The notes under the pieces: model-generated
The model's input: the letters and a program-made list of their open reading frames with translations, nothing else
Database searches by the model: none
What the model was told of the DNA's origin: nothing
Assembly (NCBI GenBank): GCA_022773425.1
Contig: JALFBM010000072.1
Span: 1 to 51,629 of the forward strand
Length of the DNA: 51,629 nucleotides
Direction: 5' to 3'
Origin: Selenomonadaceae bacterium
Lineage (GTDB): Bacteria; Bacillota; Negativicutes; Selenomonadales; Selenomonadaceae
Shown here: one piece after another, positions 1-51,629 of the stretch
How the letters are laid out: each line of letters starts with the position of its first letter
Position numbering within the stretch: the stretch's first letter is position 1
Made by a program: the position numbers and the translations under genes

Positions 1-1254
1 CACCGGATAGGCCGTCCTCCCGCCGATCGTGAACGCCCGCGTAGGCGCCACCGGCGTCAGACTCCCGTCGACCTTTTCGAACGCGTCCCTGTAGTCCTGC
101 TGAACGAGCGTGCGGACTTTCAGCGCCTACAGGTAATACGCATCGGAATAACCGGCGGAAAGCGCGTAGTTACCGATCAGGATGCGGCGCTTGACCTCCT
201 CGCCGAACAGCTCCGTGCGCGTATTCGTCATCATCTGCACGAGGTCCTCCCCGTCGACACGCTCGCCGTAGCTGACGCCGTCGTAGCGCTCGAGGTTCGT
301 CGCGGCCTCAGCCGGCGCGATCAAATAGTACGCAGAAATCGCATATTTCGTATGCGGCAGGGAAATCTCCACCACCTCTGCACCGAGCTTCTTGTAATCC
401 TCGATGGCCGTGCGGATGGCTTTCTCGACTTCTGGATCCATGCCATCGACAAAGTATTCTTTCGGAAGGCCGATTTTAAGCCCCTTGACATCCTCGCGCA
501 GTGCCTTGCCAAAGCACGGAACCTCGACATTCGCCGACGTCGAATCCATCGCATCCTGCCCCGCAATTATGCCGAGGATATGTGCGGCATCGGTGACATC
601 GCGCGTCAGCGTGCCGATCTGGTCGAGACTCGAACCATAGGCGACGAGCCCGTAGCGGGAAATGCGGCCATAGGTCGGCTTCAGGCCGACGACGCCGCAG
701 AACGAAGCCGGCTGGCGGATGGATCCGCCGGTATCGGAACCGAGGGCCCAGATCGCCGTGCCGGCGGCAACCGATGCCGCGGAGCCGCCCGAGGAGCCGC
801 CCGGCACACAGTCGAGATTCCACGGATTGCGCGTGACATGATACGCCGAGTTCTCCGTGGAGCCGCCCATCGCGAACTCGTCCATATTGGTCTTGCCGAG
901 GAAAACCGGCTGCTGCTTCTTGAGCTTCGTGATGACGGTCGCATCATATGGCGGCACAAAATGTTCGAGGATCTTTGACGCGCAGGTCGTCTTGACGCCG
1001 TTTGTGCAGATATTGTCCTTGATCGCGCCCGGAATGCCTTCAAGATACGAGATCTTCCCGCCTGCAGCGATGTTCTGATCTGCGGCCGCTGCCTGCTTCT
1101 GCGCGTCCTCGCGCGTCAGCGTCAAATAGGCCTGTACATCCCCTTCGACTTCATCGATGCGCGCGAGGACATCCTTCGTGAGCTCCGCTGCCGTGATTTC
1201 CTTGTTTTTCAGCATGTCATGGAGGACATGCGCTGGTTTGTCATACAGTCTCAA
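1..1254 (-). CDS. gatA: Glu-tRNA(Gln)/Asp-tRNA(Asn) amidotransferase subunit A, interrupted by in-frame TAG and cut by window edge
   Basis: GatA is the amidase subunit of GatCAB, which amidates misacylated Glu-tRNA(Gln) and Asp-tRNA(Asn). The amidase-signature triad is visible as Lys79 (GAIKDN), Ser154 (PGGSSGGS) and Ser178 (GSDTGGS). The start is TTG at 1252-1254, seven bases after GGGAGG. After 375 codons ([10 protein letters not shown]) a TAG at 127-129 interrupts the gene. The same frame then continues without a shift as [12 protein letters not shown] and further typical GatA sequence to the window edge. The family normally has Lys where TAG stands, so one base change (AAG to TAG) explains it. 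gatC lies 15 bases upstream. Identity is certain; whether the stop is a real mutation, a read-through codon or a sequencing error is open. Confidence 0.9.
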
Positions 1255-1269
1255 AACAGTTCCTCCCTA

Positions 1270-1560
1270 TCAGCCCTCGAGAACTTTCGGCACCTTGAAA
1301 TAGCCATTGTCGCGCAGTGGCGCGTTCTGCAGGGCCGCTTCGCGGTCGAGCGACGGCCGCACGACGTCCTCACGAAATACGTTCTGCATTGGCAGGGCGT
1401 AGGTCGTCGGCTTAACCTCCGTCGTATCCACCTCCGACAGATTATCCATATACGTGAGGATAGAATCCATCTGCTGCATATACTTCTGCTGCTGATCCTC
1501 GGGAATCCTGAGCCGTGAGAGCACGGCGACGTTTTCGAGATCTTCTTTGGTAACCTTCAT
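1270..1560 (-). CDS. gatC: Asp/Glu-tRNA amidotransferase subunit C
   Basis: Small 96-residue subunit that holds GatA and GatB together in the GatCAB tRNA-dependent amidotransferase. It begins MKVTKEDLENVAVLSRL and carries the family's conserved middle (TYMDNLSEVDTTEVKPT) and C-terminal REDVVRPSL..APLRDNGYFKVPKVL. The ATG at 1558-1560 was chosen because it gives normal family length and follows a GGTG-type ribosome site; the open frame upstream is not GatC-like. It is the first gene of gatC-gatA, with gatB presumably beyond the left edge. A strong promoter lies just upstream. Confidence 0.93.
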   Translation of the reverse strand: MKVTKEDLENVAVLSRLRIPEDQQQKYMQQMDSILTYMDNLSEVDTTEVKPTTYALPMQNVFREDVVRPSLDREAALQNAPLRDNGYFKVPKVLEG

Positions 1561-1597
1561 CGATTTCACCATCCATTTTTTAACCAATCTATTCCCT

Positions 1598-1626
1598 ATT
1601 ATACCCCGCTGAGAAAAAGCCGTCAA
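1598..1626 (-). promoter_or_regulatory. Sigma-A promoter of gatCA
   Basis: On the minus strand TTGACG (1621-1626) is followed after 17 bases by TATAAT (1598-1603), about 38 bases before the gatC start. It sits just after the ndk terminator, so gatCA is separate from the upstream operon. Confidence 0.85.
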
Positions 1627-1654
1627 TGAACGGAAGCGGGGTTGGAAAGAGCAT

Positions 1655-1690
1655 GAGAAAAACCGCAGTCCAAAAGATGTCCTGCGGTTT
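1655..1690 (-). terminator. Intrinsic terminator after ndk
   Basis: A perfect 9-bp stem (AAACCGCAG at 1660-1668 with CTGCGGTTT at 1682-1690) is followed on the minus strand by a run of T. It closes the pheB-to-ndk operon. Confidence 0.85.
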
Positions 1691-1708
1691 CCTCGTTGAA
1701 ACGACGGA

Positions 1709-2146
1709 TTAGTCCGGGATTGTATACGTCCCGTCGTAGATTTCGGTCTCGTTAAAGAAGATGTGAATCTCACGATTTGCACTCTCCGGGCTGTCGGACG
1801 CGTGGACGGCGTTGCGGTTGCTCGCCGTCGCAAATTGCTTGCGGAGCGTCCCCTCCTCAGCCTCAGCCGGATTGGTTTTCCCGTTGATCCGGCGCACCTT
1901 GGCAATGGCGCCTTCGCCTTCCAGAACCAGCGCGACAATCGGGCCGGAGGTCATGAAACCGACGAGATCCTTGTAATACGGACGGCCGATATGTTCCGCA
2001 TAGTGAATCGACGCGAGGCGCTCGTCCATTTTCAGCAGCTTCATTGCGACGATGCGCAGGCCTTCCTGCTCGTAGCGCTTGAGAATATCGCCGCTGTAAT
2101 GTTTCGAAAAGGCATCCGGTTTAATCAGTACAAGTGTTTTTTCCAT
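1709..2146 (-). CDS. ndk: Nucleoside diphosphate kinase
   Basis: Transfers the gamma phosphate from ATP to NDPs through a phosphohistidine, balancing NTP pools in the cytoplasm. The 145-residue protein starts MEKTLVLIKPDAF and shows the active-site His in RNAVHASDSPESA near residue 115, as in the NDK signature. Length is typical. It is the last gene of the operon begun by the ACT protein, 30 bases after the gamma carbonic anhydrase gene and ended by a clear terminator. Confidence 0.96.
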   Translation of the reverse strand: MEKTLVLIKPDAFSKHYSGDILKRYEQEGLRIVAMKLLKMDERLASIHYAEHIGRPYYKDLVGFMTSGPIVALVLEGEGAIAKVRRINGKTNPAEAEEGTLRKQFATASNRNAVHASDSPESANREIHIFFNETEIYDGTYTIPD

Positions 2147-2176
2147 GAGATAAAGAATCTCCTTTGTTATAGTTTG

Positions 2177-2695
2177 TTATAGTAATTCAGCTTTATAGCG
2201 TTTGGCGACTTCCCGGTAATTCATGGCCGAAGCGTGAAGCGCTTCGATCTCATCTTCGCGGAGGCCGCGGATGATGCGCGCCGGATTCCCGTATACGAGG
2301 GAATTCGACGGGATCTTCTTATGCTGTGTAATCATCGTGCCTGCGCCAATGACGACGTTCTCTCCGATGTCCGTATAGCCGAGCAGAATGGAGCCCATGC
2401 CGACCAGCGTATGACTGCCAATCCGTTCGCAGTGCACGATGCTGTTGTGTCCGATGATGACCTCGTCGCCGATGATCGTCGGAGTATCGCCCATGACGTG
2501 AATCGTCGCGTTGTCCTGGATGTTCGAGCACTTCCCGATGCGGATGGGCTGGAAATCTCCGCGGACCACCGCGTTGAACCATACGCTGGAACCCTCTCCG
2601 ATCTCCACATCGCCGACGACAACCGAAGTTGGCGCAAGAAATACATCTTCGGCGATCTTTGGCGAATGCCCTTTATATGGAAGGATGTTTGCCAT
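2177..2695 (-). CDS. Gamma carbonic anhydrase family protein
   Basis: Left-handed beta-helix (hexapeptide repeat) protein of 172 residues, of the YrdA/PaaY/CaiE-like gamma carbonic anhydrase group. Hexapeptide turns run through most of the chain (VVVGDVEIGEGSSVWF, IIGDEVIIGHNSIVH, IGENVVIGAGTMI). Histidines in ATIHV, NSIVHC and GSHTLVG match the trimer-interface zinc-ligand pattern of the family. The ATG at 2693-2695 follows AGGGGG at good spacing; the longer open frame upstream would run into the cca region. Many family members are not proven carbonic anhydrases, so the activity is inferred. Confidence 0.9.
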   Translation of the reverse strand: MANILPYKGHSPKIAEDVFLAPTSVVVGDVEIGEGSSVWFNAVVRGDFQPIRIGKCSNIQDNATIHVMGDTPTIIGDEVIIGHNSIVHCERIGSHTLVGMGSILLGYTDIGENVVIGAGTMITQHKKIPSNSLVYGNPARIIRGLREDEIEALHASAMNYREVAKRYKAELL

Positions 2696-2738
2696 ATAAA
2701 TTCCCCCTGCGGATAAACGTTTTTCTTCTATTATTGTT

Positions 2739-4019
2739 TTATTCGCGATAATCCGTGGGATTTCCTTCCTCAAAATAAGTTTTTTTCCACGCCTTGAAGC
2801 GTGCAATCCGCCGACTCAGCACCCAATCGCCGACGGCGGGACCTCGCATGCCATCCGGATGGTTATCGCCGCGGACGGCATGCAGTGCGGCTACAATTTC
2901 CGTCGCGTGTTCCAGATAATAGGGCAGACCGTGATGATCCGCGCGCACGATGGTGCGAAAACCGTCGACGGTAAGCCCCGCCGACTCGATGGAAAGCAGG
3001 AGACGCACAATCTTTCCGGGATGCTTGAGACGCCCCGCACGCATATGCTCGGTGATGACAAAGCGTGCGGCTTTCCGCCAATCCCGTGGAAGGGTCATGC
3101 GCCGATTCCACGCTTCCAGCACCGTGACGCCCTTTTCCTCGTGTCCGTAATGGTGCGGCAGCATCGAAGACGGCGTCACCCCTTTGCCGAGGTCATGCGT
3201 GAGCGCACAGAACCGCACCAGCTTGTCCCTCGAGCCCGCCGACACGGTATCGAGCACGAGCATCGTGTGCTCGAAGGCGTCTCCCTCGGGGTGAAACGCC
3301 GCGGGCTGCGTTTTCCCGATCAGCGCGTGGATTTCGGGGAACGTGACCTCCAGCAAACCCGCGCGCTGCAAAGCGCGGAAAAACACGGAAGGCCGCCTCG
3401 TCTCCAGGGCACGACTGAGTTCGCCCTGGATCCGCTCCGAAGGCTCACCGCACAGTTCATCCCGGCATTTACGCATCAGCGCATAGGTGTCTTCGGTGAT
3501 GGAAAAGCCGAACTGTGCCGCCTGCCGTGCCGCGCGCAGGGCACGCACCGGGTCTTCGCAAAAATGCGCGGATACCGCACGAATCGTTTTTGCGGCGATA
3601 TCGCCTTGTCCGCCATAGGGATCCCATAGCCGATGCTCCATCCTCCCCTCAGCCGGGATCAGCTCGATGGCCATAGCGTTCATCGTCGTATCGCGTCGAC
3701 AGAGATCCTCAAGAAGCGTGACCTTCGGGGAGGCATCCACGGAAAATCCGGTATACCCGGGGCCGGTCTTTTTTTCGATGCGCGCAAAAGCCACCTCCGA
3801 GGAACGACCGTCGATTTCGACCAGGTACACAGGAAAAGCCTTCCCGACTTTTTTTGCTTTCGGGAAGGTTTGTTCAAAGGCCTCGGCGGCTACGCCGGAC
3901 ACCATATAGTCTTTGTCATGCGCCGGAACGCCCCGTATGTGATCGCGAACCCAGCCGCCGACAAGAAAGCAGCGGCCGCCCAGCTCAGCTATATCCTGTA
4001 CAAAATTTGGTTCTAGCAT
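2739..4019 (-). CDS. cca: CCA tRNA nucleotidyltransferase / poly(A) polymerase family, with HD domain
   Basis: Class II nucleotidyltransferase that adds or repairs the 3' CCA of tRNA. The N-terminal head has FLVGGWVRD and the metal-binding Asp pair in HDKDYMV (about residues 35-39), then RRDTTMNAMA (about 108-117). A C-terminal HD phosphohydrolase domain is marked by CALTHDLGK near residue 277. The length of 426 residues is usual for bacterial CCA/poly(A) polymerases with HD. It starts four bases after the thrB stop, so translation is probably coupled. An A-adding or poly(A) role cannot be told from CCA addition by sequence alone. Confidence 0.9.
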   Translation of the reverse strand: MLEPNFVQDIAELGGRCFLVGGWVRDHIRGVPAHDKDYMVSGVAAEAFEQTFPKAKKVGKAFPVYLVEIDGRSSEVAFARIEKKTGPGYTGFSVDASPKVTLLEDLCRRDTTMNAMAIELIPAEGRMEHRLWDPYGGQGDIAAKTIRAVSAHFCEDPVRALRAARQAAQFGFSITEDTYALMRKCRDELCGEPSERIQGELSRALETRRPSVFFRALQRAGLLEVTFPEIHALIGKTQPAAFHPEGDAFEHTMLVLDTVSAGSRDKLVRFCALTHDLGKGVTPSSMLPHHYGHEEKGVTVLEAWNRRMTLPRDWRKAARFVITEHMRAGRLKHPGKIVRLLLSIESAGLTVDGFRTIVRADHHGLPYYLEHATEIVAALHAVRGDNHPDGMRGPAVGDWVLSRRIARFKAWKKTYFEEGNPTDYRE

Positions 4020-4023
4020 GGGG

Positions 4024-4971
4024 TCACGCTTTCTCTTCGGACTTCACAACATGCGCACCCTTCGTATCGAGGTCGAGCAGCAGATAGCGCGATGTGACAC
4101 CCGCGCCGCGGAATGCCTGCAGCATGGCTTCACCAACCTCCCGCGCTCTATGCCTTTCCTGGAGCACAAACGCGATCAGGCATGGGCCGGCACCGGAGAG
4201 GCTCGCACCGATGGCGCCGGCCTCCCTGGCGGCCTCGAGGACCTGCGGCATGCCGGGAATCAGCGACTCGCGGTATGGCTGATGCAGGCGGTCCTCAAAG
4301 ACGTGTGTGAGATAGCGGTCACGCCCCTCGACCAATGCTGCGATCATCATGCCAACGCGCCCCGCATTGAAAACCGCGTCCCTTCGCGAGATAAGATCCG
4401 GCAGGACCTCGCGCGCTTTCTTCGTCGCGAGTGGAAAATCCGGCACGGCGACGACGAGTTTTAGCCGCAGCTTCGGCAAAAACGAAAAACACTCCGTCTC
4501 GCCGCCGTCCGCCTGGATATTGACGGTAAAGCCGCCGAAAATCGCCGGTGCAACGTTGTCGGGATGCCCCTCGATGGCCGTGGCGAACTGCAGGAGATCG
4601 CGGCGGCTGAACGGATTGCCGATCCAGACGTTCGCGGCCTTGAGGCCGGCAACGATGGCTGCCGCGCTGCTGCCGAGGCCACGGGAAACCGGGACGCGGT
4701 TGTGCATGCGCATCCACGCGCCGCGAAATTCTTTTTCACGGCCCGCCTGTTTCAACAGATACTGTGCGGAGGTCCAAACGACGTTCGTTGCGTTGCGAGG
4801 GATGCCGGATGCGCCTTCTCCCGTGATCTCGATTTCGAACACGGGATCCGGACGCAGCGCGATTTCGAGATCGTTGTATATCGTGCAGGCGAGGCCGAGG
4901 GTATCAAATCCAGGGCCGCAGTTCGCACTCGTCCCAGGCACACGAACATGAATGGTCTTTTCTTCTGCCAT
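4024..4971 (-). CDS. thrB: Homoserine kinase
   Basis: GHMP-family kinase that phosphorylates homoserine to O-phosphohomoserine, the substrate of threonine synthase (thrC, 11486-12991). The ATP-binding GHMP motif PVSRGLGSSAAAIVAG is near residues 93-108. The N-terminal VRVPGTSANCGPGFDTLG and C-terminal GASLSGAGPCLIAF are also characteristic. It is 315 residues long, close to normal, and lies nine bases after hom in the threonine operon. Confidence 0.95.
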   Translation of the reverse strand: MAEEKTIHVRVPGTSANCGPGFDTLGLACTIYNDLEIALRPDPVFEIEITGEGASGIPRNATNVVWTSAQYLLKQAGREKEFRGAWMRMHNRVPVSRGLGSSAAAIVAGLKAANVWIGNPFSRRDLLQFATAIEGHPDNVAPAIFGGFTVNIQADGGETECFSFLPKLRLKLVVAVPDFPLATKKAREVLPDLISRRDAVFNAGRVGMMIAALVEGRDRYLTHVFEDRLHQPYRESLIPGMPQVLEAAREAGAIGASLSGAGPCLIAFVLQERHRAREVGEAMLQAFRGAGVTSRYLLLDLDTKGAHVVKSEEKA

Positions 4972-4980
4972 AGGTCCGAT

Positions 4981-6273
4981 TTACCTCCCAGACTCGACGC
5001 GGATAATGTTGCGGATTTCATCGACGACCGGCAGTTTGCGCAGGCTCGCAATCGCGCGCTCGACCTTCGCGTGTTCGACGATATGCGTGATGGCGACGAT
5101 CTCGGCGTGGTCAACGACATTGCGCCGCGTCTGCACAACCGAGTTCAGGCTGACGCCAGCGTTGCCGAATGCCGTCGCGATCTGGCCGAGTACGCCCGGC
5201 TCATCGTCGACGAGCAACCGCACGTAATAGGACGAACGCGTTCTTTCGAGCGGGCAAATCGGCTTGTCCTCGTAGCAGGTGCAGCCGACCGACGTGATCT
5301 CACCGCGCTCGATATCCCTTGTCACCGCGATGACGTCCGAGACCACCGCCGATGCCGTCGGCAGCGAGCCGGCCCCCTGCCCGTAGAACATCGCATCGCC
5401 AAGTGCGTTGCCATGCACGAAGATGGCGTTGTAGACGCCGTTCACGGACGCAAGCGGGTGCTCGCAGGATAAGAATACCGGATGGACGCGGATATCGATC
5501 CCGTCCGCGGAATCTGTCCCAACGACGAGAAGTTTCACCGTGTAGCCAAGTGTCTTTGCATAGCTGATATCCTCCGGCGTAATCTTTGTGATGCCCTCGA
5601 CGGATACATCGCTGAGCTTCACGCGGGAATTGAACGCAATCGATGCGAGAATCGCCGCCTTGCGTGCAGCGTCGAGTCCCTCGACGTCCGCGGTCGGATC
5701 GGCCTCGGCATAGCCCTTATCCTGCGCTTCTTTCAGTACGGTATCGTAATCGCTGCCGCATTCCGACATTTTGGTCAGCATATAGTTGGTCGTGCCGTTC
5801 AGGATACCCAGGATTTTCGTGATGCGGTTTGCCGTCAAGCACTCCTTGAGCGGCGTGATGATCGGGATGCCGCCGCCGACCGCCGCTTCGAAGCGGAAGT
5901 TCACGTGATGCTTTGCGGCCATGTCAAAGAGCGCATGACCGTATTCTGCGACGACGTCCTTGTTCGCGGTCACGACATGCTTGCCGGCTTCGAGTGCGCG
6001 TAGCATATATTCCTTTGCAGGATGAATCCCGCCCATGACCTCGACGATGATGTGAATGTCCGGATCCTCAAGGATGTCCTCGAACCGATCGGTTTTCTCC
6101 ACGCCCTCGAGTCCCGGGCGCTCCTTCTTCAGGTCGCGGACCAAAACCCGCTTCAGGACAAGAGATGCACCCACACGTTCCCGGATTTGCTGCTGGTTCA
6201 TCGTGAGGACCCGGGCCACCCCTGTTCCTACGGTTCCCGAGCCGAGAAGACCGATGCAAATTTCCTTATCCAT
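4981..6273 (-). CDS. hom: Homoserine dehydrogenase
   Basis: Reduces aspartate semialdehyde to homoserine with NAD(P)H, the branch point to threonine and methionine. The order is an N-terminal Rossmann fold (IGLLGSGTVGTGVARVL), a catalytic domain with VVTANKDVVAEYG and GILNGTTNYMLTKM, and a C-terminal ACT domain (VRLLVDDEPGVLGQIATAFG, about residues 345-430) that normally gives threonine feedback. I chose ATG 6271-6273 over the upstream in-frame GTG (6280-6282) because AAGGGG lies eight bases before the ATG. It lies between the ACT-domain regulator gene and thrB. Confidence 0.95.
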   Translation of the reverse strand: MDKEICIGLLGSGTVGTGVARVLTMNQQQIRERVGASLVLKRVLVRDLKKERPGLEGVEKTDRFEDILEDPDIHIIVEVMGGIHPAKEYMLRALEAGKHVVTANKDVVAEYGHALFDMAAKHHVNFRFEAAVGGGIPIITPLKECLTANRITKILGILNGTTNYMLTKMSECGSDYDTVLKEAQDKGYAEADPTADVEGLDAARKAAILASIAFNSRVKLSDVSVEGITKITPEDISYAKTLGYTVKLLVVGTDSADGIDIRVHPVFLSCEHPLASVNGVYNAIFVHGNALGDAMFYGQGAGSLPTASAVVSDVIAVTRDIERGEITSVGCTCYEDKPICPLERTRSSYYVRLLVDDEPGVLGQIATAFGNAGVSLNSVVQTRRNVVDHAEIVAITHIVEHAKVERAIASLRKLPVVDEIRNIIRVESGR

Positions 6274-6296
6274 GTGCCACACCCCTTTTCTTGCTG

Positions 6297-6758
6297 TTAG
6301 GCCTGTCCCAAAACCTCAATGCGCTTGACACCGCTGACCATGCGGAGCTTATCAAGCAGCGCCTCCAGATCGACGGACATATGTGCCGTCTCGATCGAAA
6401 CCGTTGCGTTTGCCACACCCTGCAGGGGGATGCCCTGATTGATCGTGAGGACAGAGCCGCCATCGTTTGAAATCGTGTTCAAGACGCTTGAAAGGACGCC
6501 CTTTTTATGCTCGAGCAGGAACGTCAGGGTGACGAGCTTGTCTTTGCTTGCCTCGTAGAACGGGAAGACGTAGTCCTTGTACTTATAATAAGCCGAACGG
6601 GAAAGCTCCATGCGCTCCACCGCCTCGTTGATCGTGCGCGCGTCGCCGCGTTTGAGCATCTCTTTGACGCGGATTGTCTTTTTGATAGCTTCCGGCAGAA
6701 TCTCTTCCTTTACAAGGAAGTAGCTGTTTCTTTCTTTAGAATCGTCTTTTTTCATCAT
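6297..6758 (-). CDS. pheB: ACT domain-containing protein, PheB/UPF0735 family
   Basis: This 153-residue protein of the PheB (UPF0735) family has two parts. The N-terminal half resembles a small helical DNA-binding-like unit (INEAVERMELSRSAYYKYKDYVFPF). The C-terminal half, from about residue 75, is an ACT domain (LVTLTFLLEHKKGVLSSVLNTIS) of the amino-acid-sensing type. ACT proteins of this group often sit before hom-thrB or pheA. Here it is first in the operon, 23 bases before hom, so a role in sensing an aspartate-family amino acid is plausible but unproven. The start was set at the first ATG of ATGATG after GGAGGGG. Confidence 0.9.
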   Translation of the reverse strand: MMKKDDSKERNSYFLVKEEILPEAIKKTIRVKEMLKRGDARTINEAVERMELSRSAYYKYKDYVFPFYEASKDKLVTLTFLLEHKKGVLSSVLNTISNDGGSVLTINQGIPLQGVANATVSIETAHMSVDLEALLDKLRMVSGVKRIEVLGQA

Positions 6759-6851
6759 CTGATACCCCTCCAATGGATGTTTTATTCGTTATGAAAGCCC
6801 ATTTACCGCGAAATAATAATTATCGCGGCTGTTTGTTTTTTCATACAGTAT

Positions 6852-6880
6852 ACTATACCGTATTTTTTCACGTTTGACAA
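6852..6880 (-). promoter_or_regulatory. Sigma-A promoter of the pheB-hom-thrB-cca-gCA-ndk operon
   Basis: On the minus strand TTGTCA (6875-6880), 17 bases and TATAGT (6852-6857) lie about 94 bases before pheB. All genes down to ndk have gaps of 4 to 43 bases and no terminator between them, so this looks like the promoter for all six. Confidence 0.8.
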
Positions 6881-6900
6881 CCCTCGAAAGACAGATGTAA

Positions 6901-6942
6901 GAAAAAAGTGGTAAATTTTTCTTAAATTCGCCACTTTTCTTC
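6901..6942 (-). terminator. Intrinsic terminator after the DUF488 gene
   Basis: AAAAGTGG (6904-6911) pairs with CCACTTTT (6931-6938) across a 19-base AT-rich loop, followed on the minus strand by a run of T. The loop is long, so strength is uncertain. Confidence 0.6.
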
Positions 6943-6966
6943 CCACTATATCGAAAATGTTACACC

Positions 6967-7359
6967 TTATGTCTTGTCTATGCTCGTATTTGTCTGTTTT
7001 AAAACATCATTCAGCCATTTTAGCAGGACAATTACATGGTTCTCCTGCTGATTTTTTGCGCCATACACAAATGTGATATTTGACGTTTCGAGCTGAGACC
7101 TGCAGTCCGCCGCAAATTTTTGCGCGGCGGGATTGCGCTCCAGTTCCTCAAGATACGCGAGCCCGAAGGAATCAAAGTCCATTTCCCCGCGATGATATAG
7201 CTGGCGGATCTCCTTACTTGGCGTAATCTCCTTTGCCCAGCGGTCCAAATGCGCGTTCTCCTTTTTTATGCCGCGCGGCCACAGCCGGTCCACCAGGATC
7301 CGGTACCCATCGTCTGCCTCTGCTGCCTCATAGATCCGTTTCCGTCTGATCGTGTACAT
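6967..7359 (-). CDS. DUF488 family protein (YeaO-like)
   Basis: A 130-residue protein of the DUF488 family, with the typical RILVDRLWPRGIKKE near the start (about residues 20-35), a following W-A-K-E-I-T-P-S segment and YHRGEMDFDSF. Members are small cytosolic proteins found widely in bacteria; their biochemical role is not established. GGAGG lies seven bases before the ATG. It is divergent from recG, and the shared 127-base gap holds a recG promoter. I can assign the family but not a function. Confidence 0.88.
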   Translation of the reverse strand: MYTIRRKRIYEAAEADDGYRILVDRLWPRGIKKENAHLDRWAKEITPSKEIRQLYHRGEMDFDSFGLAYLEELERNPAAQKFAADCRSQLETSNITFVYGAKNQQENHVIVLLKWLNDVLKQTNTSIDKT

Positions 7360-7444
7360 CTTACCGCCTCCTTCTCTATGCTAGCGCTTGCCGGCTCTGC
7401 CTGCCGTCACGAATGTTACCAGATGGGCATCTACGCTATCTTTA

Positions 7445-7453
7445 TGCTATAAT
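7445..7453 (+). promoter_or_regulatory. Extended -10 promoter of recG
   Basis: TGCTATAAT at 7445-7453 is a perfect extended -10 (TGn-TATAAT). No good -35 lies 17 bases upstream. It is about 34 bases before the recG GTG start. Confidence 0.65.
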
Positions 7454-7486
7454 AGAATTATCTTGCAAACAAGTTCAGGTGATGAC

Positions 7487-9559
7487 GTGAACGTAACGGA
7501 TCCAATCCAATATCTAAAAGGCATCGGCCCGAAGAAGCAGAAGCTGCTGGAACGGCTCGGCATACATACCGTCTCGGATATGCTGACCCATTTCCCACGC
7601 GCATACGAAGATCAATCGGTCCTGACGCCGATCGCCCGTCTGCAGCCGGGCGAGTCCATGACGACGGCCGGCTGTGTCATGCAGGTCCAGGAGCGGCGTG
7701 CCGGACGCAATGGCCGCCTCACCATCCTCACGGTCATGCTCGGCGACGGTACGGGCTTTCTCAGCGTGACCTGGTTCAACCAAAAGTATCTAAAAAAGCA
7801 GCTAAAACCCGGCACGCGCCTCTTTGTCGCGGGCAAGGTCGAATACGCCTACGGCGGCCGCGGACAGCTTGCGATGAAAAGCCCCTCGTCGTTCCAGGTC
7901 CTCGACGAGGGAGACACGGCCGAGCAGCATACGGGCATCCTGCCGATCTATCCGGCGACGGAAAGCCTGAATCAAAAGTTTTTCCGCAAGGAGATGCAGA
8001 CGCTTTTCGCGTCTCTGCCGACGCTGCCGGAGGTCATACCGAAAGACATCGAACAGCGCTACGCGCTGATGCCACGATACGAGGCCTTTCGCGCCATTCA
8101 TTTTCCGGAGAACGAGCAGCAGCTGCATGACGCACGGCACCGCCTGGCGTTCGAAGAACTGTATCTGATCCAGTGCGGGCTGCTGTTGCTAAGGCGGCGG
8201 GCGCAGGAAAAGCAGCAGGGCATCCGGCATCTCATGAACGGCCACAGCATCCAGCAGCTGCTCAAGGCCCTGCCCTTTTCCCTGACACGGGATCAGCAGC
8301 GTGTATGGCAGGAAATCGTCCGCGATATGGAAAGCCCTGTACCGATGCGACGCCTCGTGCAGGGCGATGTCGGCTCGGGGAAAACGGTCATCGCGATGCT
8401 CGCCCTCGTCAAGACGGTGGAGAACGGCTATCAGGGCGCGATGATGGCACCGACGGAAATCCTCGCGAGCCAACACGCCGAGGCGTTCCAAAACGCCTTA
8501 ACGCCGCTCGGCATACGCATTGGCTTCCTCTCCGGCCATCTGACGCCGAAAAAGCGTCAGGCTGTCTACGACGCCATCTCTAATCACACGCTCGATATCG
8601 TGGTCGGCACGCATGCGCTGATACAGGAAAGCGTGCATTTTGACAAACTCGGCCTCGTGGTAACGGATGAGCAGCACCGCTTCGGGATTGCGCAGCGGGC
8701 GGAACTAGAAAAAAAAGGGAAAAACGGCGTCGTGCCCGATGTGCTCGTCATGACCGCGACGCCGATCCCGCGAACGATGACCCTGACCGTTTACGGCGAT
8801 CTCGACGTATCGTTGATCCGAGAGCTCCCTCCTGGACGCAAGCCGATCCGAACCTTCGTGCGACAGACGGACCGGCGTCCGCTGATCTATCAGTATGTCC
8901 ACAGCCAGCTCGCCGAAGGCCGGCAGGCCTATGTCGTCTGCCCCCTGATTGAACAGAACGACGAAAGCGACTTGCCGTCCGCTGAGGAAATCTACGACGA
9001 GCTCCGCTTCGGACTGTTCCACGATATGCGCGTCGGCCTGATCCACGGCAGGATGAAAGAGGCGGAAAAAGACGCGGTCATGCAGGCGTTTTACGAGAAT
9101 CAAATCCAACTGCTCGTCTCGACAACTGTCATCGAGGTTGGCGTCAACGTGCCGAACGCGAGCATCATGGTCGTCGAGCACGCGGACCGCTTCGGTCTTG
9201 CGCAGCTGCATCAGCTGCGCGGACGGATTGGACGCGGCCCGTACGCATCGTTCTGCATTCTCGTTTCTGACAGCCGCACGCAAACCGCACGGGAACGTCT
9301 GCATATCCTCGAGACCACGAGTGACGGCTTTAAGCTCGCCGAGGAAGACCTGCGGCTTCGCGGGCCGGGACAATTCTTTGGACGCATGCAGCACGGCCTG
9401 CCCGACCTGAAAATCGCGGATGTATTCAGCGACATGGATATCCTGCTGCAGGCCAGGCAGGCCGCACAGGAAACCCTTGCCAGCAGCAAAAATCTCGCGT
9501 TCGTCCTGCCGACGCTCAACCATCGGTATCCACAATTCGGACAGATTACCGAGGCATGA
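7487..9559 (+). CDS. recG: ATP-dependent DNA helicase RecG
   Basis: Double-stranded DNA translocase that reverses stalled forks and processes branched recombination intermediates. The N-terminal wedge/OB domain begins DPIQYLKGIGPKKQKLLERLG. The Walker A GDVGSGKT is near residue 294, the DEQH box (TDEQHRFGIAQR) near 394, then TATPIPRT. Helicase C motifs include STTVIEVGVNVPNA and QLRGRIGRG. The usual length of about 690 residues is reached from GTG at 7487, preceded by AGGTGA; the open frame extending upstream (from 7388) lacks a ribosome site and family similarity. Confidence 0.95.
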   Translation: MNVTDPIQYLKGIGPKKQKLLERLGIHTVSDMLTHFPRAYEDQSVLTPIARLQPGESMTTAGCVMQVQERRAGRNGRLTILTVMLGDGTGFLSVTWFNQKYLKKQLKPGTRLFVAGKVEYAYGGRGQLAMKSPSSFQVLDEGDTAEQHTGILPIYPATESLNQKFFRKEMQTLFASLPTLPEVIPKDIEQRYALMPRYEAFRAIHFPENEQQLHDARHRLAFEELYLIQCGLLLLRRRAQEKQQGIRHLMNGHSIQQLLKALPFSLTRDQQRVWQEIVRDMESPVPMRRLVQGDVGSGKTVIAMLALVKTVENGYQGAMMAPTEILASQHAEAFQNALTPLGIRIGFLSGHLTPKKRQAVYDAISNHTLDIVVGTHALIQESVHFDKLGLVVTDEQHRFGIAQRAELEKKGKNGVVPDVLVMTATPIPRTMTLTVYGDLDVSLIRELPPGRKPIRTFVRQTDRRPLIYQYVHSQLAEGRQAYVVCPLIEQNDESDLPSAEEIYDELRFGLFHDMRVGLIHGRMKEAEKDAVMQAFYENQIQLLVSTTVIEVGVNVPNASIMVVEHADRFGLAQLHQLRGRIGRGPYASFCILVSDSRTQTARERLHILETTSDGFKLAEEDLRLRGPGQFFGRMQHGLPDLKIADVFSDMDILLQARQAAQETLASSKNLAFVLPTLNHRYPQFGQITEA

Positions 9560-9607
9560 TGCCTCCTGTACCCTTGGCTCGATCCGATGGAACGCAAAAT
9601 CCAATAC

Positions 9608-9642
9608 AAAAAAAGGTATCTAGTTTCCTAGATACCTTTTTC
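9608..9642. terminator. Bidirectional terminator between recG and pckA
   Basis: A near-perfect stem AAAAAGGTATCTAG / CTAGATACCTTTTT with a four-base loop. The A run and T run on either side make it work on both strands, ending recG (+) and pckA (-). Confidence 0.9.
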
Positions 9643-9669
9643 TTTGCGTTATTCTGGATTCGCATGGAA

Positions 9670-11319
9670 TCAGAGCTGCGGGCCAGCAGCAACGAGCGTC
9701 TTGCCATGCTTATCGGAAGCATACTTCTTATCGAAGTTTTCGATGAACATCTTAGCAAGCTTCTTTGCGCGGATATCCCACTCGCCTTCGTCCTTGTAGT
9801 CCCAAGCGGACTTCGAAGGATCCTTGTACGTGTCTTTCGGATCGAGAACGTCCGGGTTGACACCTGGCAGCTCCGTCGGAATCTCGAGGTTGAAATACGG
9901 AATCTTCTTCGTCGGAGCCTTGTCAATAGCGCCGCTGTGGATGGCGTCGATGATGCCGCGCGTATCCTTGATGGAGATGCGCTTGCCAAAGCCGTTCCAG
10001 CCGGTGTTGACGAGGTATGCACGCGCACCGTTCGCGTTCGTGCGCTTTACGAGCTCCTGTGCGTATTTCGTCGGCGGGAGTTCGAGGAATGCCTGACCGA
10101 AGCAAGCGGAGAACGTCGGCGTCGGCTCCGTGATGCCGCGCTCCGTGCCAGCCAGCTTGGACGTGAAGCCGGACAGGAAGTAGTACTGCATCTGTTCCGG
10201 CGTCAGGATGGAAACCGGCGGCAGAACGCCGAACGCATCTGCTGCGAGGAAGATGACGCTCTTAGCCGCTGGGCCAGCGCTCTTCGTGCTGATGAAGTCC
10301 TTGACCGTGCTCTTGATATGGTCAATCGGATAGGAAACACGCGTGTTCTGCGTGATGCTTGCATCATCAAAGTCAACTTTGTTGCCGTCTTTCAGAACGA
10401 CGTTCTCGAGCAGAGCGTTGCGCTTGATGGCACCAAAGATATCCGGCTCAGCCTCTGGATCGAGGTCGATAACCTTTGCGTAGCAGCCGCCCTCAAGGTT
10501 GAACACACCGTCATCATCCCAGCCGTGCTCATCATCGCCGATGAGGAGGCGTTTCGGATCCGTGGACAGCGTCGTCTTGCCCGTGCCGGAGAGGCCGAAG
10601 AAGACTGCCGTGTTCTTGCCCTGCTTATCCGTGTTCGCGGAGCAGTGCATGCAAGCGATGCCCTTCAGCGGGAGGAAGTACATCATCATCGAGAGCATGC
10701 CCTTCTTCATCTCACCGCCGTACCAGGTGTTGATGATAACCTGCTCTTTTTCCGTGAGGTTGAAGAGAACTGCCGTCTCGGAATGGAGGCCGAGCTCTTT
10801 CCAGTTCGTGACCTTCGCTTTCGAAGCGTTGTAGACAACGAAGTCCGGCTTGAAGTTTGCTTCCTCTTCCGGCGTCGGCTTGATGAACATGTTGCGTACG
10901 AAATGTGCCTGCCATGCAACTTCCATGATGAAGCGGACAGCCATACGCGTGTTCTTGTTCGCACCGCAGAACCCATCTACGACATAGAGCTTCTTGTTGG
11001 AGAGCTCTTTCTTCGCAAGATCCTTAACGGCCTTCCAAGCTTCCGGCGTAGCGCGATGGTTATCATTGTGATACGCCTCGCTGTCCCACCAAACCGTGTC
11101 GTGAGAAGTAGCATCGTCAACGATGAACTTATCCTTCGGGGAGCGGCCCGTAAAGATACCCGTCTTGACGTCGACAGCACCGAGATCGGAAACCTCGCCG
11201 ACTTCATAACCAGTCAGGCCCGGTTTCGTCTCCTCTTCAAACAACTTCATGTAAGAAGGGTTGTAGACGATTTCCGTCGTGCCAGTGATTCCGTACTGAC
11301 TCAGATCGATGTTTGCCAT
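9670..11319 (-). CDS. pckA: Phosphoenolpyruvate carboxykinase (ATP)
   Basis: Interconverts oxaloacetate plus ATP with PEP, CO2 and ADP; in fermenters it can run towards oxaloacetate for succinate or propionate formation. The kinase-1a P-loop [18 protein letters not shown] is near residues 235-252, followed by [16 protein letters not shown] and the kinase-2 Asp region. An N-terminal [11 protein letters not shown] is also typical. The 549-residue length fits the ATP-dependent form. The start [10 protein letters not shown] was chosen over an ATG seven codons upstream because AGAGG precedes it. It has its own promoter and terminator. Confidence 0.96.
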
Positions 11320-11402
11320 TGTACTTTCAACCTCTTTCATTGAAAATTCAGCATATCTCGTGAATCGGTTCGCATCCGCCTGCTCCCCGTCTCACAGCTA
11401 TT

Positions 11403-11431
11403 ATAATAGCTTATTCAATCATAAATGTCAA
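11403..11431 (-). promoter_or_regulatory. Sigma-A promoter of pckA
   Basis: On the minus strand TTGACA (11426-11431), 17 bases, TATTAT (11403-11408), about 84 bases before the pckA start. I see no catabolite-control palindrome near it. Confidence 0.8.
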
Positions 11432-11485
11432 ACATCTGTACGTATTTAATTGTTGGAAATTATTTATCGAAAAGTTCCCTATTCT

Positions 11486-12991
11486 TCAATCCTGTTTTTT
11501 CATGAATGCCCGGATCGCATCGCGCATTTCCGCGCGGCTGCAGACGCCCTTCTGACGGATTTCCTTCGAGCGCAGAGAGGATAGGCCATACGGGATGGCA
11601 AGGCCGCTGACCTCGTGCAATTTATCCTGCATCGCGAATTCGTCGAGCCCTTCCGTATCGACGCCGATTGCCTCGAGGACGCTTGCGTTGAACTTGTACG
11701 GGCTCGCCGTCGAGACAACGATAACCGGCGTCTCATCGCCCGTCTCCTCGCGGTAGGTCTCCGCCGCGTGCCAGGCGACCGCGGAATGCGTATCGAGCAC
11801 GTAATGGCTGCGCTCGAATACATCGTGAATGGTCGCTTTCGTCTGTTCGTCGCTGGTCCAGCTCGCCGCGAACGTTTCGCGGATCTTTGCCAGCGTCCCG
11901 GCGTCGACGGTATAGCGGCCAGTCTTTGCGAGCTCCGCCATCCACCCCTTGACACGTGCCTTGTCCTCGGTCATATGGTAGAGCAGGCGCTCGAGGTTCG
12001 AAGAGATCAGAATATCCATGGATGGCGTGATGGTCTTGTAGAAGGCCCGGTTCCGGTCGTAGGTTCCACTCGTCAGGAAGTCGGTCAGCACGTTGTTCGC
12101 ATTCGAGGCGCAGATCAGCTTGTGAATCGGAAGGCCCATGCGCTTTGCATAGTACGCCGCGAGGATATCGCCGAAATTGCCGGTCGGCACCGAGAAATTC
12201 ACGGCATCGCCCATCTTGATCGTGGCCTCTTCCACAAGGTCAGCATAGGCGCTGAAATAGTAGACAATCTGCGGGACGAGCCGGCCCCAGTTGATGGAGT
12301 TGGCGGAGGAGAGCCGCACGCCCTGCGAGGCGAGCTGCGCATTAAAAGCCGCATCGGAGAAAATCGCCTTTACGCCGCTCTGCGCATCGTCAAAGTTGCC
12401 GCGGATTGCCGTCGCGTTGACATTCCCGCCCTCCTGCGTCGCCATCTGCAAATACTGGATCCGGCTGACACCGCCCTCGGGGTAAAACACGAGGATCGAG
12501 ATCTGCGGGACATCGCGGAAGCCCTCGAGCGCCGCCTTGCCCGTATCGCCGGACGTCGCGACGAGGATTAGCACACGCTCCTTTGCGCCCGTCTTTTGGA
12601 GCGCCGTCCGCATGAGCTGTGGCAGCAGCTGCAAAGCCATGTCTTTGAACGCGCTCGTCGGGCCATGCCAGAGCTCGAGCACCGGGAAAGGCGCGTTTTC
12701 CGGTGCTCGGACCTCGGCGCGCTTGCATGCCGTAGCATCAAAGTTCCCGCGGTTGTACGCGCGGTCTACACAGGCATGCAATTCCTGCTCCGTGTAATCG
12801 GTCAGGAACTGCGCAAGCACCTTTTCCGCGCGTTCCTCATAGCTGAGCCCGAGCAGAGCATCCACAAAGGATATACCGAGCTGCGGAATCTCCGATGGCA
12901 CGAAAAGGCCTCCATCTGCGGCAAGCCCCTCGAGAATTGCCTCTGCCGAAGTCTTTTTCTCCGCATCCCCGCGCGTACTCGAATAATACAT
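11486..12991 (-). CDS. thrC: Threonine synthase
   Basis: PLP enzyme turning O-phosphohomoserine into threonine, the last step after hom and thrB. The protein is 501 residues long. The lysine that binds PLP is in ELWHGPTSAFKDMALQLLP near residue 113, and ILVATSGDTGKAALEGF gives the phosphate-binding loop. SVPTGNFGDILAAYYAKRMG is also typical. ATG 12989-12991 follows AAAGGA by eight bases and gives the family N-terminus YYSSTRGD. It is not in the hom-thrB operon but has its own promoter. No terminator is evident before pckA. Confidence 0.95.
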   Translation of the reverse strand: MYYSSTRGDAEKKTSAEAILEGLAADGGLFVPSEIPQLGISFVDALLGLSYEERAEKVLAQFLTDYTEQELHACVDRAYNRGNFDATACKRAEVRAPENAPFPVLELWHGPTSAFKDMALQLLPQLMRTALQKTGAKERVLILVATSGDTGKAALEGFRDVPQISILVFYPEGGVSRIQYLQMATQEGGNVNATAIRGNFDDAQSGVKAIFSDAAFNAQLASQGVRLSSANSINWGRLVPQIVYYFSAYADLVEEATIKMGDAVNFSVPTGNFGDILAAYYAKRMGLPIHKLICASNANNVLTDFLTSGTYDRNRAFYKTITPSMDILISSNLERLLYHMTEDKARVKGWMAELAKTGRYTVDAGTLAKIRETFAASWTSDEQTKATIHDVFERSHYVLDTHSAVAWHAAETYREETGDETPVIVVSTASPYKFNASVLEAIGVDTEGLDEFAMQDKLHEVSGLAIPYGLSSLRSKEIRQKGVCSRAEMRDAIRAFMKKQD

Positions 12992-13049
12992 GACAACATT
13001 CCTTTCTCTATATACAGGTTGATAAAATTCTATACAATTGTTTTTCGTC

Positions 13050-13077
13050 ATTATACCACAGAACGTCTGCTTTGTAA
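13050..13077 (-). promoter_or_regulatory. Promoter of thrC
   Basis: On the minus strand TTACAA (13072-13077), 16 bases, TATAAT (13050-13055), with TGG directly before the -10 as an extended element. It lies about 59 bases before thrC, leaving a short leader with no T-box seen. Confidence 0.75.
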
Positions 13078-13149
13078 CTATGCAAAGCAAAAAAAGATGT
13101 CATTCTGCCTATCTTATCGCATCGTATCCCCCCTTTTTCCGCAATTTTA

Positions 13150-13158
13150 TGGTAAAAT
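13150..13158 (+). promoter_or_regulatory. Possible extended -10 promoter of nadE
   Basis: TGGTAAAAT at 13150-13158 matches an extended -10. No convincing -35 is present at 17 bases. The nadE start is about 49 bases downstream. Confidence 0.4.
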
Positions 13159-13206
13159 AATCTCATATTCCCCTGTTCACGTTGACTTTTGGTGAGGTGT
13201 ATTTCT

Positions 13207-15105
13207 TTGTTACCGATTGCTATAGCACAAATGGAGGTCATTCCGGGGCACCCGGATCGAAATGCAGCGACCATGCTCCGCATGATCGCCGATGCGAAAA
13301 AGCAGGGCGCGGGACTCATCCTCTTTCCGGAGATGGCGATTCCCGGCTACCTGCTCGGCGATACGTGGGAGCAGGAGTCCTTTATCCGCGACTGCGAGTC
13401 CTACGGACAGGACATCATCGCGGCTTCGAAAGGCATCTGCGTGATGTTCGGCAACATCGCGGCGGACTGGACAAAAAAGAACAACGACGGCCGCGTGCGC
13501 AAATACAACGCCTTTTTCACCGCACAGGACGGGAAGCTCGTACATCCGGACAGCATGCCCTACCCGTTTGTCATCAAGACCTTGATGCCAAACTACCGCG
13601 AGTTCGACGATACGCGGCATTTCTTCAGCCTGCAGAAACTGGCGCGCGAGCTCGGCACGACGCCGGCCGCCCTGCTGTCGCCGGTATCCCTGAAACTCGG
13701 GGGAAAAAACTATCAGGTCGGCTGTCTGCTCTGCGAGGACGGATGGAGCGAGGACTATGAGGTCGCGCCGCTGCAGCTACTCGAGCACGGCGAACCCATC
13801 GACTTCTACGTGAATATCTCCGCGTCGCCGTATACGCTCGGCAAAAACGACAAGCGCAACCGCGTGTTCAGTGCACAGGCAAAAGAGGCGCACGCGCCGC
13901 TCTTCTACGTCAACTGCATCGGTCTGCAGAACAACGGTAAGACCATCTACACCTTCGACGGATCGAGCACGGTCTACAATGAAAACGGGTCGGTCGTTTC
14001 GGTCGCGCCGGAATACCGGGAATCCCTGGAGATCTTCGATCTCGACAGTCTCAGCAGCCGCCCGGCCGCCGTCCAGAAGCCGGAAAAGGAAGTCGCGCAC
14101 ATTTATCGCGCCCTGCATTACGGCGTGCGCCGTTTCCTCGAAAACATTCATATGAAGAACGTCGTCATCGGCATTTCCGGCGGCATCGATTCTGCGGTCG
14201 CCGCTGCGCTCTACTGTCAGGTCGTCGGCCCGGAGCACCTGCTGCTCATCAATATGCCGAGCGTCTTCAACTCGGAGACGACCAAGGGCCTTTCGCAGCA
14301 GCTCGCCGAACGTCTCGGCTGCGAGTACATGATTGTTCCCATCCAGGAATCGGTCGATCATACCAGGGCGCAGCTTGAATCCTGCCCGGTCACACTGCAA
14401 AAGGACGGCACGGAAAAACACCTTTCGGTCTCGTCCTTTGTCCTGGAAAATATTCAGGCGCGCGACCGCTCGGCACGCGTGCTCGCTGGTGCGGCAGCGG
14501 CCTTCGGCGGAGGCTTTACCTGCAACGCCAACAAAGCGGAGACGACGGTCGGCTACTCAACACTTTACGGGGATCAGTCCGGTTTTCTCGCGGCGCTCGC
14601 CGACCTTTGGAAGCATCAGGTCTACGACCTCGCCCGCTATATGAACGAGGAGATCTATCACCGCGAAGTCGTGCCGCAGGGCATCATCGACATCGTGCCG
14701 TCCGCCGAACTCTCCTCCGCACAGAACGTGGACGAAGGCAAGGGCGATCCGATCAAGTACCCGTATCACGACTACCTGTTCCGCTCGTTCATCGAACGCT
14801 GGCGCAAGGCGACGCCAGAAGATCTGCTCGTCTGGTACCAGGACGGCACGGTCGAGGAACACATCGGCTGCGAAAAAGGCCTGGTCAAGAAATATTTCCC
14901 GACACCCAAGGACTTCATCGCCGATCTCGAACGCTGGTGGAATCTGTTCACCGGTATGGCCGTTGCCAAGCGTATCCAGGCCCCGCCTATCCTCGCGGTC
15001 AGCCGCCGCGCCTACGGCTTCGATCACCGTGAGGCGCAGAACGGGCCGTACTATACGAGAAAATACCGACAGCTAAAGGAAGCCCTGCTGAATCGCGAGG
15101 CTTGA
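13207..15105 (+). CDS. nadE: Glutamine-dependent NAD(+) synthase
   Basis: Amidates nicotinic acid adenine dinucleotide to NAD+ using glutamine-derived ammonia. The N-terminal CN-hydrolase (glutaminase) domain shows its Glu in LILFPEMAIPGY near residue 41 and its Cys in GCLLCEDGWSED near 176. The C-terminal synthetase domain has the PP-loop IGISGGIDSAVAAALY near residue 323. The two-domain length of 632 residues is as expected. I set the start at TTG 13207-13209, seven bases after GGTGAGGTG; an upstream in-frame TTG at 13189 would overlap that site. A terminator follows. Confidence 0.93.
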   Translation: MLPIAIAQMEVIPGHPDRNAATMLRMIADAKKQGAGLILFPEMAIPGYLLGDTWEQESFIRDCESYGQDIIAASKGICVMFGNIAADWTKKNNDGRVRKYNAFFTAQDGKLVHPDSMPYPFVIKTLMPNYREFDDTRHFFSLQKLARELGTTPAALLSPVSLKLGGKNYQVGCLLCEDGWSEDYEVAPLQLLEHGEPIDFYVNISASPYTLGKNDKRNRVFSAQAKEAHAPLFYVNCIGLQNNGKTIYTFDGSSTVYNENGSVVSVAPEYRESLEIFDLDSLSSRPAAVQKPEKEVAHIYRALHYGVRRFLENIHMKNVVIGISGGIDSAVAAALYCQVVGPEHLLLINMPSVFNSETTKGLSQQLAERLGCEYMIVPIQESVDHTRAQLESCPVTLQKDGTEKHLSVSSFVLENIQARDRSARVLAGAAAAFGGGFTCNANKAETTVGYSTLYGDQSGFLAALADLWKHQVYDLARYMNEEIYHREVVPQGIIDIVPSAELSSAQNVDEGKGDPIKYPYHDYLFRSFIERWRKATPEDLLVWYQDGTVEEHIGCEKGLVKKYFPTPKDFIADLERWWNLFTGMAVAKRIQAPPILAVSRRAYGFDHREAQNGPYYTRKYRQLKEALLNREA

Positions 15106-15111
15106 AAAGCC

Positions 15112-15139
15112 GCCTTCCCTAGAGTGGAAGGCTTTTTTT
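15112..15139 (+). terminator. Intrinsic terminator after nadE
   Basis: Perfect stem GCCTTCC (15112-15118) / GGAAGGC (15126-15132), then seven T. Confidence 0.9.
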
Positions 15140-15140
15140 A

Positions 15141-15188
15141 TCGAAAAAAGCTGCCATCCGAACCCATCGTGTTCGGATAGCAGCTTTT
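15141..15188 (-). terminator. Intrinsic terminator after typA
   Basis: A 17-bp stem with one mismatch (15146-15162 with 15172-15188) is followed on the minus strand by a T run. It lies back to back with the nadE terminator. Confidence 0.9.
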
Positions 15189-15220
15189 CTTTGTTCTATG
15201 AAATCGTGGAAATCGCAGGA

Positions 15221-17047
15221 TCAGCCTTTGCGGGCATTCTTTGCCGCGCGGCCGCGAACCGTACGGTCAAGGATCGCCTTGCGCAGGCGGATGCTCTTCG
15301 GCGTGACCTCGACGAGCTCATCGTTGTTGATGTACTCGATGGCCTGCTCGAGAGACAGGATGCGCGGCGGCGTCAGGCGGATTGCCTCATCGGAGGACGA
15401 CGTACGCATGTTCGAAACGTTCTTCTTCTTGCACGGGTTGATGTCGATATCGTTCTCGCGGGAGTTCTCACCGACGATCATGCCTTCGTAGACCTGCTCG
15501 CCCGGGCTGATGAACATCGTGCCGCGGTCCTGAAGGGTATAGATGCCGTAGCCGGTCGTCTCTCCCTGTTCGAACGCGACGAGCGAGCCGCGCGTACGGC
15601 CCGGGATGTCGCCCTTATACGGCGCATAGCCGTGGAAGACATGGTTCATGATGCCATTGCCCTTCGTGCTCGTCAGCAGCTCCGAGCGGAAGCCGATCAG
15701 GCCGCGCGCCGGGATCGTGAACTCAAGACGCATGTAGCCTGCCGTCTCCGTCATATTCGTGAGCTCCGCCTTGCGTGTGCCGAGACCTTCCATGACGGCA
15801 CCCATATATTCCTGCGGAACCTCGACCGTCAGGTTCTCGATCGGCTCGCAGAGCTGACCGTTGATCGTCTTGTAGACGACCTCTGGCTTACCGACCTGCA
15901 ACTCATAGCCCTCGCGCCGCATTTCCTCGATAAGGATGGAGAGGTGCAGTTCGCCGCGTCCCGAAACCTTGAAGACATCCGGCGAATCGGTGTCCTCGAC
16001 CTTCATCGCAACGTTCGTTTCGACTTCTTTGTAGAGGCGCTCGCGCAGATGACGCGAGGTGACAAACTCGCCCTCGCGGCCCGCGAACGGGCTCGTGTTG
16101 ACGCCGAACGTCATCGAGAGCGTCGGCTCATCGATGCGGATGGCCGGCAGGGCTTCCGGCTGCTCTGCGTCTGCGACCGTGTAGCCGATGCTGACGTCGC
16201 CAAGGCCAGTCAGAGCGACGATCTCGCCCATCGACGCCTCCGGGACCTCCACGCGCTGCATGCCCTGATAGACAAAGACCTTGCCGATCTTCGCTTTGAT
16301 CTCCTGATCGCCGTTGATGAGGACGACGTTCTGGTTCGTATGGACCTTGCCGCGGCTGATACGGCCGACCGCGACGCGCCCGACATAGTCATCGGCCTCG
16401 AGCGTCGTGACCATGAGCTGGAGCGGGCCATCCGGATCGCCGTGCGGAGCCGGGATCTCTTTGACGATGGTCCCCATCAGCGGCTCGAGGTTATCGTTTT
16501 CGTCCTCCATATGGTATTTCGCGATGCCATCGCGCGCCGTCGCGTAGATGACCGGGAAATCAAGCTGGTCGTCATCCGCGTCGAGCTCCATGAAGAGCTC
16601 GAGGACCTCGTCGTAGACGTCGTCAACGCGCTGGTTCGGCTTATCGATCTTGTTGATGACGACGATCGGCTTCAGATGCTGTTCGAGTGCTTTGCGCAAC
16701 ACGTATTTCGTCTGCGGCATCGGGCCCTCGAAGGCGTCGACGAGCAGCAGGACGCCGTCGACCATGTTCAGGACACGCTCGACCTCACCGCCGAAGTCGG
16801 CATGGCCCGGGGTATCCACGATGTTGATCTTGGTGCCGTTATACATGATGGCCGTATTTTTCGACAGGATGGTGATGCCGCGCTCACGCTCGATATCGCC
16901 GGAGTCCATGACGCGGTCCTCTACCTGCTCATTCGAGCGGAACACATGGCTCTGCTTCAGCATGGCATCGACGAGCGTCGTTTTGCCGTGGTCGACATGT
17001 GCGATAATCGCGATGTTCCGAAGCTTGTCATTGGTGATCATACTCAT
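15221..17047 (-). CDS. typA: Translational GTPase TypA/BipA
   Basis: Ribosome-associated GTPase of the EF-G family involved in 50S assembly, stress and low-temperature growth. G motifs are clear: G1 [10 protein letters not shown] (about residues 16-25), G3 [12 protein letters not shown] and G4 INKIDKP. The C-terminal TypA-specific part contains [19 protein letters not shown] and the ending [10 protein letters not shown]. The 608-residue length is typical. ATG 17045-17047 is nearest to GGAGG; a second ATG two codons on is possible. It is transcribed from its own promoter. Confidence 0.95.
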
Positions 17048-17162
17048 ACTTTAAAATCTGCCTCCTATACCGATGAAAGCACATCCAACTTGTGTTTCCA
17101 CAAAGAAAAATGGCTGTTCGAAGACACCCATTTTATATCGAAAATTCTTTTATAACAATACT

Positions 17163-17191
17163 ACTATAGCCGTGCTTGCGCGGCTTGTCAA
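17163..17191 (-). promoter_or_regulatory. Sigma-A promoter of typA
   Basis: On the minus strand TTGACA (17186-17191), 17 bases, TATAGT (17163-17168), leaving a leader of roughly 110 bases before typA. Confidence 0.8.
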
Positions 17192-17200
17192 TACTTTCGG

Positions 17201-17240
17201 TCAAAAAACGGGAAGCCTTATCGAGTCGGCCTCCCGTTTC
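17201..17240 (-). terminator. Intrinsic terminator after the EF-G paralogue
   Basis: AAACGGGAAGCC (17206-17217) pairs with GGCCTCCCGTTT (17228-17239) with one mismatch; the minus strand then runs into six T. Confidence 0.88.
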
Positions 17241-17257
17241 GTTTCCCTGCTTATTCT

Positions 17258-19339
17258 TTATTTCTGCTTTTCGCGTTTTTCGGCCTGCGCATCGAGGATT
17301 TCCTGCGTCTGCTTTTCGGGAACTTCCTCATAGCGGAGGAACGCACGCGTAAAGGTCCCGCGTCCCTGTGTCTGTGACCGCAGTTCCGTCGCGTACGCGT
17401 AGAGCTCGGCTTCTGGAACAATAGCGTGGATGACCGTCATATCTTTGCCCTGTAACTCCGTTCCGAGGATACGCGCCCGCTTTCCGGAAAGCCGCCCGAT
17501 GACGTCGCCGACGTAGTATTCTGGCGTCTGCACGTCGACAGAATCCATGGGCTCGAGCAGGGTTGGACTGGCATCGCGCACGGCCTTTTTCAGGGCGATG
17601 GCGGCCGCCGCCTTGAACGCGGCCTCCGACGAATCCACGCTGTGTGAAGAACCGTCGTAAAGATTCACGTGGATGTCCGTGACCGGGAACCCTGCGTAAA
17701 TCCCCTGCTCAAGCGTTTCCTGCACGCCCTTTTCGACGGCGGGGATAAACTGCCTCGGCACCGCGCCCCCAAAGACATTTTCCGTGAACAGGATGCCGGA
17801 CCCAGGCTCACGCGGCTCGACCTCGAGGAATACGTCGCCGTACTGCCCATGTCCACCGCTCTGTTTTTTGTACTTGCCCTCGGCCTTTGCCGTTTGGCGG
17901 ATGGTCTCACGATAGGCGACGCGCGGTTTTACGAGTTCCAGGCCAGCATGATACTTCCTCGCGAGCTTCGAGCGCAGCATCTCGAGGTGCATTTCTCCCA
18001 TTCCGGAAAGCAGTGCCTGCCCGCCGGCAGCATCCCTCCGAAGGACGAGGGTATGGTCCTCTTCCTGTTCCTTTTCGATGGCCGCAAACAGCTTGTCGTC
18101 GTCGCCCTTCTTGATCGGCACAGCTGCCATCTCCAGCATCGGTTCGGGAAATGCTAGGTTCTCGTACACGATGGGCGCGGACGGTGCCGCAAGCGTGTCG
18201 CCCGTCCCCACCGAGCCGAGCTTAGCCGTCACCACGATGTCGCCGGCGTGCGCGTGCGCGACCTGGTGCGATTCCTTGCCGCGCAGCGCCATGAGCTTGC
18301 CGATTCGCACATCGGTTCCGTCCGTCGTATTCTTTACCGTTGTATCCGGCATCAAGTCGCCAGAGTACAGGCGCAGGTATGTTTTCTTTCCACCGGACGG
18401 ATCGATTTCCGTCTTGAACGCCTGCGCGGAAAAAGGATCCCCGGCCCTGCGTTCGACGAGGTCGCTGCCATCGGGTTTTGTGCCGACGGCGGCACGAGCG
18501 AGCGGGGACGGCAGGTAGGTCACGATGCAGTTCATGAGCTTTTTGATGCCGATATCCGCTTTCGCCGAGCCACAGAACACCGGGAAGATATCGCCGTGAT
18601 AAATGCCCTGCAGCAGGGCCGCCGTGACCTCGTCCTCTCCGATCTCCTCGCCCGCCACATACTTTTCCAGCAAGGTCTCATCGTAATCGGCCGCCGCCTC
18701 GATCAGCGCCTGCCGGGCCTCCGCGACATCCTTTGCCAAGTATTCGGGAATATCCGTGAACGTGCAGTCCTCCGCGTCGTGGAACACGACCTTGCCGCGC
18801 ATCGCGAGCAGGTCGACGACGCCCTGGAACGCAGCCTCCTGTCCGATGGGCAGCTGCACCGGCACAATACCAGGCCCAAACCGCACGCGGAGCTCGTCAA
18901 CCGTCGCCTGGAAATTTACGTGCTCGCGGTCCATTTTGTTGATGAAAAAGGCGCGTGGCAGATCTGCCTCCGCAGCGAGCCGCCAAAGCTTCTCCGTCTC
19001 CACCTCCACACCGGAATGCGCCGAGATCACGAAGAGCGCCGCATCGGCGGCGGCAATGCCCTCGATCGCCTCACCGACAAAGTCCGGATACCCCGGCGTA
19101 TCGAGAAGGTTCAGTTTGTTTTCGCCGAACTCACAGGCCGCGAGCTTCATTTCGACGGTCAGCTTCCGCTCCTGTTCCTCCGGCAGGACGTCGAGTCGGC
19201 TCGTTCCATCGTCGACGCTGCCCCTCCGCTTCGAGGTTCCCGTGTGATACAGGCAGGCGTCGAGGACCGTCGTTTTGCCGCAGTTCCCATGCCCGAGAAA
19301 AACCACATTGCGCAAATGATCGCTGGAATATTCTTTCAT
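17258..19339 (-). CDS. Elongation factor G-like translational GTPase
   Basis: A 693-residue EF-G-family protein. G motifs are GHGNCGKTT (about residues 16-24), LDTPGYPDFVGEA and FINKMDREH. The switch-1 region reads EEQERKLTVEMKLAA instead of the ERERGITI of canonical EF-G, as in the second EF-G (EF-G2/FusB-type) paralogues. Domains III-V are present (SGMGEMHLEMLRSKL, GGHGQYGDVFLEVEP). Function of these paralogues is poorly known, and a separate main fusA probably lies elsewhere with the ribosomal genes. It stands alone between typA and metK, with its own terminator. Confidence 0.88.
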   Translation of the reverse strand: MKEYSSDHLRNVVFLGHGNCGKTTVLDACLYHTGTSKRRGSVDDGTSRLDVLPEEQERKLTVEMKLAACEFGENKLNLLDTPGYPDFVGEAIEGIAAADAALFVISAHSGVEVETEKLWRLAAEADLPRAFFINKMDREHVNFQATVDELRVRFGPGIVPVQLPIGQEAAFQGVVDLLAMRGKVVFHDAEDCTFTDIPEYLAKDVAEARQALIEAAADYDETLLEKYVAGEEIGEDEVTAALLQGIYHGDIFPVFCGSAKADIGIKKLMNCIVTYLPSPLARAAVGTKPDGSDLVERRAGDPFSAQAFKTEIDPSGGKKTYLRLYSGDLMPDTTVKNTTDGTDVRIGKLMALRGKESHQVAHAHAGDIVVTAKLGSVGTGDTLAAPSAPIVYENLAFPEPMLEMAAVPIKKGDDDKLFAAIEKEQEEDHTLVLRRDAAGGQALLSGMGEMHLEMLRSKLARKYHAGLELVKPRVAYRETIRQTAKAEGKYKKQSGGHGQYGDVFLEVEPREPGSGILFTENVFGGAVPRQFIPAVEKGVQETLEQGIYAGFPVTDIHVNLYDGSSHSVDSSEAAFKAAAAIALKKAVRDASPTLLEPMDSVDVQTPEYYVGDVIGRLSGKRARILGTELQGKDMTVIHAIVPEAELYAYATELRSQTQGRGTFTRAFLRYEEVPEKQTQEILDAQAEKREKQK

Positions 19340-19426
19340 AGCATTCCCTCCTGTTTGTTCTTTCTATGTTCTATATTCGATTCGCTGACAGAAAATTCCT
19401 TCTTTCTCGCCTAGAGAAGTTTGCAG

Positions 19427-19480
19427 CAAAAAAGGGCTGCGGCAGGAACCCTTGTCATGGTCCCTGTCGCAACCCCATTT
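19427..19480 (-). terminator. Intrinsic terminator after metK
   Basis: GGGCTGCGGCAGG (19434-19446) pairs with CCTGTCGCAACCC (19463-19475) with mismatches; the minus strand continues into six T. Confidence 0.8.
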
Positions 19481-19487
19481 TTTGTGA

Positions 19488-20678
19488 TTATAAGCCAGCT
19501 TCCTTCCGCAGGACGTCTGCCTTGTCCGTGTGCTCCCACGGCAGGTCGACATCCGTGCGGCCGAAATGCCCGTAAGCCGCCGTCTGGCGGTAAATCGGGC
19601 GGCGCAGGTCAAGCATCTTGATGATGCCGGCCGGGCGCAGGTCGAAATGTTTCTGGACGAGGTTCTCGATATCCTCCTCCGGCACCTTGTTCGTGCCAAA
19701 CGTATCGACCATGACGGAAACCGGGTACGCTACGCCGATCGCGTAGGCGAGCTGGATCTCGCAGCGGTCGGCAAGACCGGCTGCGACGATGTTTTTCGCA
19801 ACGTAACGGGCTGCGTAAGCGGCCGAACGGTCGACCTTTGTCGGATCCTTTCCGGAGAACGCGCCGCCGCCATGACGGGCCCAGCCGCCATACGTGTCGA
19901 CGATAATCTTGCGTCCGGTCAGGCCAGAATCCCCCTGCGGGCCGCCGATGACGAACTTGCCGGTCGGGTTGACGAGAAGTCGCGTATCGTCCTTTAGAAG
20001 CTTGGACGGCACCACCGGGCGGATGACCTTCTCGATGAGGTCCTTGCGGATCTGCTCGAGGGAAATCTCCGGATCGTGCTGCGTCGAGATGACGATGGTC
20101 TCCACCGAAACCGGCTTGCCGTTCTCATAAGCGACCGTGACCTGCGTTTTCCCATCCGGGCGCAGGTACGGGAGCGTGCCGTCCTTGCGGACCTGTGCGA
20201 GACGGTACGAGAGACGATGTGCCAGTGCGATCGGCAGCGGCATGTACTCCGGCGTCTCATTCGTCGCATAACCGAACATCATGCCCTGGTCGCCGGCGCC
20301 GACTGCGTCCGCGGCATCCATCTCACCCTCGCGCGCCTCGAGGGACTGATCCACGCCCTGCGCGATATCCGGCGACTGTTCATCGAGCGATACGAGGATC
20401 CCCACCGTATCCGCGTCGAACCCGTACTCAGCCTTCGTATAGCCGACCTCGCGGATCGTCTTGCGGATGATTTTCGGAATATCGACATAGCACGACGTCG
20501 AGATCTCACCGACGACATGCACCTGCCCTGTCGTCACGAGCGTTTCACACGCCACACGCCCCTGCGGATCTTTTTCGAGAATCGCGTCGAGGATGGCGTC
20601 CGAAATCTGGTCGGCGAGCTTATCCGGATGCCCCTCCGTTACCGACTCGGACGTAAATAACATACGTTTCTTGCTCAT
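19488..20678 (-). CDS. metK: S-adenosylmethionine synthase
   Basis: Makes SAM from methionine and ATP. The 396-residue protein has the N-terminal [20 protein letters not shown], the signature [12 protein letters not shown] near residue 122 and the second signature [19 protein letters not shown] near 265. AGGAGG precedes the ATG. It is preceded by a SAM-I riboswitch and terminator, so its product represses it by transcription attenuation. Confidence 0.97.
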
Positions 20679-20700
20679 GCATCTTACCTCCTGTTACTCC

Positions 20701-20726
20701 GCGCGGCCGAAAAGAAAGGGCCGCGC
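20701..20726 (-). other. GC-rich hairpin just upstream of the metK ribosome site
   Basis: GCGCGGCC (20701-20708) and GGCCGCGC (20719-20726) form a perfect 8-bp, all-GC stem with a pyrimidine-rich loop on the transcript. It lies after the riboswitch terminator and a few bases before the AGGAGG. There is no T run on the metK strand, so it is not an ordinary terminator there. Confidence 0.6.
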
Positions 20727-20781
20727 GCATCGTTTTTTTCCGTTGAACCGCATCTTACTTTCAGCTCGCACAGACAAAGGA

Positions 20782-20807
20782 AAAGGCCCTCCGAAAGGAG
20801 AGCCTTC
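20782..20807 (-). terminator. Expression-platform terminator of the metK SAM riboswitch
   Basis: On the minus strand AAGGCTCTCC pairs with GGAGGGCCTT around a TTTC loop and is followed by a T-rich stretch. It directly follows the riboswitch aptamer, the usual arrangement for SAM-dependent termination. Confidence 0.85.
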
Positions 20808-20810
20808 TTT

Positions 20811-20920
20811 TTCTCTCATCTTTCAGGTAAAACCTGTGGAATTGGCACCGTTCAAACTACGCACGTCTGTGGTTGCCGCGACTTCATTGGGCCAGTCCCT
20901 CCGTCGCTCTAGATGATCCG
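20811..20920 (-). promoter_or_regulatory. SAM-I (S-box) riboswitch upstream of metK
   Basis: The minus strand carries the S-box core in order: P1 strand ATCATCT then AGAG, GGAGGGACTGGCCC, ATGAAGTCGCGGCAACC, GGTGCCAATTCC, CAGG, and CTGAAAGATGAGAG closing P1 (TCATCT pairs with AGATGA). It sits between a strong promoter and a terminator ahead of metK. By family knowledge, SAM binding favours termination. Confidence 0.96.
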
Positions 20921-20941
20921 TATTCAACTGTTTCTACCTTT

Positions 20942-20970
20942 ATCATAGCGGAGAACCACGTCCCTGTCAA
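20942..20970 (-). promoter_or_regulatory. Sigma-A promoter of metK
   Basis: On the minus strand TTGACA (20965-20970), 17 bases, TATGAT (20942-20947), about 25 bases before the riboswitch aptamer. Confidence 0.88.
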
Positions 20971-21003
20971 GTCCTTTTCCAGAAAAGACGGCAGCGGGGA
21001 TTT

Positions 21004-21032
21004 TTGACCAGCCTGAAGCGAAATGTTATAAT
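21004..21032 (+). promoter_or_regulatory. Sigma-A promoter of rqcH
   Basis: TTGACC (21004-21009), 17 bases, TATAAT (21027-21032), 35 bases before the rqcH start. It is divergent from the metK promoter. Confidence 0.88.
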
Positions 21033-21066
21033 CGTTTTGAGAAAAAAAGAATGGAGGCCTTTCCTC

Positions 21067-22833
21067 ATGAGTCTGGATGGCTTTTCTATGCACGCGCTGG
21101 TGCGCGAGCTAAGCCGCGCGGTTACGGGCGGCCGCATCGATAAAATCACACAGCCGAACAAACAGTCCATCATCCTGTCGATCCGGCAGCCTGGAGAAAA
21201 TCACCTGCTGCAGATCTCGACCAATTCGCAGAACCCGTCGGCGCATCTGCTGACGAAGAATCTTGAGAATCCACCGGAGCCTCCGGTATTCTGCATGGTG
21301 CTGCGCAAACAGCTCGAGACCGGCCGCATCGCCGGGATCCGCCAGCATGGGCTCGACCGCCTGCTGCTCCTCGATGTCGACTCGCTTGCAGCAGGCGGCC
21401 GCATCGTCACAAAAACACTCGTGATCGAGCTCATGGGCAAATACAGCAACATCATCCTGGTGCAGGACGGCAAGATCCTCGACGCCCTGCGAAAAATTGG
21501 AGAAAACAGCAGCCGGGTCCGCACCGTCCTGCCGGGACAGGAGTACGAGCTGCCGCCCGCACAGAATGAGCAAAACGTATTCCGCGATGATCTTGATAAT
21601 ATCCTGGACGTCGTGCAGGCGGATCCGGAGAAACGGCTCGACAAAGCGATTCTCGGCGCCTGCCAGGGCTTTGGCCCCGTCACGGTAAAGGAAATCTGCT
21701 TTTCCGCTGGTCTCGCCCCATCCACGCGCATCCATGATTTAGAAGCGGTCGACTTCGCGTCGGTAAAAAACGCGATAAAGGAGGTTTGTGAAGTCTGCGA
21801 CCGCGAGCATCCAGATCCCGTCCTCCTCGTCGACGAACACCAGAAAATTCTCGCGATGAGCTCGTTCCCGCTGCATTATTTGCCGGATGCGACCGCCCTG
21901 CATTTCGAAACGATCAGCGCCATGCTCGAGAAGGCGGACACGCTCGCCGGCTCCTACGTTCTCCCCGACAAGGATCGATTCAAAAAACTCGTCAAAAACG
22001 AAAAGAACCGCGCGCAGAACAAGCTGCAAAAGCTGGAGAAAGAAATCGAAGAAGCGGAAAACGCGGATATCTGGCGCGTGCGCGGCGACAACCTCATGAC
22101 CTATCAATACCAGTTCCGCGACCGGGAGAACCCGACGATCACGGTCCCCAATATCTACAGCGCGGACGGAGAGACCATGACGATCCCGCTCGACCAGCGC
22201 TTGACGATGGTCGAGAACATGCAGGCCTGCTACAAGAAATACAACAAACTGCAGCGCGCACAGGAGCTCCTGCAGGTTCAAAAGCAGGAATGCCTCGAAA
22301 ACATCCAGTATCTTGCGAGCATCGAGGCCTCCCTGCTCGCATCCTCCAGTCTTGCGGAAATCAACGAAATCCATAACGAACTGGTCGCTGGCGGCTATCT
22401 GAAGGAAAAGCCGAAGAAGAAAAACAACGACAAGCCGGCCCGCCCGTTCCATTTCCGTACGGAAAACGGTCTCGACATTCTTGTCGGCAAGAACAACTAC
22501 CAGAACGATAAGCTGACGTGCAAGACCGCGCGGTATAACGATACCTGGTTCCATACGAAAAATATTCCGGGTTCTCATGTCATCCTGTGCAACGGCGGCG
22601 CGCCGCTGCACGACGAGGACGTTGACATGGCTGCAAGCCTCGCCGCCTATTTTTCCCAGGCGCGCGGCGGCTCGCAGGTACCCGTCGACTACACCGAGGT
22701 CCGCTATGTCAAGAAGCCATCCGGGGCAAAACCGGGATTCGTGATCTTCACCAATCAGAAGACACTCTATGTAACGGTGAATGAGACCGACATCCGGCGA
22801 ATTCTCGCACAAGAGGAAGAAACAAAAAATTAA
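21067..22833 (+). CDS. rqcH: NFACT / Rqc2-type protein RqcH (fibronectin-binding A-like)
   Basis: RqcH homologue of ribosome-associated quality control; characterised members bind obstructed 50S subunits and add C-terminal alanine tails that mark stalled chains for degradation. The protein is 588 residues long. NFACT-N starts MSLDGFSMHALVRELS, with GGRIDKITQPNKQSI. A coiled middle runs over about residues 310-435 (KNEKNRAQNKLQKLEKEIEEAE). NFACT-R begins near 455 (FHFRTENGLDILVGKNNYQND) and contains TWFHTKNIPGSHVIL. ATG 21067 follows GGAGG by nine bases. Older annotations call it fibronectin-binding protein. Confidence 0.93.
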   Translation: MSLDGFSMHALVRELSRAVTGGRIDKITQPNKQSIILSIRQPGENHLLQISTNSQNPSAHLLTKNLENPPEPPVFCMVLRKQLETGRIAGIRQHGLDRLLLLDVDSLAAGGRIVTKTLVIELMGKYSNIILVQDGKILDALRKIGENSSRVRTVLPGQEYELPPAQNEQNVFRDDLDNILDVVQADPEKRLDKAILGACQGFGPVTVKEICFSAGLAPSTRIHDLEAVDFASVKNAIKEVCEVCDREHPDPVLLVDEHQKILAMSSFPLHYLPDATALHFETISAMLEKADTLAGSYVLPDKDRFKKLVKNEKNRAQNKLQKLEKEIEEAENADIWRVRGDNLMTYQYQFRDRENPTITVPNIYSADGETMTIPLDQRLTMVENMQACYKKYNKLQRAQELLQVQKQECLENIQYLASIEASLLASSSLAEINEIHNELVAGGYLKEKPKKKNNDKPARPFHFRTENGLDILVGKNNYQNDKLTCKTARYNDTWFHTKNIPGSHVILCNGGAPLHDEDVDMAASLAAYFSQARGGSQVPVDYTEVRYVKKPSGAKPGFVIFTNQKTLYVTVNETDIRRILAQEEETKN

Positions 22834-22850
22834 AAGCAGATCATGCAGAA

Positions 22851-22888
22851 AGGAGGGCGGCTGCCAATCAAATGGCAGCCGCCCTCCT
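22851..22888. terminator. Convergent terminator between rqcH and the chemotaxis receptor gene
   Basis: A perfect 16-bp stem (22851-22866 with 22873-22888) with a six-base loop lies between two converging genes. The T tracts are short on both strands (GTTTTATCC and TTTCTGC). Confidence 0.8.
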
Positions 22889-22909
22889 GTTTTATCCATG
22901 CATACACTT

Positions 22910-24616
22910 TTAGAAGCGGAACTTCTGGAGGTTCTGCTGGAGCTCCTGCGCGAGCCGCGCGAGCGAATCGCTTGCCGAAGCGATTTCCGAAGCAGAGGCG
23001 GACTGTTCCTCCGTCGCCGCGGATACGCTTTCCATTTCCTCCGCAACCTTGTTGCCCTGCGTGTTGATATCCTCGATATTCGAAGATATCGCACCGGTAT
23101 GATCGGCGACCTCCGAAATCGCTTGTGCCATCTGTGCGACTTCTTTCGAAACATCGTCGATGTAATCCTTGATCTGCTCGAACGTCTTGCGCAGCTCTTC
23201 CACCGACTGCGCCCCTTCGGCGACCGCCGAGCTGCCCTGTTTCATCGAGGCGACCGCATTGCCGGTATCGTCCTGGATGTTCTTGATCAACACCGAAATC
23301 TGCTGTGCGGATTCCTGCGATGCCTCTGCGAGCTTGCGGACCTCGTCGGCGACAACGGAAAAGCCGCGGCCCTGCTCACCGGCGCGCGCCGCCTCGATGG
23401 CGGCGTTCAACGCGAGAAGATTCGTCTGATCCGCGATCTCCGAAATCGTCTCGACAATCTGGCCGATTTCCTGCGAACGCTCGCCGAGCTTGTCGACGAT
23501 GGACGCGGACTCGCCGACCGTCTTTTCGACACTGCGGATCTGATTGACCGAATTCTGGACTGCGCCGGACCCGCTGACCGCCTGATTGAACGCAGCCGTC
23601 GCGTGCTCCGCGACACGGCCCGCCTCATCCTGGAGATGCGAGACCGACTGAGAGACCTGTTCAATCGAATGCGAGCTCGTCGCCACGCCATTTTCCTGCT
23701 CGGTAACGGCCTCTGATGCCTTCTGTACCGAGTCCGCAACCTGCTGGGAAGCCTGCGCGGACTGCTGGGAACTCGCCGTCAGCTCTTCCGACGCCGCAGC
23801 AATCTGGCTGGCCGACTCGTTCGTATGCCCCATCAGCTTGCTGAGATTCTGGCGCATGGTGTCGACCATCGTCTCCATTTCGCCAAACTCATCGCGGCGG
23901 TCTCTGCGCGCCGTCGTCTCGCGGAAATCTCCCTCGCCAAGGCGCTCGCAGATTGCCATCATGGAGCGAAGCGGCTCCTGGATGGTGTTGATGAGCATCC
24001 AGCCGAGCAGGCAGAGGATCAGAAGCGTTACGAGGACCTGCACGGACATGTTGACGACCGCTGAGGATACCGCACCGGAGTTCTGCTCATTGAGGTCCTT
24101 GGCCTGCTGCGTCAGGTCCTTGCGAAGCGGCTGCATCGCGTCATCCCAGCCGATGATTTCTTTGATGGCCTGCGTATTATAAAGATTCTTGGCGGCCTGC
24201 TGATCGCCGTTGACCGAGAGATCGAGCATCTGGTTCGTGTGCCCCTTGAAAGCTGACCACTGCTCCTCGATCGTCGGCTCCTGCTCCCCGTTTACGCCGA
24301 GTGCCTTATACTTCTGCCAGGCATCCTCGTACTGATCCATGTATTCCTGAATATTCTTCTTGTTCTTGACGATCTGCGCGTGGTCTGTCAGGCTGACGTT
24401 CTCGAGAATACGCGCCTGCATGGAACGCACAATGATCGAGCAGTCGCCGAGGAGCTGTACCGCCTGCACCTGTTTGTTTGCCATCTGCTCCATCGCAGAC
24501 TGGGTACTGCGCAGATACGAAATGCCTGTGAGTCCGACGGAAACCATGGAGAGTACCGATACGATAATCAGGCAGACAATCTTGTACGCAACCCGCAGAT
24601 TTCGAAACCAATTCAT
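22910..24616 (-). CDS. Methyl-accepting chemotaxis protein
   Basis: Transmembrane chemoreceptor of 568 residues. TM1 is about residues 9-31 ([20 protein letters not shown]). A roughly 150-residue periplasmic part is helical and resembles the four-helix-bundle (4HB_MCP) sensor. TM2 is near 187-210 ([17 protein letters not shown]), followed by HAMP. The signalling domain has the conserved hairpin tip ([20 protein letters not shown], then [20 protein letters not shown]). The ligand cannot be read from the sequence. No other chemotaxis or flagellar gene is in the window. Confidence 0.94.
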
Positions 24617-24695
24617 ATTCTTTCCTCCCCTAACCTTCCAAGGGCCCTGGAACTCTACTATTCTTCTCTACTCTTTTATCTTTTCCTGCTCGAGA

Positions 24696-24733
24696 TGAAA
24701 AAAGCGTTGGCGGAACACGTTTTCCACCAACGC
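24696..24733 (-). terminator. Intrinsic terminator after trmD
   Basis: GCGTTGGCGGAA (24704-24715) pairs with TTCCACCAACGC (24722-24733) with one mismatch; the minus strand then reads CGCTTTTTTC. It ends the SRP/ribosome-maturation operon. Confidence 0.87.
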
Positions 24734-24762
24734 CTGTAGAGGGAACAACAAATCCTCCCCCT

Positions 24763-25506
24763 TTATTCTATCACGTAGCCGTTCCGCCGTAAAAACGCCT
24801 TTTCCTCTTCCTCAAGAGATACACGGCGAAGGAGATCCGGCCGGTACTTTGCCGTGCGGAGCAGGGACTGCTCCCGGCGCCAGGCACGAATTTTCGCATG
24901 GTCGCCCGAAAGCAGGATCTCCGGTACCTCCCGGCCCTCGAAATCCCTTGGCCGCGTATACTGTGGGAATTCCAGCAGCCCGTCATAGAACGAATCCGTC
25001 GGCGCAGAGGTCTCATCGCCGAGCACGCCCGGCAGCATGCGCGCCACCGCGTCGGCGATTACCATGGCCGGCAGCTCGCCCCCCGTCAGGACAAAATCGC
25101 CAATGGAGATGCGCTCGTCCGCGAGATCGTAGATGCGCGCATCAAAGCCTTCGTAATGCCCGCAGAGGAAGACGAGCTGCTCGTACCCCGCGAGTTCCTT
25201 CGCCTTTTCCTGCGTGAAGGTCGGCCCAGACGGATCCAGGATCAGCACGCGGCGGCTGCTTTCGTATTCGCCGGTTTTCGCGAGCAGGTCCCGCACGGCA
25301 CGCGCCATCGGCGGAACCTGCAGGACCATGCCGGCGCCACCGCCAAACGGTGAATCATCCACATGCCGGTGCTTATCCATGGAGTAGTCGCGGAAATTCG
25401 TATAATGCACGGAAAGGATGCCGCGATCCATCGCACGCTTTAAGATGCTGTCGCCAAATACGCCCTGAAACATTTCCGGGAATATCGTCACCATATCCAT
25501 CCGCAT
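24763..25506 (-). CDS. trmD: tRNA (guanine37-N1)-methyltransferase
   Basis: SPOUT-class enzyme that methylates G37 next to the anticodon with SAM, preventing +1 frameshifts. Typical segments are MRMDMVTIFPEMFQGVF at the start, FLCGHYEGFDARI near residue 112 and SIGDFVLTGGELPAMVI with the trefoil-knot SAM site. I use the ATG giving MRMDMVTIFPEMF, the usual family N-terminus; an ATG five codons upstream (25521) inside the end of rimM is possible, and neither has a strong ribosome site. Either start overlaps or abuts rimM, so translation is probably coupled. Confidence 0.93.
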   Translation of the reverse strand: MRMDMVTIFPEMFQGVFGDSILKRAMDRGILSVHYTNFRDYSMDKHRHVDDSPFGGGAGMVLQVPPMARAVRDLLAKTGEYESSRRVLILDPSGPTFTQEKAKELAGYEQLVFLCGHYEGFDARIYDLADERISIGDFVLTGGELPAMVIADAVARMLPGVLGDETSAPTDSFYDGLLEFPQYTRPRDFEGREVPEILLSGDHAKIRAWRREQSLLRTAKYRPDLLRRVSLEEEEKAFLRRNGYVIE

Positions 25507-25511
25507 GGTCG

Positions 25512-26042
25512 TCAGTCCCATGTGTCCGGCATGGCGACGACCATGCGGCCGCCCTTGATGTCAATGCTTTTCACGACGGCTTTGAGCGCCGGAACGAGGA
25601 GCTCCGATCCATCGCAGCGCCGCACCTGATAGACGTCGTTCGAGCCCGTACGCATGACGTTCTCGACCACGCCGATTTCCTGACCGGATGGATCAAAGAC
25701 ATGCAAACCAACGATATCAAAGGTGTAGAAAACACCTTCCTCGAGCGGAACGGTTTCATCCCGGCCGACGGTCAGGAGTTTCCCGGTCAGATGCATGGCT
25801 TCCTCGCGCACCGGATACTCGCGGAAGCGCAGGATCACGAACTGCTTATGAAAGCGGCAGCTCTCGATATGCAGCCGTTCCTCGCCAACCATGACCTCCT
25901 TCATCCCGCGGAAGCGGTCGACGAAATCGGTCAGGGGGATGACGCGCATTTCTCCACGGATGCCGTGCGGAGCGCCAACGCGACCGATGACGACGCGGTC
26001 CTTTGGCACCGCGTTTGCTTTTTTACCCGCGGATAGCGACAA
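25512..26042 (-). CDS. rimM: Ribosome maturation factor RimM
   Basis: Assists maturation of the 30S head by binding S19. The N-terminal RimM beta-barrel has VIGRVGAPHGIRGEMRVIPLTD, and the C-terminal PRC-barrel part runs LVPALKAVVKSIDIKGGRMVV. About 176 residues is normal. The start is uncertain: ATG 26049-26051 directly abuts GGTGGAGG, while TTG 26040-26042 has that site at nine bases and is preferred here. Its start lies inside the end of ylqD. Confidence 0.9.
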   Translation of the reverse strand: MSLSAGKKANAVPKDRVVIGRVGAPHGIRGEMRVIPLTDFVDRFRGMKEVMVGEERLHIESCRFHKQFVILRFREYPVREEAMHLTGKLLTVGRDETVPLEEGVFYTFDIVGLHVFDPSGQEIGVVENVMRTGSNDVYQVRRCDGSELLVPALKAVVKSIDIKGGRMVVAMPDTWD

Positions 26043-26445
26043 TCTTGTCATCCTCCACCAGAATCTCGACGTTCATGAGTTCGCGCATATCGTCGCCGAC
26101 ATGGACGTCTACCTGACGCTCGAGCGTGCCCTGCACGATCTCCGCGCCGAGTGCGAGCTTCTCAAGGTTTTCCTTGCGGCTTTTCGTCTCCTGCGTGTAC
26201 TGCATCCGCTTGTTGCGCTCCTCGGCATAATGCTCGCGGATGGCACCGAGCCGCTGGATATCCTGCGGCGTCGGGGTCTGCGAGTCATTTTCCTTGAGCA
26301 TGCGCTGCTCCTCGATGTTGATCTGCTGGATCTCAAGCTCCGCCTGCTTGATCCCCTCATCCATATCGCTCATGAGCTTGTTCTTGAGCTTTTCCGTCAG
26401 CTTTGCCTTAATGGTAACCGGCATTTTCAATGAAATGGAATCCAT
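26023..26445 (-). CDS. ylqD: YlqD family protein
   Basis: A 140-residue protein with the YlqD pattern: an N-terminal MDSISLKMPVTIKAKLTEK, a long charged helical middle (about residues 20-95) likely to form a coiled coil, and a C-terminal GTLERQVDVHVGDDMRELMNVEILVEDDKIV. Its place between khpA and rimM is the usual location of YlqD in Firmicutes. The family's function is unknown. ATG 26443-26445 follows AGAGG by ten bases. Confidence 0.87.
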   Translation of the reverse strand: MDSISLKMPVTIKAKLTEKLKNKLMSDMDEGIKQAELEIQQINIEEQRMLKENDSQTPTPQDIQRLGAIREHYAEERNKRMQYTQETKSRKENLEKLALGAEIVQGTLERQVDVHVGDDMRELMNVEILVEDDKIVAIRG

Positions 26446-26505
26446 CTGCTTATTTCCTCTCTGCTTTCGCAAAAAAACGGCAAACCATATGGCCTGCCGC
26501 TCTTG

Positions 26506-26736
26506 TCATTCAACGATCTCAACCGTGACTTTTTTGTTTTCACGGACAGCCATAGCCTTGACAACCGTACGGATTGCCTTGGCAATCCGCCCCTGCCGGC
26601 CAATCACCCTGCCCATGTCATCCTTCGCGACGCGGAGCTCGAGGACGGTCTGCCTCTCCTCCTGTCTTTCGTCAACGACGACGTCTTCCGGATGTTCCAC
26701 AAGGGACTTCGCGATAACTGCAACAAGATCTTTCAT
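26506..26736 (-). CDS. khpA: KH domain RNA-binding protein KhpA (YlqC)
   Basis: A 76-residue single KH domain with the RNA-binding GxxG loop GRVIGRQGRIAKAIR near residues 42-56. KhpA proteins (paired with KhpB/EloR in other Firmicutes) bind RNA and affect cell division and elongation. It lies 12 bases after rpsP, the normal position in the SRP operon. Confidence 0.92.
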   Translation of the reverse strand: MKDLVAVIAKSLVEHPEDVVVDERQEERQTVLELRVAKDDMGRVIGRQGRIAKAIRTVVKAMAVRENKKVTVEIVE

Positions 26737-26748
26737 GCTGAGTACCCC

Positions 26749-27018
26749 TTAGTTCTTCTTGCTTTCAGCGAACTTGGTCATAATGCCCTGCTTGCTGAAG
26801 AGATTTTTGACGGTATCGGTCGGCTGAGCACCCTTGTTCATCCAATCCAGAACCTTGTCCTCGTCCACGTTGACGACTGCCAGCGTCTGGGACGGGTCGT
26901 AGTTACCGAGGATCTCGATAAAACGGCCGTCACGCGGAGAGCGGGAGTCTGCAACGACGATGCGATAGAACGGATTCTTCTTCGCACCCATACGATTCAA
27001 ACGAATTTTTACTGCCAT
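26749..27018 (-). CDS. rpsP: 30S ribosomal protein S16
   Basis: Ribosomal protein bS16 of 89 residues, recognised by [26 protein letters not shown] and IEILGNYDP. It stabilises 16S rRNA folding in the 30S body. It lies between ffh and khpA, as in other Firmicutes. Confidence 0.97.
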
Positions 27019-27051
27019 GAAACTTCACCACCTTTCGATGCAAGATGTATT

Positions 27052-28434
27052 TCAATGCAGGAACGGCATCCGGGGAAGCCCCATATTGCCGAGAGCACCG
27101 AGGCCGCCAAGGCCTTTCTTGCCCTTCTGCATCTTTTTCATTTTTTTCATCATTTTTTTCATTTCCGCAAACTGTTTCAGGAGTTTGTTGACCTCCTGTA
27201 CGCGGGTGCCTGAACCAAGCGCGATGCGCTTGCGGCGGCTGCCATTGATGATGCGGATATCCGCGCGCTCCTGCGGCGTCATCGATCGGATGATGGCCTC
27301 GATCTGCCGGACCTCCTTGCCGTCCAGGTCGATGTCCGCGCCTTCGAGCTGCTTCTTAAGTCCGCCCATCCCCGGAATCATGCCGAGAATCGACTCGAGG
27401 GAGCCGAGCTTTTTGACTTGCTGCATCTGTGCGAGGAAGTCATCGAGCGTGAATTCATCCTTACGCAGCTTCTTCGCCATCTTCTTGGCTTCTTCCTCGT
27501 CAAAGGTCTGCTGCGCTTTTTCGACGAGCGACAGGACATCGCCCATACCGAGGATGCGGGATGCCATGCGATCCGGATAAAAAGGTTCGAGCGGCTCGAG
27601 TTTCTCGCCCATGCCGACGAACTTGATAGGAACCCCCGTGACCGCCTTGATGGAAAGCGCCGCGCCGCCGCGCGCGTCACCGTCGAGCTTCGTCATGATG
27701 ACGCCGTCGAGCTCCAGCGAATCGTTGAAGCTCTTTGCGACATGCACGGACTCCTGACCGGTCATTGCGTCGACGACAAGCAGGATCTCGTGCGGGTGAA
27801 CCGCTGCCTTGATATCGCGAAGCTCCTGCATCAGGGCCTCGTCGATCTGGAGGCGGCCCGCCGTATCGATGATCACGACGTCGCAGGCATGGGACTGACT
27901 GTACGGGATCGCGGATTTCGCGATCGTGACCGCATCCGTCCCCGGCTCCATCGAGAACACGGGGATATCGAGCTGCGCGCCCAGGACCTGCAGCTGTTTC
28001 ACCGCAGCCGGGCGGTAGATATCCGCCGCGACGAGCAGTGGCCGCTTGCCCTGCTTTTTCAAAGCAAGGCCGAGCTTACCGGCCGACGTCGTCTTGCCAG
28101 CGCCCTGCAGGCCGGTCATCAGGATGACGGTAGGAGGCTGTGCGCTCATCGCGATGCGGCTCTGCGTACCGCCCATGAGTTTTGTCAATTCTTCGTCGAC
28201 AATCTTGATGACGACCTGCGCCGGTGTCAGGGTGTCGAGCACGTTCTGACCGACCGCGCGTTCCTTCACCGTCTTGACGAAGTTCTTGACGACCTTGAAA
28301 TTGACATCCGCCTCGAGCAGTGCCATGCGCACCTCACGCATAGCCTGATCAACATCGTTTTCCGTGAGCTTGCCATGCCCGCGAAGCTTCTTGAATGTCT
28401 CCTGCAAGCGATCTGACAGATTCTCAAAAATCAT
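27052..28434 (-). CDS. ffh: Signal recognition particle protein Ffh
   Basis: SRP54 GTPase that with 4.5S/scRNA targets membrane proteins to FtsY and SecYEG. The N domain starts MIFENLSDRLQETFKKLRG. The G domain has GLQGAGKTTSAGKLGL (near residue 108), DTAGRLQIDEALM and TKLDGDARGGAAL. The methionine-rich M domain follows from about 325, with SGTRVQEVNKLLKQF and a glycine- and methionine-rich tail. ATG 28432-28434 follows GGAGGTGA and overlaps the ylxM stop by four bases, indicating coupling. Confidence 0.96.
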   Translation of the reverse strand: MIFENLSDRLQETFKKLRGHGKLTENDVDQAMREVRMALLEADVNFKVVKNFVKTVKERAVGQNVLDTLTPAQVVIKIVDEELTKLMGGTQSRIAMSAQPPTVILMTGLQGAGKTTSAGKLGLALKKQGKRPLLVAADIYRPAAVKQLQVLGAQLDIPVFSMEPGTDAVTIAKSAIPYSQSHACDVVIIDTAGRLQIDEALMQELRDIKAAVHPHEILLVVDAMTGQESVHVAKSFNDSLELDGVIMTKLDGDARGGAALSIKAVTGVPIKFVGMGEKLEPLEPFYPDRMASRILGMGDVLSLVEKAQQTFDEEEAKKMAKKLRKDEFTLDDFLAQMQQVKKLGSLESILGMIPGMGGLKKQLEGADIDLDGKEVRQIEAIIRSMTPQERADIRIINGSRRKRIALGSGTRVQEVNKLLKQFAEMKKMMKKMKKMQKGKKGLGGLGALGNMGLPRMPFLH

Positions 28435-28784
28435 GGGTTCACCTCCAACTTCGTCCACGGCGCAAGCAGTGTCTGGATCCTGCGGACCTTCTCCTGGTTC
28501 CGTGCGGTCTCAAGCGAAGAAACAAGCTTCGAGACCTCCTGCAGCCTCGTCCGTTCCCGCTGATAACGGGCGGCGAGTCCGAGCTTTCGCTCGTATTCCT
28601 CCATCGCCTTTTCCCCGCGATGGATGTTATCGTAGACGGCCTGCCTCGAGATGCCGAGTGCATCGCCGATCTCAGACATGGAAAAATCCTCAAAGAGCTG
28701 CATACGCAAGCATTCCTGCTGCTTATCCGTGAGAAGTGCTCCATAAAGGTCAAACAGGATCGACACATAGAGAAACTGTTCCAT
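28431..28784 (-). CDS. ylxM: YlxM/p13-like DNA-binding protein
   Basis: A 117-residue helix-turn-helix protein of the YlxM/p13 family. Its middle (LTDKQQECLRMQLFEDFSMS, then EIGDALGISRQAVYDNIHRG) resembles sigma region 4 HTH. It usually precedes ffh in Firmicutes and is thought to relate to SRP expression or assembly; that role is not firmly established. It is first in the operon, behind a perfect promoter, and overlaps ffh by ATGA. Confidence 0.9.
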   Translation of the reverse strand: MEQFLYVSILFDLYGALLTDKQQECLRMQLFEDFSMSEIGDALGISRQAVYDNIHRGEKAMEEYERKLGLAARYQRERTRLQEVSKLVSSLETARNQEKVRRIQTLLAPWTKLEVNP

Positions 28785-28862
28785 GTTCTCACCTGCACCT
28801 CGTATTCCTCATCTGCCCGCCGCTTTGCTGCCAAGGGCAACTCCTTGACAACCGACTGCTTT

Positions 28863-28891
28863 ATTATAGCGAAAGTAAGACAGCCTGTCAA
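28863..28891 (-). promoter_or_regulatory. Consensus sigma-A promoter of the ylxM-ffh-rpsP-khpA-ylqD-rimM-trmD operon
   Basis: On the minus strand TTGACA (28886-28891), exactly 17 bases, TATAAT (28863-28868): a perfect consensus promoter, about 79 bases before ylxM. The -35 hexamer lies within the right arm of the inverted repeat 28879-28914. Confidence 0.9.
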
Positions 28892-28914
28892 GGCTTTTTG
28901 CTTGACAGGCTGTC
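28879..28914 (-). terminator. Perfect inverted repeat after the EAL gene, overlapping the SRP promoter
   Basis: A 14-bp perfect inverted repeat (28879-28892 with 28901-28914; arm GACAGCCTGTCAAG) has an 8-base loop. It begins 12 bases after the EAL-gene stop. The T run is poor on the minus strand (TTACTTTC), so it may end transcription weakly, protect the 3' end, or be an operator. Confidence 0.6.
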
Positions 28915-28925
28915 ATTTTCTCTCG

Positions 28926-30860
28926 TCACGCCTGCCGGTTTTTACCCGCGCCTCGATTTTCTCCGAGATAGTGGAGAAAATCCTTGGCCGGCATCGGCTT
29001 TGCGTAGTAATACCCCTGCAGATAATCGACACCCATTTTTTTCAACGCGTCGACCATATTCTTCGTTTCCACGCCCTCGGCCGTGACCTCATAGCCAAGA
29101 TCACGCAGGGAAAGGATCACGTTCTGCAGATAGGAGTCAGGCTTTTTGAAATGGTCCTGCACGATGTCCTTATCGAGCTTAACGTTGACAAAGGGGATCT
29201 GCTTGACCATGCGCGCGTTGGAATATCCGCTGCCGAAATCGTCGAGGACAAACTGGAAGCCATCCTTCTGCATCAGGCTCACCTTTTCCTTGAGCGTCGA
29301 CAGGCTCTCCATCGAAGCCTCGGTGATTTCCAGATGGATAGCCGAATCCGACAGATGATAGCGCTTCTTGATATCCGAAAAATCCTCGGCGAGTGTCATG
29401 TCATGGCACTGAATCGGAGAAAGGTTGACGTTCATCCATTCGAGACTGCTTTTCCGAACATCCTCTTGCGACATAAACGCGCAGGCCTTGCGAAAAATCT
29501 GTTCGCCGAGCTGCGTGATGCTGCCATCGTGCTCTGCCATCGGGATGAATTCATCGGGGTAGATCAGCTTGCCGTCCGCACCGCGAATCCGCGCGAGTGC
29601 CTCGGCTCCGACGATCTCCCCGGAAGCTGCGCGCGCAAGCGGCTGCACGAAAATTTCGATCCCGTCGTTGAGGATCGCATGGTCGAGAGCGCGCTTGACA
29701 CGCAGATGATGATGTACGTGCTTCCAATACGCCCGGTCGATATGGATATCCGGCGCGTCAACTCCGCCGGCTTCCTTGAACGCCATCGACAGACAGTTTA
29801 CGATGTTCTCCATCGAACGGAGCATCCGCGGTTCCATGGAAACGCAGCCGATATTGGCAAAGATCTCGGCATTGCCCGCGCTCCAGGAGGTACGGAAGCG
29901 CTGTTTCAGCAGGTGCTGGATCTGTTCCGTATCCATCGGGTGCAGGCTCGCCAGCAGAAAGCGCCCGTTGCGCAGATAGAAGGTCGTCGCATCGCGGATG
30001 GTGGATTCAAGATACCTGCCGATCGCCGAGAGTCCGCGATCCATCTGCGTCCCCCCGTAAAGCTCCCGCGTGTCGTTGTAATTCTGAATCACAAAGCCGA
30101 ACAGCCAGTAATCCTTCCGGTCAAGATATTCCCGCATGACCGCGTAAAAGGCAAGCCGGTTAAACAGAAAAGTCCGCGGCTCGATATAGCGTTCCGGATT
30201 TTGCGTGCCAAGATAAATAATCAGGACGGCGAGAAGACTGAAATAACACGAAGTCATCGAATAGGGGAATTGACTGTCGAGCAGGAATCCGATAGCTAAA
30301 ATCAGGTTAAAGGCGTAAAGACGGACCTTCTGCATGGCGTCCATTTGCTTCTGGCAGATGGCGATATACCCCATAGAAAAGACGATATACGCCCAGGCCG
30401 CGCCGAAAATCCAACCAGAAAACGGCCCGGTCTGAACGCCATGGAGAGAATCGAAGCGGAAAATCCAGCCCGTCCAAGGCGTCAGAAGCGTCAAAAACAG
30501 TGCAGCGAGCAACGGGAGCATCGTGATGACGCGCCAGACAGACGGAATTTCCTGATAGGCGTAGAGCTCATCCGCGGTGTATTCGAACAGGAACCAGCTT
30601 CGGAGCAGGAACAGCAGACAGTACGCCATGTTTACACCGAGCAAAAGCCAATAGGAATACGAGGCCCCGCCCGGATTCCACGCACAGGCCGCAACCGAAA
30701 CAAGGGTCAGCGCAAAATTCAGCCCAAGGGCAGTGACAAAGTCCCGGTTCTGCCTCGTCGGCAGGTAACTTTTCCCAAAGTAAAACAGAAAAAGCAAAAG
30801 CTGTACCGGGAGCGTGGCCAGCGCAAAATCGCAGTTATACGTGCTCAGCCATTGAAACAT
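28926..30860 (-). CDS. Membrane protein with degenerate GGDEF and EAL domain (probable c-di-GMP phosphodiesterase)
   Basis: A 644-residue protein. The first 225 residues hold about seven hydrophobic helices forming a membrane sensor. Next is a GGDEF-like domain (about 235-385) in which the GGDEF loop is replaced by LRNGRFLLA, so cyclase activity is unlikely. The EAL domain (about 395-635) keeps GAEALAR, NVNLSP, LEITEAS, LDDFGSGYSN, VKLDKDIV, AEGVET and LQGYYYAKP, so it looks catalytically intact for c-di-GMP hydrolysis. GGAGGAG precedes the ATG. It stands alone, so its partner pathway is unknown. Confidence 0.9.
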   Translation of the reverse strand: MFQWLSTYNCDFALATLPVQLLLFLFYFGKSYLPTRQNRDFVTALGLNFALTLVSVAACAWNPGGASYSYWLLLGVNMAYCLLFLLRSWFLFEYTADELYAYQEIPSVWRVITMLPLLAALFLTLLTPWTGWIFRFDSLHGVQTGPFSGWIFGAAWAYIVFSMGYIAICQKQMDAMQKVRLYAFNLILAIGFLLDSQFPYSMTSCYFSLLAVLIIYLGTQNPERYIEPRTFLFNRLAFYAVMREYLDRKDYWLFGFVIQNYNDTRELYGGTQMDRGLSAIGRYLESTIRDATTFYLRNGRFLLASLHPMDTEQIQHLLKQRFRTSWSAGNAEIFANIGCVSMEPRMLRSMENIVNCLSMAFKEAGGVDAPDIHIDRAYWKHVHHHLRVKRALDHAILNDGIEIFVQPLARAASGEIVGAEALARIRGADGKLIYPDEFIPMAEHDGSITQLGEQIFRKACAFMSQEDVRKSSLEWMNVNLSPIQCHDMTLAEDFSDIKKRYHLSDSAIHLEITEASMESLSTLKEKVSLMQKDGFQFVLDDFGSGYSNARMVKQIPFVNVKLDKDIVQDHFKKPDSYLQNVILSLRDLGYEVTAEGVETKNMVDALKKMGVDYLQGYYYAKPMPAKDFLHYLGENRGAGKNRQA

Positions 30861-31117
30861 ATAGACTCCTCCATGGTGTTTCTGTATTTTCCTTTAGAAA
30901 TTCCCCCAAATTTCCAATATCTCAAATTTTCAATCCCCCAAAAACCAGTCCCTAGATGTCGGAATCATTTTCTCTCTTTTTGCTTTGAATTTATTTAAAA
31001 TTTGGCAGATATTGGTAAAAAATTTAGTATTTGTGTTCTTTCTATGAACTTTCGTGCTGATTTATGGTTATCTATGATAATCTTTGAACGAATCTGGACG
31101 AGTTCGTGCAAAATCGA
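30861..31117. other. AT-rich intergenic region between argH and the EAL gene
   Basis: The gap between the argH stop and the EAL gene start is AT-rich, in contrast to its neighbours, and part of it is the argH terminator. It must hold the promoter of the EAL gene, but only weak matches are visible (for example TTTACC with TTAAAT). I see no riboswitch; the c-di-GMP GEMM pattern is absent. Open frames here have no recognisable product. Confidence 0.5.
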
Positions 31118-31157
31118 GCAAAAAAGGCGAAGGCACGATCTGTACCTTCGCCTTTTG
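31118..31157 (-). terminator. Intrinsic terminator after argH
   Basis: A perfect 12-bp stem AAAAGGCGAAGG (31122-31133) / CCTTCGCCTTTT (31145-31156); the minus strand then has six T. It ends argF-argG-argH. Confidence 0.9.
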
Positions 31158-31182
31158 CCCTCTTTTGTTTGGTTCTCCGGCG

Positions 31183-32609
<1,427 letters not shown>

Positions 32610-32613
<4 letters not shown>

Positions 32614-33824
32614 TTCTGATGCTTCTCCTGCATGAGCGCGCGAACCTTGAGCGGCAGGCCGAACAGATTGATGAAGCCGGTCGCGTCCGCCTGGTTGTAG
32701 ACGTCATCGTGCTCGAACGTCACAAACTCCTGGCTGTAGAGCGAATACGGGCTCTTCGAGCCGGCGGAGATGATGTTGCCCTTGTAGAGCTTGAGCTTCA
32801 CCGTGCCCGTCACCGTCTGCTGCGTGCTGTCGACGAAGGCTGCGAGTGCCTCGCGGAGCTGGCAGAACCACATGCCGTCGTAGACGAGCTCGCCGTAACG
32901 GACCGCGACATGCTGCTTGAAATGGAATGTCATGCGGTCGAGGCAGAGATACTCGAGCTCACGATGCGCGTAGTAGAGGATGGATCCGCCCGGATTCTCA
33001 TAGACGCCGCGGGACTTCATGCCGACGAGGCGGTTTTCGCAGATATCGACGATGCCGACGCCGTTGCGCGCGCCGATTTCATTGAGCTCCGTCAGGAGCT
33101 CTACCGCGCCCATCTTCTTGCCATTGACCGCGGTCGGCACGCCCTTCTCGAAATCGACCGTCACGTATTCCGGTTTATCCGGTGCATCCTCCGGCGCCTT
33201 CGAAATCATATACATCGAGTTATCCGGCGCGTTTTCCGGCTGCTCGAGATCCGAGCCCTCATGGGAGAGATGCCAGATGTTACGGTCCATCGAATATTTC
33301 TTGCTCTCCGTCGGAATGGGAATGCCGTGATCCTTGGCATAGGCGATTTCCGCCGTGCGGGAATCCAGATCCCATTCACGCCATGGCGCGATGATATCGA
33401 GATTCGGTGCGAGCGCTTTGACCGTGAGCTCGAAGCGGACCTGGTCATTGCCCTTGCCCGTCGCACCGTGAGCGATGGCATCGCAGCCCTCTTTCTTTGC
33501 GACCTCGACGAGGCGCTTGGCAATCAGCGGACGCGCAAACGATGTGCCAAGCAGGTACTTGCCCTCGTAGACAGCATCGGCCTTGAGCGTCGGCCAAACG
33601 TAATCCGTCAGGAACTCCTCCTGTAGATTGTCGATATAGGCCTTCGATGCGCCGGATTTGATCGCCTTGGCCTTGACGGCCTCGAGGTCGTCACCCTGGC
33701 CTACATCCACGCAGCAAGCAATGACTTCACAACCGTAGTTCTCCTTGAGCCACGGGATGATGACGGACGTATCCAGCCCGCCAGAATACGCGAGTACGAC
33801 TTTCTTATAGTTTTTCTTTGCCAT
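32610..33824 (-). CDS. argG: Argininosuccinate synthase
   Basis: Joins citrulline and aspartate with ATP to argininosuccinate. The PP-loop is [17 protein letters not shown] near residues 9-25, and [13 protein letters not shown] is the family signature. The length is 404 residues. ATG 33822-33824 follows GGGAGA; upstream open frame in the leader has no family match. It lies 144 bases after argF with no clear terminator or strong promoter between, so argFGH are likely cotranscribed. Confidence 0.96.
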
Positions 33825-33845
33825 AATCTTTCTCTCCCTTTCCTC

Positions 33846-33869
33846 GCTTCGAATATCGCTTCGAATATC
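33846..33869 (-). repeat. Tandem 12-bp direct repeat in the argF-argG spacer
   Basis: GCTTCGAATATC occurs twice in tandem (33846-33857 and 33858-33869), some 20 bases before argG on its transcript. It may be a chance slippage duplication or a binding site. Confidence 0.7.
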
Positions 33870-33968
33870 TGTGTTTTCCCACACATAGACTGTATTCGCG
33901 CTTCAAAGGAAAAATCCTTCTTCTCCTTTCCACGCGGATGCAAGGTCCAAAATCCGGCATGGATGCGC

Positions 33969-34901
33969 TCAGTCCGCCATCGTCAAGGCCATGATGGCCT
34001 TCTGGGTATGCAGGCGGTTCTCCGCTTCGTCGAAAATGACGGGGGCAAAGTGCTCAAAGACGTCCTCCGTGATTTCCTCGCCGCGGTAAGCCGGCAGGCA
34101 GTGCATGACAATCGCGCGCTTGTCGGCCCCCTTCAGCAGCTCCGCGTTAACCTGATACGGTGCGAAGATCTTCTTGCGCGCCTCATGCTCGGCTTCCTGT
34201 CCCATGCTTGCCCAGGTATCCGTCACGACGATATCGGCATCCTTGACCGCTTCCTTCGGATCGGTGACGAGCGTAATCGATGCGCCGGTTTCCTTGGCAT
34301 CCTCTATCGCGTTCTTCGTGACCTCCGGATCCGGTTTGTAGTCTTCCGGCGTCGCCGCGACGAAGGTCATGCCGACCTTTGCGCAGCCGTACATATAGGA
34401 GTTCGTCATGTTGTTGCCGTCGCCGACGTAAGCCATCTTCAGGCCCTTGAGGTTCTTGCCCTTATGCTCCTGGATGGTCAGCAGATCCGTCAGGACCTGG
34501 CACGGATGCAACAGGTCCGTCAGCGCGTTGATGACCGGTACATCGGCGTATTTCGCAAGCTCGACCACGCGATCATGACCGAACGTGCGGATCATGATGC
34601 CGTCGAGGTAGCGCGAGAGCACGCGCGCCGTATCCTTGATCGGCTCGCCGCGCCCGAGCTGCAGGTCCCGGTTCGACAGGAACAGCGCCTGTCCGCCGAG
34701 CTGGTACATGCCTGTCTCGAACGAAACGCGTGTACGCGTCGAGGATTTTTCAAAAATCATGCCGAGCGTCTTGCCTTCGAGGATATGGTGTTCAACGCCG
34801 GCTTTCTGCATCGCCTTCAGCTCTGCGGCAAAGGACAGGATCTCCTGTACCTCGTCGACAGAGAGCTCATGAATGGATAATAGATCTTTTCCCTTCAGCA
34901 T
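33969..34901 (-). CDS. argF: Ornithine carbamoyltransferase
   Basis: Makes citrulline from ornithine and carbamoyl phosphate. The carbamoyl-phosphate site FEKSSTRTRVSFETG is near residues 50-64, HPCQVLTDLLT near 134 and the ornithine-side HCLPAYRGEEI near the end. The protein is 310 residues long. ATG 34899-34901 follows GGAGG by seven bases; an open frame 15 codons longer does not look real. Anabolic use is indicated by argG-argH downstream and the ArgR-like operator upstream. Confidence 0.95.
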   Translation of the reverse strand: MLKGKDLLSIHELSVDEVQEILSFAAELKAMQKAGVEHHILEGKTLGMIFEKSSTRTRVSFETGMYQLGGQALFLSNRDLQLGRGEPIKDTARVLSRYLDGIMIRTFGHDRVVELAKYADVPVINALTDLLHPCQVLTDLLTIQEHKGKNLKGLKMAYVGDGNNMTNSYMYGCAKVGMTFVAATPEDYKPDPEVTKNAIEDAKETGASITLVTDPKEAVKDADIVVTDTWASMGQEAEHEARKKIFAPYQVNAELLKGADKRAIVMHCLPAYRGEEITEDVFEHFAPVIFDEAENRLHTQKAIMALTMAD

Positions 34902-34993
34902 TTCATGACCTCCTATAGAAGAAAAGCCTTGCTTCGGCTTCACCATGCATCGGATATCGTTTCCCTTGATGGGGTACCGCTTTTATGTCTTGT

Positions 34994-35022
34994 ATTATAC
35001 TACGCATAAATATGCTTGTAAA
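34994..35022 (-). promoter_or_regulatory. Sigma-A promoter of argFGH
   Basis: On the minus strand TTTACA (35017-35022), 17 bases, TATAAT (34994-34999). The ArgR-like box pair covers the -35 and spacer. Confidence 0.85.
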
Positions 35023-35039
35023 GTGTATTTTTATGCGTA
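35001..35039 (-). promoter_or_regulatory. Tandem ArgR-type boxes at the argF promoter
   Basis: Two 14-bp imperfect palindromes, CGCATAAATATGCT (35003-35016) and TGTATTTTTATGCG (35024-35037), have centres 21 bp apart. That equals the two-ARG-box spacing (18-bp boxes, 3-bp gap). They overlap the promoter, so arginine-dependent repression is expected. Confidence 0.75.
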
Positions 35040-35054
35040 ATTACATTTTTTCGT

Positions 35055-36269
35055 TTATTTTTCCGGATGTTCCGAGGCTTCCGCGAGAAGCTCATCCAGT
35101 ACGCCGAGCACGGCGTCCACCTGGTCGTTCGTCACGATGAGCGGCGGGATGAACCGGAGCACCTTGCCGACTGTACAGTTCAGGATAAAGCCTTTTTGCA
35201 GGGCCTTGTTCACGATGGCATTGCCGGGGATCGTCAGCTCCATGCCGAGGATCAGTCCCGTACCGCGCACCTCTTTTACGAGCGCCGGGTATTTTTCAGC
35301 GAGCCGGTTGAGGCCTGCCTTGAAGTATGCACCGGTCTCCTCGACGTGCTGCAGGAATTTGGGCTGCGGGACGGTATCAAGGATCACGTTGGCCGCCGCG
35401 CAGGCGAGCGGATTGCCGCCGAACGTCGTGCCGTGATCGCCGGGAGCGAAGGCGCGCGCAACCTCATCGGTAACGACAAACGCGCCGATCGGCACACCGC
35501 CCGCAAGTCCCTTCGCGAGGGTCACGATATCTGGCTTTACGCCGTATTTCTGATACGCAAAGAATTTGCCGCTGCGCCCGATGCCCGCCTGGATCTCGTC
35601 GAGAATCAGCAAGGCGTGATACTTGTCGCAGAGCTTCCGGACGCCTTCGAGATACCCGGGTGCCGGCGTGAACACCCCGCCCTCGCCCTGAATGGTCTCG
35701 AGCATGACCGCACAGGTCTTCTCGCTCATCTTCTGCTCGAGCTCGTCGAGGTCGTTGTAGTGCACGTAGTCAAAGCCGCCCGGCACCGGTCCGAGCCCTT
35801 CCTGATAATGCGGCTGCCCGGTCGCAGTCAGCGTCGCGTACGTGCGGCCGTGGAAGCTCATCCATGCCGTGAGGATCTGCACCTTCTCCGGATCCTGTGC
35901 CGTTGCCCATTTCCGCGCGATCTTGATGGCGCCCTCGTTTGCCTCTGCACCCGAGTTGCCGAAAAACGTCTTGCCGAGCCCGGACAGCTTCACAAGCTTT
36001 TCCGCAGCATCGGCCTGCGGCTGCGTGTAGTAGAGATTCGAGCAGTGCAGCATCTTGTGCGCCTGCTTTGTGATGGCGTCGACGAGACGCGGATCATCGT
36101 GTCCGAGCACGTTCACGGCGATGCCGCCGAGGAAATCGAGGTATTCCTTCCCATCGACATCCCAGACCTTTGCGCCTTTTCCGTGATCCAAAACGACCTT
36201 GTAGCGCTGGAACACCGGCACGTAGGACGCCTTGTCCTCCGCGAAAATCTTTTTATCCAAATCGCTCAT
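35055..36269 (-). CDS. argD: Acetylornithine aminotransferase
   Basis: Class III PLP aminotransferase converting N-acetylglutamate semialdehyde to N-acetylornithine. LGGIAVNVLGHDDP, SGAEANEGAIKIAR and LILDEIQAGIGRSGKFFAYQ mark the family; the PLP lysine is in TLAKGLAGGVPIGA near residue 254. The length is 404 residues. It follows argB by 31 bases at the end of argCJBD. Confidence 0.95.
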   Translation of the reverse strand: MSDLDKKIFAEDKASYVPVFQRYKVVLDHGKGAKVWDVDGKEYLDFLGGIAVNVLGHDDPRLVDAITKQAHKMLHCSNLYYTQPQADAAEKLVKLSGLGKTFFGNSGAEANEGAIKIARKWATAQDPEKVQILTAWMSFHGRTYATLTATGQPHYQEGLGPVPGGFDYVHYNDLDELEQKMSEKTCAVMLETIQGEGGVFTPAPGYLEGVRKLCDKYHALLILDEIQAGIGRSGKFFAYQKYGVKPDIVTLAKGLAGGVPIGAFVVTDEVARAFAPGDHGTTFGGNPLACAAANVILDTVPQPKFLQHVEETGAYFKAGLNRLAEKYPALVKEVRGTGLILGMELTIPGNAIVNKALQKGFILNCTVGKVLRFIPPLIVTNDQVDAVLGVLDELLAEASEHPEK

Positions 36270-36300
36270 GCGTGTGTAACCTCTTTTCGTATGCGGGCAT

Positions 36301-37206
36301 TCAGCGGACGACCTGCGTGCCGATTCCCTTGGATGTGAAAATCTCGAGCAGGATGGAATGATCCAGTCTGCCGTCGATGATATGTGTCTTGCCTGCGCCG
36401 AGGTCGAGCGCCTTGAGGCAGGCCTCGACCTTCGGGATCATGCCGCCGGCAATGGTGCCGTCCTGGATATAGGCGCGCGCCTCACTCGCGTGCAGGGTGG
36501 ATAGGAACGAAGACTTGTCCTGGAAATCGCGGTAGATGCCCTCGACATCGGTCAGCAGCAGCAGTTTCTCCGCCTCCATTTCACCGGCGATTTCCGCTGC
36601 GACATAGTCCGCATTGATGTTGTAGCTCTCCCCGTTTTTCCCGACGCCGATCGGCGCAATGACGGGAACATAGTCGTTCTCGAGCAGATCGTCGAGAAAG
36701 GTCGTGTTGATGCTCGTCGCCTCACCGACATAGCCGATATCGACCTTTTTCGCGTTTGCGTCCTCATCGTATACCGTCGCCAGTTTCTTTTGGGCCTGTA
36801 TCAGGCCGGCATCCTTCCCGGATAAGCCGACGGCCTGGACGCCGCGCTGATTCAGAAGGTTGACGATTTCGGAGTTCACCTTGCCGTCGAGGACCATTTC
36901 CGCCACCTCGACCGTCTCCTCATCGGTCACGCGGAGGCCGGCGACAAACGCGGACTGTTTGCCGATTTTCTTCAGGAACCCCGTGATTTCCGGACCGCCG
37001 CCATGCACGATAATCGGCCGCATGCCAACGTACTTCATCAAGGCGATATCCTGCATGACCTTTTTCTTCAGCGTATCGCTGACCATCGCATTGCCGCCGT
37101 ATTTGATGACAATGGTCTTGCCGTAAAAGCGCTGGATATGCGGCAGGGCATCGATCAGAACGGCCGCCTTATCCTGCGGCGCAAATTGTTTTTTTTGATC
37201 TTCCAT
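36301..37206 (-). CDS. argB: Acetylglutamate kinase
   Basis: Phosphorylates N-acetylglutamate. The nucleotide and substrate motifs are TIVIKYGGNAM near residue 32 and IIVHGGGPEI near 65. The 301-residue length and an N-terminal helix before the kinase core resemble the arginine-sensitive hexameric form, so feedback inhibition is possible. Its ATG overlaps the argJ stop (TGATG), showing coupled translation. Confidence 0.95.
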   Translation of the reverse strand: MEDQKKQFAPQDKAAVLIDALPHIQRFYGKTIVIKYGGNAMVSDTLKKKVMQDIALMKYVGMRPIIVHGGGPEITGFLKKIGKQSAFVAGLRVTDEETVEVAEMVLDGKVNSEIVNLLNQRGVQAVGLSGKDAGLIQAQKKLATVYDEDANAKKVDIGYVGEATSINTTFLDDLLENDYVPVIAPIGVGKNGESYNINADYVAAEIAGEMEAEKLLLLTDVEGIYRDFQDKSSFLSTLHASEARAYIQDGTIAGGMIPKVEACLKALDLGAGKTHIIDGRLDHSILLEIFTSKGIGTQVVR

Positions 37207-38417
37207 CAGGTGTGATACTCCCCGTTAATCTTAACGTACTCATAGGAGAAGTCGCAGGTCCATACCGTTGCTTCCTCCGCACCATCGCCCATATCAATGT
37301 CGATGACGATATCATGCGCTTCCATGACGCTGCGCAGCTTTTCTTCGTCTGCCTCCGCACCGACGCCGTGCGCATAGACCGGCACGCCACCGAATTTTAC
37401 CACCGTTTTCTCTGGATCCATCGGCACGCCGGCATAGCCGACCGCACAGATGACACGGCCCCAGTTCGGATCCTCGCCGAAGAACGCTGTCTTGACGAGC
37501 GGACTCTTGGCCACGCTCATCGCGATGGTCTTCGCGTCCTCAAACGATTTCGTCCCGCTGACATGCACGGTTAGGAATTTCGTCGCGCCCTCGCCGTCCG
37601 AGGCGATTTTCTTCGCGAGTTCCTCACAGATGCTTTTCAGTGTCTGCTTCAAAAGCGCGTAGTCGTCATTTTCCTCATCGATGATCGCGTTGCCGGCCTC
37701 GCCGTTCGCGAGCACGATGCACATATCGTTCGTACTCATGTCGCCGTCGATCGAAATCATGTTGAACGTGACTGGCACGACCTCAGAAAGCGCCTTCTGC
37801 AGAAGCGCTGGCGCGATGGCCAAGTCCGTCGTGATGAAGCAGAGCATCGTCGCCATATTCGGTTGAATCATGCCCGATCCCTTTGCGATAAAGCCGAAGC
37901 GGACTTCCTTGCCGCCGATGTTGACTGCCGTCGCACCGCATTTGGAGTAGGTATCCGTCGTGATAATCGCGTTGCCCGCGTCGACGCTGCCGCTTGACGA
38001 GAGCGACTTTGCCGCCTGTGCGATGCCAGCCTCCATCTTGTCCATGGGCAGGTTCACACCGATCACGCCCGTCGAAGCTACGATGACATCCTCTGCCGTG
38101 CAGCCGAGCGCTGAGGCCGCCAGGGACTGCATGGCCGCGGCGTCTTTTTCTCCCTGCTCGCCCGTGCACGCATTCGCACAGCCGGCGTTTGCGACGATCG
38201 CGTGCGCCGTGCCAGTCTTGACGACACGCTTCGACGCGTACACCGGCGCCGCCGCAACCGCGTTCTGCGTGAACGTGCCGGCTACCGCCGCTTCTTTTGG
38301 AGTATAAATCATCGCGACGTCGAGATTTCCGCTCTTTTTGATGCCGGCTTTTACGCCAGCTGCCAGAAATCCTTTCGGATAGGTGACGCCTGCCTTCTTC
38401 TGTTCTGCTGTAAACAT
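37206..38417 (-). CDS. argJ: Glutamate N-acetyltransferase / amino-acid N-acetyltransferase (bifunctional ArgJ)
   Basis: Recycles acetyl from acetylornithine to glutamate and may also use acetyl-CoA. The self-cleavage site is in PNMATMLCFITTD near residue 180, where the Thr after the Ile becomes the nucleophile of the beta chain. GCANACTGEQGEKDAAAM is also typical. The length is 403 residues from ATG 38415-38417, which follows GGAGG by nine bases. No argA or argE is in the window, consistent with the cyclic pathway. Confidence 0.95.
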   Translation of the reverse strand: MFTAEQKKAGVTYPKGFLAAGVKAGIKKSGNLDVAMIYTPKEAAVAGTFTQNAVAAAPVYASKRVVKTGTAHAIVANAGCANACTGEQGEKDAAAMQSLAASALGCTAEDVIVASTGVIGVNLPMDKMEAGIAQAAKSLSSSGSVDAGNAIITTDTYSKCGATAVNIGGKEVRFGFIAKGSGMIQPNMATMLCFITTDLAIAPALLQKALSEVVPVTFNMISIDGDMSTNDMCIVLANGEAGNAIIDEENDDYALLKQTLKSICEELAKKIASDGEGATKFLTVHVSGTKSFEDAKTIAMSVAKSPLVKTAFFGEDPNWGRVICAVGYAGVPMDPEKTVVKFGGVPVYAHGVGAEADEEKLRSVMEAHDIVIDIDMGDGAEEATVWTCDFSYEYVKINGEYHT

Positions 38418-38459
38418 ATCGTATTTCCTCCTACAAATAATCCTTCCTATTCGCAAGGC

Positions 38460-39494
38460 TCAGGGATAAACCGGCGCGAAATCCAGCCCGGTCTTCTCCT
38501 CGAAGCCGCACGCGATATTAAAGTTCTGCACGGCCTGCCCTGCCGCTCCCTTGACGAGGTTGTCGATGGCCGACAGGACGATCACGCGGTGCGTGCGTTC
38601 GTCGACATGCCAGGCAAGATCACAGAAATTCGAACCGCGCACGTATTTGGTCTCCGGATAGGCATTACGGCCGAGCAGCTGGATAAAGAATTCCTTTCCA
38701 TATAATTTTTCAAAGGCCGCGTCGATCTGTTCCGGCGTCACGCCGTTTGCGAGGTTCGCGTAGCAGGTCGAGAGAATGCCGCGCGACATCGGTACGAGAT
38801 GCGGCGTGAAGTTGATGATCGTCTTTTCGCCAGAAAGCTTCGTGATCGCCTGCTCGATTTCCGGCGTATGGCGGTGATGGGCGACGTTGTAGGCCTTGAA
38901 ATTGTCGTAGAGTTCAGGGAAATGATTGTCTTGCTTCGGTTTGCGGCCGGCTCCGGAAACGCCCGACTTCGCATCGACGATGATCGTATTCACGTCGATC
39001 AGGTGTTCTTTCGCGAGGGGGGCGAGCGCGAGAATACTCGCCGTCGTGAAGCAGCCGGCATTTCCGATAATCTTCGCATTCCTGATCTTCGCGCGGTTTA
39101 GCTCAGCCAAGCCATACACGCGCGGCGCGTCCTTATGCGTGTGCGCGACGTGGTACCATTTCTCATAAACATCGGTGTCATCAAAGCGGTAATCCGCACC
39201 GAGGTCGATGATGCGCACCGGAAGCTTCTCCAGCTTTTTCCCGACCGCCATCGCGTGACCGTGCGGCAGACCGATGAAAAGGAAATCGCTGTCTTTGCCG
39301 ATTTCCTCAATATTCTTGAGGCTCTCGAGCTTCAAATCGTAGAGTCCTCGCAGATGCGGATAAAGCTCGGCAATTTTCTCACCCGTATGACTCTCCGATG
39401 TGATATGCACGACTTCTGCCTGTGGATGCTGGTACAGGATGCGCAGGAGCTCGGCCCCCGCGTATCCTGTCGCCCCGATGACACTGACCTTCAT
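38460..39494 (-). CDS. argC: N-acetyl-gamma-glutamyl-phosphate reductase
   Basis: Reduces acetylglutamyl phosphate to the semialdehyde with NADPH. The Rossmann motif VIGATGYAGAELLRIL starts the protein, the catalytic Cys lies in IGNAGCFTTASILALAP near residue 148, and AHHRHTPEIEQ is typical. The protein is 344 residues, the long (type 1) form. ATG 39492-39494 follows GGAGGG. It leads the argCJBD operon. Confidence 0.95.
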   Translation of the reverse strand: MKVSVIGATGYAGAELLRILYQHPQAEVVHITSESHTGEKIAELYPHLRGLYDLKLESLKNIEEIGKDSDFLFIGLPHGHAMAVGKKLEKLPVRIIDLGADYRFDDTDVYEKWYHVAHTHKDAPRVYGLAELNRAKIRNAKIIGNAGCFTTASILALAPLAKEHLIDVNTIIVDAKSGVSGAGRKPKQDNHFPELYDNFKAYNVAHHRHTPEIEQAITKLSGEKTIINFTPHLVPMSRGILSTCYANLANGVTPEQIDAAFEKLYGKEFFIQLLGRNAYPETKYVRGSNFCDLAWHVDERTHRVIVLSAIDNLVKGAAGQAVQNFNIACGFEEKTGLDFAPVYP

Positions 39495-39530
39495 AAAGGT
39501 CCCTCCCAACTTCTTGTAACTCTGTAAATG

Positions 39531-39569
39531 TATTTATAATTATACAACTATGCTGTATAATTTTGCAAG
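39531..39569 (-). promoter_or_regulatory. Promoter and tandem ArgR-type boxes of argCJBD
   Basis: On the minus strand TTGCAA (39563-39568), 18 bases, TATAAT (39539-39544). Two 14-bp boxes TTTATAATTATACA (39533-39546) and TGTATAATTTTGCA (39554-39567) have centres 21 bp apart, matching the pair at argF. Together they also form a 9-bp perfect inverted repeat (AATTATACA / TGTATAATT). Confidence 0.78.
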
Positions 39570-39597
39570 CTATTTTTTCGCTGAATCTGCATTTTTA

Positions 39598-39606
39598 TGG
39601 TATAAT
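39598..39606 (+). promoter_or_regulatory. Extended -10 promoter of mtgA
   Basis: TGGTATAAT at 39598-39606 is an extended -10; no good -35 is seen. It is divergent from the argC promoter and 34 bases before the mtgA ATG. Confidence 0.65.
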
Positions 39607-39639
39607 GGTTTCCGGTCTATCAAATAGGGAGGAAATACC

Positions 39640-40473
39640 ATGAAAAAATCCCGCAGGCGCAAGGTATGGCGACCGATTTTCCGCTTTTGCTTTGCCCTAT
39701 TCCTGCTGTTCTTTCTCGCTTTTTTCCTATCGGGCGGCATCTGGCTGTTTCATCCGCGCACCTGGCAGAACGTCGGCGACATGCTGCCGCGCCTCGAACG
39801 CCAGCTGCCCGCCATCGAGGACACGACAGACACACACACCATCGGATGGACGGACCGCCTCAGCCGCTTCCTGTTCCTGAAACGCGCCGTAAACAGCCGT
39901 ATCGACCGCGAGAACTACGTACCGCTTTCTGACATTCCCGATTCCATGAAGCAGGCCGTCGTCGCCGTCGAGGACAGCCGCTTTTATTCCCATCACGGAT
40001 TCGACCTGCAGGGCATTGCCCGCGCCTCCCTCGTCAACCTGCAATACGGGCAGATCGAGGAAGGCGCGAGCACGATTACCCAACAGCTTGTCAAGAACCT
40101 GTTCTTATCCAACGAGCAGTCCTTCGGCCGCAAGGCAGAGGAGCTGGCCCTCGCCCTTGATATGGAAATCAATTATTCCAAAGACGAGATTCTCGAACTC
40201 TATCTAAATACGATTTACTACGGTTCCGGCTATTATGGAATTGGCCCTGCTTCCCTTGGCTATTTCGGCAAAAAGCCAAAAGACCTGCAGCTTCCCGAAT
40301 CGTCCATGCTCGCCGGACTTCCGAACGCTCCGTCCGTCTACTCGCCCTACCACGACTTCCTGATGGCAAAGAAGCGGCAGATGGTCGTTCTCGACGCGAT
40401 GGTGCGAGCCGGCTATATCAGCGAATCTACAGCGGAAGACGCGAAAATCAAGCCCATCCTGCTCGCGCACTGA
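39640..40473 (+). CDS. mtgA: Monofunctional peptidoglycan transglycosylase (GT51)
   Basis: Polymerises lipid II into glycan strands, with no transpeptidase domain. A basic N-terminus is followed by one membrane helix (about residues 14-36). The GT51 domain has the catalytic-Glu motif VVAVEDSRFYSHHGFD near residue 106, then EEGASTITQQLVKNLFLS and RKAEELALALDMEINYSKDE. At 277 residues it lacks any penicillin-binding domain, so it is MtgA-like rather than PBP1. GGGAGG precedes the ATG. Confidence 0.92.
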   Translation: MKKSRRRKVWRPIFRFCFALFLLFFLAFFLSGGIWLFHPRTWQNVGDMLPRLERQLPAIEDTTDTHTIGWTDRLSRFLFLKRAVNSRIDRENYVPLSDIPDSMKQAVVAVEDSRFYSHHGFDLQGIARASLVNLQYGQIEEGASTITQQLVKNLFLSNEQSFGRKAEELALALDMEINYSKDEILELYLNTIYYGSGYYGIGPASLGYFGKKPKDLQLPESSMLAGLPNAPSVYSPYHDFLMAKKRQMVVLDAMVRAGYISESTAEDAKIKPILLAH

Positions 40474-40483
40474 GACAGGAAGA

Positions 40484-40540
40484 TAAAAAAATGCCGTTGA
40501 CGACCCACACGGGATCCGTCAACGGCATGTTTTATTTCTT
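40484..40540. terminator. Bidirectional terminator after mtgA and the convergent exported-protein gene
   Basis: A perfect 12-bp stem ATGCCGTTGACG (40491-40502) / CGTCAACGGCAT (40517-40528) with an A run before it and T-rich sequence after it serves both strands. Confidence 0.9.
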
Positions 40541-41107
40541 TTTCCCCTGTTTGTCCAGCTCTTTCTGCTGTTCCGTAACGGAACGCTCAAAATGCTTATA
40601 GAACTGCTCGCAGAGATTGGTATACGTCTCAACCGTATCCGCGTCCGAACGATTCTGGGCGATCTGATACGAATAGAGGAGCTGGTTCGTCCCTGCCTTA
40701 TACACGTCAAAGAAGAACTGCGTGCGGCTGTTGTTCGCCACAGTCAGCGTCACATAGGCATCCGCATAATTCCCGACGTTCTCCTTAAACGCCTTTACGG
40801 CCTCGCGGCGACCGAGGGCCTTGAGATCCACGTTCTTGTCCTTCTGGATATCTTTTGCGATAGAATCATACGAAAGCACATAGCAACGCGCTACATGACT
40901 GGAATCGTAGAGAATCTGCGTCAGGATCTCCTTGTTCGGTGCCTTCTCATCCACCTGCATGTAAAGCGGTGCATTGATGGCAAGGCGGTGTACCGACGTA
41001 ATATCCGCTCCGTCATAGGTTGTCACCTTGTCCGAGTTGGCGAAAGCAACCTGCGTACCGAGTACGACCAGGCAGGCAATCAGCAACATCTGAATGATTT
41101 TTTTCAT
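40532..41107 (-). CDS. Exported protein of unknown function
   Basis: A 191-residue protein I do not recognise. It begins with a clear signal peptide: MKK, a hydrophobic core (MLLIACLVVLGTQVAF) and a likely cut after AFA near residue 23, with no lipobox cysteine. The mature part is mixed alpha/beta, with a repeated aromatic pattern (FFFDVYKAGTNQLLYSYQI) and a lysine-rich C-terminal tail (QQKELDKQGKKK). It is monocistronic, has GGAGG before its ATG and shares a terminator with mtgA. Export is well supported; function is not. Confidence 0.8.
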   Translation of the reverse strand: MKKIIQMLLIACLVVLGTQVAFANSDKVTTYDGADITSVHRLAINAPLYMQVDEKAPNKEILTQILYDSSHVARCYVLSYDSIAKDIQKDKNVDLKALGRREAVKAFKENVGNYADAYVTLTVANNSRTQFFFDVYKAGTNQLLYSYQIAQNRSDADTVETYTNLCEQFYKHFERSVTEQQKELDKQGKKK

Positions 41108-41159
41108 GAACCCTTTCCTCCTGCTCTTTTCTATTTCTACTGAGGGTAGATGGATAAAT

Positions 41160-41179
41160 ATAGAGCCTTATAGAGCCTT
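41160..41179 (-). repeat. Tandem 10-bp repeat upstream of the exported-protein gene
   Basis: ATAGAGCCTT occurs twice head to tail (41160-41169, 41170-41179), one helical turn apart, 53 bases upstream of the start of the exported-protein gene. Such spacing suits direct-repeat operators of OmpR-type regulators, but no binding is shown. Confidence 0.7.
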
Positions 41180-41236
41180 AACCCTTTTTATTTTACACCA
41201 ATTTCATGAAATCTGCCAGTATGCCCTCTGCAAATT

Positions 41237-41779
41237 TCAAAAGGATTTTCCATGCGGCAGGATGCGCGACAGATAGCGCCAAACAAAGAAGAACAGCGCG
41301 CACTCCAACGGATAACAAAGGATCAGCTTCGGTACGCGGGCAGCCAGGATCAGCGAAGCGCCCTTTTCATAGAACAAGACAAGCCAAACCGTATTGAGGA
41401 GCAGATGCACGAATACGGTCACGAGCAGGAACGCGGCCAAAACGAGCCAAAGATTGGGCCGCCGCCGATAAAAGAAGATGCCGTAAAGCCAGCCCGTGAA
41501 AAACGCCGAGACCGTAAAACCAGGGAAATATGCACCGGTTCCCAGCAGATTCGCCCCGAGAATATCCGCGAGCGCCGCACAGGTCCCCGCCTTGACCGGG
41601 CCAAGCCAGGCCGCGCAAAGCGCAACGGGAAGAAAACTCAAGCCGAAATGGACAAACGGAGTCTGGATGGCAAACACCCGGGCAAGCAAAACCGTCAGCG
41701 ACGTAAAGACGCCGAGCAAAACGAGTTCTCTCGTGCGTTTAACCGAGAACAGACGTGCACGAACCATAGAATTTCGCAT
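41237..41779 (-). CDS. folT: Folate ECF transporter S component FolT
   Basis: Membrane substrate-binding subunit for folate uptake by an energy-coupling factor transporter, which needs EcfA, EcfA' and EcfT encoded elsewhere. The 180-residue protein has about five to six hydrophobic helices, with FolT features TRELVLLGVFTSLTVLLARVF, IQTPFVHFGLSFLPVALCAAWLGP and LGTGAYFPGFTVSAFFTGWLYGI. The ATG at 41777-41779 follows GAGGAGG. The THF riboswitch in its leader confirms folate as the substrate class. Confidence 0.92.
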   Translation of the reverse strand: MRNSMVRARLFSVKRTRELVLLGVFTSLTVLLARVFAIQTPFVHFGLSFLPVALCAAWLGPVKAGTCAALADILGANLLGTGAYFPGFTVSAFFTGWLYGIFFYRRRPNLWLVLAAFLLVTVFVHLLLNTVWLVLFYEKGASLILAARVPKLILCYPLECALFFFVWRYLSRILPHGKSF

Positions 41780-41780
41780 A

Positions 41781-41824
41781 AAAACCTCCTCGAAACGCGA
41801 AGCGTTGCCGCAGTCCCGAGGATG
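41781..41824 (-). promoter_or_regulatory. Putative ribosome-site-sequestering hairpin of folT
   Basis: CCTCG just after the riboswitch (complement of 41817-41821) can pair with CGAGG (complement of 41788-41792), which is part of the GAGGAGG ribosome site. A small inner hairpin AACGC/GCGTT lies between them. No T run is present, so control is probably at translation. Confidence 0.6.
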
Positions 41825-41834
41825 CTCGTTATGC

Positions 41835-41932
41835 AGCAGCGGGATGCAATGCCTGTACCGCGGGATTCCCCCTTCGTCCGGCTGACAACTCCCCGTTCAG
41901 CCGACACTTGACGCACAGACACTTACTCTGCT
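41835..41932 (-). promoter_or_regulatory. Tetrahydrofolate (THF) riboswitch upstream of folT
   Basis: The minus strand shows the conserved THF motif in order: P1 AGCAG then GAGTA, TGCGTCAAGTG, GGGGAGTTGTC, GGACGAAGG, CCCGCGGTA, GCATTGCATCCCGCT and the closing CTGCT. This agrees with the published folT-motif consensus along its whole length, and it lies in the leader of folT. Confidence 0.94.
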
Positions 41933-41955
41933 TCCTTATTCACTTCTATGACCTA

Positions 41956-41984
41956 ACTATAGTACCGAACCATACGTTTGTCAA
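41956..41984 (-). promoter_or_regulatory. Sigma-A promoter of folT
   Basis: On the minus strand TTGACA (41979-41984), 17 bases, TATAGT (41956-41961), 24 bases before the riboswitch. Its -35 overlaps the stop codon of the upstream SHMT-like gene. Confidence 0.88.
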
Positions 41985-43318
41985 TGCTGTCCATCTTTAT
42001 GCAGGAACAGTTTTTTTACAAAATCCCTGCGTTCGGACGCGGCCACCTCACGCGCCGTCACGCGGTCACTGCCGTCGAAGAACCGATCGTGCACCCGCGC
42101 CTTTGGCAGCCATTCTTCACTGAAGATCGGCTTATCCATCACAGACATGCCGACCGTCTCGCGGATGGTCTCACGTTCCGCATCGGATGCCGCGCGGATG
42201 GCCTTTGCAAGAAGTTCCCCCGCTTTTTCCATATCGGATTCTTTCAGGGAGCGCGTCGTCGGCGACAGGCACGAAAGGCGCAGGATGCACAACGGCTCAC
42301 CCTTTTCATCGAGCAGCGTCTCATCTTTTTTGGTATAAAAACCAGCCTTTGCCATGTTTTCATCGATATGTGCCGCATCGATATCCGCCGGCAGCTTGGC
42401 GATGACGAGATGGTTTTCGGTTCCGCCGCTCAGCACCTCGATGCCGTTTGCCTGCAGGGATTTTGCCAGCGCTTTTGCGTTTTGCAAGACCTGTCGGCCA
42501 TAGGCGCGGTATTCGGGGCTTGCCGCCTCGTGCAGGGCGAGTGCAAGGGCCGCGAGCTTATTCTTGTGGATGGAGGCAAACCCGCTCTCAAGGACCGTCT
42601 GATCCAGAATGTCCGCGAGATTCTCCCGGCAGAGGATCACCGCTCCCTCCGGGCCGCGCAGAGAATCGTTGGTTGGAAACGTCACGACATCCGCGAACGA
42701 CACCGGGGAAGCCAGCAGGCCGGCCGCTGTGAGGCCGACATTCTGCCCGAGATCCACCCAGAATCTGGCCCCCGCCGCGTGCGCGATATCCGCCATCCTT
42801 CCGTAATCCGTCTGTTTCGCGTAGTTGACCGGAGAGAAAATAACGAGCGCCGGTTTCAGCGAATCCGCCTTTTCCTGCAATTCTGCCCAGTTGACTTCCC
42901 TCGACACAAGGTCAACGCCAAAGCTCGCAAACGTATACGCATCGCCCCGCACATGCTCCTTCTTGCGGTTCCGGAAAGATAGCACCTGCCCGCCGTCCGG
43001 CAGCAGGGCACGCAAGACGGTGCGCGACGCGGCCGCGATGCCGTCGAGGCGGACGATGGCGTGGTCGCTGTGGAAAAGCGATTTCGCGCGCTCGGCCGCG
43101 ATTTTCTCAAAGCCACGGTACGGCTGTTCCTTTGTGTGATAGTCCAGATAGCAGCTCGCGAGCACGCTGCCCTCAAGATACGCGGCGTACGGCGACTCCG
43201 CATTAATGGTTGGCACAAAAGACAGCATATAGCGCTGCCGCTGCAGTTCTTCCTGAAACCGGCCGAAAATCTCCGGGTCGAAATGCTCCAGTCCGCTCAG
43301 CAAGCTTTCTCTATCCAT
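41981..43318 (-). CDS. Serine hydroxymethyltransferase-like protein lacking the PLP lysine (probable pseudoenzyme)
   Basis: A 445-residue SHMT-fold protein. SHMT landmarks recalled from E. coli GlyA can be followed along the chain: EGSVLASCYLDYH, PYRGFEKIAAERAKSLF, FASFGVDLVSREVNWAEL, DIAHAAGARFWVDLGQNVGL, LRGPEGAVILC, VLSGGTENHLVIAKL and LRLSCLSPTTRSL. The aspartate under the PLP ring (Asp189) and the carboxylate-binding Arg347 remain. The THK motif with the PLP-binding lysine has become PTNDSLRG (Asn217-Asp218), the ring-stacking-side His is Gln192, and the GGQGGP loop is gone. About 50 C-terminal residues look unrelated. It is 48 bases after the SLC13 gene. Ordinary SHMT catalysis is not expected; the actual role is unknown. 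Confidence 0.82.
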   Translation of the reverse strand: MDRESLLSGLEHFDPEIFGRFQEELQRQRYMLSFVPTINAESPYAAYLEGSVLASCYLDYHTKEQPYRGFEKIAAERAKSLFHSDHAIVRLDGIAAASRTVLRALLPDGGQVLSFRNRKKEHVRGDAYTFASFGVDLVSREVNWAELQEKADSLKPALVIFSPVNYAKQTDYGRMADIAHAAGARFWVDLGQNVGLTAAGLLASPVSFADVVTFPTNDSLRGPEGAVILCRENLADILDQTVLESGFASIHKNKLAALALALHEAASPEYRAYGRQVLQNAKALAKSLQANGIEVLSGGTENHLVIAKLPADIDAAHIDENMAKAGFYTKKDETLLDEKGEPLCILRLSCLSPTTRSLKESDMEKAGELLAKAIRAASDAERETIRETVGMSVMDKPIFSEEWLPKARVHDRFFDGSDRVTAREVAASERRDFVKKLFLHKDGQH

Positions 43319-43366
43319 CGGTAGTCCCTCCTGTTTCCCTTTCTTCCATCCAAATCAAAGCCTACA

Positions 43367-44626
43367 TCAAAGCGGCCATACCATGGGGATGACAACGACA
43401 CAGAGAATCATGGAAAGCACCGCAAGCGGCACACCGACCTTGACATAATCCATGAAGTGGAATTTCCCCGGCCCGAGTATGAGCGTATTCGGAGGCGTCG
43501 CGACCGGCGTCGTGAACGCACAGGAGGCCGCGATGCCGATGGCCATGAGAACCGGCAGCGGCGAGACGCCGATACCAGCCGCAATCGAGATGCCGATCGG
43601 CGCGAGCAGCGCGGCCGAGGCGGTATTCGACATGAACTGTGTGAGACCGCAGGAAAGGGTGAACATCGCGACCATGATGACCGTCGGCGAAGGATCCGAA
43701 CCGATGATATCGAGCACCCAGCCCGCAATCATCGCGCCGGCACCGCTCTTATCCATCGCCGAAGCGACCGGGAGCATGCCGGCAAACAGAAAAATGGTCG
43801 TCCAGTCGATGCCGTCATAGGCCTGTTTTTCCGAGACGCATCCCGTAAGCACACACGCGAGTGCCCCGATGATAGCGGACATATGCATGGGCACGTGAAT
43901 GGTCTTTTCAAAGGCCATCGCAAGGACCACACAGCCGAGAATGACCGCGCAGATCAGCATCTTCTTCTTGTCCTTTGGCGCCTCGGACACGATATCGTCG
44001 ATATTCTCGCGGTCGATATGATGCGGGCAGACCTTATACCCGACAAAGATCATATAGAGAATGCCGAGAATCGAAAGCGGAATGCCGATCCAGGCGAATT
44101 CGAAAAAGCCAAAGGACGGATAGCCGCTCGTCTCGAGCGTCGCGCTCATCAGAATGTTCGGCGGCGTGCCGATCATGGTGATGGTACCGCCGACGTTCGC
44201 CGCAATGGCCAGTGCCATGAGCTGCGGCGGCGCGGAGATGCGCGCGACCGCGCAGATTTGGATGACGACCGGTATCAGGCAGGCAACCGTCGCCGTATTC
44301 GACGAAATCGACGAAAGCATCACGGTGATCACCATCAGCGCGAGCATGAGCTTGCGCTCATCGCTTCCCGCGCGCCGTACCACAGCAATACCGATTTTCT
44401 GCGCGAGTCCCGTCTGGAACATCGCGGCGCCGACGACGAACATGCCGGCAAAAAGCACCACGGTCGAATTCGACAGTCCCGCGAATACCTGCGCCGGCGT
44501 CAATACGCCGAGCAGCCCGAGCGCGATTGCCGCCCCCATCGCGGTGACGGCGAGCGGAATAATCTCTGTCGCGAAGAAGAAACTCGCTACAGCTAGAACA
44601 AGCAAGGTCAATACGGCTGGATCCAT
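43367..44626 (-). CDS. SLC13/DASS family anion permease
   Basis: A 419-residue membrane protein with ten or more hydrophobic helices and two copies of the DASS hairpin signature, SSISSNTATVACLIPVV (near residue 105) and FMSNTASAALLAPIG (near 335). These bind Na+ and substrate in the family. Related carriers move di- or tricarboxylates or sulfate; the substrate cannot be fixed from sequence. GAGGTG precedes ATG 44624-44626. It is followed after 48 bases by the SHMT-like gene and is probably cotranscribed with it. Confidence 0.88.
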   Translation of the reverse strand: MDPAVLTLLVLAVASFFFATEIIPLAVTAMGAAIALGLLGVLTPAQVFAGLSNSTVVLFAGMFVVGAAMFQTGLAQKIGIAVVRRAGSDERKLMLALMVITVMLSSISSNTATVACLIPVVIQICAVARISAPPQLMALAIAANVGGTITMIGTPPNILMSATLETSGYPSFGFFEFAWIGIPLSILGILYMIFVGYKVCPHHIDRENIDDIVSEAPKDKKKMLICAVILGCVVLAMAFEKTIHVPMHMSAIIGALACVLTGCVSEKQAYDGIDWTTIFLFAGMLPVASAMDKSGAGAMIAGWVLDIIGSDPSPTVIMVAMFTLSCGLTQFMSNTASAALLAPIGISIAAGIGVSPLPVLMAIGIAASCAFTTPVATPPNTLILGPGKFHFMDYVKVGVPLAVLSMILCVVVIPMVWPL

Positions 44627-44699
44627 CTGCTCACACCTCAAATCATCTTGTTTGTACCTAATTTATCGATTCTATTTCATTTTGTTTGAATTGATTACT

Positions 44700-44728
44700 A
44701 TTATACAGGATTTAGATGGTTTCCGCAA
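44700..44728 (-). promoter_or_regulatory. Sigma-A promoter of the SLC13 gene
   Basis: On the minus strand TTGCGG (44723-44728), 17 bases, TATAAT (44700-44705), about 74 bases before the permease gene. Confidence 0.75.
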
Positions 44729-44773
44729 TGCAAAGAATCGAAATATCCAGCCGCTGCCCTGCCACTTTTCCTG

Positions 44774-46099
44774 TCAGGCTTTGCCCGCGCGAATCTTCCG
44801 GCGCAGGGTGATCGTGAATTTCGTCCCCTTGCCCGGTGCACTGTCGATGTGAATGCTGCCCTTATGCAATTCGACGATTTCCTGCGCAATCGCAAGTCCG
44901 AGCCCATTGCCGCCCATCTCACGGGAGCGGGCCTTGTCGACGCGGTAGAATCGGTCAAAGATGCGTTTCTGGTCCTCCGGCGCAATACCGATGCCGTCGT
45001 CCTGCACGGAAAAACGGACGTGATCCTTATCCCCCGCGAGCCGCACGACGACGTGACCGCCCTCCGGCGTATATTTCACGGCATTGTCGACAAAGATCAG
45101 CACGAGCTGACGGATTTTCTGCTCATCGGCATGAATCTCGGTTTTCGGCAGGTCGCCGGCCGCAATCGTGACGTTTTTCTGCCCGGCGAGCGGACTCATG
45201 ACGCGCACAGTCTGCTCAATAACCCCCGCAAGGTCGAACTTCGTCGGTCGCAGCTTCAGCGCCTTGTTGTCGCTGCGCGCGACGACGAGCAGTTCGGAGA
45301 CGAGCTTGGTCATTTTCTTGACCTCATCGCGCACGTCGTCGATGACCTGTTTCAGGAACGGCGATTGGATGGATGGATCCTGTGCGAGCAGATCCGCCGA
45401 TGCCATGACGACGGCGAGAGGCGTCCGCAGCTCATGCGAAGCGTCCGCCGCGAACTGACGCTGCTTCTCATAGGCCTCCTTGAGCGGCTGCATGGTTTTC
45501 CCGGATAGGATATGGCCGATGCACATCGCGAAAATCAAGGCGATCACGCTGATGAACGAAAGCGCATACGTGGATTTCGAAAGGCCGCGGTACATCGCCG
45601 TGACATCCTTGCCGACGTAAACCGTCTGCACCATCGCGCCGTTTGCGTCAAACACGCGGCGCGCGGTCATCATGATTTTCGCTCCTTTGACGCCGCCCTC
45701 GCCCTTCTGTGTGTAGACGGACACCTCGCCTTCGCTGGCATCCCAGTCCGCCAGTACATCGAGGATAAACGGCTCGATATGAAACGACGCGCGGCTGAAA
45801 TTCACCAGCCGCCCGTCGTCGTCAAATACATAATAAAAGAGTTGATCGTTGTTGCTCTTGCTGAAATCCATCGAATCGTCAAGCGCCGCGCCAGGGTGCC
45901 GGTTCAGATAATCCTGTCCCTCGGCAACAGCCGTCGCCATATTCATGAGCTCGCGCGCCTGTTCGGACGTGATGGACCATTCCATCGTCTCATGCACGAC
46001 AAAAATCAACACGAACAACACCATCGCCATAGCGGCGGAATAAATCATCGTCATGCGCAGGCGGCTGCGCCCAAAGAGGTTTTCCCCTCCAGCCTTCAT
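44774..46099 (-). CDS. Two-component sensor histidine kinase
   Basis: A 441-residue membrane kinase. TM1 is about residues 13-35 (TMIYSAAMAMVLFVLIFVV) and TM2 about 178-200 (ALSFISVIALIFAMCIGHIL), enclosing an extracytoplasmic sensor of about 140 residues with no family I can name. HisKA holds the phospho-accepting His in FAADASHELRTPLAVVMAS near residue 220. The ATPase part has the N box LVLIFVDNAVKYTPEGG and QDDGIGIAPEDQ, then GGNGLGLAIAQ. It overlaps the regulator gene by four bases. The signal is unknown. Confidence 0.93.
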   Translation of the reverse strand: MKAGGENLFGRSRLRMTMIYSAAMAMVLFVLIFVVHETMEWSITSEQARELMNMATAVAEGQDYLNRHPGAALDDSMDFSKSNNDQLFYYVFDDDGRLVNFSRASFHIEPFILDVLADWDASEGEVSVYTQKGEGGVKGAKIMMTARRVFDANGAMVQTVYVGKDVTAMYRGLSKSTYALSFISVIALIFAMCIGHILSGKTMQPLKEAYEKQRQFAADASHELRTPLAVVMASADLLAQDPSIQSPFLKQVIDDVRDEVKKMTKLVSELLVVARSDNKALKLRPTKFDLAGVIEQTVRVMSPLAGQKNVTIAAGDLPKTEIHADEQKIRQLVLIFVDNAVKYTPEGGHVVVRLAGDKDHVRFSVQDDGIGIAPEDQKRIFDRFYRVDKARSREMGGNGLGLAIAQEIVELHKGSIHIDSAPGKGTKFTITLRRKIRAGKA

Positions 46100-46773
46100 T
46101 TTCCGGCCTCCAGCTTATACCCAACACCGCGGACCGTCTTGATGGTCGTTCCACCATCCTTGAGGTCGAGCTTCTTGCGGAGAATCTTCATATACGAGTC
46201 GATGTTGTTTGAGCTGACATCCGACTCGAGGCCCCAGATCCGGTCGAGGATGATGTCGCGCGGCACCACGATGCCGATGTTCTGCGCGAGCAGATCAAAA
46301 ATCTGAAACTCACGCGGCGAAAGCTGAATGACCTCATCCCCGCGTTTTAGGACCTTTGAGGTGCGGTTCAGCGTAAACTCACCGACCTTCACGACCTCCT
46401 GCTGGATTTTCTGCGTGGAGCGGCGACCGAGTGCGCGCAAACGCGCAAGCAGCTCCGCGAATTCGAACGGCTTGACGAGATAGTCGTCCGCACCGGCATC
46501 CAGTCCCGTCACCCGGTCTTCCACCGAGTCGCGTGCTGTGAGCATCAGGATGGCCTTGGAATACCCCTTCTTCCGCAGCGCGCTGCACGCATCCACGCCG
46601 GACATGCCCGGCATCATCCAGTCGAGAATCAGGATATCGTAGTCCGTATATTCTGCATATTCCACGATATCCGAGCCATTTGTCACCCATTCTACCTGTA
46701 TTTCATTCTGCTCAAGCATGTACTTGATGAGATTTCCGAGCCGCTTATCGTCTTCCGCCAACAAAACGCGCAT
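46096..46773 (-). CDS. OmpR/PhoB-family response regulator
   Basis: A 225-residue regulator. The receiver domain has the acidic pair in LLAEDDKRLG, the phospho-accepting Asp in LILDWMMPGMSG near residue 52, and LVKPFEFAELLARL. The C-terminal winged helix has LSPREFQIFDLLAQNIG and SNNIDSYMKILRKKLD. It is first in the operon and shares an ATGA-type overlap with the kinase gene. Targets are unknown; the nearby SLC13 gene and the tandem repeat at 41160 are only possible candidates. Confidence 0.94.
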   Translation of the reverse strand: MRVLLAEDDKRLGNLIKYMLEQNEIQVEWVTNGSDIVEYAEYTDYDILILDWMMPGMSGVDACSALRKKGYSKAILMLTARDSVEDRVTGLDAGADDYLVKPFEFAELLARLRALGRRSTQKIQQEVVKVGEFTLNRTSKVLKRGDEVIQLSPREFQIFDLLAQNIGIVVPRDIILDRIWGLESDVSSNNIDSYMKILRKKLDLKDGGTTIKTVRGVGYKLEAGK

Positions 46774-46837
46774 CCCGCGTCCCTCCTATTTTGCTTCGAT
46801 CCTTCTGCCAAAAGACAGACACTTCTTTCTTCTCAAC

Positions 46838-46866
46838 ATTATAGAACAAAAGAAAGCGGCCGACAA
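46838..46866 (-). promoter_or_regulatory. Sigma-A promoter of the two-component system
   Basis: On the minus strand TTGTCG (46861-46866), 17 bases, TATAAT (46838-46843), about 65 bases before the regulator gene. Confidence 0.75.
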
Positions 46867-46868
46867 GA

Positions 46869-46897
46869 TATACAAAACGGGGAAAAACCTCTATAAT
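46869..46897 (+). promoter_or_regulatory. Promoter of the HAD phosphatase gene
   Basis: TATACA (46869-46874), 17 bases, TATAAT (46892-46897), divergent from the two-component promoter; the leader is about 70 bases. Confidence 0.65.
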
Positions 46898-46969
46898 AGG
46901 GAGTGAAAAACAAAGAGCGGGCCATCCGGCCGGTTCATTGCCATGATAAAGAAAGGATTGCACAACAAC

Positions 46970-47749
46970 ATGGAAACTTCCACTAAGATTCAACAGATTG
47001 CATTTTCGGATTACGACGGCACGCTGGTGCGGGACGGTCAGGTCGATGCGGATACGCTCGCGGCGATTGATTCCTGGCGCGCCAAAGGCAACGCCTTCGG
47101 CATCGCGACGGGACGCGGCTTCGCGGCAATCCAGCCGGAGCTCGAACGCCTGCATATCCCCGTCGATTATCTGGTCTGCGCGAATGGTTCGGCCGTCTAC
47201 CGTGCCGACGGCGCGCTACTGCAGTGCACCGAGATCCCAGAGGAAGATTTCCAGACACTCTGCGATTCCAAGTTCCTGCGGGATTATCAGGACGGCATTT
47301 TGTTCTTTACGCGTCATCACGCTTACTGCTACCGCAATGCGCAGCAGCTCCCGCCGAACCTTTTCGAAAAGTTGAACTCGTTTGACGAGGTGAAAGAGCT
47401 GCACCATGTCATGCAGGTCGGCACGCGTTACGCGTCGCAGCAGGAGGCGCACGACGCCTTCACCGCCCTCGATGCGGCTTACCCGCAGGTCTTTACGGGC
47501 AACGTCAACCGCTGCTACCTCGATATGAACGCCTGGGGTATGTCCAAGGATATCGGCATCATGCAGCTCGTCGAGTTCCTGCACATCGACGTAAAGAAAG
47601 TCCACGCCATCGGCGATGACTGCAACGACCTGCCGATGATCCAACGGTTCCATGGATGCTGCGTCGATAGCGCGGCGGAAGACATCCAAAAGGCGTCCAT
47701 CAACGTGTTCCCGACGGTCGGGAAAATGCTCCGCCACTACCAGGAGTGA
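46970..47749 (+). CDS. Cof-type HAD family phosphatase
   Basis: HAD IIB hydrolase of 259 residues, the group that dephosphorylates sugar phosphates and small cofactors. Motif I is FSDYDGTLV with the nucleophile Asp near residue 14, motif II IATGRG, and motif IV AIGDDCNDLPMI. A cap domain occupies roughly residues 85-190. I chose ATG 46970 (METSTKIQQ) after AAAGGA at a rather long spacing; an in-frame ATG at 46943 has no ribosome site. The substrate is unknown. It is nine bases before the next gene. Confidence 0.9.
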   Translation: METSTKIQQIAFSDYDGTLVRDGQVDADTLAAIDSWRAKGNAFGIATGRGFAAIQPELERLHIPVDYLVCANGSAVYRADGALLQCTEIPEEDFQTLCDSKFLRDYQDGILFFTRHHAYCYRNAQQLPPNLFEKLNSFDEVKELHHVMQVGTRYASQQEAHDAFTALDAAYPQVFTGNVNRCYLDMNAWGMSKDIGIMQLVEFLHIDVKKVHAIGDDCNDLPMIQRFHGCCVDSAAEDIQKASINVFPTVGKMLRHYQE

Positions 47750-47758
47750 GGAAAGCCT

Positions 47759-48730
47759 ATGCAGACACTCGTCTATCTGCCAGACTGGCTGCCCACGCTT
47801 TCTCCTGTGCCGCAGCATCTGCTTGTCTACCACGTACACGATATGTACGAGGTATCCGCGCCGCTTCGTGAGCCGGGTATTCCCAGACTCGCTGTGCCGC
47901 CCGAGGGTACGGTGCACTTCATCCCGCACCCGATGGATGACGAGGTGCTGCACCCGCACCTCACAGCGGCGCAGACCACCGGGCCGGAATTTTCGTTTAT
48001 TCTCGATCTGCAGCGTGCGGGAGCCATCCTGCTCCGCAAAGGCAAACGCCCCATCGCGCAGCGCCTCATCCTGCTCGGTCTCTTCCTCGAGGATGCCGCA
48101 GACTATATCGCAACAGAGCGAGGATATCAGATTGGCAAACTCATGCAGGACTATGCCTCGCCGCGTTTTACCGCGCGCTTTGACGAAGCTCTGTCCAGTC
48201 TATCCTTCTCTCCCGTGGCCTATCTCGAGATTCTCGGCGGCCTGCTGCAAAAACTGGCAGACAGCGGCTTGCTGGAAAGCGAATCCGGCGGCATTTCCTA
48301 TGTCCACCTCATTTCGCAGCTCTTCGGCCTCGACGGCAGCAAGGATGCCACCGCACAGGAGCGTACCTACCGCGACGCGAAACGCGCGATGGAGGCCAAC
48401 GTCGAAAACCTTTGGCCGGAGCTGCTCCCGAACCTCCTGCGCTATGTCTATTTCTGCCGATTTTATCCCTGCTCGGTTCCGGGCGGCATCACGCATAACT
48501 ACTGGGTCTTCGTCCTGTACTACAAGCTGTTTGAGCTAAGTCTGCTCGCCCTGTCCCTTGCCAGGCGCGAGCGGCTCAAGCTCGAGGACGTCTACGCGCT
48601 GATGCAGCATCTCTCACGGCGCCGCGATGCCAGCGGCGGACGATACACGGCCGTGATCGAGCAATACATACGAGCAAGGGAAGAAGATTCTCTCGCGCTG
48701 TTTTCCGCCCTTTACGACTGGAAACAGTAA
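47759..48730 (+). CDS. Protein of unknown function, cotranscribed with the HAD phosphatase
   Basis: I do not recognise this 323-residue protein. It starts MQTLVYLPDWLPTLSPVPQHLL nine bases after the HAD stop, with GGAAAG in between as ribosome site. It has no signal peptide. The N-terminal 90 residues are rich in proline, histidine and beta-type segments; the rest is predominantly helical (RLILLGLFLEDAADYIATER; WVFVLYYKLFELSLLALSLA, which is hydrophobic but soluble-looking). A conserved-looking CRFYPCSVPGG near residue 238 might bind metal. The frame is open throughout with normal codon use, so it is a real gene. Confidence 0.8.
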   Translation: MQTLVYLPDWLPTLSPVPQHLLVYHVHDMYEVSAPLREPGIPRLAVPPEGTVHFIPHPMDDEVLHPHLTAAQTTGPEFSFILDLQRAGAILLRKGKRPIAQRLILLGLFLEDAADYIATERGYQIGKLMQDYASPRFTARFDEALSSLSFSPVAYLEILGGLLQKLADSGLLESESGGISYVHLISQLFGLDGSKDATAQERTYRDAKRAMEANVENLWPELLPNLLRYVYFCRFYPCSVPGGITHNYWVFVLYYKLFELSLLALSLARRERLKLEDVYALMQHLSRRRDASGGRYTAVIEQYIRAREEDSLALFSALYDWKQ

Positions 48731-48777
48731 AAAGGATTCCCGCAAAAGTCCATCGGGCTTATGCGGGAATCCTTTTT
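48729..48777 (+). terminator. Intrinsic terminator after the HAD/unknown operon
   Basis: A perfect stem of about 16 bp (48729-48744 with 48762-48777) starts at the stop codon and ends in a T run. Confidence 0.9.
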
Positions 48778-48867
48778 CGTTTGCTTTTTCCTCTTTCTGT
48801 GATCCAGCGTTGTTTACCCTTTTCCTATTCTTCCGCCCTGTTCTTCGCGTTTAACCGCTTATGTTTT

Positions 48868-48978
48868 TTAGACGAGGACGGTCCCGGTCTCATCCTCCCG
48901 CTGCGCACCGAGAACAAGGTACCGTACCCCGTCCCGGCAAAACACATAGGGATCGCGATAATGTCCGGTGTACCCCGG
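48868..48978 (-). pseudogene. Relic of a GH32 sucrose-6-phosphate hydrolase (scrB-like) gene
   Basis: On the minus strand one frame reads 36 codons that closely match the RDP region of GH32 beta-fructosidases: GYTGHYRDPYVF, then a short link and LVLGAQREDETGTVLV, before TAA. RDP and LGAQ are conserved GH32 motifs. Nothing before or after in any frame extends the match, there is no ribosome site, and a TAG lies 18 codons upstream in the same frame. This is a fragment of a once full-length gene, not a functional one. Confidence 0.7.
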
Positions 48979-49079
48979 CGTTTTCGTCTTCTTTTCCCTA
49001 TCGATATCCCTGTGAGTATGGTATCCGTTCTATATTTGAACCTTAACAAAGGGACTGTGGCTTGTCAAGATTCAAAAAA

Positions 49080-49127
49080 CAACGAAAAAGCGTTTGAGAC
49101 CAGACGAACTGGAATCAAACGCTTTTA
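49080..49127 (-). terminator. Intrinsic terminator after pnp
   Basis: AAAAGCGTTTGA (49086-49097) pairs with TCAAACGCTTTT (49115-49126), a perfect 12-bp stem; the minus strand continues into T. Confidence 0.88.
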
Positions 49128-49132
49128 CGACG

Positions 49133-51241
49133 TCATGCTTTTCTGTTTTTTCCCGCATGCAGCAAAGCCTTATGCGAGAGGTTGATCCGTCCCTTGTTGT
49201 CGATTTCGACGACCTTGACCTCCAGCGGATCGCCAACCTTCACGACGTCCTCAACGGTCGCCACGCGGTGATCGGCAAGCTCGGAGATGTGGCAAAGTCC
49301 TTCTTTATTCGGAAGGATCTGCACGAACGCACCGAACTTCATGAGGCGCGTGACAGTGCCCGTGTAGACTTCGCCGACTTTGACGTCGCGGACGATGTCC
49401 TCGATCATCTGTTTCGCCTTTGCCATGCTTGCCGCATCGTTCGAAAGCACATAGATGGTGCCATCTTCATGGATATCGATTTCGACCCCCGTCGCATCGA
49501 TGATCCCCTTGACGACCTTGCCGCCGGTGCCGATAACGTCGCGGATCTTGTCGACGTCAATGGTGATGGTCTCAACGCGCGGTGCGTACGGGCTGAGTTC
49601 CGCCGCCGGCCTGTCGATGCACGCGAGCATCTTTCCGAGAATGAACGCGCGCCCCCTTTTGGCCTGCTCGAGTGCGCTCGCGAGGATTTCGCGCGTGATG
49701 CCGGCGATCTTGATATCCATTTGGATGGCCGTGACACCCTTTTCCGTCCCCGCGACCTTGAAGTCCATATCGCCGAGCGCGTCCTCCATGCCCTGAATAT
49801 CCGTCAGGATCGTGTAATCCTCACCGTCCTTGACGAGGCCCATCGCAATGCCGGAAACCGGTGCCTTGATCGGCACGCCCGCATTCATCAGCGAAAGCGT
49901 CGAACCGCAGACCGATGCCATGGAGCTTGAGCCGTTCGACTCAAGGACCTCGGAAACGAGACGGATGGTATAGGGGAACGCCTCCTCCGACGGAATAACC
50001 GGCAGCAGCGCGCGTTCCGCCAGTGCCCCATGGCCGATTTCCCGGCGCCCCGGACTCCGCATCGGCTTCGCCTCGCCGACCGAATAGCCGGGGAAATTGT
50101 AGTGATGGATATAGCGCTTCTTCCATTCCGGTGCAAGACCGTCGATCACCTGCTCATCCGAGAGCGGCCCGAGCGTCGTGACCGTCAGCACCTGCGTCTG
50201 ACCGCGCGTGAAGAGCCCCGAGCCATGCGTCCGCGGCAGCAGGCCGACTTCGCAGGTAATCGGGCGCACCTCGTCGAGCGCACGCCCATCCGGCCGGATC
50301 TTTTCTTTCGTGATCATGCGCCGGACAATGGTTTTCTCGATGTCGTGCAGCGCAATCCCGATTTCCTGTTCCCGCTCCTCTCTTTCGTCCTCCGGGCAGT
50401 CCGCGAGGAAATGCGCGACGGTATCAACCCGGATGGCCTCGATATGCGCGTCGCGGTCAAGCTTATCCGCATTGCGCGTCGCTGCATCCAGCCGGTCTCC
50501 CGCATAACGGGCAATCGCCTGACGGAGTTCCGGGGAAACCGTGAACAGACATGGCTCTGCCTTTTCTTTGCCGCAGACCGTCTGAATCCGCTGCTCGAAC
50601 GCTACGATGCGCTGGATTTCCTTATGGCCGAACAAAATCGCATCGAGGACGACCTCCTCCGGCAGTTCCTCTGCGCCGGCCTCGACCATCATGACCGCAT
50701 CCTTCGAGCCAGCGACCGTCAGATTCAGCGTCGATTTTGCGCGCTGCTCCGCGGTCGGGTTGATGACAAAGGCACCGTCCACGCGGCCGACGCGCACGCC
50801 GGCGATCGGCCCATCGAACGGGATGTCCGATACCGTTAGCGCCGCCGACGCGCCGATCATGCCGGCCAGCTCCGGCTCGTTGTCCGGATCCACGGAAAGC
50901 ACCGTCGCGACGATCTGCACATCGTTGCGGTATCCCTTGGGAAAGAGTGGGCGGATCGGGCGGTCGATCAGGCGCGCACGCAGGACCGCATCGCTTGACG
51001 GCCTGCCCTCACGCTTGATGAAGCCCCCTGGAATCTTCCCGGCCGCGTACATCTTTTCCTCATAATCGACCGTCAGAGGAAAGAAATCAACGCCCTCGCG
51101 CGGCTTTTTCGACGCCGTTGCCGTGACGAGCACCACCGTATCTCCATAACGCACGAGCACCGCGCCATTGGCCTGTTTCGCCATCTTTCCCTGTTCGATG
51201 ACGAGGCTTCGTCCGCCGAGTTCCATTTCAAAGCTATGCAT
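49133..51241 (-). CDS. pnp: Polyribonucleotide nucleotidyltransferase (PNPase)
   Basis: Phosphorolytic 3'-5' exoribonuclease of mRNA turnover. Two RNase PH domains flank a helical linker: the first begins [23 protein letters not shown], the second around residue 310 with [14 protein letters not shown] and [22 protein letters not shown] domain ([16 protein letters not shown], about 555-570) and an S1 domain ([20 protein letters not shown], about 620-690) complete it. The length is 702 residues. ATG 51239-51241 follows GGAGG by seven bases; an open frame 21 codons longer has no support. The usual rpsO partner is not visible upstream. Confidence 0.96.
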
Positions 51242-51629
51242 ACCTCTGCCTCCGTATTCTTTCCGATTCTCAATTGAACATATAATATATTCTACAGTAA
51301 CCACAGAATCCCTCTAAAAACTTTTGGCAGCATGGCAGAACGAGGACAGGAACACAAAAAAGGCGCTGTGACAAAACCATATAGTCCTGCTTGACTCGCA
51401 GGAAGGTAGCCGAATGGTCTGGTCATAGCTGTTCCGTCCGCCTTCCTAACCGCAACTATCTGCCTCGCTCTTTCGCAGAGCGTCTTCTCCTGCGAGGTTT
51501 CGGCGGCTGAGATTCATCGTGTCAGACAGGATCTGCTCGCCTTGACAGAAGGTAGTGTCAAGATTCTTTCGCAAATGCATTTCATCCGCCAGTAAATTTT
51601 TTATAAAATTGAATTGGCGATATATATTT
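51242..51629. other. Hairpin-rich noncoding region upstream of pnp
   Basis: This gap runs to the window edge with no supportable gene. From 51386 to 51562 it contains several short perfect stems: CCTGC/GCAGG (51386-51402), GGAAGG/CCTTCC (51401-51446), CGCTC/GAGCG (51466-51482) and CTTGACA/TGTCAAG (51541-51562). Short frames on both strands lack ribosome sites or family features. The last 35 bases are AT-rich. The pnp promoter must lie near 51250-51310, but only weak -10 matches are visible. Confidence 0.5.

Follow-up and report, generated by a model that had tools for sequence, protein, structure and literature searches.

Loss of the ancestral activity is known among paralogues of the fold-type-I PLP family, SPTLC1 being one case. 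Another is yeast Alt2 (PMC5960717). The proteins reported here are alike in that loss of the ancestral activity is predicted from their sequence, whereas Alt2 and SPTLC1 either partner enzymes or are single paralogues and the present proteins form a widespread bacterial family paired with anion transporters. Serine hydroxymethyltransferase (SHMT, GlyA), from which they descend, is among the most conserved PLP enzymes; here a large clade has apparently dropped the cofactor and kept the fold. The open-access literature that we searched describes no SHMT pseudoenzyme of comparable kind, nor any transporter of the DASS or GntP type that is accompanied by an SHMT-like protein.

The window, i.e. the whole stretch of DNA analysed, comprises 51,629 nucleotides of a Selenomonadaceae genome (contig JALFBM010000072.1). 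On its minus strand, positions 43318..41981 hold a gene with ATG start that is open for 445 codons, and both the reading frame and its almost end-to-end likeness to SHMT, recognised in the initial annotation, proved to be real. The SHMT domain PF00464 covers residues 10-368 of the 445-aa protein (1e-51), and solved SHMT structures align by sequence with residues 11-387. In the AlphaFold model (mean pLDDT 87), top structural matches found by Foldseek are again SHMTs, with TM-scores of 0.80 and 0.86 to SHMT crystal structures. The curated SHMT model NF000586 (NCBIfam) scores 203.9 bits, below its cut-off of 335. The host genome encodes a separate normal GlyA, as the initial annotation had asked to be checked, which scores 598 bits versus 175 for the gene studied here.

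Alignment to Bacillus stearothermophilus (Bst) SHMT reveals that PLP-carrying Lys226 and its neighbour His225 are replaced by Asp218 and Asn217 (codons 42665..42670, minus strand; Asp218 is 42667-42665), that Gln192 stands for His200 and that the GGQGGP loop is lost. Two residues, Asp197 and Arg357, have been retained (here Asp189 and Arg347). All these assignments agree with the initial annotation. To see them at the level of the family, we compared 118 distinct homologues (94 from Selenomonadaceae and 24 from Succinivibrionaceae) with 47 GlyA sequences. The PLP lysine is present in none of the 118 homologues versus all 47 GlyA. Absence of lysine from the motif read as TND in the window is thus general, but TND itself is one variant only: the lysine position is occupied by Asp in 86 of 94 Selenomonadaceae sequences and by Gly in all 24 from Succinivibrionaceae; Glu, Ala, Asn or a gap are also accepted there. 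Three sequences with such a gap (L072, L074 and L076, reading PAYVLHG) have no adjacent transporter and belong to one branch of second copies in the genus of the window.

Loss extends beyond the lysine. Roles in SHMT have been assigned to Tyr51, Gly94, Ser95, Gly258, Lys226, Glu53, His122 and Asp197, the first four of which hold the PLP phosphate (PMC10397204). None of these four phosphate-pocket residues is conserved across the 118 homologues, and Glu53, which in SHMT serves catalysis or folate binding, is Asp or variable. Also lost are Tyr60, Tyr61 and Asn341, which we take to be residues with a role in folate binding. On the other hand, Asp189 (the partner of PLP N1), Arg347 and Arg356 occur in all 118 homologues, and His122 is retained in most of them. 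Five further residues, Arg118, Lys119, Ser162, Pro163 and Ser349, are fixed in 118 of 118 and differ from those of GlyA; counted from the start codon at 43318, the codons of Arg118-Lys119 lie at 42962..42967 (minus strand). At position 330, 115 of 118 homologues have Lys or Arg, and C-terminal Trp403 likewise sets the protein apart from GlyA. Judging by homologous SHMT positions, the newly fixed residues would line the old active site, Arg118-Lys119 forming part of a proposed anion pocket.

The protein thus has the fold of GlyA, can be aligned with it from end to end and retains Asp197, Arg357 and the motifs of the N-terminal part, but lacks PLP lysine, phosphate pocket and folate contacts. 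As far as sequence can tell, its descent places it in the SHMT fold family, yet the defining catalytic features are missing, so that the name serine hydroxymethyltransferase is unsuitable. Homology to an enzyme, loss of the catalytic motif and maintenance by selection together qualify it as a pseudoenzyme, its inactivity being putative. Genes of this kind will probably be mistaken for an additional glyA.

Scanning genome contigs with the single sequence returned nothing, but matches were obtained with an alignment as query. In 101 genomes of Selenomonadaceae, many homologues were detected (38-52% identity), with scores far above those of GlyA; a profile built from 32 of them gives 561-682 bits for members and at most 341 for GlyA. 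Carriers made up 61 of 300 genomes in a survey of the class and 7 of 398 in a survey of the phylum. Every one belongs to Selenomonadaceae, no carrier outside this family being found among the 398 phylum genomes scanned. Named hosts include Selenomonas, Mitsuokella and Centipeda. A diverged branch occurs in rumen and gut Succinivibrionaceae (Gammaproteobacteria), where 36 of 57 genomes carry the gene. The orthologue search suggested in the initial annotation was thus productive, and the idea of a single-genome oddity was rejected, as homologues are spread over many genomes of both families. In a tree (quick search, SH-aLRT support only), 49 Selenomonadaceae and 4 Succinivibrionaceae sequences are split from 30 GlyA by a fully supported branch; pseudoenzyme homologues are a single clade separate from GlyA. 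A normal GlyA was also present in all carrier genomes checked, four from Succinivibrionaceae and three from Selenomonadaceae. Some genomes of the window's family have two normal glyA genes (L095 and L096 in G036; L104 and L105 in G099).

Frames are intact in both phyla, with one or two copies per genome, and dN/dS lies between 0.01 and 0.16 in 13 of 14 close pairs (0.30 in the remaining, very close pair). The pseudoenzyme is held under strong purifying selection in two unrelated bacterial families. None of the outcomes named in advance as fatal to the initial annotation, that is absence of orthologues, lysine at the PLP position or loss of the frame, was encountered.

We then looked at the genes that accompany the pseudoenzyme. 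In the window, the pseudoenzyme gene shares its operon with that of a DASS/CitMHS-family anion symporter, which lies 48 bp upstream (43367..44641, minus strand; TIGR00785 219.8 bits versus cut-off 198.6; PF03600 9e-82). Both SNT motifs typical of DASS/SLC13 carriers are kept in the alignment of this symporter, and close orthologues lie upstream of other homologues. The symporter gene, a secondary remark in the initial annotation, is the conserved partner. Overall, 83 of 98 distinct loci have a same-strand transporter directly upstream, which here denotes the match closest to the gene within 2.5 kb; the median gap is 53 bp and the gap is at most 120 bp in 58 of the 83. Transporters of four types are represented, DASS-a (38), GntP-like (27), DASS-b (12) and MFS_2 (6), so that 77 of 83 are DASS or GntP-like. 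Within 2.5 kb upstream, no recognised transporter was found in about 13 of 98 loci. Operon coupling of the pseudoenzyme with an anion transporter is recurrent in two phyla.

Among 101 sampled Selenomonadaceae genomes, 24 encode a close DASS-a (about 70% identity or more), and 23 of these also have the pseudoenzyme (hand count; the one without it is G007), versus none of 13 genomes in which only diverged DASS is found (also counted by hand). Gene order at 20 Succinivibrionaceae loci places DASS-a (50-62% identity) ahead of the pseudoenzyme in 15, two of which have a short, probably spurious ORF in between. Since DASS-a partners are found in most deep branches of the tree as well as in Succinivibrionaceae, DASS-a is suggested to be the ancestral partner, DASS-b and GntP-like transporters probably representing later swaps. 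By eye, the pseudoenzyme is followed in many Succinivibrionaceae loci (L263-L282) by a gene whose start resembles a tRNA-dihydrouridine synthase and next by an aldo-keto-reductase-like gene. In several genomes of one genus, oral-type Selenomonas (L036, L042, L043, L044, L045), two pseudoenzyme copies lie close together beside DASS-a, one of each pair having a short C-terminus.

Gene context also bears on the transported substrate. In two loci (L080 and L082), same-strand order is DASS, pseudoenzyme, OAD gamma and OAD beta, and diverged DASS genes without pseudoenzyme likewise adjoin OAD beta/gamma. In Phascolarctobacterium, a DASS gene is encoded with the succinate-pathway cluster and is strongly expressed when a partner bacterium supplies succinate (PMC7568257). 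By analogy, these neighbours suggest that the DASS-a partner handles C4-dicarboxylates. Because other partners are GntP-like, the ligand may differ among branches.

With PLP residues lost, selection strong and a transporter as neighbour, a transporter partner or sensor that works without PLP is probable, and not a folate protein. We propose that in this SHMT paralogue PLP and folate sites have been erased, with a basic pocket in their place. This pocket would bind an organic anion, the likeliest candidate being a carboxylate akin to what the neighbouring DASS or GntP-like symporter carries. Soluble, probably dimeric and co-produced with the symporter, the protein would serve as its sensor or regulator, perhaps by direct action, and would tune uptake to the level of the ligand instead of acting as SHMT. 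We give this proposal even chances; the loci without recognised upstream transporter, the six of 98 with an MFS_2 symporter instead, and G007, with its close DASS-a but no pseudoenzyme, count against it. More tentatively, we suspect a new form of transporter control, in which a PLP-free, SHMT-derived protein uses the old active site to sense how much of a carboxylate has been imported and gates its partner symporter accordingly, both genes being inherited as a module that could exchange its transporter (DASS-a, DASS-b, GntP-like) during evolution. The clade has kept the SHMT fold, fixed a new set of residues and steadily stayed beside transporter genes in both phyla, which makes it a clean case of a repurposed enzyme. 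Since carriers are rumen, gut and oral bacteria living on exchange of organic acids, e.g. succinate to propionate, the pseudoenzyme may bear on control of dicarboxylate uptake.

Retained pocket residues could alternatively serve catalysis instead of sensing. Since Asp189 and, in most homologues, His122 are kept, non-covalent binding of PLP by the pseudoenzyme is possible. The protein might accordingly still convert the imported compound, either without cofactor, with non-covalent PLP or PMP, or on the relocated Lys119. Transporter-plus-enzyme pairs are a common gene arrangement, Arg347 and Lys119 are invariant, and the large number of charged residues that never vary points to chemistry or tight binding. 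Against this, phosphate-pocket residues are all lost together, the Lys226 position is more tolerant than expected of a catalytic site, and no second pathway enzyme is constantly linked to the loci. We consider a surviving enzyme rather unlikely, though it is the main rival.

Another explanation starts from the architecture of SHMT, whose active sites are built from both protomers (PMC10397204). The pseudoenzyme could form mixed dimers with GlyA, present in all carrier genomes checked, and thereby tune serine, glycine or one-carbon flux by anion supply. Within the family, the N-terminal part of SHMT is indeed well conserved as far as the GSxLxN stretch. However, Tyr51, Glu53, Tyr61 and Gly258, needed to complete the GlyA site, are lost, so a mixed dimer could only inhibit, and the genetic partner is a transporter, neither glyA nor a folate gene recurring beside the pseudoenzyme. 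Mixed dimers are therefore improbable, and regulation of the partner symporter is preferred.

Folate was suggested by the downstream neighbour in the window. As stated in the initial annotation, the pseudoenzyme gene is directly upstream of folT, the folate ECF transporter S component (41237..41779, minus strand; TIGR04518 4e-34), and a THF riboswitch aptamer (41835..41932, minus strand; RF01831 91.9 bits) is placed between both genes and thus leads folT, outside the conserved module. This adjacency and SHMT ancestry would fit a protein that senses folate or THF and works together with folT. Yet the adjacency is seen solely in the window genome: folT was found in no other neighbourhood of the family and the THF riboswitch in none of ten others. 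Moreover, folT above cut-off is absent from most pseudoenzyme-carrying genomes, and in G010 it lies about 290 kb from the pseudoenzyme gene. We therefore treat folT as a chance neighbour. Of the two co-occurrences to be checked, that with DASS (SLC13) recurs and that with folT does not; as folate-contact residues are lost too, the folate link was rejected and a folate sensor appears very improbable.

Finally, a decaying glyA copy carried beside a transporter, to which loss of catalytic residues and low pairwise identity to the window copy (about 40-50%) might point, is refuted by dN/dS of 0.01-0.30, intact frames in two phyla, retention of one or two copies per genome and eight positions fixed in 118 of 118 homologues, five of them non-GlyA residues, in agreement with the initial view that simple decay does not apply.

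Directly upstream of the DASS gene, the window encodes a histidine kinase (44774-46099) and a response regulator (46096-46773), both on the minus strand. This pair was considered as part of the module and rejected, no such recurring pair being seen at other loci. Elsewhere in the window, a SAM riboswitch (RF00162, 76.9 bits) is located at 20813-20919 on the minus strand.
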